Notes under the pieces: generated by a model
What the model was told of the DNA's origin: nothing
The model's input: only the letters and a program-made list of their open reading frames with translations
Databases searched by the model: none
Made by a program: the position numbers and the translations under genes
Shown here: in pieces, positions 1-64,000 of the stretch
How positions within the stretch are numbered: the stretch's first letter is position 1
How the letters are laid out: every line of letters starts with the position of its first letter
From: Bacteroidia bacterium
GTDB lineage: Bacteria > Bacteroidota > Bacteroidia > Chitinophagales > JAUHXS01
Reading direction: 5' to 3'
Assembly: GCA_030426955.1 (NCBI GenBank)
Contig: JAUHXS010000004.1
Coordinates: forward strand, 1 to 64,000
DNA: 64,000 nt

Positions 1-111
1 TTTCTAATCAATATTCTTGGTGCGTTAACTGCTTACTGCTTTTTTCCTAAAAAACCTTCGCTTAATATTGATTTTATCCCTAATGATAATCAACTTTTAA
101 TTGCTGCTTAA
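1..111 (+). CDS. 3' end of an unidentified, possibly membrane, protein (partial)
   Basis: The window opens inside a frame that runs to a TAA at 109-111. The visible 36 residues begin with a hydrophobic stretch (FLINILGALTAYCFF) followed by a short polar tail (PKKPSLNIDF and onward). A last membrane helix plus short cytoplasmic tail is typical of transporters, but the fragment is too short to name a family. The next gene is on the other strand and converges with it. The frame could also be chance, since only the end is seen. Confidence 0.35.
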   Translation, partial: FLINILGALTAYCFFPKKPSLNIDFIPNDNQLLIAA

Positions 112-260
112 ACCGAACTCACGTTAATTAAGAGTAAAACTTAACCTTTATTGACGAACTGCATTAAATGTCAGCTTGTTATTGAATGAACCAATTATGG
201 ATAGGGACTTTTTCTTTAATCCAAATATTGAAGGCTGGTCGTGAGCGATTTAATTAAATT

Positions 261-875
261 CTACTGATGATCTTTCACAGACTTACTTAATATATTATAA
301 AGCAGCTCTTTCGCTCTGTGTAACTGGGCTTTTACAGTACCGAGCGGCAGCTCCAATTGCTCAGCTATTTCGTCGTATGAAAATTCTTTGAAATATCTCA
401 TTTCGATCAAAACTCTATATTTTGGTTTAAGCTTATCTACAACATCTTTCATCAAACGCTTACGCTCTTTTTTTATAAACTTCTCTTCTGGATCCAAACC
501 ATCAGACTCTAAATCATATGACGGGGCAGTGCCCTCGGCATCATTATTAATAGGCTGATCTATAGAAAACGTATCTAGCTTTTTCTTCCGAATAAAATCA
601 ATACTATTATTTAATGCAATCTTAAATAGCCAAGTACTGAAAGCAAAATCAGGACTATATTTATGTAAGTTTTGAAAAGCTTTCCCAAAAGCTTCTATCG
701 TCAGATCATCTGCATCATCTCTATTGTGAACCATTTTAAGGATCATATAATAAATAGAATCCCTATAACGCTCCATCAAACCCGCAAATGCTACTTGGTC
801 ACCTTCATTAACGGCTCTCTTAACTAGCTCAAAGTCTTCCTGCGCCCGCGGTGAAAAATCTGCATTTACTTCCAT
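261..875 (-). CDS. ECF-type RNA polymerase sigma factor
   Basis: A 204-residue sigma-70 family protein of the extracytoplasmic function class, which would direct RNA polymerase to a small regulon. Region 2 covers about residues 40-105 (DADDLTIEAFGKAF, then FSTWLFKIALN). Region 4 is at about 140-200, with the helix-turn-helix FSYDEIAEQLELPLGTVKAQ. Between them is an acidic linker (DAEGTAPSYDLESDGLDPEE). There is no region 1 or 3, as usual for ECF factors. The start codon lies inside the last codons of the upstream glycosyltransferase gene (10-base overlap), so the two are probably co-transcribed. No anti-sigma factor gene is adjacent in the window. Confidence 0.93.
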   Translation of the reverse strand: MEVNADFSPRAQEDFELVKRAVNEGDQVAFAGLMERYRDSIYYMILKMVHNRDDADDLTIEAFGKAFQNLHKYSPDFAFSTWLFKIALNNSIDFIRKKKLDTFSIDQPINNDAEGTAPSYDLESDGLDPEEKFIKKERKRLMKDVVDKLKPKYRVLIEMRYFKEFSYDEIAEQLELPLGTVKAQLHRAKELLYNILSKSVKDHQ

Positions 876-1966
876 CTCTCTTCTTTTCGGATAAACATCT
901 TAAAAGCTAAAATAACATAAATAATGCTTGATAAGAAATCCAATATAGGAGTAATCAACCAAAAGTCATACTCCATAAATGTCTTGGTATTTTTTTTGTG
1001 CAATAAAAGTATTAATGATATATGAACAAAAATAAGACCTATAGCAACGTCAGAAAATCTTGTCATCAAGATTATTATCATTAACGGATAACTTCCAAAT
1101 CTTGCTAAATTGAACAAAACAAGTGCTAGCTTCATTTTAAAATTATAGTAAAAGGCCGTTGAGTGATGCCTATTTTTTTGTCTTAAAAATCCCGATAAAT
1201 CTTTCTCAGCATCAGAATAGATGAAACTATTCGGATCTAATTGATATACTGTATTAGTTTTCTTTGCCATCAGCTGTACTAATAAGTCATCATCGCCTGA
1301 TAACATATTCTCAACCTTTGAAAAACCTCCTACCTCTTTAAATAATGACTTTTCATATAGCAGATTGCGCCCCACTCCCATATAAGTCAATCCCATTTTT
1401 GCAAATGACATGTATTGCAACGCAATCATGAATGCATCAAACCTGACTAGTTTGTTAAACCAACCTTTGCTCTTTGCAAATGGTCCGTATCCAAGAACTA
1501 ATCGACAATCATCTCCAGCGGGTTCTAGCATTTTCGTAACCCAAAGCTTTGATGCAGGGCTACAATCAGCATCGGCTAACAAAAGCCAATCATTCGTAGC
1601 ATCGTCAATACCCGAAAGCAAAGCTGTCTTTTTACCTCTAAGCTTATAATCAGGATTACTTTTTAGAATTTTTAATCGCTCATTATTTTTGACAACACTC
1701 TCTAACCACTTCCAAGTTTCATCGGTTGATTGATCATCTACTACAATCACTTCAAAATTGTCATAATCTTGCTCCAATACTTTTGACAAATTTTTCTGTA
1801 AGTTTGCTATCTCATTTTTGGCACAAATAATAACAGAAACTGATTTACTTGAAGCATTTTGAGAAGGCAATATTTTTTTATTATCGGTAAGCAAATAAAA
1901 CAACAATAAATAGCCCCAGTAAATGGTTAACGTAACGAAAAGAAAGAGCAAGAATACCTGATCCAC
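866..1966 (-). CDS. Membrane-anchored family 2 glycosyltransferase
   Basis: 366 residues. An N-terminal membrane helix (about residues 4-26) is followed by a GT2 (GT-A fold) domain with SVIICAKNEIANL, the nucleotide-binding VVDDQSTDETW and the metal-binding LLLADADCSP. Further on, GDDDLLVQLM and RQKNRHHS stand where processive GT2 enzymes have the ED and QxxRW motifs. Two or three C-terminal membrane helices follow. It probably moves a sugar onto a lipid or growing glycan at the inner membrane; donor and acceptor cannot be read from sequence. Its 3' end overlaps the sigma factor gene by 10 bases, and its start is only 22 bases from the divergent tgt gene. Confidence 0.88.
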   Translation of the reverse strand: MDQVFLLFLFVTLTIYWGYLLLFYLLTDNKKILPSQNASSKSVSVIICAKNEIANLQKNLSKVLEQDYDNFEVIVVDDQSTDETWKWLESVVKNNERLKILKSNPDYKLRGKKTALLSGIDDATNDWLLLADADCSPASKLWVTKMLEPAGDDCRLVLGYGPFAKSKGWFNKLVRFDAFMIALQYMSFAKMGLTYMGVGRNLLYEKSLFKEVGGFSKVENMLSGDDDLLVQLMAKKTNTVYQLDPNSFIYSDAEKDLSGFLRQKNRHHSTAFYYNFKMKLALVLFNLARFGSYPLMIIILMTRFSDVAIGLIFVHISLILLLHKKNTKTFMEYDFWLITPILDFLSSIIYVILAFKMFIRKEERWK

Positions 1967-1988
1967 CTGACAAATAAACGTATTTTAT

Positions 1989-3119
1989 TTGAAATTCAAA
2001 CTTCAACATACTGACATTAATAGCAACGCTAGAGCGGGTATCTTAACAACCGACCATGGAGAAATCAAAACACCAATCTTCATGCCAGTTGGAACACTTG
2101 GGAGCGTAAAAGGCGTTCCCAACAAGGAACTCAAAGATGACATCAATGCAGAAATTATTCTTGGAAACACCTACCATCTTTACCTTAGACCAGGAACAGA
2201 AATCATTAATAAAGTCGGTGGCTTGCATCAATTCATCAATTGGGACAAGCCAATCTTGACAGATAGTGGTGGTTATCAGGTATATTCGTTATCGCCAACA
2301 AGAAAAATCACAGAAGAGGGGGTGAAATTTAAGTCGCATATTGACGGTTCAAATCTTTTCCTTACTCCTGAAAGTGCTATAGACATTCAAAGAAATATTG
2401 GTGCCGATATCATCATGGCTTTTGATGAGTGCACACCCTACCCTTGTGATAAAAAGTATGCAAAAAGCTCAATGCTGCTAACGCACAGATGGCTAAAGCG
2501 TTGCAAGGACTACTTTGAAAAAACGAACCCAGTTTACGATTACAATCAAAGTTTATTCCCTATCGTTCAGGGAAGCACTTATACGGACTTAAGAAAAGAG
2601 TCTGCCAAATATATAACCGATTTAGATATGGAAGGCAATGCCATTGGTGGGCTATCTGTTGGTGAACCTGCAGAGGAGATGTACGCCATGACAGATGTCG
2701 TTTGTGAAATACTTCCTAAAGAAAAACCTCGCTATCTAATGGGAGTTGGTACTCCTGCCAACATATTGGAATGTATTGCACTCGGTATTGATATGTTTGA
2801 CTGTGTAATGCCTACCAGAAATGGTAGAAACGGTATGCTTTTTACGGCTAATGGAATTATGAACTTAAAAAACAAAAAGTGGGAGCGTGATTTTAGCCCT
2901 ATTGATGAGTCGAGCAACTCCTATTTGAGCAGAGAGCACTCTAAAGCATATTTAAGACACCTCTTCATGTCAAAAGAAAGACTTGCAGGACAAATTGCCA
3001 GCATCCACAATCTTTCGTTTTATTTATGGCTAGTCCGAGAGGCTAGAATACAGATTGAATCTGGTAGTTTTACTACTTGGAAAGAAAAAATGGTCAAACA
3101 AGTATCAACCAGATTGTGA
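1989..3119 (+). CDS. tgt: Queuine tRNA-ribosyltransferase (tRNA-guanine transglycosylase)
   Basis: 376 residues. Tgt swaps guanine 34 of GUN-anticodon tRNAs (Asp, Asn, His, Tyr) for a 7-deazaguanine precursor. Family hallmarks are HTDINSNARAGILTTDHG at the N-terminus, PIFMPVGTLGSVKGV, ILTDSGGYQVYSL with an active-site Asp, the substrate-binding GGLSVGEP, and MPTRNGRNGMLFT. The start is a TTG; the conserved N-terminal residues leave no ATG choice, since the next ATG would delete them. The three zinc-binding cysteines known from Escherichia and Zymomonas Tgt are all serine here (S309, S311, S314), while the zinc-site histidine (H340) remains. The stop overlaps the next start (TGATG), so translation is probably coupled to the permease gene. 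Confidence 0.96.
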   Translation: MKFKLQHTDINSNARAGILTTDHGEIKTPIFMPVGTLGSVKGVPNKELKDDINAEIILGNTYHLYLRPGTEIINKVGGLHQFINWDKPILTDSGGYQVYSLSPTRKITEEGVKFKSHIDGSNLFLTPESAIDIQRNIGADIIMAFDECTPYPCDKKYAKSSMLLTHRWLKRCKDYFEKTNPVYDYNQSLFPIVQGSTYTDLRKESAKYITDLDMEGNAIGGLSVGEPAEEMYAMTDVVCEILPKEKPRYLMGVGTPANILECIALGIDMFDCVMPTRNGRNGMLFTANGIMNLKNKKWERDFSPIDESSNSYLSREHSKAYLRHLFMSKERLAGQIASIHNLSFYLWLVREARIQIESGSFTTWKEKMVKQVSTRL

Positions 3120-4198
3120 TGATTAAGAAGATTGACTTATATATCATCCGAAAGTTTTTAGTAACTTTTTTCTTTTCCATACTCCTATTCATTGCAATTT
3201 CAATAGTTATAGACATCACAGAAAAAATAGATGACTTTATTGAAAGCCAACTGAGCATATGGTTGATTATATCAAAGTATTACGTAAGCTTCATCCCATA
3301 TATAGGGGCGATGTTAAGCCCTCTGTTCATATTTATTGCCGTCATCTTCTTCACATCCAAAATGGCTTACAACTCTGAAATCATTGCAATTCTAAGCAGT
3401 GGGGTTAGTTTTTACCGTATGCTAGTTCCATATATTGCTACAGCAATTTTTCTTGTATTAATGCTATTATACATGAACCACTTTCTTGTACCTATTGCGA
3501 ACAAGCAAAGGATTTCTTTTGAAAATCAGTATTTAAGAACGCATTTCAAGACTTACTTCAAAAACGTTCACCTTCAAACAGATTCGACAACATATATCTA
3601 TATGGAAAACTTCAATAGCAGAGATACTGCTGGCTACAAGTTTACTGTTGAAAAAATAAAGGGTGACAAGCTTTACTTCAAAGCCAATGCAAAAAAAATA
3701 AAATGGCATTCAAAAAGTTTGAAATGGACGCTTCAAGATTATATTGTTCGCGAAATAGATTCTATGGAAACTGAATATAAATCAGGAAAGGAATTGCTCA
3801 TGGATTTAAAGTTTGCACCTGAAGACCTTTCAAAAGAAATTCAGGCAAAAGATGAAATGACTTATTTTGAGCTAAACGAATTTATTGATCAAGAGCTGAT
3901 GAGAGGCGCAGAAAATGTAGAATTCTACCTCATTGAAAAGTACAAAAGAACTTCATCGCCTTTCTCTGTGCTAATTCTCACCTTGATTGGAGCAACTATT
4001 GCGTCAAGAAAAGTAAGAGGTGGTATGGGATTTCACATAGCTGCCGGTATAGCTATTAGTGCTCTATATATTGTTATTCTACAATTTTCCAGTACATTTT
4101 CAACCAACGCAAATCTCCCTCCCATTTGGGGCGTATGGATTCCCAATATCATTTTTGGCGTATTTGCTATCTTTTTGTTAGCTAGATCTCCCAAGTAA
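3119..4198 (+). CDS. lptG: LptF/LptG (YjgP/YjgQ) family LPS export permease
   Basis: 359 residues from the ATG at 3119, which overlaps the tgt stop codon; an in-frame upstream start at 3077 would lie inside tgt and is unlikely. The family forms the membrane part of the LptB2FG ABC transporter that extracts lipopolysaccharide from the inner membrane. The protein starts DLYIIRKFLVTFFFSILLF, has three membrane helices, a periplasmic beta-rich domain (about 130-255) and three more helices, ending in LLARSPK. Whether it acts as the F or G subunit cannot be told from sequence, so the symbol is provisional. Bacteroidota often carry these genes scattered, as here. Confidence 0.88.
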   Translation: MIKKIDLYIIRKFLVTFFFSILLFIAISIVIDITEKIDDFIESQLSIWLIISKYYVSFIPYIGAMLSPLFIFIAVIFFTSKMAYNSEIIAILSSGVSFYRMLVPYIATAIFLVLMLLYMNHFLVPIANKQRISFENQYLRTHFKTYFKNVHLQTDSTTYIYMENFNSRDTAGYKFTVEKIKGDKLYFKANAKKIKWHSKSLKWTLQDYIVREIDSMETEYKSGKELLMDLKFAPEDLSKEIQAKDEMTYFELNEFIDQELMRGAENVEFYLIEKYKRTSSPFSVLILTLIGATIASRKVRGGMGFHIAAGIAISALYIVILQFSSTFSTNANLPPIWGVWIPNIIFGVFAIFLLARSPK

Positions 4199-4276
4199 TT
4201 TATGCTTATTCTATCGTACAATCTTCCAATTAAATAAACGTTTTTATATAAAATATATATCTTTACAAATACCATA

Positions 4277-5080
4277 ATGAAAGAACTCAGAAAATACTTG
4301 CTTGCCTTATTTATGTTGCTGATCATAGCCTTGGGATATGCTCAGGGTGGAGATGTTTTTGCAGTTAAAGTATACTCTGGAACTTATCATGGAGATAACG
4401 TAATGCTCAAGAATCCTTATGTTCTCCCAGGAAATAAATACTGCATTGCAGAAATAGTAATCAATGGTAAGAGCAACATCAATATAAACGCAAATGATAT
4501 TGAATTAGACTTATCTGAATACGAAAAGGGAACCTACATCAACATAGAAATACGATATCACAAGGGTTGTTCAGCACCTAGCATTGTCAATCCAAATGCT
4601 CTTAGAGCCGAAAGTACTTACAAAATGGTAGCATTTGAGGCCACAGAAAACAACCTAAAGTGGACTACAAAAAATGAGGTTGCTCAAAAAGCATTTATTA
4701 TTGAGCAAAAAATTTACAACAAGTGGGTTGAGCTTGGAAAAGTTATTAGTAAAGGAACACCAGGATACAATGAATACACTTTCCCAGTTGAACAGTTTTC
4801 TGGTAAAAATGTTTATAGACTAAAGCAAAAAGATATAAAAGACAAGTATGTGTATTCAGAAATTGTTGAATACAACTCTAAATTGGAACCGATAACTTTT
4901 TATCCAGATAAAGTAGAAAACTGTATTTATCTATCCAGAAGAACAAAATATCAGATTTTTACTGAATTTGGCGTTTTAGTGAAACAGGGGGAAGGTTATC
5001 AAATAAAATTACCAAATCTAGAATCAGGTCAGTACTATCTCTACATAGACAATAGGGTAGAGAAAATCGTCAAGCAATAG
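4277..5080 (+). CDS. Secreted protein with a T9SS-like C-terminal region
   Basis: 267 residues with a clear signal peptide (MKELRKYLLALFMLLIIALGYAQ). A fibronectin-like segment typical of Bacteroidota surface proteins spans about residues 125-200: LKWTTKNEVAQKAFIIEQK, then a conserved YRLKQKD and YVYSEIVEYN. The last 70 residues (ITFYPDKVENCIY to SGQYYLYIDNRVEKIVK) resemble a worn type A T9SS sorting domain, whose family pattern has PNP near its start and a G-Y-hydrophobic-K ending. The usual PNP is missing, so export by T9SS is an inference. No specific function can be assigned. Confidence 0.72.
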   Translation: MKELRKYLLALFMLLIIALGYAQGGDVFAVKVYSGTYHGDNVMLKNPYVLPGNKYCIAEIVINGKSNININANDIELDLSEYEKGTYINIEIRYHKGCSAPSIVNPNALRAESTYKMVAFEATENNLKWTTKNEVAQKAFIIEQKIYNKWVELGKVISKGTPGYNEYTFPVEQFSGKNVYRLKQKDIKDKYVYSEIVEYNSKLEPITFYPDKVENCIYLSRRTKYQIFTEFGVLVKQGEGYQIKLPNLESGQYYLYIDNRVEKIVKQ

Positions 5081-5265
5081 TAGCCTGGGTTAGGATTGAG
5101 GCATCAGTATTTAGGAGCTTTGAAACTGAAAGCAAGAAACTAGAAAAACAAGATGTTAGGCACAAACCCAACTTCCAGCTTTTAACTCCAAACCTCTAAC
5201 TTGTCTAAACTTGCAACCTCTAGCTTTGGAAAGCAAAGCATTCATCATTAACATTAATAAGACTT

Positions 5266-5736
5266 TTAAAGTGCCATACTTGGTACTTCCGTAGTATATT
5301 TCACTTCTTTTAACACGAATGAACTTCTAATCTCTCCTACATGCGGTATAGATGCAATTCTTGAAGAATAAAACTCATGGTAAGAGTCGAGATCATGGGC
5401 AATAACTTTGAGCAAAAAATCTTTATCTCCTCCTAATAAGTAACATTCCAAAACTTCTTCAATTCCCATTACCGCATCATAAAATTCCTGAGTTTGCTTA
5501 AACTCAGTAACCTTCAATGCCCCAGTTAAAAATACAATAATAGAAGAGGTAAACTTTTGACGATCTACCAATGCCACATATTTATTAATCACACCACTTT
5601 TTTCCAATCTCTTTATTCTTTCATAAATAGGTGTTTTAGTCAAGTTGAGCTTTTGAGCAATATCATTAATGTTCAACTTTGCATCATGTTGAAGCAACTT
5701 AAGAATCTTATGATCAATGGGATCTAGCTTTGCCAT
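5266..5736 (-). CDS. Lrp/AsnC family transcriptional regulator
   Basis: 156 residues in the standard two-domain layout. An N-terminal winged helix-turn-helix (LDPIDHKILKLLQHDAKLNI, then LTKTPIYERIKRLEKSGVI) is followed by a RAM ligand-binding and oligomerisation domain (about 65-150, with VLECYLLGGDKDFLLKVIAHD). Members sense amino acids or related metabolites. The gene is divergent from ahcY with a 163-base AT-rich gap that holds a perfect 12-base palindrome near its own start, so self-regulation and control of ahcY are plausible but inferred. Confidence 0.93.
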   Translation of the reverse strand: MAKLDPIDHKILKLLQHDAKLNINDIAQKLNLTKTPIYERIKRLEKSGVINKYVALVDRQKFTSSIIVFLTGALKVTEFKQTQEFYDAVMGIEEVLECYLLGGDKDFLLKVIAHDLDSYHEFYSSRIASIPHVGEIRSSFVLKEVKYTTEVPSMAL

Positions 5737-5758
5737 AGGAAATTTTCCTAAAAAAGTT

Positions 5759-5770
5759 TATCAATTGATA
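5759..5770. promoter_or_regulatory. Perfect palindrome TATCAATTGATA, possible Lrp-type operator
   Basis: A 12-base perfect palindrome lies 23 bases upstream of the Lrp/AsnC start codon in the divergent gap to ahcY. Lrp-family proteins bind AT-rich palindromes near their own promoters. The site fits autoregulation, but short AT palindromes also occur by chance in DNA this AT-rich. Confidence 0.3.
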
Positions 5771-5859
5771 TAAAAATAGGAATTTCAACCAAATAAATAA
5801 AAAAAACAGAATATAAAACTAAAATAAAACAAAATAACAGTCCATAAGCCTATTTTTAT

Positions 5860-5867
5860 TACATTTG
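5860..5867 (+). promoter_or_regulatory. -7 promoter element TACATTTG for ahcY
   Basis: TACATTTG matches the Bacteroidota housekeeping -7 consensus TAnnTTTG and sits 32 bases before the ahcY ATG. A clear -33 TTTG is not visible at the expected distance, so the call rests on the -7 box and position. No riboswitch-like structure is seen in the short leader. Confidence 0.5.
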
Positions 5868-5899
5868 CATTAAATAATTAATCAATTAAATTAAATCTA

Positions 5900-7216
5900 A
5901 TGGAAACACCAGTAGAAACATATCAAAAACATAAAGTAAAAGATATCTCTCTTGCTGCATGGGGGAGAAAAGAAATTAACTTAGCAGAGGCAGAAATGCC
6001 TGGACTAATGTCTATCAGAGAAGAATTCAAGGGACAAAAGCCTCTTGCAGGTGCTAGAATTGCTGGATGCCTTCACATGACTATTCAAACCGCTGTCTTA
6101 ATTGAGACTTTAGTAGACTTAGGCGCTGAAGTCACTTGGTCCTCTTGTAATATCTTTTCCACTCAAGATCAAGCCGCTGCTGCTATCGCAGATGCAGGCA
6201 TTTCTGTTTATGCATGGAAAGGAATGACAGAAGAAGAATTTGATTGGTGCATAGAGCAAACTCTTTTCTTTGGAGAAGAGAGAAAACCTCTAAACATGAT
6301 CTTAGATGACGGTGGAGACTTAACCAACATGGTATTTGATAAATACCCAGAGTTAGTTTCAGGAATCAAAGGTTTATCTGAAGAAACCACTACTGGTGTT
6401 CATAGACTATACGAAAGAGAAAAAAATGGCACATTGGTTTTACCAGCGATCAATGTTAACGATTCTGTAACAAAATCTAAGTTTGATAATAAATATGGTT
6501 GTAAAGAATCATTAGTGGATGCCATCAGAAGAGCTACTGATGTGATGATGGCAGGAAAAGTTGCTGTAGTTGCTGGATATGGTGATGTCGGTAAAGGTTC
6601 TGCTCAATCATTGAGAGGTGCAGGAGCTCGTGTAATTGTTACAGAAATTGACCCAATTTGTGCATTGCAAGCTGCAATGGATGGATTCGAGGTGAAGAAA
6701 ATGGACGATGCTGTTAAACGAGCTGACATTGTTGTGACTACAACTGGTAACAAAGACATTATCGTTGATAGACACTTTAAAGCCATGAAAGACAAAACCA
6801 TCGTATGTAACATTGGTCACTTTGATAATGAAATTGATGTTGCTTGGTTAGACAACAACTACGGCTCAACGAAAGATACGATCAAGCCACAAGTTGATAT
6901 GTACAATATTGATGGTAATGACATTATCTTATTAGCAGAAGGACGACTTGTAAACTTAGGTTGTGCTACTGGTCACCCTTCATTTGTAATGTCTAACTCT
7001 TTTACAAATCAAACATTAGCTCAATTAGAGTTATGGCAAAATGCTGGTAAGTATGAAAATAAGGTATATATGCTGCCTAAACATTTAGATGAGAAAGTAG
7101 CTAGATTACACTTAGAAAAAATTGGTGTAGAGCTAGATACTTTATCTCAGGATCAAGCTGAATATATTGGCGTAACGGTTGAAGGACCATATAAGCCCGA
7201 GTATTACAGATACTAA
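5900..7216 (+). CDS. ahcY: Adenosylhomocysteinase (SAH hydrolase)
   Basis: 438 residues. It hydrolyses S-adenosylhomocysteine to adenosine and homocysteine, clearing the product inhibitor of methyltransferases and feeding the methionine cycle. The N-terminal region has [13 protein letters not shown] and [30 protein letters not shown] and the NAD-binding [18 protein letters not shown] follow; the C-terminus ends in KPEYYRY, the conserved tail that completes the neighbouring subunit's NAD site. Length and motifs are normal. It is a single-gene unit with its own -7 box and a strong terminator. Confidence 0.98.
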
Positions 7217-7240
7217 GTCTGAGATATACTTGATATATTT

Positions 7241-7273
7241 AAAAGGTAGAATGACATCGTTCTACCTTTTTTT
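7241..7273 (+). terminator. Intrinsic terminator after ahcY
   Basis: AAAAGGTAGAA (7241-7251) pairs perfectly with TTCTACCTTTT (7260-7270) around an 8-base loop, with the T-run continuing to 7273. It lies 24 bases after the ahcY stop and before the next plus-strand gene. Confidence 0.9.
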
Positions 7274-7303
7274 ATGTGCACAATTTCAATTTGTTAAGTC
7301 AGA

Positions 7304-8548
7304 GTGAATCAATATTTATCAAAACATCGGTTTTGTGATCCACAAATTAAGGAAAGTCCTTTTCCAGATTTGTTCTTGAGCGTTGTTATTCCATGCTATA
7401 ATGAGCCAGATATTATTACCACGCTTAATTCCTTAAAACTCTGCCAAAAGCCCAAATGTAATGTAGAAGTTATCATTGTTATTAATTCTAGTAAGAATGC
7501 TTCAAAAGAGACTTTGAAGACAAATCAAGATACCAAAAACGATATACTAAATTGGATTGCTAAAAATCAAAATAATGATTTACGATTCTTTGTATTAGAT
7601 ATGCTACTTCCGCAAAAACATGCTGGAGTAGGCTTAGCAAGAAAAGTTGGCATGGATGAAGCAGTATTTAGATTTGAGCAAGTAAACACAGATGGTGTCA
7701 TTGTTTGTTTAGACGCTGATTGTGAAGTTGCTCCGAACTATTTTAGTGAAATAGAAAAGCATTTTAAACAAAATAATAATACAACAGGATGCTCTATTTA
7801 TTACGAGCATGAGCTATCAGGAACACAGTTTGGTGACAAAATTTATGAAGCAATTATCAATTATGAATTATTTCTAAGATATTATAATCAATGTCTTAAG
7901 CATACTGGAGTACCTTATGCCTTTCATACAGTTGGATCATCCATGGCAGTAAAATCTTCTGCTTATCAAAAGCAAGGAGGTATGAATAAACGAAAGGCAG
8001 GGGAAGATTTTTATTTTTTGCATAAAATTATTGAATCAGGTCATTTTTCAGAACTCAATACTACCTGCGTATATCCTTCTCCAAGAGTTTCTGATCGTGT
8101 TCCATTCGGCACTGGAAGAGCTGTAGGGCATTATCTAAAAGAGCAAACTTCGATGTATATGACTTATGATTTCAAATCGTTTCAAGAGCTTAGGATTTTC
8201 TTAAAATCTATGTCTACGTTTTATCAATTAGCATCTGACAGCGTTGAACAAGAATTAGCAAAACTCCCACCAGCTATTAAAGACTTTCTAATTAGAAATA
8301 ATTTCAGATCCACTTTAGAGGAAATAAATACCAATACAAAAAGTATTGAAAGCTTTACAAAACGTTTTTTTAAATGGCTTAATGCTTTTAGAATATTAAA
8401 ATACATTCACTTTGCTCGTGATAATTATTATCCTGACAAGCCAATTTTAGATGTGTGTAAGACCTTATTATGGAATAATAAGATGGAGCAGAATACTTTG
8501 AAGAACCCTAGAGAAATGTTGCTATATTTCCGAAAAATAGAGAGATGA
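7304..8548 (+). CDS. Family 2 glycosyltransferase
   Basis: 414 residues from a GTG start. The GT-A domain shows LFLSVVIPCYNEPDIITTL, VEVIIVINSS, the metal-binding VCLDADCEVAPNYF, and GEDFYFLHKIIESG, where GT2 enzymes have an acidic catalytic residue. VGLARKVGMDEA is also characteristic of a Bacteroidota GT2 subgroup. No membrane helix is apparent, so it is probably cytoplasmic. The substrate is unknown. It stands alone between two terminators. The GTG start is chosen because the next ATG (VGMDEA) lies deep inside the catalytic domain. Confidence 0.85.
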   Translation: MNQYLSKHRFCDPQIKESPFPDLFLSVVIPCYNEPDIITTLNSLKLCQKPKCNVEVIIVINSSKNASKETLKTNQDTKNDILNWIAKNQNNDLRFFVLDMLLPQKHAGVGLARKVGMDEAVFRFEQVNTDGVIVCLDADCEVAPNYFSEIEKHFKQNNNTTGCSIYYEHELSGTQFGDKIYEAIINYELFLRYYNQCLKHTGVPYAFHTVGSSMAVKSSAYQKQGGMNKRKAGEDFYFLHKIIESGHFSELNTTCVYPSPRVSDRVPFGTGRAVGHYLKEQTSMYMTYDFKSFQELRIFLKSMSTFYQLASDSVEQELAKLPPAIKDFLIRNNFRSTLEEINTNTKSIESFTKRFFKWLNAFRILKYIHFARDNYYPDKPILDVCKTLLWNNKMEQNTLKNPREMLLYFRKIER

Positions 8549-8557
8549 TCTAAACAA

Positions 8558-8579
8558 AAAAGGGGCATATGCCCCTTTT
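8558..8579. terminator. Bidirectional intrinsic terminator
   Basis: A perfect palindrome with arms AAAAGGGGCAT and ATGCCCCTTTT sits between the convergent glycosyltransferase and HU genes. T-runs on both strands (from the A-run at 8556 and the TTTT at 8576-8579) suit termination from either side. Confidence 0.88.
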
Positions 8580-8603
8580 CATTATAATAAACTAAGATTT
8601 AGC

Positions 8604-8876
8604 TTATTTTACTTTTGTTGCAAACTCCTTGCCAACTTTAAATTTAGCAACAGTTTTTGCAGCAATTTTGATTTCTTTACCAGTTTGTGGATTTCTTCCA
8701 GTTCTCGCTGCTCTTTTAGCAGAAGAAAAAGTACCAAAACCAACTAAAGTAAGCTTATCTCCTTTCTTTACAGTGTTAATAGTTGTATTAACGAAAGAAT
8801 CTAAAGCTTTAGTAGCAGCTGCTTTGCTGATTCCAGCATCACCTGCAATTTTATCAATTAATTCTCCTTTGTTCAT
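8604..8876 (-). CDS. hup: HU-family DNA-binding protein
   Basis: 90 residues from the ATG at 8876 ([20 protein letters not shown]); a longer frame to 8927 would run through the promoter and is rejected. HU is a dimeric nucleoid protein that bends and compacts DNA. The hallmark [20 protein letters not shown] covers the beta-arm that inserts into the minor groove. A full Bacteroidota promoter lies 49 bases upstream and a terminator follows, so it is a single-gene unit. Confidence 0.96.
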
Positions 8877-8924
8877 AACATTTTGATTTTTAATTGTTAA
8901 TAAATAAAAATTATCGAACAGTAG

Positions 8925-8955
8925 CAAATTTAGTAGGTTTTACGGTAATTCCAAA
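8925..8955 (-). promoter_or_regulatory. hup promoter (TTTG-N19-TAAATTTG)
   Basis: On the minus strand TTTG (8955-8952) is followed after 19 bases by TAAATTTG (8932-8925), matching both boxes of the Bacteroidota sigma-ABfr promoter. The start codon is 49 bases downstream. The rest of the 307-base gap between hup and the repeat-protein gene (8877-9183) is AT-rich and shows no other recognisable feature. Confidence 0.8.
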
Positions 8956-9183
8956 TTTTTTTCTCTCAAAATGACTGATATATCTACAATACAGCATGAT
9001 TAAAGACTTTTCATAAAACATAAATTACTAAAAATCAATTAATTAAACTATGTAAATGTATATTATATTTTTTTCAACATTTTTCCTGCGAAATCCACAA
9101 TTGGCAAAGGTTTTGGCATTTTTCGACCCGTAATATGCTAAATTGGACAATATTTTAGTAAGCAAAACGTATCTTTATTGAAG

Positions 9184-11040
9184 ATGAAGCATACTTTTCA
9201 CGTCTTTGGAATTGCCGTTTTTTTGTTTTTTGTCCATGGGGGAATTGCTCAACAAAACCCATTCCCAAACTCTAAACAACCTTATGAAGAACACAAATCA
9301 AACAGCAATACGAAACGTTACGACATAAAACCTTTTCACCCTACAAACAAGAGAGATAAAACTAATGTGAAGGCCTCTGTTGCCAAGGAGTATGAGACAG
9401 AGTCTCAGTCTTACAAAGCCAAACCAGAAGAGAAGATAGGGATTTTCGGTCCACAAGTAAAGTTTCCATACATGGAGGCTCTCTCAACGAAAAAGAAAAT
9501 TGCTAAGGAATATGAAACCGCTAACCAATCTTTTAAAGTAACTCCATCAAAAGAACCTGCCTTATTAACACCAGTAAAACTCATTCCTATAGAAAAGCAA
9601 GAGACTAAAGCCTCTATTGCTAAAAAATATGAAACTTCTACCCAATCCTTTAAGGCATCGATACCTATCAAATCGGGTATATTCGGTGAATCTGGGGGCA
9701 ATATAGACAAAACGCCTACTTCCGTTCCAAAATCCTTGGCTAAAAGTTATGAGACCTCCACACAATCTTTCAAAGCTCAGGAAAACCAAAAACAAGGAAT
9801 TTTCGGAGAAACAAACGGAAAAGTCAATACCAAGCCCACAAGTGTATCAAAGTCGATAGCTAAAAGATATGAAACAACGTCACAGTCGTATAAAGCATCA
9901 CAAAATAAGAAATCCGGAATATTTGGCGAGTCTGCAGGAAATGTAAGCCAGACACCTACTTCTATTCCCAAATCTTTAGCGAAACAATTTGAAACATCTA
10001 CACAATCTTATAGAGTAACTTCTGTGGAAAAATCAGGAGTATTCGGAGAAACTGGTAAAACAATTGATAGAACACCTCAAAGTATTAGCAAATCAATTGC
10101 AAAAGACTATGAAACCTCTACTCAGTCATTCTATACCAAGATATCTGAAAAAAAGGGAATTTTTGGCGAACAAGTTAAAGCTCCAAATCGCGAGCCTATA
10201 GCAATCAAAAAATCTATAGCAAAGGAACATGAAACTTCTACTCAATCGTTTTACACAAAAGAACTAGAGAAACAAGGCATCTTTGGGGAAACCTCAAAAA
10301 AAGCTCCAGACCAACCTACCGAAGTGAAAAGAAAAATTGCTAAAAGGTATGAAACTGAAATGCAATCTTATTTAATAAGATCAAAAGAAGAAAAAAGTGG
10401 CGTGTTTGGAGAAAGCAATAAAGAAATCGATAAAACACCTTTGACTACTAAGACATCTATCGCTAAAGAATACGAAACAGCCTCTCAATCATTCTATGTT
10501 AAAACAGAACCTAAAAAAGGATTGTTTGGAGAATCCGTTGAATCACCAAAGTCTGCGCCAAGTGTTTCTGCCAAAATTGCTAAAGCATATGAAACAGAAA
10601 GCCAATCTTATAAAGTCTCTGAACAAAAAAAGAAAGGAATTTTTGGAGAGACTGTTAATAATGGAAAAATGGAACCAACAAGCGTAAGCAAAAAAGTAGC
10701 TAAATCTTATGAGAATGGTAACCAGTCATTTTATGTAAGCAATAGCAAAAAAGATGGAATTTTTGGAGATGCTACAAAAATGCGTAGCATGGAGCCAACT
10801 TCGGTAGACGCCAAAACAGCAAAAGAGCACGAAACAGCTGGTCAATCCTATTATGTTAAGAAAAAGGGCAAAAAAGAAATTTTTGGAGAAAAAGCTAATA
10901 AAGTCAGGAAAAGAAGCAAACGTAAGCCTGAAATGGGATTATTCGACCCTGCTATGGACGGTGGCAGAAGTACAAAGAAGCGTAAATACGATAAGAAATC
11001 TCTTGAAGAAGAACCACAAGAGCCAGTTGATAATGAATAA
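9184..11040 (+). CDS. Secreted protein of thirteen 40-residue repeats, function unknown
   Basis: 618 residues from the ATG at 9184; a TTG two codons upstream is also possible. A signal peptide (MKHTFHVFGIAVFLFFVHGG, cleavage near IAQ) leads into about 45 polar residues, then thirteen tandem units of 40 residues. Each unit has two conserved blocks: IAK-x-YETSTQSFK near the start and GIFGE about 18 residues later, joined by variable Lys/Ser/Pro/Thr-rich linkers. The tail is basic (KVRKRSKRKPEMGLFDPAMD) then acidic (EEEPQEPVDNE). I recognise no family, no T9SS sorting domain, no lipobox and no membrane anchor. It lies alone between hup and a convergent DUF899 gene. Confidence 0.85.
   Translation: MKHTFHVFGIAVFLFFVHGGIAQQNPFPNSKQPYEEHKSNSNTKRYDIKPFHPTNKRDKTNVKASVAKEYETESQSYKAKPEEKIGIFGPQVKFPYMEALSTKKKIAKEYETANQSFKVTPSKEPALLTPVKLIPIEKQETKASIAKKYETSTQSFKASIPIKSGIFGESGGNIDKTPTSVPKSLAKSYETSTQSFKAQENQKQGIFGETNGKVNTKPTSVSKSIAKRYETTSQSYKASQNKKSGIFGESAGNVSQTPTSIPKSLAKQFETSTQSYRVTSVEKSGVFGETGKTIDRTPQSISKSIAKDYETSTQSFYTKISEKKGIFGEQVKAPNREPIAIKKSIAKEHETSTQSFYTKELEKQGIFGETSKKAPDQPTEVKRKIAKRYETEMQSYLIRSKEEKSGVFGESNKEIDKTPLTTKTSIAKEYETASQSFYVKTEPKKGLFGESVESPKSAPSVSAKIAKAYETESQSYKVSEQKKKGIFGETVNNGKMEPTSVSKKVAKSYENGNQSFYVSNSKKDGIFGDATKMRSMEPTSVDAKTAKEHETAGQSYYVKKKGKKEIFGEKANKVRKRSKRKPEMGLFDPAMDGGRSTKKRKYDKKSLEEEPQEPVDNE
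9373..10900 (+). repeat. Thirteen tandem coding repeats, period 120 bp
   Basis: The first base of the YET-equivalent codon falls at 9391, 9511, 9628, 9748, 9868, 9988, 10108, 10228, 10348, 10471, 10588, 10708 and 10828. The spacing is therefore 120 bases except for 117/123 adjustments of one codon. Bases have diverged much more than the encoded YET..QSF and IFGE motifs, so the units are old and held by protein-level selection. Unit 2 lacks the IFGE block (PALLTPV instead). Confidence 0.92.
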
Positions 11041-11101
11041 TTAGAAAACTAGAAGTATGAAGTTAGAAAATAGGAGAAAGACCTCCAACTTCTTCTCGGC
11101 T

Positions 11102-11677
11102 TTAATATTCATACTTTGGATGCCAACCATCGGCACCCTTTGGAAACAAATCAAAAAAGTGCCACGCTGAGTTATAATAATCTCCTGGTCCAAAAAAATC
11201 ATAACTGGTCCTGAGAATAGACCCACCTTTTTTTATTAAAGCTGACGCACCTGGAGAATAATATTTTTTTCCATCCTTATGATGTTCAAATCCCAGGTCT
11301 AGAGCAAAATTAGTATCAGCATAACTTATACATGGGAAGTTCCAACTTCTACTAGATGCAAATTCATCTAACACTTCATATTCATTGGGAGACGTTAATA
11401 CAAAGGGCATCCTATCTGAAATTATTTCAGAAAAACCCCTAAAGCCATCTGCCCACATTGTACAATACTTGCATTGCTTGCCCATATTATGAATAATAAG
11501 TAACTCATCTGAATCACCAAAAAGAGACGACAATGTTACATCATTTCCTTGTCTATCCTTAAAATTATAATCTTTGATTTCTTCTAAGGGAAGTTCTTTT
11601 CTAAGGGCTACAACCTCCTCTCTTTGTTTTGCAATAGAAGCTTGTAGCTCGTCGATTTTATTTTGAATATCATTCAT
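11102..11677 (-). CDS. DUF899-like thioredoxin-fold protein
   Basis: 191 residues. An N-terminal helical segment (QNKIDELQASIAKQREEVVA, probably coiled coil) is followed by a thioredoxin-like domain with LLIIHNMGKQCKYCTMWADG, whose CxxC sits at the position of the redox motif, and a C-terminal GPGDYYNSAWHFFDLFPKGA typical of the DUF899 group. Function in this family is uncharacterised; a thiol-redox role is an inference. It lies downstream of kbl on the same strand with a 44-base gap, and converges with the repeat-protein gene. Confidence 0.78.
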   Translation of the reverse strand: MNDIQNKIDELQASIAKQREEVVALRKELPLEEIKDYNFKDRQGNDVTLSSLFGDSDELLIIHNMGKQCKYCTMWADGFRGFSEIISDRMPFVLTSPNEYEVLDEFASSRSWNFPCISYADTNFALDLGFEHHKDGKKYYSPGASALIKKGGSILRTSYDFFGPGDYYNSAWHFFDLFPKGADGWHPKYEY

Positions 11678-11721
11678 ACCTTGTATCTCACTAATTCCTG
11701 CTTCCTAGCCCCTCATCCCTC

Positions 11722-12912
11722 TCAATTAATCACACCTAGTTCCTTTCCAATCTTTGTAAAAGCTTCAATAGCTTTATCTAAATGCTCCCTAGTATGTCCT
11801 GCAGAAACTTGCACCCTAATTCTAGCTTGTTCTTTTGGCACAACTGGATAAAAGAATCCAATTACATAGATGCCCTCAGCTAATAGCTTATCGGCAAATA
11901 CTTGTGAAAGCTTAGCATCATAAAGCATCACTGGCACTATAGCATGAACCCCTTCTTTAATATCAAAGCCAGCCTCTACCATCTTACCCCTAAAGTAAGT
12001 AGTGTTTTCTTCGAGCTTATCTCTTAACTCGGTTGTCTCACTTAAAAGATCAAAGACTTGCATGGCCGCTCCAACGATAGATGGAGCAAGAGAATTAGAA
12101 AACAAGTAAGGTCTTGAGCGCTGTCTTAACATTTCAATTACTTCTTTTTTTCCTGAAGTAAATCCTCCCATAGCACCTCCTAATGCCTTGCCTAAAGTAC
12201 TTGTTACAATATCAACTCTACCTATAACATCACAATGCTCAATACTACCTCTTCCAGTTTTGCCAACAAAGCCAGTAGCATGGCTATCGTCTACCATCAC
12301 CATAGCATCATACTGATCTGCTAAATCACACACCTTGTCTAATTGAGCGATGTAACCATCCATGGAAAAAACACCATCGGTAACGATTAACTTTCTTCTA
12401 CACCCCGCAGCTGCTTTCAATTGTGCCTCGAGATCTGCCATATCATTATTGGCATATCTGAATCTTTGGGCTTTACATAGACGTACACCATCAATGATAG
12501 AAGCATGATTTAAAGCATCAGAAATAATAGCATCTTCTGCTCCTAGCAATGGCTCAAACACTCCTCCATTGGCATCAAAACAAGCAGCATATAAAATAGT
12601 ATCTTCTGTGCCTAAAAACTTAGATATTTTAGCTTCTAGTTCCTTATGTATATCCTGCGTGCCACAGATAAATCTTACAGACGACATTCCATAGCCATGT
12701 GTGTCAAGCGCTTTCTTTGCTGCTTCTATTACCTTAGGATGGGAAGACAATCCAAGATAATTGTTAGCGCAAAAGTTGAGCACCGTTTCTCCTGTTGAAA
12801 CTTTTATTTCAGCTCCCTGCTCTGTAGTGATTATTCTTTCTTTTTTAAATAATCCTGCTGCTTCTATCTCTTTTAATTCTTCGCCAATGGTTTGAGGTAT
12901 AGTTGTATTCAT
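11722..12912 (-). CDS. kbl: Glycine C-acetyltransferase (2-amino-3-ketobutyrate CoA ligase)
   Basis: 396 residues. This PLP enzyme cleaves 2-amino-3-ketobutyrate with CoA to glycine and acetyl-CoA in threonine breakdown. It belongs to the alpha-oxoamine synthase family: [50 protein letters not shown], and the PLP lysine K242 in [13 protein letters not shown]. Length is as in Escherichia coli. The related BioF, HemA and serine palmitoyltransferase share the fold; the [13 protein letters not shown] pattern favours Kbl. No threonine dehydrogenase gene is adjacent. A strong hairpin sits 17 bases before the start codon. Confidence 0.95.
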
Positions 12913-12928
12913 TTTTTATATTTTTTGG

Positions 12929-12961
12929 ACAAATTCGGAGTTCAATTCCGAATTTGTCCAT
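12929..12961. other. 13-bp perfect-stem hairpin between asnS and kbl
   Basis: GGACAAATTCGGA (12929-12941) pairs perfectly with TCCGAATTTGTCC (12949-12961) around a 7-base loop. T-runs flank it only on the plus strand, whereas both neighbouring genes are on the minus strand, where the RNA would have A-runs on both sides. It therefore does not look like a normal terminator for asnS. It could be a leader structure for kbl or a terminator for plus-strand RNA. Confidence 0.85.
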
Positions 12962-12976
12962 TTTTTTAATCAAAGG

Positions 12977-14497
12977 TCAAGGAAATAACCTCCCATACAT
13001 TCTCGGAAAAGGAATACTTTCTCGAATATGTTTGGTGTTGCAGATCCAACAAATTAACCGTTCAAGACCCAGTCCAAATCCTGCATGAGGTACGGAGCCA
13101 TATTTTCTAAGATCTAAATACCATTCAAAGGCTTCCATCGGTAAGTCATGAACTTTTATTTGTGCAATCAATTTTTCTTTGTCTTCTTCTCTTACACTTC
13201 CTCCAACGATCTCCCCAAAACCTTCAGGTGCTAGCACATCAACTCCTTGCACAAAATCAGGATCATCATCTACTTCTTTCATGTAAAAAGCCTTAATTTT
13301 TTTAGGCCAGTTATATACCATAATGGGCACTTCAAACAGTCTTGTCAAAACAGTTTCATCTGATCCCCCAAAGTCTTCACCAAATTGGAAGTTTCTAGCT
13401 GACTCTAACCATTGAGGTATATTTTCTTCTTTTTCTTTTAACTCCTTTATCTCTGCTTTAAGTGTATCAATTTTATTTCTGTTAAAATTGACTTCTCCTT
13501 TTTTCATGCCGCCAGCATTAATCTTTGCTTCACGCTCTTCTATCTCAGCTTCTTTATCTGTGATTTCTTGTTTAACTTGCCCCAAATCCTCTTCTAAAAG
13601 TTTAATGGCATTTCTACCTTCTACATCTTTCTCTCCTTTAATAATAGCGACAGCATCTGTATAACTCATTCTTGGGAAGCTAGTCTCTGTTAGTTTTTGT
13701 AATAGTGATGTATCACGATCTAAGGTTTCTAGTTCTGTTTTACATTCCTCAATCGTCCTTTTCACGACAGACTTAATAAAAGACTCAATTAAATCCATGT
13801 TCATCTTGGCATCGTAAAAAGCCATCTCTGGTTCTATCATCCAGAATTCAGATAAGTGCCTTCTGGTCTTAGACTTTTCTGCTCTGAAAGTTGGTCCAAA
13901 AGTATAGATACGTCCTAATGCCATAGCCATTGCCTCCCCATACAACTGACCTGTTTGTGCCAAATAAGCTTGCTCTCCATAGAAATCCGTCTCAAATAAT
14001 GTTGTTGAACCTTCTGCCGCATTTCCAGTAAATATTGGAGAGTCCATCTGCATAAAGCCATTCTTCTGGAAAAAACGATGAATATTATATATCACTTTAT
14101 TCCGAACACGCATCGTAGCCCATTGTTTCTTTGAACGCAACCACAAATGTCGCTTGTCCATTAAGAAATCGACACCATGCTCTTTCTTGGCAATGGGGTA
14201 TTCCTCTGCAACTTGGTATATATTGAGCTTGCTCACTTGAATCTCGAAACCGCCTATTTGCCTTTCATCTTTTACCACCTGTCCTTCAATTTCAACTGAA
14301 GACTCTAACCCAATCTTAGTGGCATTATTAAAAGTCGCTTCGTCAACACTGTTTTGATCTACAATACATTGAATAAACCCTGTGCCATCTCTTAACACAA
14401 TAAAAAATAAGCCTTTCCCTGACCTTTTGTTGGCAATCCAACCTTTCAGGTTGACAGTCTGGCCTTCAAAGTTACTTATACCCTCTATGAAATGCAT
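12977..14497 (-). CDS. asnS: Asparaginyl-tRNA synthetase
   Basis: 506 residues, class IIb synthetase charging tRNA-Asn. The N-terminal OB-fold anticodon domain (VNLKGWIANKRSGKGLFFIV, about 1-110) precedes the catalytic core with motif 2 (FRAEKSKTRRHLSEFWMIEP) and motif 3 (GFGLGLERLICWICNTKHIR). Roughly residues 295-365 form a charged, coiled-coil-like insertion (QEITDKEAEIEEREAKI, KAEIKELKEKEENIP) that the 466-residue E. coli enzyme lacks. It lies 12 bases after accA and is probably co-transcribed with it. Confidence 0.97.
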   Translation of the reverse strand: MHFIEGISNFEGQTVNLKGWIANKRSGKGLFFIVLRDGTGFIQCIVDQNSVDEATFNNATKIGLESSVEIEGQVVKDERQIGGFEIQVSKLNIYQVAEEYPIAKKEHGVDFLMDKRHLWLRSKKQWATMRVRNKVIYNIHRFFQKNGFMQMDSPIFTGNAAEGSTTLFETDFYGEQAYLAQTGQLYGEAMAMALGRIYTFGPTFRAEKSKTRRHLSEFWMIEPEMAFYDAKMNMDLIESFIKSVVKRTIEECKTELETLDRDTSLLQKLTETSFPRMSYTDAVAIIKGEKDVEGRNAIKLLEEDLGQVKQEITDKEAEIEEREAKINAGGMKKGEVNFNRNKIDTLKAEIKELKEKEENIPQWLESARNFQFGEDFGGSDETVLTRLFEVPIMVYNWPKKIKAFYMKEVDDDPDFVQGVDVLAPEGFGEIVGGSVREEDKEKLIAQIKVHDLPMEAFEWYLDLRKYGSVPHAGFGLGLERLICWICNTKHIRESIPFPRMYGRLFP

Positions 14498-14509
14498 TGC
14501 TAATTATAA

Positions 14510-15463
14510 TTAAACCTCCTCGTAAAAACCCATTGAAGAAAACTTCTTGATTCGATCTTCAATCCTTTTTTCAGGCTTCAATGCCGATAACTCTTCAATA
14601 TGATGTTTTATTTCTTTTTTGAGAATTTTAGCCATCTCTTCTGGGTTACTATGCGCGCCGCCCACTGGTTCTTTAATAACACCATCGACCAAACCAAAGC
14701 TGTGCATATGATCTGATGTTAACTTCAATGCTTCGGCAGCTTCCTCTTTATGATCCCAGCTTCTCCAAAGAATAGACGAACAAGACTCTGGCGAAATAAC
14801 AGAATACCAAGTATTTTCAAGCATTAAAACTCGATCTCCTATGCCTATTCCTAAAGCTCCACCAGATGCTCCCTCTCCAATAACTATACACACAACGGGA
14901 ACTTTCAATCTCGTCATTTCAAACAAATTTCTAGCGATTGCTTCGCCTTGCCCCCTCTCCTCTGCTTCCAATCCAGGATATGCTCCTGGAGTGTCAATTA
15001 AACATACAATTGGCTTATCAAAACGCTCTGCCATTTTCATTAGCCTTAAAGCTTTACGATAACCTTCTGGGTTTGCCATACCAAAATTTCGATATTGGCG
15101 CATCTTCGTATTAATCCCTTTTTGATGACCAATAAACATCACCGTTTGCCCATCTACATCTCCTAAGCCCCCAACAATAGCCTTGTCATCTTTTACATTT
15201 CTATCTCCGTGTAACTCAACAAAGTTCTTGCAGATTTTTTCAATGTAGTGTAACGTATAAGGTCGATCAGGATGTCTAGAAAGTTGAACTTTTTGCCAAC
15301 CAGTCAGATTAGAGTAAATCTCTTTTTGTTGCTTCCTGATTTTTTTATTCAGCTCAGCAACAGTTTTACTAACATCTACTTTGCCCTCTTCTTCAACTTG
15401 TTTTAGCTTTGCAAGCTGTTCATGCAATTCTGCTATGGGTTGTTCGAAATCTAAAAAAACCAT
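14510..15463 (-). CDS. accA: Acetyl-CoA carboxylase carboxyltransferase subunit alpha
   Basis: 317 residues. With AccD it transfers the carboxyl group from biotin to acetyl-CoA, the committed step of fatty acid synthesis. The crotonase-like fold shows [60 protein letters not shown] and the [13 protein letters not shown] segment. The N-terminus is the usual helical region ([20 protein letters not shown]). It is the first gene of a two-gene unit with asnS. Confidence 0.97.
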
Positions 15464-15621
15464 AAATTTCTTAATTGGGTTAGGAGAACAATATTACGTA
15501 TTTCCTATTAAGCGTACAACAAAATAGTATCATAAACTCTATAGAAACAGTTAAAAAATGTTGATAATAAAACTACTTGCTTTGAAACAAAGTCCAGTTT
15601 TGATCGTAGTTTAAAGTACAG

Positions 15622-16026
15622 ATGGAAGTCATGCCTTGCTTTAAATACATTCTGCTAACAACTATAACTTGGGTTTTTCTAGGTCTTTGTTATGCCCAAG
15701 AGGGAGAAGATGGATATGAAGAAGAATATTGGCATAATGGCAACCTAAAAAGCAAGGGAGGGTATTTAGCTGGCATTAAGAATGGCCCTTGGGAATATTA
15801 TTTTATTGATGGAAGTATTTATCAAAGGGGGAAATATTGCGTGGATACAAACCCAGATACTATTATTGTGGTAGATCCAGAAACATTAGAAGAACATATA
15901 AAAGTTGTCAAACAGGAACATCCAGTTAAACATGATATGTGGTTGGAATATGACAGAGATGGTACTTTACTTCGTGAAACCTTGTATATTAGGGGAATGC
16001 TTGTGAGCGATGTGAAACACTTTTAA
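15622..16026 (+). CDS. Secreted MORN-repeat (YwqK-like) protein
   Basis: 134 residues with an N-terminal signal peptide (CFKYILLTTITWVFLGLCYA). Two or three MORN-type motifs follow: EEYWHNGNLKSKGGYLAGIK with NGPWEYYF, then DGSIYQRGKY, then WLEYDRDGTLLRE. Such repeats form beta-hairpin ladders and are common in Bacteroidota secreted proteins; no activity can be inferred. ATG codons at 15622 and 15631 are both possible starts. It ends one base before the rhodanese gene and is probably co-transcribed with it. Confidence 0.8.
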   Translation: MEVMPCFKYILLTTITWVFLGLCYAQEGEDGYEEEYWHNGNLKSKGGYLAGIKNGPWEYYFIDGSIYQRGKYCVDTNPDTIIVVDPETLEEHIKVVKQEHPVKHDMWLEYDRDGTLLRETLYIRGMLVSDVKHF

Positions 16027-16027
16027 G

Positions 16028-16537
16028 ATGATCAATCGCACATTTTGTTGCATATCTATGGTACTCTCTATGTTTTTTATTGCTAACGGACAAGGAAAAG
16101 TTCAAAGTGCAGCCTATAATTTAATGCTTAAGACGCTTTTAAGTCATTCTGTCAATGAAATATCTGTTGACTCAGTTGACACCGCACAAGATTTAATATT
16201 CTTAGACACAAGAGAAAAGGAAGAGTATGATGTAAGCCATATCAAAGATGCTATATGGGTTGGATATGATGATTTTAAAAATCCAAGAGTTTCAGGCATT
16301 GACAAAGATTCTAAAATTATAGTCTATTGCTCTGTTGGTTATCGAAGTGAAAAAGTAGCAGAGAAGCTAAACCAAGAAGGTTTTAGCGATGTCTCTAACT
16401 TATATGGTGGGATTTTTGAATGGAAAAACCAAAGATTTCCAGTCTACAATGGAGAAGAAGAGACTCAAAATGTTCATGCCTACAGTAAAACATGGGGCAT
16501 TTGGCTCAATAATGGAAATAAAGTTTATGAGAAATAA
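16028..16537 (+). CDS. Exported rhodanese-domain protein
   Basis: 169 residues. A signal peptide (FCCISMVLSMFFIANGQ) is followed by one rhodanese domain (about 45-140) with IFLDTREKEEYDVSHIKDAI and the active loop IVYCSVGYRSEKVAEKL, whose Cys would carry persulfide sulfur. NLYGGIFEWKNQ is the conserved segment after the active site. Export implies a periplasmic or surface sulfur-transfer role; the natural substrate is unknown. It follows the MORN gene by one base and converges with tryptophan dioxygenase, 12 bases away. Confidence 0.88.
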   Translation: MINRTFCCISMVLSMFFIANGQGKVQSAAYNLMLKTLLSHSVNEISVDSVDTAQDLIFLDTREKEEYDVSHIKDAIWVGYDDFKNPRVSGIDKDSKIIVYCSVGYRSEKVAEKLNQEGFSDVSNLYGGIFEWKNQRFPVYNGEEETQNVHAYSKTWGIWLNNGNKVYEK

Positions 16538-16549
16538 AAAGTAGTCAAA

Positions 16550-17497
16550 TCAAGACAACTTCTGATATCCTTCCAAATTATCGACGCCCCAATTTTCGAT
16601 TTCTTTCTCCGACCAAAGGGACGGGTAAAATATTCGCTTTTGATATTTGGGATGCATATACTTTTTCCAGTCACTTCCACCCGTAGCTTCAGCCTCTTCT
16701 TTCCCACTATCTAAGTACTTACCAGCAGCCTTGTAGTGAGACATTACCCAGCTTATATTCACTGTGTGATCATAATGTCGCATTGCATTTTTAAGCGTAA
16801 GGTCATTACGCTCATCTTCTGGTAGAGACTTGTATCGAGTATAGAGGTTTAACTTATTATAGGTCTGCATAAACACGATAAAGTCATCCATATATCGCTT
16901 TTCAAAGTTCTTCAGCAACATGGTTTTTTTACCAGTTTTATAATCCTTGCCTGCAGCTTGCCAGTATAAGTGATCATAAGCATGAGAAAAAGGCGTATTC
17001 CTATCGATTGTTGCTCTAAAACGTATATCAATCAAATTGATTAACTCGGTAGAACCAAATTCAATCATACGATATTGAGCGCTTTGAAAGCCACTTGCTG
17101 GCGTAAGTGTATTTCTAAACTTCATGTATTGCTCCACTTCCATTCCCTTGCCCATGATCTCAAATGAAGAGGATAACATGTCAAAGTAACGACTAATTCT
17201 ATCCAACCTTTGAGCAAAGAACTTTGTAGTTAAATCTTCTTTAAATGCCACCTGTTCAATTTCCCATAATATCATCTTAAACAATAGTTCATTGATTTGA
17301 TGATACATAATAAAAACCATCTCATCTGGCTGATTGGTTCTTTGAATTTGCAAATTCAATAAAGAGTCCGTTTTTATATAATCCCAATAGGTAATTGGAG
17401 TTGAGTACAATAGTCCTTCCAAGTGTGTATTCACATCTTGATCCATTGCACTATACTTGTCCTTTAATTGCTCTAAAATATCTTTATTGATTTCCAT
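16550..17497 (-). CDS. kynA: Tryptophan 2,3-dioxygenase family protein
   Basis: 315 residues. The family opens the indole ring of tryptophan to N-formylkynurenine using haem and oxygen, the first step of the kynurenine pathway. Diagnostic segments are TYWDYIKTDSLLNLQIQR, EMVFIMYHQINELLFKMILW (with the distal-site histidine), ASGFQSAQYRMIEFGS, and the C-terminal ATGGSDWKKYM, which matches the family's GGSxGxxYL-type loop. No other kynurenine gene is adjacent. Confidence 0.9.
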   Translation of the reverse strand: MEINKDILEQLKDKYSAMDQDVNTHLEGLLYSTPITYWDYIKTDSLLNLQIQRTNQPDEMVFIMYHQINELLFKMILWEIEQVAFKEDLTTKFFAQRLDRISRYFDMLSSSFEIMGKGMEVEQYMKFRNTLTPASGFQSAQYRMIEFGSTELINLIDIRFRATIDRNTPFSHAYDHLYWQAAGKDYKTGKKTMLLKNFEKRYMDDFIVFMQTYNKLNLYTRYKSLPEDERNDLTLKNAMRHYDHTVNISWVMSHYKAAGKYLDSGKEEAEATGGSDWKKYMHPKYQKRIFYPSLWSEKEIENWGVDNLEGYQKLS

Positions 17498-17545
17498 TTT
17501 TTCTGAATTTGAAACATACTTATTACTACTGAACTATCATTGTTA

Positions 17546-18028
17546 TTACAAATCCAATACCCCAAAAGCTTCGTTATAAGGTCTTGAAATATCAAGGATT
17601 TCAAATTTAGGATTTATCCTTTTCTTAAGATTATCATAAGAGCTTTGCGAACGACTATCCGAGGTTACAAAATAAGTAACTGATTTATCTAAGTCTGCTT
17701 GGGCAAAAAGTTTCGAATCATTAGGAATTATAGCCCTTGGAGAAAGCTTATCTTTGCTAATCTTATTCTCCTCAAATATAACCTCGGCAAACTCCCCTGT
17801 TTTAACCGCATGATCTAAATTAAAAGGAACTATTTGTATGTTCTTCAAAGGTAATTCATCTATTTTTCCTTTAACGCAATACTCGGCGATTGAAATTGTT
17901 GATATTTTTAATGTAATATCTTCCTCAAGAAAGTACTTAAAATAACCTTTTGCATTACCGTGCAGAAAATCTTCATCATTTAAAAGTCGAACAAAAAAGC
18001 TTGTATCTAATAGCACGCTATGCCTCAT
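17546..18028 (-). CDS. PIN-domain protein, putative toxin nuclease
   Basis: 160 residues. The PIN fold is recognisable from VLLDTSFFVRLLNDEDF (first acidic residue), STISIAEYCVKG (second), and the later PNDSKLFAQADLDKSVTYFV ending in TSDSRS, which holds the remaining acidic residues. PIN proteins of this type are metal-dependent RNases and often VapC-like toxins. The gene overlaps the upstream gene by 11 bases, and its ATG follows a GGAGGG that also encodes the partner's last residues, pointing to translational coupling. A VapC-like role is inferred; the partner is not a recognisable VapB. Confidence 0.8.
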   Translation of the reverse strand: MRHSVLLDTSFFVRLLNDEDFLHGNAKGYFKYFLEEDITLKISTISIAEYCVKGKIDELPLKNIQIVPFNLDHAVKTGEFAEVIFEENKISKDKLSPRAIIPNDSKLFAQADLDKSVTYFVTSDSRSQSSYDNLKKRINPKFEILDISRPYNEAFGVLDL

Positions 18029-18797
18029 ACCCTCCTCTAAGGTTTTTTAGCCACCCTTCTCTATCAACCCCTCTCCAGCTTTGCTTAGCTTTAGAAATCA
18101 ATAAATTTAAATACTCAGAATCGTATTGAGGACTATAGTTGACTAATTCTAAAAGTTTTAAAGATTTGATATCCAGTTCACCAGTTTCAATATTTTGTTT
18201 ACCTATTGCTCTAACACCAAACTTTTTATACAGTAGATTTTCTTCTTGACCTTCTAAAAAATCTTTACCCGTATCAATAGTTAAAGATCCATATTCTACT
18301 GTGTCTAAATGGATATTTGCCTTGCTTTTTCCTCCAGCGTTTGTCAAAACTCCATAAAAGTAAAATTCAGCATCCACCCAGATATTTTCAGTTCTATAAA
18401 ATCTTGTATTTGGACTTATCGAAAGCTCAATATCTTCTTTAAGAGAAGTGCTAAATTGGAATTCATAATTTTTTTGCAATGAAAGCTCTTGAATACTTTC
18501 GATTGCTCTTGCAGTTTTCAAATCAAGAAAGTCAATTGAATTGGACTCTTCGATTTGCCCCAAAATAGCACTAAAGCCAATTATATATTGAATATGGGTT
18601 TTAAAGATATGCTTTACAGAACCTTCCTTAATGTCATATGTAATTAGTGGTCGGTCTTTTTTATTGCTGGGGAAAAGCAAATCCTCAACGTTTTGCAAAA
18701 TACTTGCAATATGTCTGATATCATAGTTATCGGGCTTCAATTCTAAATTGCCCGACTTGCCAATTACCCTAATTTCTATGTCACCTATCTTATCCAC
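18018..18797 (-). CDS. Unknown 259-residue partner of the PIN protein
   Basis: Starts with GTG at 18797. I do not recognise the family. The N-terminus (IGDIEIRVIGKSGNLELKPD) and the middle (YFYGVLTNAGGKSKANIHLD, then LTIDTGKDFLEG) look beta-rich; no membrane segment or signal peptide is seen. The C-terminal tail (SWRGVDREGWLKNLRGGYEA) has the Trp/Leu/Arg-rich character of antitoxin peptides that wrap around PIN toxins. It is the first gene of a two-gene operon and overlaps the PIN gene by 11 bases, the usual antitoxin-toxin order, though at 259 residues it is far larger than VapB proteins. Confidence 0.75.
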   Translation of the reverse strand: MDKIGDIEIRVIGKSGNLELKPDNYDIRHIASILQNVEDLLFPSNKKDRPLITYDIKEGSVKHIFKTHIQYIIGFSAILGQIEESNSIDFLDLKTARAIESIQELSLQKNYEFQFSTSLKEDIELSISPNTRFYRTENIWVDAEFYFYGVLTNAGGKSKANIHLDTVEYGSLTIDTGKDFLEGQEENLLYKKFGVRAIGKQNIETGELDIKSLKLLELVNYSPQYDSEYLNLLISKAKQSWRGVDREGWLKNLRGGYEA

Positions 18798-18802
18798 TTA
18801 TA

Positions 18803-18810
18803 CAAAAATA
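18803..18810 (-). promoter_or_regulatory. Possible -7 element TATTTTTG just before the PIN operon
   Basis: On the minus strand TATTTTTG ends 5 bases before the GTG start. If used, the transcript would have almost no leader. A convincing -33 box was not found, so this is tentative. Confidence 0.3.
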
Positions 18811-18896
18811 CGAAATTATGTTTTTATCACTTCTAAGAATTTTGCTCGCTTCATAAGTGTGCAATAAAGTTAATGGATGGAATTGATTAGCGACGA

Positions 18897-20852
18897 TCAG
18901 CGAAACCCCCTACTCCAAATAGCTTTCACATCAAAAATGACATTATAGTTTTTTGCATAATTAAGGTTGGCTTGCCTTACTTGCTCTTCGTTAGATTCAC
19001 CAACACAATGAAAGACTCCCTTTTTTATCGGTGGCAAGTTAATTACATATTTATCCTTACGATCATTATAACCTACCCACGTATAATTTCCGATCCAAAC
19101 CTTCCACCATTTTTGTATCCAACTACTTCCTTTAAAGAGAATAGAGAGCACTATTATTGGAAAGAGCAACATAGAGAACATAAAGTCAAACAGTCTTTTA
19201 TTACGCTTATGCTTAGCTAATGTAATATTAAAATTTATCTCAAAGGTATATAGATCACCTGCTGAATTCTTGGAATTACTACCTACAATTCCCTCACTAT
19301 CAGGATGCACAATTTTATAGTCCATCTTTGTTCCCAGAGTTGTCATCCATGAAATAATGTCAGAAGCTACAATGTCTTTAGAACAAAAAATAACTTCGTT
19401 TACGTTATTATTGTTAACTATTTGTTTAAGCTGATTTAATTCGCCTAAAGCTTCTGAATCATTGGCATCCTCAGTAGAAATGTGCCCAACGTATTTCAAA
19501 CTAATTCCAGACTGCTCAACCAACTTAGAAACTCGCTCCGATTCTTGCTTTGAACCAACAACAACCAGTCTGCGGTTATTCTTTTTATTTAATTCATACC
19601 CTTTGACGGATAAAGCATTCATAAAATATCTAAATGCTGTTATCCCAACCATTGCCCATAGTCCCCCTATTACAATCATGCCTCTTGAAAAACGGTATTC
19701 CTCTGGAAGAAATCCGTAGACGGCCGCGATAACAAGCATTCCCAGGACGACACCTCTTAATATCTTAACTAACTTGATTGGCTTATCATACCCTCCACTA
19801 AACAAAATAGAAAGCAGCCATATCAAGATATACATCGGAACGTTAAAAGCTAAATATGTTTCGGGATATGTTATACCCTCATCTGCTTTAATATTGGACT
19901 CCCAAAAGCTTTTTATGGCAAACAGACCTAGGTAAATAATTGTAGCATCTATTGCAGGAACGAGGATCGATTTCGCAAGATTTGCTAATAGTGTCAATAA
20001 TGCTTTTAAGTAAATAGCAATATTTATCAAGAAGCTAAAAACACCTGCTTGATTGGAGGAAAAATGCTTATTTGCAAAAATAGCCATTGCTTTATAGAAG
20101 ATTCGTACATAGTTTATACTTTGCTTTTTTGTACTTTCTCCTTTATAGTGAATGATGGTTGTCTCCGGAAAATAGTAATTCTTATACCCTGCTTGAGTGA
20201 CACGATAAGATAAATCGATATCCTCTCCATACATAAAGAATGTCTCATCTAACAAGCCTACTTTATCCAAAACAGATTTTCGCAGCAACATAAATGCTCC
20301 TGACAAAACATCGACAGAATGTGCTTTGTTTTCATCAAGATACCCCAAATGATAGTTCCCAAATTTTTTAGACTTCGGAAATAATTTAGATAAGCCAATA
20401 ATTTTATAAAAAGCTACCCATGGAGTGGGCAATCCCCGTTTTGACTCTGGCAAGAAGTTGCCCTTGCCATCTATCATTTTTACCCCTAATGCTCCAGCAC
20501 CCTCGTTATCTTCCATGAATGAAAACACCTTTAAAAAGGTGTCTTCTTCAACAACTGTATCTGGATTAAGTAATAAAATGTACTTTCCACTAGCCTCCTC
20601 AATTGCTTGATTATTAGCCTTAGAGAAACCAACATTGTCTTTGTTCTCAATTAGTTTTACATTAGGGTATTTCGATCGAACCAAGTCGACAGATCCATCT
20701 ATTGAGTTATTATCTACAACAAAAACTTCTACCTTAACATCTCTCGATGCTTGTGCCACCGAAGCCAGGCACTGCTCCAAGAAGTATTTAACGTTGTAGT
20801 TAACAATGATTACGGAAAGTTGAATAGTACTATTTTCAGCTTGTAGAGTCAA
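18897..20852 (-). CDS. Family 2 glycosyltransferase fused to a degraded phosphosugar-transferase-like half
   Basis: 651 residues. Residues 1-260 are a rhamnosyltransferase-like GT2 domain: LSVIIVNYNVKYFLEQCLAS, VFVVDNNSIDGSVDLV, the metal-binding LLLNPDTVVEED, and FFMYGEDIDLSYRVTQAGYK. Several membrane helices follow (about 265-420), then a Rossmann-like segment (RRLVVVGSKQESERVSKLVE) and KRNKRLFDFMFSMLLFPIIV, which resembles the start of a polyprenyl-phosphate sugar-1-phosphate transferase. GNYTWVGYND stands where that family has GDMSLVGPRP. The intervening catalytic stretch of the family (FRQKRIGRDG to KFRTM) is absent. It probably works on a surface polysaccharide; the second half is likely non-catalytic. 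Confidence 0.85.
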   Translation of the reverse strand: MTLQAENSTIQLSVIIVNYNVKYFLEQCLASVAQASRDVKVEVFVVDNNSIDGSVDLVRSKYPNVKLIENKDNVGFSKANNQAIEEASGKYILLLNPDTVVEEDTFLKVFSFMEDNEGAGALGVKMIDGKGNFLPESKRGLPTPWVAFYKIIGLSKLFPKSKKFGNYHLGYLDENKAHSVDVLSGAFMLLRKSVLDKVGLLDETFFMYGEDIDLSYRVTQAGYKNYYFPETTIIHYKGESTKKQSINYVRIFYKAMAIFANKHFSSNQAGVFSFLINIAIYLKALLTLLANLAKSILVPAIDATIIYLGLFAIKSFWESNIKADEGITYPETYLAFNVPMYILIWLLSILFSGGYDKPIKLVKILRGVVLGMLVIAAVYGFLPEEYRFSRGMIVIGGLWAMVGITAFRYFMNALSVKGYELNKKNNRRLVVVGSKQESERVSKLVEQSGISLKYVGHISTEDANDSEALGELNQLKQIVNNNNVNEVIFCSKDIVASDIISWMTTLGTKMDYKIVHPDSEGIVGSNSKNSAGDLYTFEINFNITLAKHKRNKRLFDFMFSMLLFPIIVLSILFKGSSWIQKWWKVWIGNYTWVGYNDRKDKYVINLPPIKKGVFHCVGESNEEQVRQANLNYAKNYNVIFDVKAIWSRGFR

Positions 20853-21050
20853 GACTTGAGGTATTGTTCTAAAGAAACTAAATTAATCGGTAAATATTGT
20901 CAATTCTAAACAAAAACATTTGTAATTCCTCTATGGCTAAACAGTTATATAGTCGATAGACCATAGTTTTCTAGAAACCTTCAACTACCCTCTGAGTTCT
21001 TTATGCCTAACTCCGTCGCCTTGGTAATTAGGAAACAACAACTCCAAACA

Positions 21051-21554
21051 TCAGAACTCCGAAGGCGGTATATTATCATCTGGATCTTTATCATGTGCCC
21101 CAACACCCGGTGGATTGAACAGCCCCCATCGATCTATGATGTAATTCCATTCATCAAATCCAGCTACCCAATCAATAAATAATAATCGAAACTCCTCAAT
21201 AGCACCTCGAAGCAATTGGGTATATTGGGTGTCTTTATAACCCATCATTTTCAGTCCCGATGTGGAGGTTAATAAGTCGCGAGCGCATTTTCGGATAATT
21301 GCTGCATTCTCCATTCGCAAATCATACAAATCTCCTCCTTCTGCACCTGCTATTTTAGGGCAAAGCATAGTTACATCTTGCATCATATTTTGCCGTATAT
21401 GATCCAACATCTCATCATCTTCCGGAATGGTTTCAATGATATGATGAGCCAACTCATAAATCTCCCACCCTTTCTTATAGATGGGCATATTTTCTACCTT
21501 CTCCTTTCTTTTCTTCGGGTCAAACTCTTCTTCTTCAAAATCGTCATCGAACAT
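21051..21554 (-). CDS. Conserved hypothetical protein, probably helical
   Basis: 167 residues with no signal peptide or membrane segment. It starts with a very acidic stretch (MFDDDFEEEEFDPKKRKEK), has a probable helical bundle in the middle (IYELAHHIIETIP to TSTSGLKMMGYKD), then an aromatic-rich segment (LLFIDWVAGFDEWNYIIDRW) and a Pro/Asp-rich tail. I believe similar proteins occur across Cytophagia, but I know of no function. It is transcribed toward the large glycosyltransferase across a 198-base gap that holds nothing recognisable. Confidence 0.75.
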   Translation of the reverse strand: MFDDDFEEEEFDPKKRKEKVENMPIYKKGWEIYELAHHIIETIPEDDEMLDHIRQNMMQDVTMLCPKIAGAEGGDLYDLRMENAAIIRKCARDLLTSTSGLKMMGYKDTQYTQLLRGAIEEFRLLFIDWVAGFDEWNYIIDRWGLFNPPGVGAHDKDPDDNIPPSEF

Positions 21555-21610
21555 TTGACTCTAATTTTAGTTACAGCAAATATAGTGGGTGATGTTCTTA
21601 TTTAGGAAAT

Positions 21611-21655
21611 AAGTACCCAATATTGCGCGTCTTAAACGCGTAATATTGGATACTT
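21611..21655. repeat. Imperfect 19-bp inverted repeat (hairpin)
   Basis: AAGTACCCAATATTGCGCG (21611-21629) and CGCGTAATATTGGATACTT (21637-21655) pair with two mismatches around a 7-base loop. It lies upstream of the hypothetical gene in the 336-base gap before recR. There is no T-run, so it is not a typical terminator; a dispersed intergenic palindrome is more likely. Confidence 0.6.
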
Positions 21656-21721
21656 AAATTATGTCAGGTTATATGATTTAACTATAATATAAAGTGTATC
21701 ACGCATTTTGCATAAGATTCT

Positions 21722-21854
21722 CGTCATGCCAGAAAAATAATTCATAATTTCAAGATGAATTATTTTATCTGGTATCTAGTATAATAAACCATGCCAGATT
21801 CCAGATATTTTTATTTTTTCCGAAAAATATGAAAATAAAAATTCTGGAATGACG
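21722..21854. repeat. 133-bp MITE-like element with 12-bp terminal inverted repeats
   Basis: CGTCATGCCAGA (21722-21733) and TCTGGAATGACG (21843-21854) are inverted copies with one mismatch. Inside are two long hairpins: 21726-21745 with 21755-21775, and 21798-21817 with 21832-21850, each nearly perfect with a one-base bulge. There is no coding capacity. Such nested palindromes with short terminal repeats are typical of small non-autonomous elements moved by a transposase in trans; mobility here is inferred. It lies 36 bases beyond the recR stop. Confidence 0.65.
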
Positions 21855-21890
21855 GGTTATAAATTGGAATTACTACTTGCCTAAGTTTAT

Positions 21891-22505
21891 TTAAGATGCT
21901 TGCACTTCGTAGGGCGTTCTAGTTACGATAGACCTTCCTAGCGTCATCTCATCAGCATATTCTAACTCACCACCAAATGAAATTCCTCGCGCAATTGTAG
22001 TTACTTTCACACCGTATTGTTGGACTCTTTTGGACAAATAAAAAATGGTAGTATCTCCTTCTATAGTAGGACTTAATGCCATGATTACCTCTTTGATCTC
22101 ACCACCTTCAAGCCTTTTAATTAATGAGTCAATATTAAGTTCCTCCGGACCAATCCCATCAATTGGAGAAATGATGCCACCTAAAATATGATACACGCCA
22201 TTATACTGCGCTGTATTTTCAATTGCCATGATATCTCTTAGCCCCTCCACAATACAAACGGAAGTGTGATCTCTAGATGAGGTATTGCAAATATCACATA
22301 ACTCATCATCAGCTATATTATGACATCTTTTACAAAACCGTGTATTTTGACGCATATTGATAAACGCACTGCTAAACCCCTCTACATCTATCTCGTCTTG
22401 ATTGAGTAAATGTAGTGTTAACCTTAATGCCGTTTTCTTTCCAATCCCCGGTAGCTTGGAAAATTGGTTCACGGCATTTTCTATCAATTTTGATGGGTAC
22501 TGCAT
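21891..22505 (-). CDS. recR: Recombination mediator protein RecR
   Basis: 204 residues. RecR works with RecO, and RecF, to load RecA on gapped single-stranded DNA. A helix-hairpin-helix segment (AVNQFSKLPGIGKKTALRLT, about 10-30), a four-cysteine zinc finger (CKRCHNIADDELCDIC, near 58-73) and a Toprim domain (VCIVEGLRDIMAIENT, then IIKVIMALSPT-type strands) are in the standard order. The C-terminus has the Walker B-like TIARGISFGGELEYADE. Length is typical. Confidence 0.97.
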   Translation of the reverse strand: MQYPSKLIENAVNQFSKLPGIGKKTALRLTLHLLNQDEIDVEGFSSAFINMRQNTRFCKRCHNIADDELCDICNTSSRDHTSVCIVEGLRDIMAIENTAQYNGVYHILGGIISPIDGIGPEELNIDSLIKRLEGGEIKEVIMALSPTIEGDTTIFYLSKRVQQYGVKVTTIARGISFGGELEYADEMTLGRSIVTRTPYEVQAS

Positions 22506-22738
22506 ACCATTGTTGTGTGGTGCTAAAATATAACAATGTCATAGATATAGCAATAATATTACAGTTATTGTTATTAACAGGCTTACTACTGATGACTGAA
22601 AACCAGGATACTCAGTCCTAAATATTCTTCTTGAGCTTTCAATTAGCCCGATTCCCTTACCCATAAAGACTTACAAGAACCAATCATTATAAATGGAATT
22701 TAACATGTGGATAAATTGATTATAAATTTTTGACATTT

Positions 22739-22778
22739 GTGTCACAAAGTGGTAAATTGTGGGTAATTTTGGTAAAAA
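22739..22778 (+). promoter_or_regulatory. MraZ-type operator: four boxes at 10-bp spacing
   Basis: GTGTCACAAA (22739), GTGGTAAATT (22749), GTGGGTAATT (22759) and TTGGTAAAAA (22769) form a direct array with an exact 10-base period, ending 28 bases before the mraZ ATG. MraZ is known to bind G-rich boxes repeated every 10 bases in its own promoter and repress the cluster, so this is probably the autoregulatory site. The rest of the 301-base recR-mraZ gap (22506-22806) shows no RNA gene or other clear feature. Confidence 0.75.
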
Positions 22779-22806
22779 AAGACATTTTCATCCATTTTGT
22801 GAATAA

Positions 22807-23280
22807 ATGACCAGGTTTTTAGGAGAATTTGAATGTAAGGTTGACGCTAAGGGGCGTATAAAATTCCCTAGTGCACTAAAGAAGCAGCTCCTTCCGGAAG
22901 CAAACCAGAAGTTTGTCATTAACCGTGGGTTTGAGAACTGTCTTGTGCTGTACCCGAATAATGAATGGGAAATCATCAGCACAGAGATCAACAAGCTCAA
23001 TCTATACGTCAAGAAAAATCGAGACTTTGTTAGATACTTTTATCGAGGCGCAACAGAGTTGTTATTGGATGGAACTGACCGCCTATTACTTCCAAAGAGT
23101 CTACTAGAGTACTCTTCTATTAAGAAAGAGCTTGTCTTATTTGCCTACTCAAACAGAGTCGAGGTTTGGGATAAAACACTTTATGGAAAGCTATTAACGG
23201 ATGAACCTAATGATTTTGCGGAGTTGGCAGAAGAGGTCATGGGGCGAATAAACCAAAATAACGACACAGATGTACCATAA
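22807..23280 (+). CDS. mraZ: Transcriptional regulator MraZ
   Basis: 157 residues. MraZ is a ring-forming AbrB-like (SpoVT/AbrB fold) DNA-binding protein and the conserved first gene of dcw clusters. Two copies of its domain are visible: LGEFECKVDAKGRIKFPSAL near the N-terminus and TELLLDGTDRLLLPKSLLEY near 80, each with the D-x-x-GR/D-R-hydrophobic-P motif. VEVWDKTLY is the usual C-terminal segment. The gene overlaps rsmH by 11 bases. The upstream 10-bp box array supports self-repression. Confidence 0.96.
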   Translation: MTRFLGEFECKVDAKGRIKFPSALKKQLLPEANQKFVINRGFENCLVLYPNNEWEIISTEINKLNLYVKKNRDFVRYFYRGATELLLDGTDRLLLPKSLLEYSSIKKELVLFAYSNRVEVWDKTLYGKLLTDEPNDFAELAEEVMGRINQNNDTDVP

Positions 23281-24163
23281 GGCTGTGATGCTAGAAGAAT
23301 GCATTGATGCTTTAAATATTAAAAGTAATGGGATATATGTCGATGGTACATTCGGCGGTGGCGGTCATTCAAAAGCTATTCTAAATAGTTTAGGCTCTGA
23401 AGGAAAATTATATGGCTTTGATCAAGATATAGATGCTCAGACCAATGCAATTGATGATACTAGGTTTACTTTCATCCATGCCAATTTCAGACACTTAAAA
23501 AGATATCTAAAACTACATCAAGAGACCAGTATTGACGGCATCTTGCTTGATTTAGGCATTTCTTCTTATCAGATAGATACAGCTGAAAAAGGATTTTCTA
23601 CTCGCTTTGAAGGCCCTCTGGACATGCGCATGGATAAAGATATACCTATAAGTGCCAGAGATATCGTCAATAATTATTCTACTGAAGAACTACAAGATAT
23701 TTTTAGCCAATATGGAGAGGTAAGGAACGCAAAAACTTTAGCAGAGACAATAGATAGAGAACGAAGCATATCTGCAATTGAAACGACCAATCAATTAACT
23801 AACATCCTCTCCCACTTAAGCCATGGCAACCCTAACAAATACTATGCTCAAGTTTTTCAGGCACTAAGAATCGCAGTTAATGAAGAGCTGAAGTCATTAA
23901 AGGAGGTTTTAGCACAATGCGGAGAAATCCTTGGTCAAAAAGGAAGACTTGTTGTCTTAACCTATCACTCCCTGGAAGACCGCTTGGTAAAATACTATGT
24001 AAAGACAGGAAATTTTGATGGCAACCCTACAAAAGATCAATTTGGCAATCTCATTAGACCAATGCAATGGGTGAACAGAAAACCTATTTATGCTAACGAA
24101 GAAGAGATTAAAGCAAACCCCAGGTCACGTAGTGCAAAGCTAAGGATTGCCGAAAAAATTTAA
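23270..24163 (+). CDS. rsmH: 16S rRNA (cytosine1402-N4)-methyltransferase
   Basis: 297 residues, formerly MraW. It methylates N4 of C1402 in the ribosomal P site using SAM. HKAVMLEECIDALNIKSNGI leads to the SAM motif VDGTFGGGGHSKAIL; GILLDLGISSYQIDTAEKGF and the later LVVLTYHSLEDRLVKYY are family signatures, and NPRSRSAKLRIAEKI is the conserved C-terminus. It overlaps mraZ by 11 bases and is followed after one base by the ftsL-like gene. Confidence 0.97.
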   Translation: MYHKAVMLEECIDALNIKSNGIYVDGTFGGGGHSKAILNSLGSEGKLYGFDQDIDAQTNAIDDTRFTFIHANFRHLKRYLKLHQETSIDGILLDLGISSYQIDTAEKGFSTRFEGPLDMRMDKDIPISARDIVNNYSTEELQDIFSQYGEVRNAKTLAETIDRERSISAIETTNQLTNILSHLSHGNPNKYYAQVFQALRIAVNEELKSLKEVLAQCGEILGQKGRLVVLTYHSLEDRLVKYYVKTGNFDGNPTKDQFGNLIRPMQWVNRKPIYANEEEIKANPRSRSAKLRIAEKI

Positions 24164-24164
24164 C

Positions 24165-24500
24165 ATGGAGGAAAGTAACGAAAAAAGCACAACATCCATT
24201 TTCAGCATAAGAAGATTCTATGCTTACTTAAGCTACGATAACATCGTTAGGAATATTCCATTCATGGTTTTCTTAGCCATAATTGCAATGTTCTATATCT
24301 GGAATACTTATTACTCCGAAAAGACTCGACGAGATATTGACAACATCAAAAAAGAGCTAAAAGGTCAACGGTGGCATTATGTTTCAGCTAAGTCAGATCT
24401 AATGTACAAAAGCAAGCAGTCTGAGGTTTCTAAGGTTGTCGAGAAATATGGACTTAAAGAGCTGGTATCCCCACCTAAAAAGATTGTAGTCAAGAAATAA
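24165..24500 (+). CDS. ftsL: FtsL-like bitopic division protein
   Basis: 111 residues from the ATG at 24165, one base after the rsmH stop; a TTG at 24147 inside rsmH is less likely. A cytoplasmic tail of about 30 residues precedes one membrane helix (IPFMVFLAIIAMFYIWNTYY, about 39-58) and a periplasmic helical segment (RRDIDNIKKELKGQRWHYVS). FtsL forms a coiled-coil complex with FtsB and FtsQ. Sequence identity across FtsL proteins is very low; the call rests on topology and position between rsmH and ftsI. Its stop overlaps the ftsI start (TAATG). Confidence 0.82.
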   Translation: MEESNEKSTTSIFSIRRFYAYLSYDNIVRNIPFMVFLAIIAMFYIWNTYYSEKTRRDIDNIKKELKGQRWHYVSAKSDLMYKSKQSEVSKVVEKYGLKELVSPPKKIVVKK

Positions 24501-26596
24501 TGAGCGTTAAGAAAGACATATTATGGCGCATATATGTTGTCTTTGGACTAATTGTCCTGCTAGGCTCATCGATTATTTTCCAAGCATTTAGAATCCAGGT
24601 GCTAGAGGGAGATTATTGGAGAAGTCTAGCTGATAGCTTAACCACCTCCTATCGATCGATTGAGGCAGAAAGAGGCAACGTTTATTCCGAAGATGGCAGA
24701 TTTCTAGCTACTCTACTACCCTATTTTGAAGTTCGCATGGATGTCAATACCGCTGCATTGACAGATGAAATTTTTTACAGCAAGGTTGACTCTTTAGCGC
24801 TAAACATGAGCAACTTTTTCCAGGATGCCTCTTATGACTCTTACAAAAAATACTTCCTGAAAGCTAGAAAGTCAGGCAAGCGATACTTATTGGTAAAAAG
24901 AAAAGTATCCTACCCTCAATTGTTAGAAATGAAAAAGTGGCCTCTATTTCGAAGAGGTAGATACAAAGGAGGTTTTATTACCATTCAGCACAACAAAAGA
25001 GAGAATCCTTTCAAAATGTTGGCCCATCGAACAATAGGATATGTCCGAGAGGAAGTTCAACCAGTTGGGCTAGAAGGAAGGTTTGATGAGCATTTAGCAG
25101 GTGTAGAGGGGAAAAGGTTAATGCAAAGAATTTCTGGTGGTGTTTGGATTCCAATTAACGATGAAAATGAAATAGAATCTCAAAATGGGAAGGATTTAGT
25201 AACCACAATCAATGTTGACTTACAAGATGTGACTGAAAATGCTTTACTAAAAACACTAAAGAAGCACAATGCTGATCACGGTAGTGCTATCCTAATGGAA
25301 GTAAAAACAGGTAAGATCAAAGCAATCGCCAACCTAGGAAGGATTAAAAAGGGAGAGTATTGGGAAAAATACAACTATGCTATTGGAGAAGGCACAGAAC
25401 CGGGATCTACTTTTAAACTAGCCTCAATGCTAGCCTTGTTTAAAGATGGTTATGTTTCACTAAATGATAGTGTTGATCTAGAGGGTGGTGTAAAAAGATA
25501 TTACGATAAAGACATGCCCGACTCTGAAGAACACGGCTACGGAAACGTTACCGTTCAGAGAGCTTTTGAAATATCATCCAATGTTGGTATATCCAAACTC
25601 ATTCATAAATACTATGATGAAAATCCTGAAAAGTTCATTCAACATTTAAAAGATTTTGGACTAGATAAAAAGACTGGAATTGAGATAGATGGAGAGGCTA
25701 CTCCATTCATTAACTCTCCAGGACATAGTAGTTGGAGTGGCATTGCATTGCCATGGATGTCTGTTGGATACGGTGTACAACTCACACCGCTTCAGACCTT
25801 ATCCCTTTATAATGCTATTGCAAATGATGGAATCATAATGAAACCATATCTGGTATCTGCTATTCAGGAGTATGGTCAGAATGTTATTGAGTTTCAACCT
25901 CAACAAATGAGTAAGCCTTTGGCATCAAAAGCCATTTTAAGCAAAATGAGAACAATGTTAGAAGGCGTAGTAGAGACTGGAACTGCAAGATACATCAAAA
26001 GTAAAGACTACAAAATAGCGGGCAAAACAGGAACTGCAAAAATTGCCGATAAGAAAAATGGATATAGAAAGATCTACCAAGCCTCTTTCGTCGGGTACTT
26101 CCCTGCCGATGAGCCACAGTACTCCTGCATAGTTGTAGTGAGTGCTCCGTCAAATGGAATCTATTATGGAAGTCTTGTTGCAGGACCCGTATTCAAAGAA
26201 ATAGCAGACAAAGTCTTTGCCAACAGTACTCAAATGCATCACTCTATTAACGAAAATCAAATTTACTATACAGACAATATCCCATATTCAAAAGTAGGCT
26301 ACCAAGCAGATATCAGTCACATCTATAATAAAATGGGGATTTCTCACAACATAGACAATGATGCCACTTGGGTCTCCTCTGCTAAGAAAAACCACTCCAT
26401 GAAAATGGAAGAACGAAAAGTAATTGATGGATTAGTACCAAACGTAACAGGTATGGGCCTGAGAGATGCGGTCTATCTGCTAGAGAACCAAGGGATGAGA
26501 GTAAAAGCGAAAGGAAATGGCAGAGTAAGAAGGCAATCCATTGCTGTAGGTCAGAAAATATCTAAAGGACAAACCATCACAATAGAACTGAGCTAA
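24500..26596 (+). CDS. ftsI: Penicillin-binding protein 3 (FtsI), septal transpeptidase with PASTA domain
   Basis: 698 residues. It cross-links septal peptidoglycan in partnership with FtsW. An N-terminal membrane helix (about 10-30) is followed by a pedestal domain (RSIEAERGNVYSEDGRFLAT) and the transpeptidase with the active serine S303 in EPGSTFKLAS (SxxK), SSN in EISSNVGISK, and KTG in AGKTGTAKIADKK. A single C-terminal PASTA domain (LVPNVTGMGLRDAVYLLENQ) is added. Both ends overlap neighbours by one base, indicating tight coupling. Confidence 0.97.
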   Translation: MSVKKDILWRIYVVFGLIVLLGSSIIFQAFRIQVLEGDYWRSLADSLTTSYRSIEAERGNVYSEDGRFLATLLPYFEVRMDVNTAALTDEIFYSKVDSLALNMSNFFQDASYDSYKKYFLKARKSGKRYLLVKRKVSYPQLLEMKKWPLFRRGRYKGGFITIQHNKRENPFKMLAHRTIGYVREEVQPVGLEGRFDEHLAGVEGKRLMQRISGGVWIPINDENEIESQNGKDLVTTINVDLQDVTENALLKTLKKHNADHGSAILMEVKTGKIKAIANLGRIKKGEYWEKYNYAIGEGTEPGSTFKLASMLALFKDGYVSLNDSVDLEGGVKRYYDKDMPDSEEHGYGNVTVQRAFEISSNVGISKLIHKYYDENPEKFIQHLKDFGLDKKTGIEIDGEATPFINSPGHSSWSGIALPWMSVGYGVQLTPLQTLSLYNAIANDGIIMKPYLVSAIQEYGQNVIEFQPQQMSKPLASKAILSKMRTMLEGVVETGTARYIKSKDYKIAGKTGTAKIADKKNGYRKIYQASFVGYFPADEPQYSCIVVVSAPSNGIYYGSLVAGPVFKEIADKVFANSTQMHHSINENQIYYTDNIPYSKVGYQADISHIYNKMGISHNIDNDATWVSSAKKNHSMKMEERKVIDGLVPNVTGMGLRDAVYLLENQGMRVKAKGNGRVRRQSIAVGQKISKGQTITIELS

Positions 26597-28062
26597 TGCC
26601 CAACTTGAGAGATATATTATACGGTGTTAATATTGTTGAAGTTCATGGCTCAACGGACATTGAGATCAAGAGTATTGGCTTTGACTCTCGAAATATCAAT
26701 AGTGATGATGTCTTTATTGCTACAAAAGGCACTCAAGTAGATGGGCATCAATTCATAAACCAAACCATTCAGAACGGTGTTTCGGCGATTGTATGTGAAG
26801 ACCTCCCTAGTTATATATCAAAAGATATCACTTTTATAAAAGTACAAGATAGTTCAAAAGCGCTAGCCATAATGGCATGCAACTTTTTTGACAACCCTTC
26901 TCAAAAGCTACATCTGGTTGCAATTACAGGAACGAATGGCAAGACAACACTTGCAACTTTATTATATAAGTTGTTTCGATCACTGGGATACAAAGTAGGA
27001 TTATTATCAACTGTGGCCAACAAAATCAATGACTCCGTCATAAAGGCTACTCATACAACCCCTGATGCTATTCAAATCAACCAATTACTGAACGATATGG
27101 TTGAGGCGGGATGCGAATATTGCTTTATGGAAGCAAGTTCTCATGCAATCGATCAAAACAGGATAGCTGGCTTGAAATTGTCAGGAGCTGTTTTTACAAA
27201 TATTACACATGACCACTTAGACTATCACAAAACATTCGATGCTTACATTGCAGCAAAGAAAAAGCTATTTGACAATTTAAGTTCAGGCTCATTTGCTTTA
27301 TCAAATATTGATGACAAAAGAGGTTTGGTAATGCTACAGAATACCAAATCGAAGAAATATACTTATGCCCTAAAGTCACCATCTGATTTCAATGCTAAAA
27401 TTCTAGAAAATAGCTTCTTAGGGCTTACCCTGAACATCAACAATCACGAGGTTCACACGACACTTATTGGACAGTTCAATGCTTACAACACGCTTGCAGT
27501 TTACGCAACAGCCATTCTCTTAAAACAAGATGAGATAGAAGTTTTGCAAGCCATTAGTTCTATTACTGGAGCAGAAGGCAGGTTTGAACACACGACTTCC
27601 CCCAATGATAAAGTCATTGGTGTTGTGGACTATGCACATACTCCTGATGCACTGAAAAATATCATAGACACGATAAATGATATCAAGTCAGGCAACTCTA
27701 GATTAATCACGGTAATAGGATGTGGTGGAGATAGAGACACTTCAAAGCGTCCAATCATGGGTGAAATTGCCAGTAAGAATAGCAATCAAACCATTTTTAC
27801 TTCTGACAATCCAAGAAGTGAAAACCCTGAAAATATCATTCAAGACATGATTAAAGGTGTTGGTCCTGTTGAAATGAAAAAGGTCTTGTCAATAACAGAT
27901 AGAAAAGAGGCAATAAAAACAGCTTGCACACTAGCTCAAAAAGAAGACGTCGTCTTGATAGCTGGAAAAGGACATGAAACCTATCAAGAAATCAATGGTG
28001 TTAAGCACCCTTTTGATGACAAAGAGGTATTGGAAGAAACCTTTAAAATGCTCAATAAATAA
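26596..28062 (+). CDS. murE: UDP-MurNAc-L-Ala-D-Glu:meso-diaminopimelate ligase
   Basis: 488 residues. It adds the third residue of the peptidoglycan stem peptide. The three Mur ligase domains are visible: an N-terminal UDP-binding domain ([19 protein letters not shown]), a central ATPase with [19 protein letters not shown], and a C-terminal domain with [16 protein letters not shown] and [16 protein letters not shown]. The motif DNPRSENP selects meso-diaminopimelate rather than lysine, so the cell wall is of the DAP type. The start overlaps the ftsI stop by one base; the same arrangement joins it to mraY. Confidence 0.97.
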
Positions 28063-29324
28063 TGCTATACTATTTATTTAAATATCTACAAGAAGCCTAT
28101 AACCTCACAGGAGCAGGTGTATTCCAATATATATCCTTTAGAGCAGGCATTGCCGTCATTACGGCCTTGCTTATCTCTGCAGTTCTAGGAAAGAAAATCA
28201 TCGAAATTTTAAGGAGAAAGCAAATGAAAGAGACCGTTCGTGACCTTGGCTTGCAGGGACAGCTCGAAAAACAAGGCACGCCTACAATGGGAGGGCTTAT
28301 CATTATTGCAGCAATCCTCATCCCTACACTTTTGTTTACAAAAGTGTTCAACATTTATGTTTTGCTCATGTTATTGGTGACGGTTTGGATGGGTGCCATC
28401 GGTTTTTTAGATGATTATATCAAAACCTTTAAAGGCAATAAAGAAGGATTACCGGGAAAGTTCAAAGTGTTTGGGCAAGTTGCGCTCGGCTTAATCGTGA
28501 GTATTGTTTTTTACTGCCATGAAGATGTAGTTGTGAGACAGGAATTTTCAGATCACATCAAAAACCAAATAAAGACAGAGAAAAATGTCAACTCTGTAAT
28601 GGTTAAAAACGAGTCAGGAGGCGAACAACTGATGTTTGACACCAAAGCTCCTATTACTACTATTCCATTTTTCAAGAACAATGAGTTCAACTACGGCACA
28701 CTCATCTCGTGGATTACAGAAGATTATATGAAATGGTCATTCATTGTTTTCATTCCTATTGTTATTTTCATCATCACGGCTGTTTCAAATGGTGCAAACA
28801 TCACCGATGGGCTAGATGGTTTGGCAACAGGCAACTCCGCCATCATAGTAGCCACTCTAGCCATATTTGCCTATGTATCTGGCAACGTAGTCTTCTCTCA
28901 GTACCTCAATATCATGTACATCCCTAATGCAGGGGAGCTAGTAGTTTTTTCAGCTGCATTTATCGGAGCATGTGCTGGCTTCCTATGGTACAATGCTTAT
29001 CCGGCACAAGTATTTATGGGCGATACTGGAAGCTTAACCATTGGTGGGATCATTGCTGTATTGGCTATCATGATAAGAAAGGAGCTTCTCCTGCCCGTAT
29101 TGTGCGGTGTCTTTTTAATAGAAAACCTTTCTGTCATTATTCAAGTTGGATACTTCAAATACACTAAGAAAAAGTTTGGAGAGGGTATTAGAATTTTCAA
29201 AATGGCCCCTCTCCATCATCACTATCAAAAGTTAGGATTTCACGAAACAAAGATTGTAACAAGGTTTTGGCTTGTAGGTGTCTTATTGGCAGCATTAACC
29301 ATACTAACATTAAAACTAAGATAA
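28062..29324 (+). CDS. mraY: Phospho-MurNAc-pentapeptide transferase
   Basis: 420 residues. It makes lipid I by joining phospho-MurNAc-pentapeptide to undecaprenyl phosphate at the inner membrane. It is polytopic, with the conserved [40 protein letters not shown] (metal-binding Asp pair), [15 protein letters not shown] and [12 protein letters not shown]. Compared with the 360-residue E. coli protein it carries an extra polar stretch of about 50 residues (around 155-210: [20 protein letters not shown] and beyond) between membrane helices, which I recall as common in Bacteroidota MraY. Confidence 0.97.
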
Positions 29325-29325
29325 G

Positions 29326-30665
29326 TTGGCAAAGCAAATTACCATCTTAGGGGCAGGGGAAAGTGGAATAGGTGCAGCATTGCTTGCAAAGAGCAAAGGG
29401 TATAATGTTTTTGTATCCGATGGTGGCAAGATCAAAGATGTTCACATTGCTGAGCTAGATGCTAATGATATAACTTATGAGACTGGTCAACACACCAAGG
29501 ATAAAATATTATTAAGCGATGAGGTTATCAAAAGTCCAGGAATTCCTAATGAAGCAGAAATTGTAACATTAGCAAATGAAAAAGGAATCCCTGTGATTTC
29601 TGAAATTGAGTTTGCCTCCAGGTATGCTAATGGCAAAATAATAGCGATTACTGGGTCTAATGGGAAGACAACTACAGCAACACTTACACATCACATTCTC
29701 AAAAATGCGGACCTAGATGTTTCACTAGTTGGAAATATCGGAAAGAGCTTTGCTCGACAAATTTTTGAGCAACAGTCAGATTATTATGTACTTGAGATCA
29801 GCAGTTTTCAATTAGACAATATTATTGATTTCAAGCCTGATATGGCGATCATCCTAAATATCACACCAGATCATTTAGATAGATACAATAATGATTTTCA
29901 AAAATATGTTGAAGCAAAGTTTAAAATTGCTGCTAACCAAACTACCGATGATCAATTGATTTATTGCCTTGATGATGAGACAATAGTCAATCAACTAGAA
30001 AAAGCACCGGTAGCATCGACACTTATTCCATTTACCATTAAAAAAAAAACTTATCAAGAGGTGCATTCCTCAATGATGATCAACTAACCATTAAACTAAA
30101 CAATAAACAATTTAATATGTCAATTTACGACTTAGCATTGTCCGGAAATCACAACGTTTACAACTCGATGGCAGCAGGAATTGTCGCCAATCTAATCGAT
30201 CTACGAAAAGATACGATTCGAGAGAGCATGAATCACTTTCAAAACGTAGAACATCGATTAGAATTTGTCAATAAGATAAACGATGTACGATACATCAATG
30301 ACTCAAAGGCTACCAATGTAAATTCTACCTGGTATGCATTGGAAACTCTTGACAAACCAATTGTATGGATTGCAGGTGGTGTTGACAAAGGAAATGATTA
30401 CGAACTGCTTGTTCCCTTAGTAAAGGAAAAGGTAAAGGCAATTGTTTGCATGGGAGAGGATAACCGAAAAATTCACGAAGCATTTCTAAAACACGTTGAC
30501 CTCATTGTAAATACCAATAGTGCTAAGGAGGCTGTTAAAATGTCCCATTATCTAGCTGATAAAGGAGACACAGTATTATTATCTCCTGCTTGTGCAAGCT
30601 TTGACTTATTTGAGAATTATGAAGATAGAGGAAGACAATTTAAAAAAGCAGTAAGAAATCTGTAG
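29326..30665 (+). CDS. murD: UDP-MurNAc-L-Ala:D-glutamate ligase, split by a frameshift at an A10 run
   Basis: MurD adds D-glutamate to UDP-MurNAc-L-Ala. The first frame starts at a TTG one base after mraY (AKQITILGAGESGIGAAL) and carries the ATP site ITGSNGKTTTATL and ILNITPDHLDRYNNDF. It runs into a TAA at 30085 after the out-of-frame tail TYQEVHSSMMIN. The second frame carries LALSGNHNVYNSMAAGIVAN, RLEFVNKINDVRYINDSKAT and LLSPACASFDLFENYEDRGR. A -1 shift at the ten-A run (30040-30049) gives FTIKKKNLSRGAFLNDDQL and an unbroken 446-residue enzyme of normal size. Because MurD is essential with no second copy in view, the gene is listed as coding; an automatic pipeline would call it a pseudogene. 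Confidence 0.9.
30040..30049 (+). other. Ten-adenine slippery run inside murD
   Basis: The zero frame reads ATT AAA AAA AAA ACT. A one-base backward slip reads AAC TTA after the third AAA and continues in the downstream murD frame. The run contains the classical A AAA AAA heptamer and is also long enough for RNA polymerase slippage. A single-base sequencing or assembly error in the homopolymer would look identical. Confidence 0.85.
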
Positions 30666-31835
30666 ATGAATCTTTCCGTACAATGGATATTATCTAAGCT
30701 TGGTGGCGACAAAATAATGTGGCTGGTCGTGTTCTGCCTGTCACTTTTTTCTATACTTGCCGTTTACAGTTCCACTGGTACTTTAGCTTACAAATACCAG
30801 TCGGGTAATACGGAATACTATCTTTTAAAGCACTTTTCTATCCTGCTTTTAGGATTTATCTTAATGTATATCGCACATATATTTAACTATAAATATTATT
30901 CTAAAATATCTATCGTACTGCTTTACATTTCAATACCGCTCCTGATAATTACATTATTTGCTGGAACCAACATCAACCAAGCAAATAGATGGCTAACACT
31001 ACCCATCATTAACCTGACCTTTCAGACATCTGACCTAGCAAAGCTTTCGCTCATCATGTACACAGCTCGATTCCTATCAAGAAGACAGCAAGACATTAAA
31101 GATTTTAGAAAAACCTTTCTCCCAGTGCTAGTCCCTATTGTAATAGTTTGTTTAATTATCGCACCAGCCGATTTCTCATCGTCCGCTATGCTTTTCTTCA
31201 CTTGTTTTCTACTATTATTTATCGGTCGAGTCAACTTAAAGTACTTAGGTCTCCTTGTTGGTGGCGGTATTGTTGGGATATTACTAATGTTTACACTTTT
31301 GTTCGCATTACCAGATAATATGATGGTTGGACGTATGTCTACTTGGAAAAAAAGAGTAGAGAATTTTGCCAACTCAGACAAATCTGAAACACCTTATCAA
31401 GTGAAACAAGCAAAAATTGCGATTGCTAAAGGTGGTGTTTTCAAAATTGATCCAGGAAGTAGCGTTCAAAGAAACTACTTACCGCACCCCTACTCTGACT
31501 TTATTTACGCTATTATAATAGAGGAGTATGGATTGATCGGAGGATTCTTTATCGTCTTCCTTTACATCTTATTTCTCTATCGAAGTATCAGAATTGTTGC
31601 CAAAAGCCCCAAAGCTTTTGGGGCCTTACTCGCTGTTGGGCTTAGCATTAGCCTAGTAATTCAAGCTATGATCAATATGGCCGTTACGGTAAACTTATTG
31701 CCAGTGACGGGGTTAACACTTCCTATGGTTAGTATGGGCGGAAGTTCACTTTGGTTCACCAGTATCGCTATTGGTATCATATTAAGCGTAAGCAGAGATA
31801 TTGAGAAAAATGCAGAAAAAGAAGCTTTAGCATAG
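30666..31835 (+). CDS. ftsW: Septal peptidoglycan polymerase FtsW
   Basis: 389 residues. A SEDS-family glycosyltransferase that polymerises lipid II at the septum together with FtsI. About ten membrane helices are apparent. Family motifs include NINQANRWLTLPIINLTFQT with the SDLAKLSLIMYTARFLS segment, the large extracytoplasmic loop PYQVKQAKIAIAKGGVFKID, PHPYSDFIYAIIIEEYGLIG, and the C-terminal TGLTLPMVSMGGSSLWFTS. RodA shares the fold; position inside the dcw cluster supports FtsW. It abuts murD and murG with no spacer. Confidence 0.97.
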   Translation: MNLSVQWILSKLGGDKIMWLVVFCLSLFSILAVYSSTGTLAYKYQSGNTEYYLLKHFSILLLGFILMYIAHIFNYKYYSKISIVLLYISIPLLIITLFAGTNINQANRWLTLPIINLTFQTSDLAKLSLIMYTARFLSRRQQDIKDFRKTFLPVLVPIVIVCLIIAPADFSSSAMLFFTCFLLLFIGRVNLKYLGLLVGGGIVGILLMFTLLFALPDNMMVGRMSTWKKRVENFANSDKSETPYQVKQAKIAIAKGGVFKIDPGSSVQRNYLPHPYSDFIYAIIIEEYGLIGGFFIVFLYILFLYRSIRIVAKSPKAFGALLAVGLSISLVIQAMINMAVTVNLLPVTGLTLPMVSMGGSSLWFTSIAIGIILSVSRDIEKNAEKEALA

Positions 31836-32927
31836 ATGGGTAACGGAGCTAAAATATTAATCGCAGGTGGTGGTACAGGAGGTCATATCTTCCCGGCCAT
31901 TGCTATTGCTAATGCACTTAAGCGACTTCATGGAAATTCCGAGTTTCTTTTTGTTGGTGCGAGTGACCGAATGGAAATGCAAAAAGTTCCTGAAGCAGGT
32001 TACAAAATCAAAGGTCTTTGGATAAGTGGTTTACAAAGAAGATTAACATTAAAGAATTTATTGTTTCCTCTTAAAGTACTGGCTAGCCTTTTGAAAAGCT
32101 ACTCTATTATTAAAAAGTTCAAACCAAATGTTGTTATTGGTGTTGGCGGATATAGCAGTGGACCTGTCACTTATATATCAACGGTATTGAATATCCCTAC
32201 CTTAATTCAAGAACAAAACTCTTTTGCTGGCATTACCAATAAATTAGTAGCTAATAGGGTGAATAAGGTATGTGTTGCTTACGAAGGGATGGAACGTTTT
32301 TTCCCAAAAGAAAAAATAGCGCTTTTAGGCAATCCAGTAAGAGAAGAGATTCTAGAATTCTCCAAAATAACAAAGCAACAAGCGTTGGAGACTTTTGAAT
32401 TAAAGCCTAATATCAAAACAGTTTTGATCATCGGTGGAAGTCTTGGCGCCCGAACCATTAATCAAAGCATTGCAGGTAGTTTAGAAAAACTACAAGATGT
32501 TCAGCTACTTTGGCAATGCGGCAAAAACTACTTTGAAGAATGTCAGCAGCATACCAGTGATAAAGTAAAAGTTCATCAATTTATTAAAGACATGAAGAGC
32601 GCTTACGCAGCAGCTGATGTTATTGTTTCTCGCGCCGGAGCCATTTCTGTATCAGAATTATGTTTGATAGGAAAACCAATTATCCTCGTCCCTTCGCCCA
32701 ACGTTGCCGAAGATCACCAGACTAAAAATGCAATGGCATTGGTTCAAAAAGATGCAGCATTATTAGTTTCAGACAGAGAATCGAAGGAGTGCTTAGCAGA
32801 TACACTTCTAGGCTTGCTCAAAGATGAAGCAAAGCAAAAAACGCTTTCTGAAAACATAGTAAAACTTGGTAAACCTAATGCGACTGAGGATATCGCCAAA
32901 GCAGTGCTACAACTAATAGCTTTATGA
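31836..32927 (+). CDS. murG: UDP-GlcNAc:lipid I N-acetylglucosaminyltransferase
   Basis: 363 residues, GT28 family. It converts lipid I to lipid II on the cytoplasmic face of the inner membrane. The N-terminal glycine-rich loop ILIAGGGTGGHIFPAIAIAN, the membrane-contact region IKKFKPNVVIGVGGYSSGPV, the second G loop IIGGSLGARTINQSI and the donor-binding VIVSRAGAISVSELCLIGKP are all present. Its stop overlaps the murC start (ATGA). Confidence 0.97.
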   Translation: MGNGAKILIAGGGTGGHIFPAIAIANALKRLHGNSEFLFVGASDRMEMQKVPEAGYKIKGLWISGLQRRLTLKNLLFPLKVLASLLKSYSIIKKFKPNVVIGVGGYSSGPVTYISTVLNIPTLIQEQNSFAGITNKLVANRVNKVCVAYEGMERFFPKEKIALLGNPVREEILEFSKITKQQALETFELKPNIKTVLIIGGSLGARTINQSIAGSLEKLQDVQLLWQCGKNYFEECQQHTSDKVKVHQFIKDMKSAYAAADVIVSRAGAISVSELCLIGKPIILVPSPNVAEDHQTKNAMALVQKDAALLVSDRESKECLADTLLGLLKDEAKQKTLSENIVKLGKPNATEDIAKAVLQLIAL

Positions 32928-34315
32928 ATATAGCTGAGCTAAATAACGTTTACTTCATTGGCATCGGTGGTATCGGCATGAGTGCTATTGCACAGTATTT
33001 TCATTCAAAAGGAATTGCGGTAAGTGGTTATGATAAAGCCAGCACCCCTATCTCAGATATGCTAAGCCTAAAAGGAATAGATATTCATTATGAGGAAAAC
33101 GTTGACAGAATTCCAAAAGAAACGAATTTAGTAGTTTACACCCCTGCCATCCCAAAAGACCATAAAGAGTTAAACTATTTTATAGATAACAACTATAAAG
33201 TAATGAAGCGATCTGAGGTGTTACAGTTTATTACAAAGGACGCTTTTACCATAGCAATTGCTGGGTCTCACGGGAAAACAACTATTTCCAGTATGGTGGC
33301 TCATGTATTAAAATCATCCAATATCGATTGTACGGCATTTTTAGGAGGCGTTTCTGTCAATTATAAAAGCAACTTTATTCCCGGAAATGACAAGATCATG
33401 GTTGTGGAGGCAGATGAATACGATCAATCGTTCTTGAGGCTCTCACCAGACATTGCAGTAATCACAGCTATTGATAGCGATCATTTAGATATTTACCAGA
33501 CTCAAGAAAACGTAAAGAAGGCTTTTGCAAACTTTGCATCTAAAATTAAATCCAACGGCACGCTGATCCAAAAAAACGTAGTAAATATATCTACTACAAA
33601 TAAATCCACTAAAAGTTTTCAATACTCACTCGACAATTCAAATAGTGATTACCATGGGACAAATATTGCTATTCGGTCTAATAAGTTTCACTTTGATATT
33701 CACAGCTCGGGTCAAGTTACTACTGATATTAGCATCAATTCAGGAGGTAGATACAATATTGAAAATGCAATTGCTACCTATGCCGTTGCGGATCAATTAG
33801 AAATCTCTAAAGAAAATATCAAAAAAGGTATTAGCAGCTTTCAGGGTGTTAAAAGGCGGTTTGAATATATTGTCAAAACAGATGATTACGTATATATCGA
33901 TGATTACGCACATCATCCAGAGGAAATTAAAGCAGTAACTAAAGCTGCTCGTGAGTTATATCCTCAAAAAGAATTGACAGTTGTATTTCAACCGCATCTC
34001 TATTCACGAACAAGAGATCTTGCTGAGGGCTTTTCCGAGGCGCTATCACAAGCAGACCGTATAATCTTAATGCCTATATACCCTGCTAGAGAGCTTCCAA
34101 TAGAAGCTGTTAACTCTGAGATGTTGTTAAACCAAATCTCAAAAAGCGACAAGCAAGTGCTTTCCAGGATGGAGCTATTAGAATTTACTCAAAATAATGA
34201 TTGCGAGCTACTCATGACACTCGGTGCCGGGGATATTGACCAATCGGTTGAGACGATTAAAAATATTTTGCTAGAGAAAGTAAATGCTAAACTAGAAACA
34301 AAGTTGAGTAGATGA
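32924..34315 (+). CDS. murC: UDP-N-acetylmuramate:L-alanine ligase
   Basis: 463 residues. It attaches the first stem-peptide residue to UDP-MurNAc. The N-terminal domain has VYFIGIGGIGMSAIAQYFHS, the ATPase centre IAIAGSHGKTTISSMVAHVL and VVEADEYDQSFLRLSPDIAV, and the C-terminal domain IDDYAHHPEEIKAVTKAARE with VVFQPHLYSRTRDLAEGF. Domain layout and length are typical. ATGA overlaps join it to murG and ftsQ. Confidence 0.97.
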   Translation: MNIAELNNVYFIGIGGIGMSAIAQYFHSKGIAVSGYDKASTPISDMLSLKGIDIHYEENVDRIPKETNLVVYTPAIPKDHKELNYFIDNNYKVMKRSEVLQFITKDAFTIAIAGSHGKTTISSMVAHVLKSSNIDCTAFLGGVSVNYKSNFIPGNDKIMVVEADEYDQSFLRLSPDIAVITAIDSDHLDIYQTQENVKKAFANFASKIKSNGTLIQKNVVNISTTNKSTKSFQYSLDNSNSDYHGTNIAIRSNKFHFDIHSSGQVTTDISINSGGRYNIENAIATYAVADQLEISKENIKKGISSFQGVKRRFEYIVKTDDYVYIDDYAHHPEEIKAVTKAARELYPQKELTVVFQPHLYSRTRDLAEGFSEALSQADRIILMPIYPARELPIEAVNSEMLLNQISKSDKQVLSRMELLEFTQNNDCELLMTLGAGDIDQSVETIKNILLEKVNAKLETKLSR

Positions 34316-35094
34316 AGAAATTCTGGCCCAAAATAAAAAAGATATTGCGTGCATTAGGTGTTCTCACACTTTTTGCTGGCACTATATTTTTACTAAGTGC
34401 GACTTCTTCCCATCACAAGTCTATCACATGTAAGTCTCTCAGTATTGATATCGACAGAGCCAATGGTAATTATTTCATTAATGATAATGATATCAAGTCT
34501 ATCATTGAGGCAAAAGTAAAAGATAGTATCATCGGTAGTGTGATATCTAAAATCAACTTTGATCAAATAGAACATAAGATAAACACCATACCATATATCA
34601 AAAATGTACAAACCTATATCAATAAGAAAGGGGAGCTAAAAATTGATATCAATCAACGCTCTCCTATCGTTAGAGTTATCAACAAAAAAGGTGTTAGTTA
34701 TTATATTGATGATCAAGGGGAAAAGATGCCAATATCTGATAAATTTACAGCTAGAGTACCTATTGCTAATGGCTACATTATAGACAACGACAGCACAGAA
34801 GGAATTATTGACAGTCCGGATGTAAAGCAAGTTTATGAATTAGCAATGTACCTTAAAGAGGACCAGTTTTGGGAAGCACAGGTAGAACAAATATACAGAG
34901 ACAAGCAAAAGGGAATCATTATTATTCCCAAACTGGGAAATCACAGTGTAATAATTGGTGATGTAAATAACTTAGAAAAGAAATTTAAAGACTTAATGCT
35001 TTTTTATAACAATGGGCTAAAATATATGGGATGGTACACCTATAAAAGTATTGATTTGCGATACGAAGGACAGATAGTGTGTACAAAATATTAG
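34312..35094 (+). CDS. ftsQ: Cell division protein FtsQ/DivIB
   Basis: 260 residues. A short cytoplasmic tail and one membrane helix (ALGVLTLFAGTIFLLSATSS, about 15-34) lead into a periplasmic region. The POTRA-like domain (about 40-120: IDRANGNYFINDNDIKSIIE, then IPYIKNVQTYINKKGELKID with INQRSPIVRVI) and the beta domain with YYIDDQGEKMPISDKF follow. The final IDLRYEGQIVCTKY is the usual Bacteroidota ending. FtsQ links early and late divisome proteins. Sequence similarity in the family is weak, but layout and position are clear. Confidence 0.92.
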   Translation: MKKFWPKIKKILRALGVLTLFAGTIFLLSATSSHHKSITCKSLSIDIDRANGNYFINDNDIKSIIEAKVKDSIIGSVISKINFDQIEHKINTIPYIKNVQTYINKKGELKIDINQRSPIVRVINKKGVSYYIDDQGEKMPISDKFTARVPIANGYIIDNDSTEGIIDSPDVKQVYELAMYLKEDQFWEAQVEQIYRDKQKGIIIIPKLGNHSVIIGDVNNLEKKFKDLMLFYNNGLKYMGWYTYKSIDLRYEGQIVCTKY

Positions 35095-35124
35095 ACTATT
35101 GTTAACTAAATAAAAACAGCTAAA

Positions 35125-36420
35125 ATGGAGACAAACCCGGAAATAGTAGTTGGACTAGATATAGGAACTACCAAAATATGTGCCATCGTTGGTAAAAGAA
35201 ATGAGCACGGTAAAATAGAGATTCTCGGCATGGGGAAGACAGAATCCCTAGGAGTCATGCGTGGTGTAGTGTCCAATATTGAAAAAACGGTAAACGCCAT
35301 TCAACTAGCTGTTAAAGAAGCTGAAGAAAAAGCCGGAGTTGACATCAATATAGCTTATATCGGAATTGCAGGACAGCATATCAAAAGCTTACAGCATAGA
35401 GGTATTTTAGTTAGAAACTCTAACGAGAATGAAGTTAACAATGAAGACGTCAGTAAATTAATAGATGATATGTATCGATTGGTTTTACCTCCTGGTGATA
35501 AAATCATACACGTATTACCTCAAGAGTTTATCATTGACAATGAACAAGGCATTAAAGACCCAATTGGTATGTCTGGTGTAAGACTTGAAGCTAATTTTCA
35601 CATTATTACCGGTCAAATTGCCGCTGCAAAAAACATCAACAAGTGCGTGGAAAAGGCTAGCGTTGAAGTAGCTGATTTAATTCTTGAGCCACTAGCTTCA
35701 TCTGTCGCAGTATTAAGTGAGGAAGAAAAAGAAGCAGGCGTAGCATTAGTTGACATAGGTGGAGGAACGACTGATATCGCTATTTTCCAAGAAGGTATTA
35801 TTCGACATACTGCAGTTATTCCTTTTGGTGGGAATAGTATTACAGAAGATATCAAAGAAGGTTGTTTAGTTATGAAGAACCAGGCAGAATTGCTGAAAAC
35901 TAAATTTGGTTCTGCCCTAGCTACAGAAACACAAGAAAATGAAATCGTATCTATTCCTGGATTAAGAGGAAGAGAGCCTAAAGAAATTTCAGTTAGAAAC
36001 CTTGCACATATCATTCAAGCAAGAATGGAGGAAATCATAGAGCATGTCTACTATGAGATCAAAAGTTCAGGATACGAGAAAAAATTAATTGGTGGGATCA
36101 TCGTTACTGGTGGTGGTTCTCAGTTGAAAAATTTAGTTCAATTAGTCGAATACGTAACCGGAATGGATGCAAGAATAGGATACCCAACGGAACATCTGGC
36201 AGGAAGCACAATCGGTCAGTTGAAAGACCCTATGTATGCTACCGGAATTGGCTTGATCATCAAAGGATTTGAAGATCAAAAAAGAGCAGAAAAATCTCAA
36301 AATAACACGAGCACAGAAACTACTGGTACCGTTTCACAAGACGACAAACCGAAGTGGTTTGAATCCATTTTCAAGAAAGGGAAAGAGTGGTTAGAAGAAG
36401 AAATTGAAAATGATTTTTAA
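35125..36420 (+). CDS. ftsA: Cell division protein FtsA
   Basis: 431 residues, actin-like ATPase that anchors FtsZ to the membrane. The first phosphate loop is VVGLDIGTTKICAIVGKRNE; the 1C (SHS2-like) insertion covers about 80-165; the second phosphate loop is GVALVDIGGGTTDIAIFQEG; the adenosine site is GGIIVTGGGSQLKNL. A Ser/Thr-rich linker follows, and the end (FKKGKEWLEEEIENDF) can form the amphipathic membrane-targeting helix. It is 26 bases before ftsZ. Confidence 0.97.
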   Translation: METNPEIVVGLDIGTTKICAIVGKRNEHGKIEILGMGKTESLGVMRGVVSNIEKTVNAIQLAVKEAEEKAGVDINIAYIGIAGQHIKSLQHRGILVRNSNENEVNNEDVSKLIDDMYRLVLPPGDKIIHVLPQEFIIDNEQGIKDPIGMSGVRLEANFHIITGQIAAAKNINKCVEKASVEVADLILEPLASSVAVLSEEEKEAGVALVDIGGGTTDIAIFQEGIIRHTAVIPFGGNSITEDIKEGCLVMKNQAELLKTKFGSALATETQENEIVSIPGLRGREPKEISVRNLAHIIQARMEEIIEHVYYEIKSSGYEKKLIGGIIVTGGGSQLKNLVQLVEYVTGMDARIGYPTEHLAGSTIGQLKDPMYATGIGLIIKGFEDQKRAEKSQNNTSTETTGTVSQDDKPKWFESIFKKGKEWLEEEIENDF

Positions 36421-36446
36421 TAAACTAGAATCATAAAACAAATATT

Positions 36447-37901
36447 ATGATACAATTTGATCTACCAAAAGAGAAGTCATCTATTATAAAGGTAATTGGC
36501 GTTGGCGGAGGAGGAAGCAATGCCGTGATTAACATGTATAATCAAGGCATTAAAGGAGTAAACTTCATTATATGCAATACTGATGCACAGGCAATGGATT
36601 TAACTTCTATTCCGAATAAAGTTCAATTAGGTCCAAGTCTTACAGAAGGCAGAGGAGCTGGCTCCTTACCGGAGATTGGTAAAGAAGCAGCGCTAGAGTC
36701 TTTAAGTGAAATACGCGAATACTTAGAGTCTAACACCAAAATGGTCTTCATTACTGCTGGAATGGGCGGTGGCACCGGAACTGGTGGAGCACCTGTTATC
36801 GCTGAGTTAGCTCAAGAAATGGGAATTTTAACCGTTGGTATTGTAACAACTCCTTTCTCTTTTGAGGGCAGAAGGAGACATCAACAAGCAGATGAGGGTT
36901 TGGAAGAATTCAGAAAGCATGTTGACTCGCTATTAGTTGTTTCTAATGATAAGCTTAGAGAGATACACGGCAACTTGAAGCTTTCAGATGCATTTACACA
37001 AGCTGATAATATTCTCACAACAGCAGCGAAAGGAATTGCTGAAATCATAACAGTTACTGGATATGTAAATGTTGACTTTGAGGATGTCAATACTGTAATG
37101 CGAAATAGTGGTGTTGCCATCATGGGATCCGCTATTGCAGAAGGAGAAGATCGTGCCCAAAGAGTGGTGCAAGGAGCATTAGCCTCACCACTATTGAATG
37201 ATAATGACATCAGAGGAGCAAACTATATCCTCCTAAATATTTCCTCCGGCAGTACAGAGGTTACTATGGACGAAATATCCGAAATAACAGACTATATTCA
37301 ATCTGAAGCAGGTAATAGTGCTGACATCATTTGGGGAAATTGCTTTGACGAAAGCTTAGAAGATAAATTGAGCCTAACTATTATTGCTACCGGATTTGAA
37401 GCTGAGCAACATAAGAGAATGGCCAATAAGGTTAATGAAAAAGTAATTCTTCCTTTAGATGACCAGCCAAAGAATGAAACGATTACTGAGGAAACCCCCG
37501 AACAACCAACTTCAACTAGTCAAATAAACTTTGAATTCAATCTGGATAGTAAAAGCACACCTCCTCAAGAGACAAGCAAAACACCTGAGAAGATTGTTGA
37601 CACAAGAAACTTGGACAACCGTCAAACTAATGCTTCGAGGACTAGTCAGACATCAACCGACAACTCCACGGGGAAAAGTCCTAATCTTAGTATGAGGTTG
37701 CGAAACGCCTACTCCATAACTGAGCTAGAAAGACAGCCAGCATATTTAAGGCGCAATATTGAGCTAGATGAAACAAAGCACTCTTCAGAAGCTCCAGATT
37801 TATCTAGGTATAGTCTCAACGAAGAGACAAACCAAGAGGGCGAGGAAGAAAAACCGATATTCAAAAAAAATAATTCCTTTCTACATGACAATGTAGATTA
37901 A
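36447..37901 (+). CDS. ftsZ: Cell division GTPase FtsZ
   Basis: 484 residues, tubulin homologue forming the Z ring. The GTPase domain shows [20 protein letters not shown], the tubulin signature [20 protein letters not shown], and [16 protein letters not shown]. From about residue 325 there is a long, poorly conserved Ser/Thr/Pro/Glu-rich linker (about 140 residues), then the C-terminal segment [15 protein letters not shown], which probably binds FtsA. The extended linker accounts for the length above the 383 of E. coli FtsZ. It is the last classical gene of the cluster. Confidence 0.98.
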
Positions 37902-37940
37902 CTTTTTATTATATTGTGTATAGATCAATCAGCACGTGTT

Positions 37941-38315
37941 ATGGATAAACTGTATTTAGAAGCTACTTATCAAACTCCAGAAATAACTCTTGATTCTAAT
38001 AGTAACACTTTTAAGATCGAAGGTCATTCCTTGCCAGAAGATGTAGTAGAATTCTATACACCTATCCTTAACTGGCTAGACCAATATATACAGAATCCAT
38101 TAGCAAATACAGAGTTTACTTTTAAATTAAGCTACTATAATTCTGCTAGCTCAAAGATTCTTTTAGACATCGTCAACAAATTAAATGCTATCCACAAAGC
38201 TGGTCAAAAGGTCAAAATTCTTTGGCATTATGCAGAAGATGATGAAGATATGCAACAAGCAGGCGAAGAGTTAGAGGAGTGGGTTGATGTTCCGTTTGAA
38301 TATATTTCTTTCTAG
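37941..38315 (+). CDS. SiaC family (DUF1987) regulatory phosphoprotein
   Basis: 124 residues from the ATG at 37941; an in-frame TTG at 37914 adds nine unconserved residues. Family features are LYLEATYQTPEITLDSNS at the start, FKIEGHSLPEDVVEFYTPIL, and YYNSASSKILLDIVNKLNAI, the segment that holds the phosphorylatable Ser/Thr of SiaC. VKILWHYAEDDEDMQQAGEE ends the domain. In Pseudomonas, SiaC is phosphorylated by the kinase SiaB and dephosphorylated by SiaA, and controls a diguanylate cyclase. A SiaB-like gene lies 2 kb downstream. It follows ftsZ by 39 bases and may be read through from it. Confidence 0.88.
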   Translation: MDKLYLEATYQTPEITLDSNSNTFKIEGHSLPEDVVEFYTPILNWLDQYIQNPLANTEFTFKLSYYNSASSKILLDIVNKLNAIHKAGQKVKILWHYAEDDEDMQQAGEELEEWVDVPFEYISF

Positions 38316-38405
38316 ATTTTAGCTAGCTTAACTTACGAGTTACCGTTTCTCTTTTGGGAACAAATCTGTACAATCTAATGTTGATTTATAGTCATTCCAA
38401 TTAAC

Positions 38406-38436
38406 TTTGAACTAAAGTTCAGAACTATTATCTTTG
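38406..38436 (+). promoter_or_regulatory. paaN promoter (TTTG-N19-TATCTTTG)
   Basis: TTTG at 38406-38409 and TATCTTTG at 38429-38436 are separated by 19 bases and lie 24 bases upstream of the paaN ATG. Both boxes match the Bacteroidota promoter consensus, so paaN is probably transcribed separately from the dcw cluster. Confidence 0.82.
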
Positions 38437-38460
38437 ACTACATAATAAATTATTTAAACT

Positions 38461-40137
38461 ATGTCAGCTACGCTCACACAACAAGATCTTTTCACAAAGC
38501 ATAAAACTATTATTGATAACGCTATCAAAGCTATTCACGATCGAGGCTTTTATGCTCAGTACCCAGAACACCCCAAGCCTTATGGAGAAGAGGCACCTAT
38601 AAATGGAAAAGCTTTTTTTGATGGAGTTCAAAATACCAACTATGATGAATTGTTGCAAGACAACTCTGGAAAATATGAAGGCACAGAAGACTCCCCTTAC
38701 ACTCAGAAACCACTAGGTATAAAATACCCTGTTTCGTCACCTGTAGATTTAGTTGCAAGATCAAAAGAAGCTTTTGAGCAATGGAGAAAAACCAGTGTTG
38801 ACCAAAGAGCCGGTATTCTGGTTGAAACATTAGAGCAAATCAAGAACCGCTTCTTTGATATTGCGTATGCTACAATGCATACAACAGGACAGTCTTTTAT
38901 GATGTCATTTCAAGCATCTGGTCCACATGCCAATGACAGAGCATTAGAGGCCATTGCATTAGGTTATCAAGAATTAACAAGATTTCCTAATGCTGTTGAT
39001 TGGGTTAAGCCAATGGGCAAATTCGATATTAAGTTGTCTAAGAAATATACCCCAGTTCCAAGAGGAATTGGCTTAGTAATTGGATGCTCCACATTCCCTG
39101 TTTGGAATACCGTGCCAGGTATTTATGCCGACTTAATTGCCGGTAATACAGTTATCGTAAAACCGCATCCTAAGGCCATCTTAGCAGCAGCAATTGTGGT
39201 AGCAGAAATTCAAAAAGTATTACAACAAAACGGCCTAAATCCTCATATTGTTCAGCTAGCCGTGGACACTGTTGAGAAACCTATTACAAAACACTTAGCT
39301 GAAAACAGTGCAGTGAAGTTAATAGACTATACAGGTAATTCAAAATTTGGATCAGAACTAGAGAAGCTAGAAGGCAAAACAGTTTTTACAGAGAAAACGG
39401 GTGTAAACTCCGTTATTCTAGATTCGGTTGAATCATTAGAACCTGTTGTGCAAAATCTGGCATTTTCTATTTCTTTGTACTCAGGACAAATGTGTACTGC
39501 ACCGCAAAACTTCTTTGTACCCGAAAGTGGTATCAAAACTGCTGATGGCCAAGTATCTTACGCTGAGTTTGTTGATGCCTTTAAAAATGCGGTCACTGGT
39601 CTGGTGAACCACCCTAAAATGGGAGCAGGAACTCTAGGAGCAGTTCAAAATCCAGATACAGTTAAAAGAACCAACGACGCTTCTTCTTTAGGAGGCAATA
39701 CGGTACTTAATTCTGAGAGTGTTAAAAACGAAGAGTTTGAATCTGCAAGAACTTGCTCTCCGACCATTATAGAAGTGGACGCCAGTGATGAAAAAACTTA
39801 CAAAGAAGAACTCTTTGGACCAATCGTACTCATTATTAAAACAAAAGATACTAAAGAGTCTGTCAAATTAGCCCAAGAGCTTGCTGCTGAACATGGGGCA
39901 ATCACCTGTGCTGCTTACACAACTGATAGCAAGATAGAAAACTATATCGAGGATCAAATGTCATTGGCATATGCTCCTGTATCTTTTAACTTAACTGGCT
40001 TTATATGGGTTAATCAGCATGCTGCATTTTCTGACTTCCACGTTACAGGAGGAAACCCTGCTGGAAATGCGACTTATGTAAATCCCGAATATGTTATTAA
40101 GAGATTTGTTTGGGTAGGACACAGAAAGCTTGCCTAG
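38461..40137 (+). CDS. paaN: PaaN-type aldehyde dehydrogenase family protein
   Basis: 558 residues of the aldehyde dehydrogenase superfamily, matching the PaaN group associated with phenylacetate degradation. Visible signatures are RGIGLVIGCSTFPVWNTVPG, IAGNTVIVKPHPKAILAAAI, and the nucleophile loop LYSGQMCTAPQNFFVPESG with its cysteine. EELFGPIVLIIK and the C-terminal GNPAGNATYVNPEYVIKRF also fit. The precise reaction of PaaN is not settled. No other paa gene is nearby, so a broader CoA-intermediate or aldehyde role is possible. It converges with the SiaB-like gene, leaving 7 bases. Confidence 0.88.
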   Translation: MSATLTQQDLFTKHKTIIDNAIKAIHDRGFYAQYPEHPKPYGEEAPINGKAFFDGVQNTNYDELLQDNSGKYEGTEDSPYTQKPLGIKYPVSSPVDLVARSKEAFEQWRKTSVDQRAGILVETLEQIKNRFFDIAYATMHTTGQSFMMSFQASGPHANDRALEAIALGYQELTRFPNAVDWVKPMGKFDIKLSKKYTPVPRGIGLVIGCSTFPVWNTVPGIYADLIAGNTVIVKPHPKAILAAAIVVAEIQKVLQQNGLNPHIVQLAVDTVEKPITKHLAENSAVKLIDYTGNSKFGSELEKLEGKTVFTEKTGVNSVILDSVESLEPVVQNLAFSISLYSGQMCTAPQNFFVPESGIKTADGQVSYAEFVDAFKNAVTGLVNHPKMGAGTLGAVQNPDTVKRTNDASSLGGNTVLNSESVKNEEFESARTCSPTIIEVDASDEKTYKEELFGPIVLIIKTKDTKESVKLAQELAAEHGAITCAAYTTDSKIENYIEDQMSLAYAPVSFNLTGFIWVNQHAAFSDFHVTGGNPAGNATYVNPEYVIKRFVWVGHRKLA

Positions 40138-40144
40138 AAGGGAA

Positions 40145-41194
40145 TTAGATAACGGTAAAGATAGAATATAGCATTCTATCTTTATCTCTCGGAGTAAAGT
40201 CAAACTCAAAAGGCTCACGGACGTTTTGTGCTATTTCCTCTAGCCCTGAAGTTTCTGTCAATGAATTTTGATCAACCTGCTGTAGTTTTTTTAGTTGTTC
40301 TTTTAAAGGTTCAACTTCCTCGTTTTTGATTACATTGCCGGCACCAATTATAAACTTATTACCCTTTTTCCCCACTGCTAGCAATCCTGTTTGTATACCA
40401 TTACGCTTTAGTGAATGTTTACTTATGTTTTTTAAAAGCTCTATTAGCACTATAGAAACTTTTTTACGCAAAGCAGAATCTTTATCTATTTGACCATCTA
40501 AGTTAGATTCAGCCATATTTAAAATTGATTCAAACGAACCCTTTGACAAGTCACCCTTATAGACTAGAAATAAGTTGTTTTTTATTAATAACTCATGCAG
40601 TGCTTTGTTACTTCTTAGATAATCAGATTTAGCGGTATTGACATCTCCAAGCCCAAGCTGTAAATAAAAGTGATAAAACCCATCTTTTATTTCTTTTATA
40701 TCGTATTTCAGTTTATTTCCCGACTTCCGAGCCATTTCAATAAGCCCCAAGCCTGCTCCTCCTTTATCAGAAAGTTCATTATTAGAAAGCGCATGCATAT
40801 AAAGTTGCTTGAGCTCATCTTTCTCCAACTTGTTAACCTGCTCTAGCTTTTGAACCAACACGTTTGAATCCTCTTCTTTGATGACATTTGCTGAGGATAT
40901 AATAAACGCAGTATCAACTTTTCTAGTTGAAAAGAAGTTGCGACCTACTAATTCTGTTTTTTCTACTTTCTTGTCATGATGTCTGACAATGTTCTGAAAA
41001 CACTCCGCCATTAAAAATGAGGCTTTTTTTCTCATTTTGACAAAGCCATTATCCGCATTGGCTATATTGATCTCGCTTAAACTTATTGCTTTAGAAGTAA
41101 TAGAGTCATTAAACCCTCCTGAGTACAATATGCTAAGATCGTCATCAGCTAGAAGCATGAATAGATTTGACAAAGCTGTGCTTCTGTTTTCCAT
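40145..41194 (-). CDS. SiaB-like kinase with duplicated domain (DUF6272 type)
   Basis: 349 residues made of two similar halves (about 1-185 and 190-349), each like the SiaB/DUF6272 GHKL-type kinase. Half 1 keeps an N-box-like SFLMAECFQNIVRHHDKKVE and an ATP-lid KGGAGLGLIEMARKSG. Half 2 keeps VLIELLKNISKHSLKRNGIQ but has only TSGLEEIAQNVRE where the lid glycines should be, so it is probably inactive. Both halves share a pattern like FIISSANVIKEEDSN and FIIGAGNVIKNEEVE. It probably phosphorylates the SiaC-like protein encoded near 38 kb. A perfect hairpin overlaps its 3' end. Confidence 0.82.
   Translation of the reverse strand: MENRSTALSNLFMLLADDDLSILYSGGFNDSITSKAISLSEINIANADNGFVKMRKKASFLMAECFQNIVRHHDKKVEKTELVGRNFFSTRKVDTAFIISSANVIKEEDSNVLVQKLEQVNKLEKDELKQLYMHALSNNELSDKGGAGLGLIEMARKSGNKLKYDIKEIKDGFYHFYLQLGLGDVNTAKSDYLRSNKALHELLIKNNLFLVYKGDLSKGSFESILNMAESNLDGQIDKDSALRKKVSIVLIELLKNISKHSLKRNGIQTGLLAVGKKGNKFIIGAGNVIKNEEVEPLKEQLKKLQQVDQNSLTETSGLEEIAQNVREPFEFDFTPRDKDRMLYSIFTVI
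40156..40184. terminator. Perfect 12-bp hairpin in the convergent paaN/SiaB-like junction
   Basis: TAAAGATAGAAT (40156-40167) pairs perfectly with ATTCTATCTTTA (40173-40184) around a 5-base loop. It lies 19 bases after the paaN stop and inside the last codons of the opposite gene. It probably ends paaN transcription, though the following T-run is weak. Confidence 0.5.
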
Positions 41195-41260
41195 TAAGTT
41201 TATTTGCTTACGGGAGCTTTTAAAAACTAAAATAAAAGTTTAAATCTATATTAAAATAAA

Positions 41261-41286
41261 AAAGCACGAGAATTACCTCGTGCTTT
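41261..41286 (-). terminator. Intrinsic terminator of the PorP/SprF gene
   Basis: AAAGCACGAG (41261-41270) and CTCGTGCTTT (41277-41286) pair perfectly around a 6-base loop. On the minus strand the stem runs into a T-rich tail (TTTTTTATTTT), 25 bases after the stop codon at 41312. Confidence 0.9.
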
Positions 41287-41311
41287 CTAAACTTAAACTA
41301 AACAAACTCTA

Positions 41312-42457
41312 TTAGAATCTAGGACAAAGTACTTTTCCGTTACTAACTTTAGAACTGAAAGGAGCAATTGCTTGCAGAGCAACTTCTGGCCCACCTCTAA
41401 GTCCTGCTTTAGTTCCTGTTTGAGAATCTTCAGCGAATCTCAAGCTAGAAACTAGCAAGTCATAACTAAAACCAACACTAATATTTCCTACGTCAAGCCT
41501 TGCAGCTGCAATGATCGCATCTGAAGCAATACCAGTAGTGGTAGGATCAACATATTTTCCAACTATTCTCACCCATGGACCGACAGAAAACGCTGTTTCT
41601 ACACCGCCAATATCGCCAAGGATGAATTTAAATGATGTTCCTAAGTTTAACTCAGAAGCAGGTCCTTGCTTCAAGTAAATAACTGAAGGCAACATTGCAA
41701 ATTGATCGTTAAATGTTATTTCACCACCTGCGTGTAATGTTAATTTAGAGTATAATCTTGCACTTACACTAGTACCTCCACCATCTAAGAAGGAAACTGG
41801 GGTTCTGATAAGGTGAGCCATTCCAACACCAGCGTAAACACTTGAAAGTGCATCACTAGGACTTGCGTACCATAGTAAGCCTGAAGAAACATCAAAATTG
41901 TTTACCGATTGGATCAAATTTGCATGATCTACGCTCGTACCTGCAGGAAGGCTATTATAGCTTCCATCCCATAAATTTGGATCGTATTGATCTTCGAAGT
42001 ATAATGCTTGTCCATCAAGCGACCATTGTGCATAAGTACCTTGAATACCAATTGAAACATACTGAGGATTTCTCTTATTTCCTAGTGATTTGTGATAAGA
42101 CATGATTCCACTAAATTCTGTAGGACCGAAAGCAGCATCTCCTGCTTTGTCGCTATATACATAAGCACCTAATCCAACATAATCATCTGCTGGTAAAGAA
42201 CCTCTTAAAATATTTGCATCAAAAGACGCACCAATTGTTCTATATCCTAATCCTGCTGAAGTAGCATGTGTTCCAGCAGCCCATGACCACTGATCTCTCA
42301 TGATAGCATTTACTCGAACTGTACCACCAAAAGCTCCTGTAAGAGCAGGATTCAAGCTCAAAGGAGACATGTAAAATTGAGAGAAATGGAAGTCTTGAGC
42401 TTGAGCACAAAATACCGAAGCGGTAACTCCAAGAATTAAAGTGTAGATTTTTTTCAT
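41312..42457 (-). CDS. PorP/SprF family type IX secretion membrane protein
   Basis: 381 residues with a signal peptide (MKKIYTLILGVTASVFCAQA) and then QDFHFSQFYMSPLSLNPALT with GAFGG, the defining start of the PorP/SprF family. An outer-membrane beta-barrel of alternating strands fills the rest (GLGYRTIGASFDANILRG, VGLGAYVYSDKAGDAAFGP, INVGFSYDLLVS-type strands at the end). PorP is needed for T9SS secretion and its relatives pair with adhesins in gliding bacteria. Multiple paralogs per genome are usual, and no adhesin gene is adjacent, so it may be a stand-alone paralog. It has its own terminator. Confidence 0.93.
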   Translation of the reverse strand: MKKIYTLILGVTASVFCAQAQDFHFSQFYMSPLSLNPALTGAFGGTVRVNAIMRDQWSWAAGTHATSAGLGYRTIGASFDANILRGSLPADDYVGLGAYVYSDKAGDAAFGPTEFSGIMSYHKSLGNKRNPQYVSIGIQGTYAQWSLDGQALYFEDQYDPNLWDGSYNSLPAGTSVDHANLIQSVNNFDVSSGLLWYASPSDALSSVYAGVGMAHLIRTPVSFLDGGGTSVSARLYSKLTLHAGGEITFNDQFAMLPSVIYLKQGPASELNLGTSFKFILGDIGGVETAFSVGPWVRIVGKYVDPTTTGIASDAIIAAARLDVGNISVGFSYDLLVSSLRFAEDSQTGTKAGLRGGPEVALQAIAPFSSKVSNGKVLCPRF

Positions 42458-42577
42458 GTTACTCTAGTTTGTGTTTATTTAGTCTTGTACTACGCAATAT
42501 ATAGAATAAAAACAAAAAAAACAATAGGTGCTATGATATTATTTTAAATAAATTTAGATGTCGATAATAACCAATTG

Positions 42578-43258
42578 TTAATCATTATGCTTCTCTTTCT
42601 TAGGAAAAATTTGTCTATAAACATATCCCAGAAAGACTTTTACTTTAATCATGTACACTGGAGAACTTAATGACTTTCTTACTACTTGTTCCTTATTAAA
42701 GGCAAATCGATAACCTACTCCTGATCCAATACCGATCCATTGAAATACCTTATAATGGCCTGTAATGGATAATTCTAGTATCCCTAGAGGCCGCTCATCG
42801 AAAACCAAACCACTACTATCTATTGCTTCTAATGCGATAGACCCTGCTCCTAATTGCAATGGGATACTGAATTCCCAACGATCATTCTGAAACAAAACAT
42901 ACTCTATATATGGACTGATATACCCAAACTTCAACCTAGTATGGGCTGTATCAACCTCTCCCGTCGAATCTGTGTAAGGTATAGATCTAAAAAAGGGAGA
43001 TGACAAGTCATAAATCCCTAGCCCCAACCTAATCCTGTTATCAAACTCCAAACCGAACTTAAACCCTGAAAGTTTTGCATTTTGATTATTGACAAAAGAC
43101 CTTCTGGCGTCAAAGCTAAATATAAACTTAGGCTTTTGTTTAAGACTGTGACCCAAGGAATCTAAAACTCCAGCCTCTATATTATAACAACTCAAAATTG
43201 TAAAGTATAAAATAAGGAGATTGCTTATTCGAATTAATATTGCTTTTGGATTGCCCAA
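42578..43258 (-). CDS. Probable outer-membrane beta-barrel protein, function unknown
   Basis: 226 residues. An N-terminal hydrophobic segment (ILIRISNLLILYFTILSCYN) acts as a signal sequence. The rest alternates aromatic and polar residues in strand-like runs (FGLEFDNRIRLGLGIYDLSS, LKFGYISPYIEYVLFQNDRW, GIGSGVGYRFAFNKEQVVRK), suggesting an 8-10 strand barrel. The Cys in LSCYN could be a lipobox remnant but the context is weak. No family recognised. The start is 33 bases from the divergent cupin gene. Confidence 0.72.
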   Translation of the reverse strand: MGNPKAILIRISNLLILYFTILSCYNIEAGVLDSLGHSLKQKPKFIFSFDARRSFVNNQNAKLSGFKFGLEFDNRIRLGLGIYDLSSPFFRSIPYTDSTGEVDTAHTRLKFGYISPYIEYVLFQNDRWEFSIPLQLGAGSIALEAIDSSGLVFDERPLGILELSITGHYKVFQWIGIGSGVGYRFAFNKEQVVRKSLSSPVYMIKVKVFLGYVYRQIFPKKEKHND

Positions 43259-43277
43259 CTAGTTTTAGTTATTTTTG
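43245..43277 (+). promoter_or_regulatory. Cupin gene promoter (TTTG-N21-TATTTTTG)
   Basis: TTTG at 43245-43248 and TATTTTTG at 43270-43277, 21 bases apart, end 14 bases before the cupin ATG. The -33 box lies inside the first codons of the divergent gene, so the two starts probably interfere. Confidence 0.7.
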
Positions 43278-43291
43278 CAAAAACGTTTCCG

Positions 43292-43699
43292 ATGGCTAGA
43301 TCACTTGTAATAATAACATTTTTTTTATTTCTCAGCTCAATAGCAATATCCCAGACCGTAGATTTAAAAAATTTACATAATGAAGAGCCTAAGGAAGCTT
43401 ATGATAATATTCACGTCAAAAAACTTCATTCGGATTCGCTCTCCTCTAGTTTTTTGATTTGGATTAAAGACAGGGTTAAGCCTCACAGACATAATTGGCA
43501 TACAGAACAGCTATACGTTGTATCCGGGCAAGGGATTATGACTTTAGGGAAAGAAACTTTTGCAATAAAAAAAGGAGACTACTTTATTATTCAAAAAGGA
43601 AGCATTCACTCAGTTAAAGTTACTTCTGATATACCTCTAAAGGTATTATCTATTCAAAGTCCCGAGTTCTTGGGAAATGATCGGGAGTTCATTGATTAA
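43292..43699 (+). CDS. Secreted cupin-domain protein
   Basis: 135 residues. A signal peptide (SLVIITFFLFLSSIAISQ) is followed by a single small cupin barrel. The metal-site motifs are recognisable as RVKPHRHNWHTEQLYVVSG (His, His, Glu) and FIIQKGSIHSVKV (last His). Such proteins include isomerases, dioxygenases and sugar-binding proteins, so no reaction is assigned. It has a good promoter of its own and no obvious operon partner. Confidence 0.85.
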   Translation: MARSLVIITFFLFLSSIAISQTVDLKNLHNEEPKEAYDNIHVKKLHSDSLSSSFLIWIKDRVKPHRHNWHTEQLYVVSGQGIMTLGKETFAIKKGDYFIIQKGSIHSVKVTSDIPLKVLSIQSPEFLGNDREFID

Positions 43700-43809
43700 A
43701 TCCTAATTAACGTGAATTTATGGACATTTCAATTTGATAATTAAATCTATATTTAATACCCACTACTGGCTAAACCCAGTAGTGGATGTTAGCTAAATCA
43801 TTATAATCT

Positions 43810-43903
43810 GTCATATTGAACGTAGTGAAACCTGCCTGACGGCAAGGCAGGTATCTAACTTTTAGGTATGGTTAAGATAGATGCTTCGTACCTCAGCATG
43901 AAC
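43810..43903. repeat. Intergenic palindromic repeat element
   Basis: The ends (GTCATATTGAACGTAGTGAA and CTTCGTACCTCAGCATGAAC) are imperfect inverted copies, and inside is a perfect hairpin CCTGCCT-GACGGCA-AGGCAGG (43831-43851). I recall similar GTCAT..TGAnnG..GAA / TTCG..CCTCAGCATGAC elements as dispersed repeats in many Bacteroidota genomes. It lies in the 315-base gap between the cupin and parE genes (43700-44014), which otherwise shows nothing recognisable. Confidence 0.65.
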
Positions 43904-44014
43904 AATTTATATTGATTCGACTATAGTTGCTATCAGCTATTCGCTGAAGACTATATTAATAGACGGCAGATAAAACCAGAACTGATTTCTTAGCAATTAA
44001 GACATTATTGATGG

Positions 44015-45865
44015 TTAACTAGCAAACTCAACTACGTCTTTCTCGACTCTAAGGTTTTCAATGATAAAGCCCTGACGATCGGGGGTGTTTTTACCCATAT
44101 AATAACTTAGAATTTTTGAAATAGAGCTTTCTGAGCTTAAAAGTACTGGCTCCAGTCGCATATCTTCTCCAATAAACTCCCCAAATTCTTCAGGAGAAAT
44201 TTCACCCAGCCCTTTAAATCTTGTTATTTCAGGATTACTCCCTAGTTTATTTATAGCTTTTTGTTTTTCTTCTTCACTATAACAATAGATCGTTTCCTTC
44301 TTATTTCTCACTCTAAATAATGGTGTTTCCAATATAAATAGGTGTCCATTCTTGACTAGATCAGGAAAAAACTGCAAAAAGAAAGTCATAATAAGCAAAC
44401 GGATATGCATACCATCTACATCAGCATCAGTGGCAATAACAACACGGTTATATCGTAAATTGTCTAGTCCCTCTTCAATATTTAAAGCATGTTGCAAAAG
44501 GTTGAATTCTTCATTTTCATAAACCACTTTTTTCTTTAAACCAAAAGAGTTAAGCGGCTTGCCTCGTAAACTAAAAACGGCCTGTGTCTCTACATCCCTT
44601 GTTTTTGTAATTGATCCACTAGCCGAGTCTCCCTCCGTAATAAAAATGGTTGTATCCAGCCTTTTTTCGTTTTTATCGTTGGTTAGATGAACACGGCAAT
44701 CCCTTAGCTTTTTGTTATGTAAATTGGCTTTTTTCGCTCTTTGATTGGCAAGTTTCTTAATTCCCGCCATATCCTTACGCTCTCGTTCAGATTGCTGTAT
44801 TCTTTTTAATAGTGCCTCTGCCGCATCAGGATTTTTATGAAGATAATTATCAAAGTGTTTCTTGATAAAGTCACCGACATAGTTTCGGATGGAAGGCTCA
44901 TTCGGACCCATGTTTTGAGAACCCAGCTTGGTCTTGGTTTGAGATTCAAAAACAGGCTCCATCACTCTTAAGCTAATGGCTGCGACAACTGAAGCACGAA
45001 TATCTGAAGCATCAAAATCTTTTTTATAGAAGTCTCTTACTGTCTTAACCAATGCTTCCCTAAAAGCTGCTAAATGCGTTCCTCCTTGTGTAGTATACTG
45101 ACCATTTACAAAGGAGTAGTATTCCTCTCCATATTGACTACCGTGGGTAATCGCTATCTCTATATCATCGGCTTTTAAATGAATGATTGGATAACGTCTG
45201 CTTTCCTCATCAATCTTTCTATCTAAAAGATCTCGAAGACCATTGGGAGAATGAATTTTTTCTCCATTAAAATTGATGGTAAGCCCGGAGTTTAGGTAAG
45301 CATAGTTCCAGATTTGATTACTAACGATGTCACTGATAAATCGATAGTTTTTAAATATCGAGTTATCTGGCATAAATGTAATCGCAGTACCATTCCGCTG
45401 ATTACTCTTATCTAATTTATGATCATTTACTAATTCTCCTTTTTCGAATTCAGCGATTTTTGTTTCTCCATCTCTTACTGACTGAACTTTAAAATAGGTC
45501 GATAAAGCATTTACGGCCTTTGTTCCGACACCATTTAACCCAACTGACTTTTGAAAGGCTTTTGAATCGTACTTTCCTCCTGTATTCATTTTTGACACAC
45601 AGTCAATCACTTTTCCCAGAGGAATACCCCTTCCATAGTCCCTTACATTTACTTTTCCGTCAGAAATTTTAATATCAATAGTACGACCATTGCCCATTAC
45701 AAACTCATCTATCGAATTATCAATTACCTCCTTGAGCAATATATATATACCATCATCAGGGGCACTACCGTCTCCTAATTTACCAATGTACATCCCAGGT
45801 CTTATTCGAATATGCTCTTTCCAATCGAGTGACCTAATATTATCTTCCGTATAATTCTGCGCCAT
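44015..45865 (-). CDS. parE: DNA topoisomerase IV subunit B
   Basis: 616 residues from the ATG at 45865 ([20 protein letters not shown]); an upstream start at 45901 is possible but would precede the conserved N-terminus by 12 residues. The GHKL ATPase has [29 protein letters not shown] and [16 protein letters not shown]; the Toprim domain has [13 protein letters not shown] and [18 protein letters not shown]. The decatenating type II topoisomerase also needs ParC, usually encoded just downstream in this phylum; here the downstream gap and cupin gene follow instead. Confidence 0.95.
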
Positions 45866-45965
45866 AGTTTCTAAAGTACGACTAAATTGCAATCCCATCA
45901 ACTGTTACAAGCCTTATTTTATCAACATATACACAGGTTTTATAGGGATAGTGTATAGGATATCC

Positions 45966-45973
45966 TATATTTG
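45966..45973 (+). promoter_or_regulatory. -7 promoter element TATATTTG for fbp
   Basis: A match to TAnnTTTG located 25 bases before the fbp ATG at 45999. The -33 region shows only TTTT (45938-45941), so the promoter is probably moderate in strength. Confidence 0.55.
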
Positions 45974-45998
45974 CACTAGACTATTACAAGTTAAAACT

Positions 45999-47015
45999 AT
46001 GAACAGTAAACTCATCACATTAAATGATTTCATTCTTAACAGGCAAAAAGATTTTCCCTACGCCTCAGGTGAGCTATCAAGCTTATTAAGTGACATTAGC
46101 CTTGCGGCAAAGATTGTTAATCGTGAAGTCAACAAAGCTGGACTGGTAGATATACTCGGCGCAACAGGCAATAGTAATGTTCAAAACGAAGAAGTTCAAA
46201 AGCTAGACATATATGCTAATAATGAATTTATTTCTGCATTATCAGTAAGCGGACTTTGTTGTGGCATTGCCTCCGAAGAAAATGATGAATTTATATCTAT
46301 CAACAAACCTGGAGCAACGTACATTGTAACTATGGATCCACTTGATGGGTCTTCCAATATTGACGTAAATGTCTCTATCGGAACAATTTTCTCTATTTAT
46401 AGAAAGGTTTCTATTGGCGACTCGTGCACCATGGAAGATTTTTTACAAAAGGGAACAGAGCAAGTGGCTGCAGGTTATGTACTTTATGGATCTTCCACAA
46501 TGATGGTTTATTCTACAGGTAATGGCGTAAATGGCTTCACGCTTGACCCTTCTATTGGTACTTTCTGTTTATCTCATCCTGATATTAAAATACCGAAAGA
46601 AAGTAAAACGTATTCTGTCAATCAGGGTAATTTCATCAAATTCCCCGAAGGAGTTAAACAATACATTAAATATTGCCAAGAAAATGATAAGCCAACTAAT
46701 CGTCCTTATGGACTCAGGTACATCGGCTCGATGGTTGCGGATCTTCACAGAAATTTATTAAAAGGTGGGCTTTTTATGTATCCGTCCACAGAAGCCGCCC
46801 CAAAAGGGAAACTAAGATTATTATATGAGTGTAACCCAATGGCTTACATAGTAGAACAGGCTGGCGGCAAAGCTACAGACGGTAATGGAAATAGAATTCT
46901 TGAATTACAACCAACCGAACTTCATCAAAGAACACCAGTTTTTCTTGGTGCTGATTTTATGGTCAAGGATGTAGAGTCTTTTATTAAAAAGTACAGCTCT
47001 GTAGAGGCCGTTTAG
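45999..47015 (+). CDS. fbp: Class I fructose-1,6-bisphosphatase
   Basis: 338 residues from the ATG at 45999 ([20 protein letters not shown]); a frame open to 45951 would overlap the -7 promoter box. It hydrolyses fructose 1,6-bisphosphate in gluconeogenesis. Signatures are [20 protein letters not shown], the metal-binding [40 protein letters not shown] with MYP, and the C-terminal [20 protein letters not shown]. An overlapping start two bases later links it to the hydrolase gene. Confidence 0.97.
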
Positions 47016-47017
47016 GG

Positions 47018-47779
47018 ATGCAACTCAATTATAAAAAGTTTGGAGAGCGCGATCAATCGTTAATTATTCTCCATGGCTTATTTGGTTCTTTAGATAACTG
47101 GCAAACTTTAGCCAAGAAGTTTGGGGAACATTACTCCACTTATATTATAGATCAACGTAATCATGGAAAATCACCACACAATGATACATTTGATTATTCC
47201 TCAATGGCGGAAGATTTAAAGGAGTTTATTAAAGAGCATAATATTGAAAAACCTCACTTACTAGGTCACTCTATGGGAGGGAAAACAATCATGCAATTTG
47301 CAATGCAATATCCTGAGCTACTGAACAAGATGGTGGTAGTTGACATGGCTCCTAAACAATATAGCCCTCATCATAATGAAGTCATTGAAGCTTTACAATC
47401 ATTTGACGTTGAAAAAGTTGAAACGAGAAACGACGCGGAAGAAATGATGGCAAGAAAGATACCTGAATTTGGTGTTCGACAGTTTTTATTAAAAAATTTA
47501 GACAGAGTAGAAGATGGAAAGTATCGCTGGAAAATGAATTTGCCTGTCATTATCAATTCTTATGACAATATTCTTAAAGAGATAATTGGAGGTTCATTTC
47601 AGAGTCCGACATTATTCATCAGAGGAGGAAAATCTAAATATATTGGAGCTAATGATAATGAATTAATACATCAACTCTTTCCAAAGGCAGAAATCTTTAC
47701 CATTGAGAATGCGGGGCACTGGGTACATGCCGAAGCTCCGAAAGAGTTATACGATAAGGTCTTGGATTTTTTGAAATAA
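47018..47779 (+). CDS. Alpha/beta-fold hydrolase (YbfF/esterase type)
   Basis: 253 residues. The oxyanion loop IILHGLFGSLDNWQTLAKKF, the strand IDQRNHGKSPH, the nucleophile elbow LLGHSMGGKTIMQFAMQYPE with S85, a late Asp region, and the final His in IENAGHWVHAEAPKELYDKV give a complete catalytic triad. The layout resembles YbfF, a short-chain acyl-CoA or ester hydrolase; the substrate is unknown. It begins two bases after fbp and is probably co-transcribed with it. Confidence 0.9.
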   Translation: MQLNYKKFGERDQSLIILHGLFGSLDNWQTLAKKFGEHYSTYIIDQRNHGKSPHNDTFDYSSMAEDLKEFIKEHNIEKPHLLGHSMGGKTIMQFAMQYPELLNKMVVVDMAPKQYSPHHNEVIEALQSFDVEKVETRNDAEEMMARKIPEFGVRQFLLKNLDRVEDGKYRWKMNLPVIINSYDNILKEIIGGSFQSPTLFIRGGKSKYIGANDNELIHQLFPKAEIFTIENAGHWVHAEAPKELYDKVLDFLK

Positions 47780-47830
47780 TGATCCATTGGGGAAACATCA
47801 AAAAGAGACCCGAAAAACGATAAAAAATTG

Positions 47831-47838
47831 TATTTTTG
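47831..47838 (+). promoter_or_regulatory. -7 promoter element TATTTTTG for the E2 gene
   Basis: A match to TAnnTTTG 23 bases before the ATG at 47862. No good -33 box was found at the expected spacing. Confidence 0.45.
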
Positions 47839-47861
47839 ATAGGTTAAAATTATTGAATGCT

Positions 47862-49184
47862 ATGGCGGTTGAGTTAGTTATGCCCAAAATGGGCGAAAGT
47901 ATTATGGAAGCGACCATTTTGAAATGGTTAAAAAAAGAGGGGGATACAGTTGCTTTAGATGAGCCTATTTTGGAGATAGCAACTGATAAGGTAGATTCTG
48001 AGGTCCCATCTCCTGTTGAAGGAACCATCTCCAGTATTATGTTTCAAGAAGGAGATACGGTTGAAGTAGGCAAAGTCATTGCCATGATCGGAACAGACGG
48101 TGAAGCAGTTGTATCTCCATCACCTGCTGTTGAGGAGAAAGCTCCAGAGCCTAAAAGAGAAACAACCCCTGCTGCAGTAATGGAGGCAGCAGCAAGTGCT
48201 CCTGTTGCGGTAACTAATGCTACACCCGATACAACTTCTAATGGCAGCAAATCTAGATTCTATTCTCCACTGGTCATGAACATTGCGCGAAGTGAGAACA
48301 TTTCAATGAATGAACTAGAAGCTATACCAGGGTCGGGAAAAAATGAAAGAGTTACCAAAAAGGACATTATGGCTTATTTAAAAAATAGGCAAAATGGTAC
48401 TCATAGTATTCAACCTGCAACAACTACTCCGAAGTCAAGTCAAGCTACCGCTACTCCAACTGTTTCTACTTCAGGAAATGTGGAGATTGTAGAGATGGAC
48501 AGGATGCGTCAGTTGATTGCTGATCATATGGTCATGTCTAAGCAAACCTCTCCTCACGTTACTTCTTTTGTCGAAGCCGATGTTACCAACATGGTGCTAT
48601 GGAGAAACAAACACAAAGGTGAATTTCAAAAACGAGAAGGAGAAAAACTTACCTTTACGCCTCTTTTCGTTGAGCTGGTTGTCCAAGCAATTAAAGAATT
48701 CCCATTGGTAAACGCATCAGTCGATGGCAAAAACATGGTCATCAAAAAAGACATTAATATTGGTATGGCAACTGCTTTACCATCAGGGAATTTAATCGTG
48801 CCAGTTATCAAAAATGCAGATCAAAAAAACCTAATTGGACTGGCAAAAGAAGTGAATGGACTGGCAACCAGAGCTAGAGATAACAAGTTAAAGCCTGAAG
48901 AAATTGAAGGAGGAACTTTTACATTAACAAATGTCGGCACCTTTGGCAACCTGATGGGAACGCCTATCATCAACCAACCTCAAGTAGCTATTTTAGCAAC
49001 TGGTGCCATCAAGAAAAAGCCAGTTGTTATAGAGACCCCAGCTGGAGACTCTATTGCTATTAGGCATATGATGTATCTTTCTTTATCATACGATCATAGA
49101 ATCGTTGACGGTGCATTAGGAGGTAGCTTTTTGAGAAAGATCGCAGATAATTTTGAGGCGTTTGACATTAACAAAACTATATAA
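47862..49184 (+). CDS. 2-oxoacid dehydrogenase E2 (dihydrolipoyl acyltransferase)
   Basis: 440 residues from the ATG at 47862 (MAVELVMPKMGESIMEATIL); the in-frame upstream 25 residues overlap the promoter region and are not conserved. A single lipoyl domain (1-80) carries the lipoyl lysine K43 in EIATDKVDSEVPSP. An Ala/Pro-rich linker leads to the E1/E3-binding domain (SRFYSPLVMNIARSENISMN) and the catalytic domain with LTNVGTFGNLMGTPIINQPQ and the active SYDHRIVDGALGG. The branched-chain (BkdB-like) or 2-oxoglutarate enzymes share this layout, so the substrate is left open. No E1 or E3 gene is adjacent. Confidence 0.93.
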   Translation: MAVELVMPKMGESIMEATILKWLKKEGDTVALDEPILEIATDKVDSEVPSPVEGTISSIMFQEGDTVEVGKVIAMIGTDGEAVVSPSPAVEEKAPEPKRETTPAAVMEAAASAPVAVTNATPDTTSNGSKSRFYSPLVMNIARSENISMNELEAIPGSGKNERVTKKDIMAYLKNRQNGTHSIQPATTTPKSSQATATPTVSTSGNVEIVEMDRMRQLIADHMVMSKQTSPHVTSFVEADVTNMVLWRNKHKGEFQKREGEKLTFTPLFVELVVQAIKEFPLVNASVDGKNMVIKKDINIGMATALPSGNLIVPVIKNADQKNLIGLAKEVNGLATRARDNKLKPEEIEGGTFTLTNVGTFGNLMGTPIINQPQVAILATGAIKKKPVVIETPAGDSIAIRHMMYLSLSYDHRIVDGALGGSFLRKIADNFEAFDINKTI

Positions 49185-49193
49185 CACCTGATT

Positions 49194-50885
49194 TTGAGAC
49201 TTATTTATTTTCTTATAACGCTACTAACTCTGTCAAGCTTACCAAGCATTAAAAGCTATGCACAGTCTCATAATAGCATTACTCTTGAAGCTAGAGAAAA
49301 AGCATTTAGAAAGAAGATTAAGGACGAAAATCTTAATGCAAAGCAACTTATCAATCGTGCCGAAGAGTTATTAATTTATGCCAATTACAGACATGCATTA
49401 GTTTATCTTGAACTTTATCAAGAGAAAGAACCTACCGATGAGTATGCCAATTATTTAATGGGGCAATGCTATTTGAGTTTAGGAGATGCTAGAGAGAAAG
49501 AAGCTTATAAAAAGTTCAGCAGGTATGTTGCCAATTCAAAAAAGATTAATCACGATGCTTATTATTATTTAGGAAAATCTTTTCAATTAGTCGAGCAATT
49601 TGATGATGCTATTGAAGCTTATAAAAGATATATTAGCTTATCACACAAATCAGATCTAAATTACAATCCGGCCATTCGAGGCATAGAAACCTCTGAAAAT
49701 GCAAAAGAAATAGTAAAAAATCCCGTTGATGTAAAAATCAATAATATTGGTTCTACCATCAATACCATTTACCCTGAGTATGTCCCAGTCATTTCTACTG
49801 ACGAATCCATACTTATTTTCACTTCAAGGAGAGCTGGAAGTACGGGTGGCTTGATGGACTTAAGAGGAAATAAGGATGAATTAACTGGAGATTATTATGA
49901 AGATATTTATTATTCAATAAAGCAAGATGGGGAATGGACTACCCCGAAAAATATCGGGAATAATATTAATACAGAAGCTCATGATGCCAATATTGGGCTT
50001 TCACCAGATGGGCAAGAGTTATTGATTTACAAGAGTGACGGCTTTCAATTCGGTAATATTTATAGCTGTAAGCTAAATGGAACAGAATGGTCTAGTCCAG
50101 AAAAGCTACCCTATCCAATCAATACAAAATATTGGGAAGGCAGTGCTAGTATTACACCTTCTATCAATGGTGACATGATATTTTTTGCCAGTAATCGTCC
50201 TGATGGTTATGGCGGTAAAGATATTTATCTGATAAGAAAGTTACCAGATGGGAAATGGGCAGAACCAATGAACCTCGGTCCAACCATAAATACTCGATAT
50301 GATGAAGATGCACCATTTATTCATCCTGATGGAAAAACACTTTACTTTAGTTCACAAGGGCATAAAAGTATGGGTGGGTTTGATATTTTTTCAAGTATAT
50401 GTACAGATCTTACCAGATATAACGAATGGACAACTCCGGAAAACATAGGCTACCCTATTAATACATCTGATCATGACCTATACTTTGTTTTATCGGCAAG
50501 CGGTGAAAGAGGATACTATGCCTCCAAGAAACTAGATGGATATGGAGATGAAGATATATACGTTATAGAAATGCCTGAAAGTAGCTATGCCGCTCCAAAA
50601 CCTTTAACTTTGGTTAAGGGAAAAGTCAGTACAGACCAAGACAGCTTAGCTTTTCCTGAAGATTTCATCATGACGGTTAGAGATAACGACTCTAAAGAAA
50701 TAATCGGAATTTTTAAACCGAGCAAACTAACTGGCAAATACATCATCATTGTTCCCGTAGGAGCGAACTATTCTATTACGGGTGAAGCAAAGGGCTATGA
50801 AAAATTTAATCATAATATTAACTTTAAAGATCAAGATAAGTATATAGAAATCAACAAGGATATCAGGCTGATTTCATCAAAGTAA
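49194..50885 (+). CDS. PorE-like TPR and PD40 beta-propeller protein without OmpA domain
   Basis: 563 residues from a TTG start; no ATG fits before the signal peptide (LIYFLITLLTLSSLPSIKSY). An N-terminal tetratricopeptide region (about 35-150: ALVYLELYQEKEPTDEYANY, then KKINHDAYYYLGKSFQLVEQ) precedes a PD40-type beta-propeller (about 180-470) with repeats such as DANIGLSPDGQELLIYKSDG and DAPFIHPDGKTLYFSSQGHK. A carboxypeptidase-regulatory-like domain closes the protein. T9SS PorE has this order plus a peptidoglycan-binding OmpA domain, missing here. It is a tandem paralog of the next gene, 5 bases apart. Confidence 0.88.
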   Translation: MRLIYFLITLLTLSSLPSIKSYAQSHNSITLEAREKAFRKKIKDENLNAKQLINRAEELLIYANYRHALVYLELYQEKEPTDEYANYLMGQCYLSLGDAREKEAYKKFSRYVANSKKINHDAYYYLGKSFQLVEQFDDAIEAYKRYISLSHKSDLNYNPAIRGIETSENAKEIVKNPVDVKINNIGSTINTIYPEYVPVISTDESILIFTSRRAGSTGGLMDLRGNKDELTGDYYEDIYYSIKQDGEWTTPKNIGNNINTEAHDANIGLSPDGQELLIYKSDGFQFGNIYSCKLNGTEWSSPEKLPYPINTKYWEGSASITPSINGDMIFFASNRPDGYGGKDIYLIRKLPDGKWAEPMNLGPTINTRYDEDAPFIHPDGKTLYFSSQGHKSMGGFDIFSSICTDLTRYNEWTTPENIGYPINTSDHDLYFVLSASGERGYYASKKLDGYGDEDIYVIEMPESSYAAPKPLTLVKGKVSTDQDSLAFPEDFIMTVRDNDSKEIIGIFKPSKLTGKYIIIVPVGANYSITGEAKGYEKFNHNINFKDQDKYIEINKDIRLISSK

Positions 50886-50890
50886 ATAGT

Positions 50891-53215
50891 ATGCAAAAAA
50901 ATCTATTCTTCTTATTTATCACTCTTGCTTTATTCATTAGTAATAGTAACGCAAAAGATGCTGCTTATATTGAACAATTGCAAGATCAAGTTGATGAGTA
51001 CATTTATGACCAAAACTATGAAAAAGCTATCCCCTTATTGTTAGAGCTCGATAGCATTGATAACAATAATTTAGATAATAAGTTTTTGTTGATTCAGTCA
51101 TTTTACAATTCAAATCTAAGAAGAAAAGAAGGAATTCCTTACGCCAAAGAGTATATCAGCTTAAGTCAAGACGTTGATCCTGACGTATATTTCTACCTTG
51201 GACAAATGTATCATTTAAACTATGAGTTTGAGGCTGCTAAAAATGCTTACAATAAATTTCTAGAATCATCAAAGAAAAACCATAGATGGAGAGCTGAAAC
51301 AAGAAGAGAAATAGAAGCTTTAGACGAAGCCAAAAAGAAAACAGAAAATCCTGAAAAATTTGTCATACGTGATATAGGCTCGGGTATTAACCATAAAAGA
51401 GATCCTGACTACGTGCCAGTCATTTCAGCAGATGAGTCTGTGCTTATTTTCACATCAAGAAGACCTGGAAGTACTGGTGGGCTACAAAACAACCGAGGAG
51501 AGCCAGATAGCATCAATGGCGAGTACTTTGAGGATATCTACATTTCTCAAAAAATAAACGATACGGCATGGTCGGAACCTGTAAGTATTGGTCCTAACAT
51601 TAACACAAACGGTCATGATGCTAGTATTGGCTTATCTCCTGATGGACAAAAGCTTTTCTTATACAGAAGTGATGGTATCAAGTACGGTAACATCTATACT
51701 TCCGACTTAAAAGGAGATGAGTGGCAAGTACCAGAGCCACTTCCCTACCCAATCAACACTAGATATTGGGAAGGTAGTGCTAGTATTACGCCAGATGGCA
51801 GAACAATTTACTTTGCTAGTAATAGACCAGGTGGATATGGTGGTAAAGATCTTTATATGATTAAGAAACTGCCTGATGATACATGGGCTCAACCTAAAAA
51901 TCTAGGTCCAGAGGTAAATACGTCTACTGACGAGGATGCCCCTTTCATTCACCCAGACGGAACAACACTTTACTTTAGTTCTAAAGGTCATAAAAGTATT
52001 GGAGGACATGATATTTTTGTAACTCAATCAACAGGTCGCTATGAATGGTCGGAGCCGAAAAACATGGGCTATCCAGTCAATACTACCGCTAATGATATTT
52101 ATTTTGTTTTATCGGCAAGTGGTGAAAGAGGGTACTATTCTTCTGTTAATGATGAAGGGATACAATCAGAAGATATCAAGGTTGTTGAAATGCCAAGAGA
52201 CGAATTTTACGCGCCCCAACCATTAACTGTATTAAAAGGCTTTATCTTACCACAAGATTCTTCTGGAGAAACTCCTCCTAGTCTAAAAATAGAGGTTTAC
52301 GATAATGAAACAGGCGATAAGGTTGGGGACTTTCAGCCTAATGAGCTTACAGGTAGATATATACTAATTCTCCCAAGAGGAAAAGACTACAATATTGCTG
52401 TAGAGGCTGATGGGTATTTATTTCACTCAGAAAACGTGAATGTGCCAGAAGCACAGGCTGATTTTGTGGAAATCAATAAGAACATCTACTTACAAGAAAT
52501 CAAAAAAGGAAGTAAAATCGTCTTAAACAATATTTTCTTTGATTTTAACGAAGCGACTTTACGTGATGCCTCACTTATAGAACTTGAAAGGGTAATCAAG
52601 ATCATGAAAGATGACCCTAAACTTGTTATGGAGTTTTTAGGTCATACCGATGCAATGGGTGACTTTAATTATAACACATCTTTGTCTCAGGAAAGAGCCG
52701 ATGTTGCCGTAGAATATTTAGTAAGTCAGGGGATTTCCAAAGATCGCCTTTTAGCAATTGGGTATGGAGAAACAAGACCTGTACAACTTAACGCTTTTTT
52801 AAATGGAAGAGATAATAGTGCTGGACGACAACTCAATAGACGCACAGAGCTGGAAATAATTGGTGTGGATGGAGAGAATGCTCAAGAGATTGGAATATCA
52901 AGACCCAAACTAGTGGACGGAACAGTAGCACAACCTATTAACAGTATGGTGAAAGATTCTTCAAAGACCTATCACTCTGTCTATATCGGTACTACCAACA
53001 TAGACGCTGAAATTCCTAGTGAGTTTTTTGCAGGAATGGAGAATGTATTAGCTGATACAATAGAGGGCAACAAGCTAGAGTATTACACAGGTTGGTTTGA
53101 GAAAGCTGAGCAAGCAACTGTATATCAAAAAGAGTTGATCTCTCGTGGTATTGAAAACACTAGAATAGTTGCATTTCAAGGAAAGGAAAGGGTTGCTGTT
53201 ACAAATGAACAATAA
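50891..53215 (+). CDS. PorE-like OmpA-family protein with TPR, beta-propeller and a C-terminal extension
   Basis: 774 residues with a signal peptide (NLFFLFITLALFISNSNA). TPR repeats (about 20-145), a PD40 propeller (about 160-450: DASIGLSPDGQKLFLYRSDG, DAPFIHPDGTTLYFSSKGHK), a carboxypeptidase-regulatory-like domain (FILPQDSSGETPPSLKIEVY), then an OmpA peptidoglycan-binding domain (NNIFFDFNEATLRDASLIEL, MEFLGHTDAMGDFNYN, RLLAIGYGETRPV). The order matches PorE, which ties the T9SS outer-membrane complex to peptidoglycan. The last 80 residues (HSVYIGTTNIDAEIPSEFFA, KLEYYTGWFEKAEQATVYQK) resemble a SPOR-like domain and are unusual. It follows its paralog by 5 bases. Confidence 0.9.
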   Translation: MQKNLFFLFITLALFISNSNAKDAAYIEQLQDQVDEYIYDQNYEKAIPLLLELDSIDNNNLDNKFLLIQSFYNSNLRRKEGIPYAKEYISLSQDVDPDVYFYLGQMYHLNYEFEAAKNAYNKFLESSKKNHRWRAETRREIEALDEAKKKTENPEKFVIRDIGSGINHKRDPDYVPVISADESVLIFTSRRPGSTGGLQNNRGEPDSINGEYFEDIYISQKINDTAWSEPVSIGPNINTNGHDASIGLSPDGQKLFLYRSDGIKYGNIYTSDLKGDEWQVPEPLPYPINTRYWEGSASITPDGRTIYFASNRPGGYGGKDLYMIKKLPDDTWAQPKNLGPEVNTSTDEDAPFIHPDGTTLYFSSKGHKSIGGHDIFVTQSTGRYEWSEPKNMGYPVNTTANDIYFVLSASGERGYYSSVNDEGIQSEDIKVVEMPRDEFYAPQPLTVLKGFILPQDSSGETPPSLKIEVYDNETGDKVGDFQPNELTGRYILILPRGKDYNIAVEADGYLFHSENVNVPEAQADFVEINKNIYLQEIKKGSKIVLNNIFFDFNEATLRDASLIELERVIKIMKDDPKLVMEFLGHTDAMGDFNYNTSLSQERADVAVEYLVSQGISKDRLLAIGYGETRPVQLNAFLNGRDNSAGRQLNRRTELEIIGVDGENAQEIGISRPKLVDGTVAQPINSMVKDSSKTYHSVYIGTTNIDAEIPSEFFAGMENVLADTIEGNKLEYYTGWFEKAEQATVYQKELISRGIENTRIVAFQGKERVAVTNEQ

Positions 53216-53401
53216 TATATTTTATAATATTTGACTTAAGGTGATTTCAAGCTCAGGCAACTAAATTAAGACTAGCCCCAACTTAATATGCTATTAACGT
53301 GAAAGCTTCTTTGATTACATTGGGCTTTACACGAAGTTAAAATGCTAATAAAGTGTAACAAAAACCTCTAAAAAGCGTTAAATTAGTAGATTCAAGTCAA
53401 A

Positions 53402-53635
53402 ATGGACATCCAAGCTACCAAAATAGAACTCACTCAACTTTTATTGAGAACAAATGATATTTCTCTTCTTAAGAAAATCAAAACGTTACTGATCAAATCA
53501 AAAGGGGAAACAGATTGGTGGGATGAAATTAGCATAACCGAAAAGGTAGAAATCGAGGAAGGTATTGCACAAGCAGATTCAGGTCAGGTCATCTCTAATG
53601 AAGAGGTAATTAAGTCATATAAAAAATGGCTTTAA
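53402..53635 (+). CDS. Antitoxin of a RelE/ParE-type toxin-antitoxin pair
   Basis: 77 residues, acidic and probably helical: MDIQATKIELTQLLLRTNDI, then WWDEISITEKVEIEEGIAQA and a tail (VISNEEVIKSYKKWL). The WWDEIS..EKxxIxxGIxQAxxG pattern is common to small Bacteroidota antitoxins encoded before RelE/ParE toxins. It would neutralise the toxin by direct binding and may repress the operon. It overlaps the toxin gene by 10 bases. The 186 bases upstream hold no obvious promoter. Confidence 0.85.
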   Translation: MDIQATKIELTQLLLRTNDISLLKKIKTLLIKSKGETDWWDEISITEKVEIEEGIAQADSGQVISNEEVIKSYKKWL

Positions 53636-53925
53636 AAGTTTATTGGACACCTAGAGCTAAAAAAGGTTATGATAAGATTATAGAATATCTGTCGAAAAGA
53701 TGGACAGAACGGGAAGTAACCAATTTTGTCCAAGAAACATTCAATTTTCTAGAACAACTTTCAATCTATCCAGAGTTACTAGTAAAATCCAGTAAAAAGA
53801 ATATTTACCGAGGTCCTATTAACAAATATACTATCATAACATATCGCCTCAAGCCTCAAAGCGGTGAAATACAAATATTGAATATTAGAGGCAGTAGGCA
53901 GAAACCTTCAGGCACGTTAACTTAA
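53626..53925 (+). CDS. RelE/ParE family toxin
   Basis: 99 residues. The fold is shown by VYWTPRAKKGYDKIIEYLSK, VQETFNFLEQLSIYPELLVK, NIYRGPINKYTIITYRL and IQILNIRGSRQKPSGT, the arrangement of ParE/RelE toxins. RelE members cut mRNA on the ribosome and ParE members poison gyrase; which applies cannot be read here. The start lies inside the antitoxin gene, so translation is coupled. Confidence 0.9.
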   Translation: MALKVYWTPRAKKGYDKIIEYLSKRWTEREVTNFVQETFNFLEQLSIYPELLVKSSKKNIYRGPINKYTIITYRLKPQSGEIQILNIRGSRQKPSGTLT

Positions 53926-53940
53926 AAGTGCTATACCAAG

Positions 53941-55164
53941 TTATGCAGATTGTAGCCTCTTAGCCTGTTTTGTAGCTTTATTAGCAGGCAACCAAGAAGC
54001 CAATCCAGAAATTAAGACAACTGTGACAAATACAAGTAGAAAGTCTGCTAGCTTCATTTCTACTGGGAAATAATCTACTACAAAAAGCCCCTTCAATTCC
54101 AGAAGACCAAACTTCAATTGTAGGAAGCAAAGTGTAAACGCAATCAATGCACCCAAGACATATCCAGCGAGGGACATAAGCAAACCCTGAAAGAAAAAAA
54201 TTCTTCTTACAAAGTCATTATCCCCACCTACTACCTTTAGGATAGATATGTCCTTAGCTTTTTCTATAACCAACATAGACAAAGACCCAATCATATTAAA
54301 TGCCGCAATGATCAATATAAATGTCAAAATACAATATGCGGCAAACTTTTCTGTTTGCATTATTTTAAACAATAGTTGATTTTGCTCTAGTCTAGTTTTT
54401 ATTGTTAAGTCTTTTCCTAATAAATCTACGATCTCAGCTTTCACTTGGTCTGACACTGCACCCGCCATGAGCTTCACTTCAATGGCAGATACTTCATTAT
54501 GATATCCTAAAAGTTTTCTAAGAAAATGAATCGGCACTAAAACATATTTATCATCAAATTCTTTTTGAATACTAAATACAGCTGTTGGATAAATACTCCT
54601 TTTATTAAATGCGTTAGCAGGATTGATAATTGTTTTTGCTGTTCGCTTAGGCATATAAATATGCATAGGACGTAGTTCATCAAAAATATTTACAGAAAGT
54701 GCTAGCTCTACACCTGCACCGATGATAGCATAATCAATGCTATTTTCATTTAATCTATAAACACCCCTTTCTAGTTTTTGATCAACTTGAGTAATTTGAT
54801 GATATACGGTGTCCACTCCTTTTAGCTTAGCGATAAACTGTTTATCTCCATATTTGACTAACGCATTTTCCTCCAAAACAAAAGAAATGTTTTCAACATT
54901 CTCTAGTTTTTTTAATTTTTGAGCTTGCTCATCAGACAACTGAAACACCTTGCCTTCTTTCGGCAAAATTCGTAAATCAGGATTAAAAGAATCATACAGT
55001 GAAATGACAAGTGATTCAAAACCATTAAAAACACTTAACACGATAATAAGCGTTGCACTTCCCACAACCATAGCAGTTACCGCAATCCCAGAGATAATAT
55101 TGATGGCATTGGTATGCTTTTTAGATATTAGATATCTTATCGCAAACTTTAGTGCAAGCTTCAT
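53941..55164 (-). CDS. LolC/LolE-type ABC transporter permease (FtsX-like)
   Basis: 407 residues in the MacB/FtsX permease layout: one N-terminal helix (NAINIISGIAVTAMVVGSAT), a large periplasmic domain (about 60-270) and three C-terminal helices including FAAYCILTFILIIAAFNMIG and VFVTVVLISGLASWLPANKA. LAxRYLxSKKxxNAINIIS is the common Bacteroidota start. Members sort lipoproteins in proteobacteria; the role here is inferred. It overlaps rbfA by 4 bases, and no ATPase gene is adjacent. Confidence 0.88.
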   Translation of the reverse strand: MKLALKFAIRYLISKKHTNAINIISGIAVTAMVVGSATLIIVLSVFNGFESLVISLYDSFNPDLRILPKEGKVFQLSDEQAQKLKKLENVENISFVLEENALVKYGDKQFIAKLKGVDTVYHQITQVDQKLERGVYRLNENSIDYAIIGAGVELALSVNIFDELRPMHIYMPKRTAKTIINPANAFNKRSIYPTAVFSIQKEFDDKYVLVPIHFLRKLLGYHNEVSAIEVKLMAGAVSDQVKAEIVDLLGKDLTIKTRLEQNQLLFKIMQTEKFAAYCILTFILIIAAFNMIGSLSMLVIEKAKDISILKVVGGDNDFVRRIFFFQGLLMSLAGYVLGALIAFTLCFLQLKFGLLELKGLFVVDYFPVEMKLADFLLVFVTVVLISGLASWLPANKATKQAKRLQSA

Positions 55165-55538
55165 TGCTTCCCCTTTTTTCTTGCTTCTTCTTCTTTTTTG
55201 ATTTGATTGAAGATTTCTTCCATCTTATAAACCTCATCTAAGGTTTTGTCTAATGCAAAATGTAACTCAGGGATTTTTCGAACGTGCTTTTTGATTCTAT
55301 TACCCAATAATCCCCTTACTTGTCTACTCTTCTCGTTAATATCTTCAATTAACTCCTCAGAGCTTTCAGCTTTGTAAATACTCAAATATACCTTAGCATA
55401 GGATAAATCAGGACTGCTGCGCACTTCTGTAACAGTAACCAATGAATTACCAAAGAAAGCCAAACCTTCGCGTTGAAAAACATCACTCAAACTTTGTTGA
55501 ATGATCTTATTAACTTGTTGCTGTCGTTTAGTTGGCAT
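55161..55538 (-). CDS. rbfA: 30S ribosome-binding factor RbfA
   Basis: 125 residues, KH-fold protein assisting 16S rRNA 5' end maturation and cold adaptation. MPTKRQQQVNKIIQQSLSDV opens the domain, VTVTEVRSSPDLSYAKVYLS and VRGLLGNRIKKHVRKIPELH are family signatures, and FALDKTLDEVYKMEEIFNQI ends it. The permease gene starts inside its last codon (ATGA-type overlap). Confidence 0.95.
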   Translation of the reverse strand: MPTKRQQQVNKIIQQSLSDVFQREGLAFFGNSLVTVTEVRSSPDLSYAKVYLSIYKAESSEELIEDINEKSRQVRGLLGNRIKKHVRKIPELHFALDKTLDEVYKMEEIFNQIKKEEEARKKGKQ

Positions 55539-55560
55539 AGTAGTGTAGTCTTTTATCTAT

Positions 55561-55953
55561 TTACTTCCTCATTGGTGTGCACATCTCTATTAAAAAACCA
55601 TTATTATCAAGAACGTACCCCACTCTTTGTCCCCATGGTTTTTCTTTGATGGGTTCATATTCTTTTGCGCCTGCCTTTATCGCTCTTTCAAATTCACTAT
55701 CAAGGTCTTCCGATGTAAATGCTAGCTCTATTCCTGGAGGGTTTGTTAGGTTTGAGATCTTGGTAATTTCATTTTTGAAGTTCGACCTTGCTAATTTCAT
55801 CGACGCAAAAGAAATTGTTGTTTCTCCAGAAATTAATTCTCCATAATCGTTTTCTGGTGTAACAAACTTGCTTTTAAAACCAAAGGCTTTTTCATAAAAC
55901 GAAATTGTTTCTGTAACGTTTTCTACATATAGTATTACATAAGAGAGCTTCAT
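55561..55953 (-). CDS. VOC (glyoxalase/bleomycin resistance) family protein
   Basis: 130 residues. The beta-alpha-beta-beta-beta repeat is visible: LSYVILYVENVTETISFYEK with AFGF at the start, then ELAFTSEDLDSEFERAIKAG, and EKPWGQRVGYVLDNNGFLIE with CTPM at the end. Metal ligands seem to be present only partly (the first position is not His). Functions in this family range widely, so none is assigned. It ends 22 bases before rbfA and is divergent from the exporter gene. Confidence 0.88.
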   Translation of the reverse strand: MKLSYVILYVENVTETISFYEKAFGFKSKFVTPENDYGELISGETTISFASMKLARSNFKNEITKISNLTNPPGIELAFTSEDLDSEFERAIKAGAKEYEPIKEKPWGQRVGYVLDNNGFLIEMCTPMRK

Positions 55954-55982
55954 ATTAGATAAGTATCGTTTGGAAAAAGCTG

Positions 55983-56015
55983 TTGCTAAAATAAATAAAG
56001 ATATTGATATCTTTG
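55983..56015 (+). promoter_or_regulatory. Promoter of the MsbA-type exporter (TTG-N22-TATCTTTG)
   Basis: TTG at 55983-55985 and TATCTTTG at 56008-56015 are 22 bases apart, and the -7 box ends 49 bases before the TTG start at 56065. Confidence 0.65.
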
Positions 56016-56064
56016 CAGTCTCATACGCTATTTTGAAATCATGCGTTATGTATAAAAAGTCGAC

Positions 56065-57915
56065 TTGAAAAGTCTTTTTAACGTACTAAGATACACCAAG
56101 CCATATTCAGGATTTTTGATTCTAAATATCTTGTTTAATGTACTGTCCATTGTATTCTCAGTATTCTCATTTATTATTTTCATTCCTTTTCTTAGGCTTA
56201 TTTTTAGAGATGATATTAAAGACGTTACTCAGCCAATATGGTCTAGTGAAATATCATTAAACAGCCTAAAAACGTATTTAGAGCAATATTTCAATTATTC
56301 TTTTAATCAAATCATTGTCAATGCTCCTACCATTGAAGAAGGGAAATTAGATGCTTTATTATCTATATGCATTGCGATCATTTTAATCTTCTTATTCAAA
56401 AATGTTTTTAGATACCTTGCCCTGTTTTTTATAGCACCCGTTAGGCATGGAACGGTAAAGGATATCCGTTTTAGGCTTTACAAAAAAGTTTTAGATCTTC
56501 CACTTTCTTTCCATAGCAACAGTACAAGAGGAGATCTTATTGCAAGAATGACCTCTGATATTCAAGAGATTGAAATCTCTATCATGAGTGTTATTGAAAC
56601 GATTATCAAAGAGCCTGTTACAATACTGGTCTATCTTATTACGATGATTATTATTAGTCCTCAACTAACTTTATCTATACTTTTGATACTCCCCATTACT
56701 GGTTTTATCATTGGAAAGGTTGGAAAAACCCTAAAGCGATCTTCGGCAAAAGGACAACAGCAAATAGGACAACTATTAGCATTAATAGACGAATCCTTAA
56801 ATGGATTAAGAATTATTAAGGCTTTTAATGCAAATACTTATCAAAATCAGCGTTTTTTAAGAGCAAATCATCGACATTTTAATATTGTAAAGAGGATTTC
56901 GAGAAAACATAATCTATCCTCTCCCCTATCTGAATTTCTCGGCATGTCGGTAGTAGTGCTTGTTTTATGGTTTGGAGGAAGCCTGATTATTGGTGGAAAC
57001 TCTAGTTTAAGTGCAGAAACATTTCTAGTTTTCATTGCCATATTTTCACAAATCATTAATCCGGCAAAGTCATTCTCTACTGCGTTTTATAACATACAAA
57101 AGGGAAACGCTTCTGTTGAAAGAATTGAAAAAATACTAAATGAAGCAGTAAAAATAAAAGAAGTTGACTCACCCAAAAGCATTCATTCTTTTGAACAATC
57201 TATTGAATATGAAAATATTGCATTTGCCTATGAAGAAGCAAAAGTTTTAAACCAAATCAACCTAACCATTCCAAAGGGGAAAATGATAGCATTGGTTGGT
57301 GCTTCAGGTGGAGGAAAGTCAACCATGGTTGATCTATTACCAAGGTTCTACGACCCGATTGGGGGATCTATAAAAATTGATGGAGAGGATATTAAAAACT
57401 ACTATTTAAGTGACTTAAGAAAGCTTTTAGGTGTTGTGACTCAGCAATCTATCTTGTTTAATGACTCTGTAATGAATAATATTGCCTTTGGGGAAAGCAA
57501 CCCAGATAAAGGACGTGTTATTCAATCCGCAAAAATTGCCAATGCGCATACTTTCATTAAAGAACTTGAAAATGGTTATGATACAAATATTGGCAACCGA
57601 GGTGAAAAATTGAGCGGTGGGCAACGACAACGCTTAACTATTGCACGAGCAATTTATCAAAATCCGCCTATTTTAATTTTGGATGAGGCCACTTCAGCTT
57701 TAGACTCAGAATCCGAGAAATTGGTTCAGGAGGCATTGTTCAACTTGATGAAAAATCGAACTTCAATTGTCATTGCCCATCGATTATCTACGATTCAACA
57801 TGCCGACAAAATTGTTGTCATTGATAATGGAAATATTATTGAGGAAGGAACTCATGATGAATTGCTTAAGAAAGGTGGAGGATACGAAAAATTGGTAAAG
57901 CTTCAGGCTTTTTAG
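56065..57915 (+). CDS. MsbA-type ABC exporter (fused permease and ATPase)
   Basis: 616 residues from a TTG start. The transmembrane domain (six helices, about 1-320) begins FNVLRYTKPYSGFLILNILF and contains LDLPLSFHSNSTRGDLIARM with TSD. The ATPase has Walker A ALVGASGGGKSTMVDLLPRF, the Q-loop VTQQSILFNDSVMNNIAFGE, signature LSGGQRQRLTIARAIYQNPP, Walker B ILILDEATSALD, and the H-loop IVIAHRLSTIQHADKIVVID. Homologues flip lipid A-core or other lipids; here LPS flipping is a guess. No other gene of the pathway is adjacent. Confidence 0.92.
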   Translation: MKSLFNVLRYTKPYSGFLILNILFNVLSIVFSVFSFIIFIPFLRLIFRDDIKDVTQPIWSSEISLNSLKTYLEQYFNYSFNQIIVNAPTIEEGKLDALLSICIAIILIFLFKNVFRYLALFFIAPVRHGTVKDIRFRLYKKVLDLPLSFHSNSTRGDLIARMTSDIQEIEISIMSVIETIIKEPVTILVYLITMIIISPQLTLSILLILPITGFIIGKVGKTLKRSSAKGQQQIGQLLALIDESLNGLRIIKAFNANTYQNQRFLRANHRHFNIVKRISRKHNLSSPLSEFLGMSVVVLVLWFGGSLIIGGNSSLSAETFLVFIAIFSQIINPAKSFSTAFYNIQKGNASVERIEKILNEAVKIKEVDSPKSIHSFEQSIEYENIAFAYEEAKVLNQINLTIPKGKMIALVGASGGGKSTMVDLLPRFYDPIGGSIKIDGEDIKNYYLSDLRKLLGVVTQQSILFNDSVMNNIAFGESNPDKGRVIQSAKIANAHTFIKELENGYDTNIGNRGEKLSGGQRQRLTIARAIYQNPPILILDEATSALDSESEKLVQEALFNLMKNRTSIVIAHRLSTIQHADKIVVIDNGNIIEEGTHDELLKKGGGYEKLVKLQAF

Positions 57916-57979
57916 GTATATACAGAGACAAGAGCCATTAGCCAAAAGGCAATAGTTGTTTTCTTAAAATAATTAAACT

Positions 57980-58492
57980 ATGGAAATATTAAAATTAACA
58001 ACAGATTGGGCAAAAGCCGAACTTGTTTCAACCTCATTCTTTATTGTTATTGGAATTGCATTCGTCCTGGCAAGTTTCGGTTTTTGGCAGTTTGGAAAAA
58101 CTGATTTAACTCGAGCCTATATAATTCCAATGTTAGTGGCAGGTATCTTTTTAATAACTGTTGGCTTGGGCTTGTTTTTTACTAATAAAGCAAGAATCAC
58201 AAAGTTTGAAACAGCCTACAATGATGATATTTCGACATTTGTAGCTTCAGAACTGGAGCGCTCTGAAGCAACTTTAAAGGAGTATAAAACTATTGTTTTT
58301 ACCGCTATTCCGTTCATCATAGTGGCTTGTGGCTTAGTTATTTTCTTGGTAAACACACCAATATGGCGAGCAAGTATGATTTCAACAATTGCTATGTTAG
58401 CCGTTATTTTGCTAATTGATGGTTTGGCCCACGCTCGAATTGAAGCCTACTATAAAGAATTAAAAAAAGCAGAGATAGTAAAAGAAAAATAG
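57980..58492 (+). CDS. Four-helix membrane protein of unknown function
   Basis: 170 residues with four predicted membrane helices: FIVIGIAFVLASFGFWQFGK, YIIPMLVAGIFLITVGLGLF, VFTAIPFIIVACGLVIFLV, and ASMISTIAMLAVILLIDGLA. Between helices 2 and 3 is a polar cytoplasmic or periplasmic segment (FETAYNDDISTFVASELERS). No signal peptide or known family recognised. It follows the exporter gene by 64 bases on the same strand and could be co-transcribed with it. Confidence 0.78.
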   Translation: MEILKLTTDWAKAELVSTSFFIVIGIAFVLASFGFWQFGKTDLTRAYIIPMLVAGIFLITVGLGLFFTNKARITKFETAYNDDISTFVASELERSEATLKEYKTIVFTAIPFIIVACGLVIFLVNTPIWRASMISTIAMLAVILLIDGLAHARIEAYYKELKKAEIVKEK

Positions 58493-58591
58493 CTATACTC
58501 GACAATATGTATAGCAAGAGATCATTGAAAAACTAATTTTACATTTAAGCGGAGAGAAGCTCCTATTACTAATGCAAGAGTCATGCAAACG

Positions 58592-59863
58592 TTATTCAAC
58601 TACCACCAAATGATAATTTTTCTTCCCTCGTTGAACTAAAATATACTTGCCTCCGATCAAATCATCTTCATTAACGATATACTCGCTATCGGTTACTTTT
58701 TCCTTATTGATGCTTAACGCATTTTCTTTGATTGTTCTTCGTGCCTCTCCTTTGGAACTTAACACATTTGAAACCTCTGAGACGAAATCAACTACGTTCG
58801 TATTGAGATCACTTTTGCTCACATTCGCTTGAGGAACACCCTCAAATATATCTAGTAAATCCCTCTCTGAAAGCTCCTTCAAAGCATCACTAGTGGCTTT
58901 TCCAAAAAGAATATTTGATGCTTTTACCGCCATCTCATAATCTTCTTGAGAGTGCACGCGAACCGTAATATCTTCTGCCAATCGCTTTTGCAATAACCTC
59001 ATATGTGGAGCCTCATTATGTTCTATTTCTATGTTCTCAATTTCTTCTTTGTCCAATAAGGTGAAGATTCTTATGTACTTACTAGCATCTTCATCAGAAG
59101 TGTTTAGCCAAAATTGGTAAAATTTGTAGGGCGATGTTTTTTCTTTATCCAACCACACATTTCCCTCCTCTGTTTTTCCAAATTTTCCACCATCTGCTTT
59201 TTTAATCAAAGGACAAGTTAAGGCAAAAGCTTCTCCACCATCTTTTCTCCTAATCAATTCTGTTCCAGTCACAATGTTTCCCCATTGATCTGATCCACCC
59301 ATTTGAATTTTACATCCTTTATTCTGGTACAAATGGTAAAAGTCATATCCTTGAACTAACTGGTAAGTAAACTCCGTAAAAGACATGCCTGTTTCCAATC
59401 GCTTTTGTACTGAGTCTTTAGCCATCATGTAGCTAATCGTGATGTGTTTACCCACATCTCTTATAAAGTCCAAAAAACTAAATTTTTCAAACCAATCGTA
59501 ATTGTTTACTATTTCAGCTGGATTTTTTACCGCCTCAAAGTCCAAAAATTTCTCCAATTGTTTCTTGACACACCACAAGTTGTGTTCCAAAGTATCTTTT
59601 GATAATAAATTCCTTTCTTCAGACTTTCCTGAAGGGTCCCCTACCATGCCTGTTGCGCCTCCAACCAAAGCAATCGGTTTGTGACCTGCTCGTTGAAAAT
59701 GAACTAATATCATTATTTGAACTAAACTTCCGATATGTAAAGAATCTGCAGTAGGATCAAAGCCAATATATCCAGATGTCATTTCTTTTTCAAGCTGCTC
59801 TTCCGTGCCTGGCATAATATCGTGTATCATGCCTCTCCATTTTAGTTCTTCTACAAATGACAT
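58592..59863 (-). CDS. tyrS: Tyrosyl-tRNA synthetase
   Basis: 423 residues, class I synthetase. The HIGH motif appears as [12 protein letters not shown], the tyrosine-binding region as [20 protein letters not shown] with SDQWGNI, and the KMSKS loop as [11 protein letters not shown]. An S4 RNA-binding domain covers about residues 350-423 ([18 protein letters not shown]). The single copy near a hypothetical gene is typical. An alternative start is not needed because [20 protein letters not shown] is conserved. Confidence 0.97.
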
Positions 59864-59973
59864 AGTTCTTTTTTTGTAAAGATACTAAGTACTTGCACAT
59901 TTTGTGAACGTACACAGTCTCAATATTGTTAATCTTTAAACATTATAAGTTGTAATGTGTATTTTTACGCAGC

Positions 59974-60630
59974 ATGAATTTTTTATCTCATCATTATATT
60001 ATCCATAAAGACGCCAGACCTTACTACTCCTTAGGAAATATTTTACCAGATCTTACCAGAATAGTACACAAAGATTTTAGAATAAGCACTGAAATTCATC
60101 TTAATACAAGAGATAATAAAATTCAAGAAATTGTAGATGGCGCCAAATTTCATCATTATGCTGATTCTGTATTTCACAATTCTTCTTTTTTCAAACAAAA
60201 TGACACATTCATTCTAAAAAGACTGAAGTCACTAAACTTAGAGAGCATAGACAAGTACCTTTACTTCTTATCCCACATCATGCTGGAGATCATTCTTGAT
60301 CGCATTTTAGTAAAACGTGACCCCCACGTTTGTGACCACTTTTATGAGAGCCTTAAACAGGTAAAATATACGGTCATAGGTACCTTTTTTGACCAAATTG
60401 GTAAAGGAGAATATTCCGAAAAGTTCCAGCAGTTTTTCGAACACTTTAAGGCCGAACAATACTTACGAGAATATGTACACAATGAAAGTGTTATTTTTGC
60501 GTTAAATAAGGTATATCAGCGAATTATAGACATTGAGTTTACGGCTGAGGATAAAAAAAAGATTAATGACATTATCCCTGAAATTGAAGCACATATTGAG
60601 CCTCATTATCCCAAAATGTTTACCTTTTAG
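59974..60630 (+). CDS. Possible ACP phosphodiesterase-like (DUF479) protein
   Basis: 218 residues, probably all-helical. MNFLSHHYIIHKDARPYYSL with GNILPDL and GAKFHHYADSVFHNSSFF resemble the start and the His/Asp motif of the HD-like AcpH fold (MNFLAHxxL, GNxxxD, HxxxDxxxH), and the protein ends HYPKMFTF like AcpH's YPRM. AcpH removes phosphopantetheine from acyl carrier protein, but similarity is faint, so the activity is uncertain. The gene lies 4 bases upstream of the PorV2-like gene, so it may be expressed with secretion genes. Confidence 0.5.
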   Translation: MNFLSHHYIIHKDARPYYSLGNILPDLTRIVHKDFRISTEIHLNTRDNKIQEIVDGAKFHHYADSVFHNSSFFKQNDTFILKRLKSLNLESIDKYLYFLSHIMLEIILDRILVKRDPHVCDHFYESLKQVKYTVIGTFFDQIGKGEYSEKFQQFFEHFKAEQYLREYVHNESVIFALNKVYQRIIDIEFTAEDKKKINDIIPEIEAHIEPHYPKMFTF

Positions 60631-60634
60631 CACC

Positions 60635-61726
60635 TTGAGAAGGTTTGTTAGCATATCATTGTTATTTTTTATTGTCAGTAATGCTTTTTCGGAAACCAGA
60701 AAGTATAGCAATGAGTTTTTAGCCATCGGAGTTGGTGCAAGAGGGCTAAGCATGGGGGGAGCTCAAGTCGCTATTACCAACAATACTTATGCAGGATATT
60801 GGAACCCTGCTGGACTCAGTATGATAGAAAACGATGCTCAAGTTGCCTTCATGCATGCAGAATACTTTGCTGGAATTGCCAACTACGACTACGGAAGTGT
60901 TGCTATACCTATAAAAGATAAGTCTAGGGTAGTTGGGCTTTCTGTTATTCGATTTGGTGTAGATGATATTCCTAATACACTTTCACTAATAGAACCAGAC
61001 GGCAGCATCAACTATGATAACATTACTTCTTTTTCTGTAGCTGACTATGCATTTTTGTTTTCCTATGCTCAGAAAATAAAAATTAAAGACCTGGACATTA
61101 ATGTTGGAGGTAATGCCAAGATCATACACCGAAAAGTTGGTCCGTTTGCCAAGGCATGGGGCTTTGGTCTTGATGCAGGAGCTCAAATGAGCTATAAAAG
61201 TTGGCAGTTTGGTGCTTTCTTTAGAGATGTAACTTCTACTTTCAATGCCTGGTCTTTTACTTTTACTGAAGAGGAGAAAGATGTATTGACTCAAACAGGA
61301 AATATCATTCCAACTAACTCTGTTGAAATAACACTCCCCAGATTAATTCTTGGTACTGCTTATTACAAGGAAATCGGGGAAAACTTCGGTATCCTAGGAA
61401 CGGCTGATTTAGAAACAACAACCGATGGAAAACGAAATAGCCTCATCAGAACCAACTTTATTAGCATCGACCCTAGAATTGGGGTTGAAGGGAATTATAA
61501 AAAGTTTGTTTTTTTGAGAGCTGGTATTAATAACTTTCAAAAGATCCAGCAAGACTTTACTGGAAAGAATATTACGGTTCTTCAGCCAGCTATTGGATTA
61601 GGTGTAAAAATTCGAAACTTTTACCTGGATTATGCGTTAAGTAGATTAAATACTAGCTTGCCAATATACTCTAACTTTTTCTCTGTTAGGCTAGATATTG
61701 ATAAGACTGTACCCTCTGCACCATGA
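60635..61726 (+). CDS. PorV2-like outer membrane protein of the type IX system
   Basis: 363 residues from a TTG at 60635, which places a good signal peptide at the start (MRRFVSISLLFFIVSNAFSE); the frame is open further upstream inside the previous gene but without a plausible start. SNEFLAIGVGARGLSMGGAQ with VAITNNTYAGYWNPAGLS is the defining N-terminus of PorV/PorQ family barrels. The rest is a beta-barrel ending in LDYALSRLNTSLPIYSNFFS. PorV shuttles T9SS cargo to the PorU sortase; this paralog is paired with a PorU2-like gene by an ATGA overlap at 61723. Confidence 0.9.
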   Translation: MRRFVSISLLFFIVSNAFSETRKYSNEFLAIGVGARGLSMGGAQVAITNNTYAGYWNPAGLSMIENDAQVAFMHAEYFAGIANYDYGSVAIPIKDKSRVVGLSVIRFGVDDIPNTLSLIEPDGSINYDNITSFSVADYAFLFSYAQKIKIKDLDINVGGNAKIIHRKVGPFAKAWGFGLDAGAQMSYKSWQFGAFFRDVTSTFNAWSFTFTEEEKDVLTQTGNIIPTNSVEITLPRLILGTAYYKEIGENFGILGTADLETTTDGKRNSLIRTNFISIDPRIGVEGNYKKFVFLRAGINNFQKIQQDFTGKNITVLQPAIGLGVKIRNFYLDYALSRLNTSLPIYSNFFSVRLDIDKTVPSAP

Positions 61727-64000
61727 GACAGCTCATATATGCCCTGATATTCTTATTTATCATATTTAGCAAGCTAACATATGGCCAGCAATATGGTAAT
61801 GAATGGATTGACTTCTCTAGATCTTACTTTAAAGTCCAAGTTTACAAAGAGGGGATGTACAAGATACCCTATCAATTATTAGTTGATAACGGTATCCCGA
61901 CTGGTACAGTTACGGGTGCAAATTTTCAATTGTTTTTCATGGGAGAGGAAGTACCAATATTCGTGACAACATCCGGAATATTATCATCTGGAGACTATAT
62001 CGAGTTTTATGGTCGAAAAAATGATGGTCAATTCGATCAATTGCTCTACCCAGATTCCTCTTGGCAACCGAACACCTTCAATAGCCTGTTTAACGATACT
62101 GCTATTTATTATATTACGTGGAACGGTTTATCCACAAACGAGAGATACACAAATGTTACAAATGATATATCAAGCCCCCCTGTAAAAGAAGATTTTTATA
62201 TACATACCTCTAGGTTAGTTTTGTCTGGTGAGTTGTGTAACGGAAGACCTTACAATACAGTAGCTGATGATGTATATTCATCGCAATATGAAGAAGGCAA
62301 AGGCTGGGTTGGTATTAGTTTTGCAACACCATCATCAGCATACGACGATTTTAAATCTTATAATCTTACGACGAATCATATTTATGCTAGCGGACCACCA
62401 GCAAGCATAAAAACAACTGTCATTGCAAACTCCAACGACAATCATCGTTTACAAATAGATGTTGAAAGCACAAATTATATTGACGTTACTAAAAGTGGTT
62501 ATGGTATTCAAAGGTTTGATTTTAATGTTCCCTTAACTGGGTTGCAAGAACCGCAAACCAACTTTTTATACACAGCTGTTCCAGTTACTGATGCTTACAA
62601 TCGCAATAATGTATCTTATCTTCAAATTGATTATCCCAGAACTTTTGATTTTAACAATGCAATATCTTGGTCTTTTGAGATAAATAATACCAGTACAACC
62701 TATCTCGAAATCACTAATTTCAATGAGCAGGGCACTACCCCTATTTTATATGATCGGGCGAATAACATCAGAATAGAGGGCATTACACAAGCTGGGGTTT
62801 TAAAATATGTGCTTCCTCCTGTGGCTGATACTAGGCGGTTGTTTTTAACAAATCAAAATGTTTCCGTTTTTGAAGAAATTGACGAACTAGAAGCTATTAC
62901 TTTTATTGATTATTCTTCTGTTTCCAATCAAGGAGATTTTATCTTATTGTCGGATGAGCGTTTTTTAGATGATGGCAACAGTAATAATTATATTGCCGAC
63001 TACGCAAATTATCGAAATAGCCAGGGAAGTGATGTCATTACTGTAATGATAAACCAACTATATGATCAATTTGCTTATGGTATTAGAAAGCACCCTATAT
63101 CTATCACTAATTTTAGTCATTTTGCAATAGACAATTGGGCAACTATACCGCAGCATTTATTTATAGTTGGGAAAGGGTTAGAGATCAACTATTTATCAAG
63201 TAACTACTCTTCTTGCATCATTCCTACTTTCGGCATTCCTGGTTCGGATAATCTTTTAACTGCTGATATTGGTAGTTTCGTTCCTCAAATAGCAACTGGA
63301 AGACTTTCTGTTGAGTCTGTCGCTGATATTAAAATTTATTTGGATAAAGTGGAAGAATTCGAGTCGAACCAAAGCCTACCTCAAACTATTTCAGATAAAC
63401 TATGGATGAAACAAGCTATTCACTTAGGAGGAGGAAAAAATGAAAGTGAGCAAAATACCTTTAAAAATTATCTCAATAATTATGGCAATACCTTTAAAAA
63501 CATTGCATACGGAGGTACTGTTAATTCATTTTACAAAACAAGTTCTGACCCAATACAAATATCTGAATCCGAACAAATAACTAGCCTTATTAGAAATGGA
63601 GCTTCATTAATGACTTTTTTTGGTCATGGATCAACTGGCTCATTTGATTACAGTGTTGATAATCCTGAGAATTTTAATAATAAAGGCAAATACCCTTTGA
63701 TCTTCTCTAATGCTTGTTTCACAGGAGCTATTCATGTCCCATTCGATAATATAAGTGAAGATTTTGTATTAATAAAAGATGAAGGAGCTATCGGATTTTT
63801 ATCTGCTTCTTCTTTTTCAACGGTTTCAGCATTAAATACATTTGCTAATAACTTTTATAAGGTATTATCCCAGCCCTCTACTTATGGATTGAGCATTGGT
63901 AACACTATAAATCAGGCAATAGACGATATCAGTAGTACTTCTTCTAATATTTACAGCAGATTTACTTGTGAGCAGATGAACCTACATGGTGATCCCGCCT
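61723..64000 (+). CDS. PorU2-like C25 (gingipain-type) cysteine protease, cut by window end
   Basis: At least 759 residues; the 3' end lies beyond the window. A signal peptide (LIYALIFLFIIFSKLTYGQQ) is followed by an N-terminal beta-rich region (YFKVQVYKEGMYKIPYQLLV) and the C25 caspase-like domain. The catalytic pair is visible as H635 in TFFGHGSTGSFDYSVD and C665 in LIFSNACFTGAIHV, and EQMNLHGDPA matches the family's LLGDPAL segment. PorU is the sortase that cleaves T9SS C-terminal domains and attaches cargo; the paralog pairing with PorV2 suggests a dedicated or alternative sortase. Overlap with the upstream gene indicates coupled translation. Confidence 0.9.
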   Translation, partial: MRQLIYALIFLFIIFSKLTYGQQYGNEWIDFSRSYFKVQVYKEGMYKIPYQLLVDNGIPTGTVTGANFQLFFMGEEVPIFVTTSGILSSGDYIEFYGRKNDGQFDQLLYPDSSWQPNTFNSLFNDTAIYYITWNGLSTNERYTNVTNDISSPPVKEDFYIHTSRLVLSGELCNGRPYNTVADDVYSSQYEEGKGWVGISFATPSSAYDDFKSYNLTTNHIYASGPPASIKTTVIANSNDNHRLQIDVESTNYIDVTKSGYGIQRFDFNVPLTGLQEPQTNFLYTAVPVTDAYNRNNVSYLQIDYPRTFDFNNAISWSFEINNTSTTYLEITNFNEQGTTPILYDRANNIRIEGITQAGVLKYVLPPVADTRRLFLTNQNVSVFEEIDELEAITFIDYSSVSNQGDFILLSDERFLDDGNSNNYIADYANYRNSQGSDVITVMINQLYDQFAYGIRKHPISITNFSHFAIDNWATIPQHLFIVGKGLEINYLSSNYSSCIIPTFGIPGSDNLLTADIGSFVPQIATGRLSVESVADIKIYLDKVEEFESNQSLPQTISDKLWMKQAIHLGGGKNESEQNTFKNYLNNYGNTFKNIAYGGTVNSFYKTSSDPIQISESEQITSLIRNGASLMTFFGHGSTGSFDYSVDNPENFNNKGKYPLIFSNACFTGAIHVPFDNISEDFVLIKDEGAIGFLSASSFSTVSALNTFANNFYKVLSQPSTYGLSIGNTINQAIDDISSTSSNIYSRFTCEQMNLHGDPA

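Follow-up and report, generated by a model that had tools for sequence, protein, structure and literature searches.

A thirteen-unit repeat protein with a predicted signal peptide and a 40-residue pitch from an isolated Bacteroidota lineage

Known repeat proteins and the layout of the locus

Exported repeat-containing proteins are common. The GLFG/FG-repeat nucleoporins are eukaryotic and carry many regularly placed FG motifs in a poorly hydrophobic chain. For the TRP120-type tandem repeat proteins of Ehrlichia, function has been ascribed to a short linear motif that is repeated (PMC8546699). T9SS cargo proteins of Bacteroidota carry a sorting tail (TIGR04183/PF18962).

The protein described here is encoded by a gene of a Bacteroidota genome, in a window of 64,000 nucleotides (the whole stretch of DNA that was analysed). 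Like the FG-repeat nucleoporins, it combines regular [ILV]-FG motifs with a chain of low hydrophobicity. However, it is bacterial and has a putative signal peptide, Lys/Glu-rich spacers and a second motif, AKx[YHF]ExxxQS[FY], and the Pfam FG-nucleoporin models gave no match to it at E up to 1. With the TRP120 type, compared by description only, it shares the character of an apparently secreted bacterial tandem-repeat protein, whereas nothing in the present data points to an intracellular lifestyle for its host. It is like T9SS cargo in that this route is heavily used in the same genome, but it lacks the sorting tail. The features of the locus are as follows.

9184 to 11040, + strand: coding sequence of the repeat protein, 618 amino acids, without Cys or Trp
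9184 to 9249, + strand: putative signal peptide (MKHTFHVFGIAVFLFFVHGGIA, followed by QQ), read by eye from the sequence, with probable cleavage after A22 and no lipobox
9250 to 9366, + strand: non-repeat N-terminal segment
9367 to 10923, + strand: thirteen repeat units of 39-41 amino acids each
9367, 9487, 9604, 9724, 9844, 9964 and 10084, + strand: starts of units 1 to 7
10204, 10324, 10447, 10564, 10684 and 10804, + strand: starts of units 8 to 13
10924 to 11037, + strand: C-terminal tail, basic and then acidic, with one degenerate GLFD motif and no T9SS sorting domain
8883 to 9183: intergenic region separating the repeat gene from a divergent HU gene
11102 to 11677: convergent downstream neighbour, a DUF899/AhpC-TSA-like thioredoxin-fold protein

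The start codon is the ATG at 9184, with the stop at 11040 and a further in-frame TTG at 9178. The encoded protein has a pI of 9.6 and a net charge of +37, and its mature chain is about 66 kDa. In the tail, a basic part (KVRKRSKRK..STKKRKYDKK) precedes an acidic part (SLEEEPQEPVDNE), the order given in the initial annotation.

Repeat units and the age of the array

The repeat motif occurs at amino acids 70, 110, 149, 189, 229, 269, 309, 349, 389, 430, 469, 509 and 549. The resulting intervals of 40, 39, 40, 40, 40, 40, 40, 40, 41, 39, 40 and 40 residues agree exactly, in all 12 cases, with the spacings in bases listed earlier. The unit consensus is VxKSIAKxYETxxQS[FY]...KxGIFGE...PxS. Every unit (13/13) contains AKx[YHF]E[TN]xxQS[FY], within which A6, K7, E10, Q14 and S15 never vary; T11, the Lys ahead of the FG block, and the F and G are each kept in 12 of 13. 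Variation at unit positions 9, 16 and 27 stays mainly inside hydrophobic/aromatic classes, hydrophobic columns 1, 5, 6, 9, 16, 18, 27 and 28 recur in each unit, and there are about three aromatics per unit. The YET..QSF block does recur in every unit with conservative substitutions, as first described, but the strict form YETxxQS[FY] is present in just 9/13, the rest being F, H or N variants. Likewise, the GIFGE block reported from nearly all units is found as [ILV]FG in twelve of the thirteen, the FG block having been lost from unit 2, but as exact GIFGE in only six.

The periodicity is far outside chance. Compared with itself at a lag of 40 residues, the mature protein shows an identity of 0.345, and none of 2000 residue shuffles exceeded 0.122; at lags of 80 and 120 its identity is 0.267 and 0.225. 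Together with conservation by codon position, the lag-40 identity rules out a chance or low-complexity artefact. In the conserved columns, between-unit identity at codon positions 1, 2 and 3 is 0.90, 0.89 and 0.49; this bears out the earlier claim that the repeats are selected as protein. The same residue is encoded by the same codon in 0.47 of pairs, compared with 0.43 expected from independent draws. Where pairwise dS between units could be estimated its median is 1.6, with many pairs saturated, and mean dN is about 0.62. Because the codons of the units have diverged, a DNA-level tandem repeat search found no tandem repeat in the gene. Recent tandem duplication of DNA is ruled out by this result and by the near saturation of synonymous codons. 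Since synonymous codons differ almost to the chance limit, the array is old: its units were duplicated long ago and have been maintained since then by protein-level selection.

All 12 intervals stay at 39-41 residues although the spacer columns vary almost freely: outside the Pro-x-Ser end, identity in these columns is 16-17%, against 8-11% after within-row shuffling. Because interval length is held to within one residue while the linker sequence diverges in this way, spacer length is probably under constraint, suggesting a structural pitch and not a plain flexible tether. We regard the repeats, the selection on them, their pitch and the charge of the chain as established.

Relatives and gene surroundings

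A family match required a curated cut-off to be reached or an E of <0.001. The best Pfam-A match to the repeat protein (E 0.13) lay under its cut-off, NCBIfam gave zero matches, the best PHROGs match had an E of 0.068, and the PDB returned nothing by sequence or by unit profile. The initial annotation had placed the protein in no known family, and none of these four collections supplies one. Our literature search found no description of the repeat family. The gene is single-copy and without paralogues in its own genome, and no homologue was found in 60 relatives. The initial annotation had also proposed a profile search with one unit; no relative was found among 399 genomes of the order or 396 genomes of the phylum, two samples that overlap.

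Some weak signals were examined and rejected. A 16-residue match (E 0.003) in a 55-amino-acid frame of the order sample was taken as chance, and relaxing the threshold to E 5 brought out no open frame of that sample with several matches. Two order genomes gave 14-18 matches, spread over several contigs and lying mainly in short frames. When 84,980 named species were scanned with a degenerate-codon pattern that recovers 9/13 units of the repeat gene itself, five isolated single matches and no relative were obtained; the five were treated as chance, and the one inspected (L017) had no repeats. In two of the relatives (G272 and G286), many dispersed weak matches fall on unit-profile columns 21-37, mostly in short frames on several contigs; they have the look of chance translations of an interspersed genomic repeat.

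No other genome of the window's taxonomic family was returned among the relatives, and the asparaginyl-tRNA synthetase shares just 57-69% identity with the enzymes recovered from the order's other families. On these two grounds, missing sister species are the simplest reason for the absence of relatives, and the protein is an orphan within the collections searched.

The repeat gene stands alone, with no operon partner. Upstream lies the divergent HU gene, itself preceded by a glycosyltransferase and an adenosylhomocysteinase (the latter named from its sequence), and no sigma-70-like site was found on the + strand of the intergenic region. No positional counterpart was found within 1.5 kb (less at contig ends) of the glycosyltransferase in 17 relatives that carry it. 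GC content (36.5%) and codon use of the gene match those of the window and neighbouring genes and thus give no hint of recent import. A phage or plasmid origin was rejected on this compositional fit and because phage, plasmid and viral contig records contained no relative.

Elsewhere in the window, a division and cell wall cluster extends from mraZ to ftsZ (22807-37901). The Mur ligase after mraY, in the murD position, is present there as two ORFs (29326-30087 and 30117-30665), the second of which matches the Mur ligase C domain only; the gene may be broken, or the assembly may contain an error here.

Predicted export, structure and possible role

The N-terminus resembles a Sec signal peptide, with a hydrophobic core and probable cleavage between GIA and QQ. 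In the AlphaFold2 model of the whole protein, a helix at residues 5-17 lies in the sole 10-residue blocks with mean pLDDT >70. The protein lacks a lipobox because it contains no Cys, so it does not have the Cys after the signal peptide that marks a lipoprotein. Pfam and NCBIfam profiles for the T9SS sorting tail (TIGR04183/PF18962) gave no match to it at E up to 1, while the same genome encodes SprA and has 142 matches to TIGR04183. These T9SS markers also point to a Bacteroidota host. Because the genome is rich in T9SS tails, yet this protein has none, the periplasm seems a rather more probable location than the surface by way of T9SS. The claim of a secreted protein made at first fits the putative signal peptide, and either a periplasmic or a surface location is predicted. 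As a separate observation, 142 matches to the type A sorting tail look like a heavy load for a 3.4 Mb genome.

The composition of the mature chain favours disorder (GRAVY -1.09 and a negative Uversky value by the charge-hydropathy rule). For the whole protein as a single sequence AlphaFold2 reached a mean pLDDT of 37, and two units modelled from a six-row alignment reached 49; both inputs (1 and 6 sequences) are too shallow to separate disorder from a missed fold. The modelling of two or three units suggested earlier was carried out for two, and it produced no confident fold. Within the repeats, predicted helices are confined to segments like KSLAKQFE- and VKRKIAKRYET, which is compatible with a short amphipathic helix in the units, though at so low a confidence it is no evidence for one. 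The Lys-rich linkers had been described as disordered; composition and the low-confidence models fit this, but their near-constant length argues for a structural pitch.

We favour, at a little below an even chance, an exported multivalent array in which thirteen copies of one binding module are set along a cationic chain with a nearly fixed pitch of 40 residues. Once exported by Sec, the mature protein would remain periplasmic or sit on the outer surface and display the modules, each a short amphipathic segment ([VIT]xx[SK][ILV]AKx[YHF]ET) and then QS[FY]x[VAT] and [ILV]FGE. Specific module residues would recognise one partner, or adjoining modules; the Lys-rich spacers would draw the chain more strongly to anionic surroundings, for instance peptidoglycan, LPS or exopolysaccharide, and the modules would fold on binding. 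We infer export, multivalent binding, the anionic environment and folding on binding from the features above, and consider a surface location and an anionic partner plausible. In favour of this reading are the five residues (A, K, E, Q, S) that never vary despite saturated synonymous divergence, the mainly class-conserving changes at positions 9, 16 and 27, the regular spacing, the net charge and the disorder predicted from composition. Against it stand the lack of an operon partner, the very low confidence of the AlphaFold2 models and the absence of relatives from the collections searched.

A folded repeat protein, either a solenoid or small stacking repeats, is possible though less probable. 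The 40-residue period would then be the rise of the fold, which AlphaFold2 would miss for want of a deep alignment. The pitch, kept at 40 ± 1 while the linkers diverge, and the hydrophobic columns recurring in each unit are what such a fold would be expected to leave, but the hydropathy and Uversky values, the low pLDDT (37-49) and the missing PDB match of the unit profile speak against it.

We think it improbable that this is a matrix protein that self-associates or adheres, with a function like that of mussel foot proteins or FG-repeat nucleoporins, in which evenly spaced aromatic stickers and Lys spacers gel or coat surfaces. The regularly spaced aromatics, high Lys and twelve [ILV]FG motifs would suit it; however, the invariance of A, K, E, Q and S is unexpected for a pure sticker and appears to exceed the needs of a compositional one, nor was any signal for exit through the outer membrane, for example a T9SS tail, detected. 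Least likely, and very improbable, is a peptide precursor, either cleaved at Lys/Arg into repeated peptides or of the multi-core modified-peptide type: its tandem cores with basic residues in between would look similar, but the neighbours include no maturation enzyme, spacer lengths are kept as well as cores, and the putative signal peptide is of Sec type.

Within the multivalent array that we favour, a more specific proposal, which we hold as doubtful, is that an undescribed module (AKxYETxxQS[FY], a 7-8-residue spacer and KxG[ILV]FGE) repeated at the 40-residue pitch would serve this isolated Bacteroidota lineage as an envelope ruler or cross-linker, offering up to thirteen sites to a specific envelope partner.

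Judged from its sequence, the thirteen-unit protein appears to represent a new repeat family, though its general type is familiar. The array is unusual: its codon divergence shows it to be old and it is still clearly selected, yet it has no relative in the collections searched. Until a partner or relatives come to light, it chiefly illustrates the uncharted exported proteins of isolated lineages. If the module binds one partner, it would represent a new repeat family with a naturally multivalent and easily dissected design.
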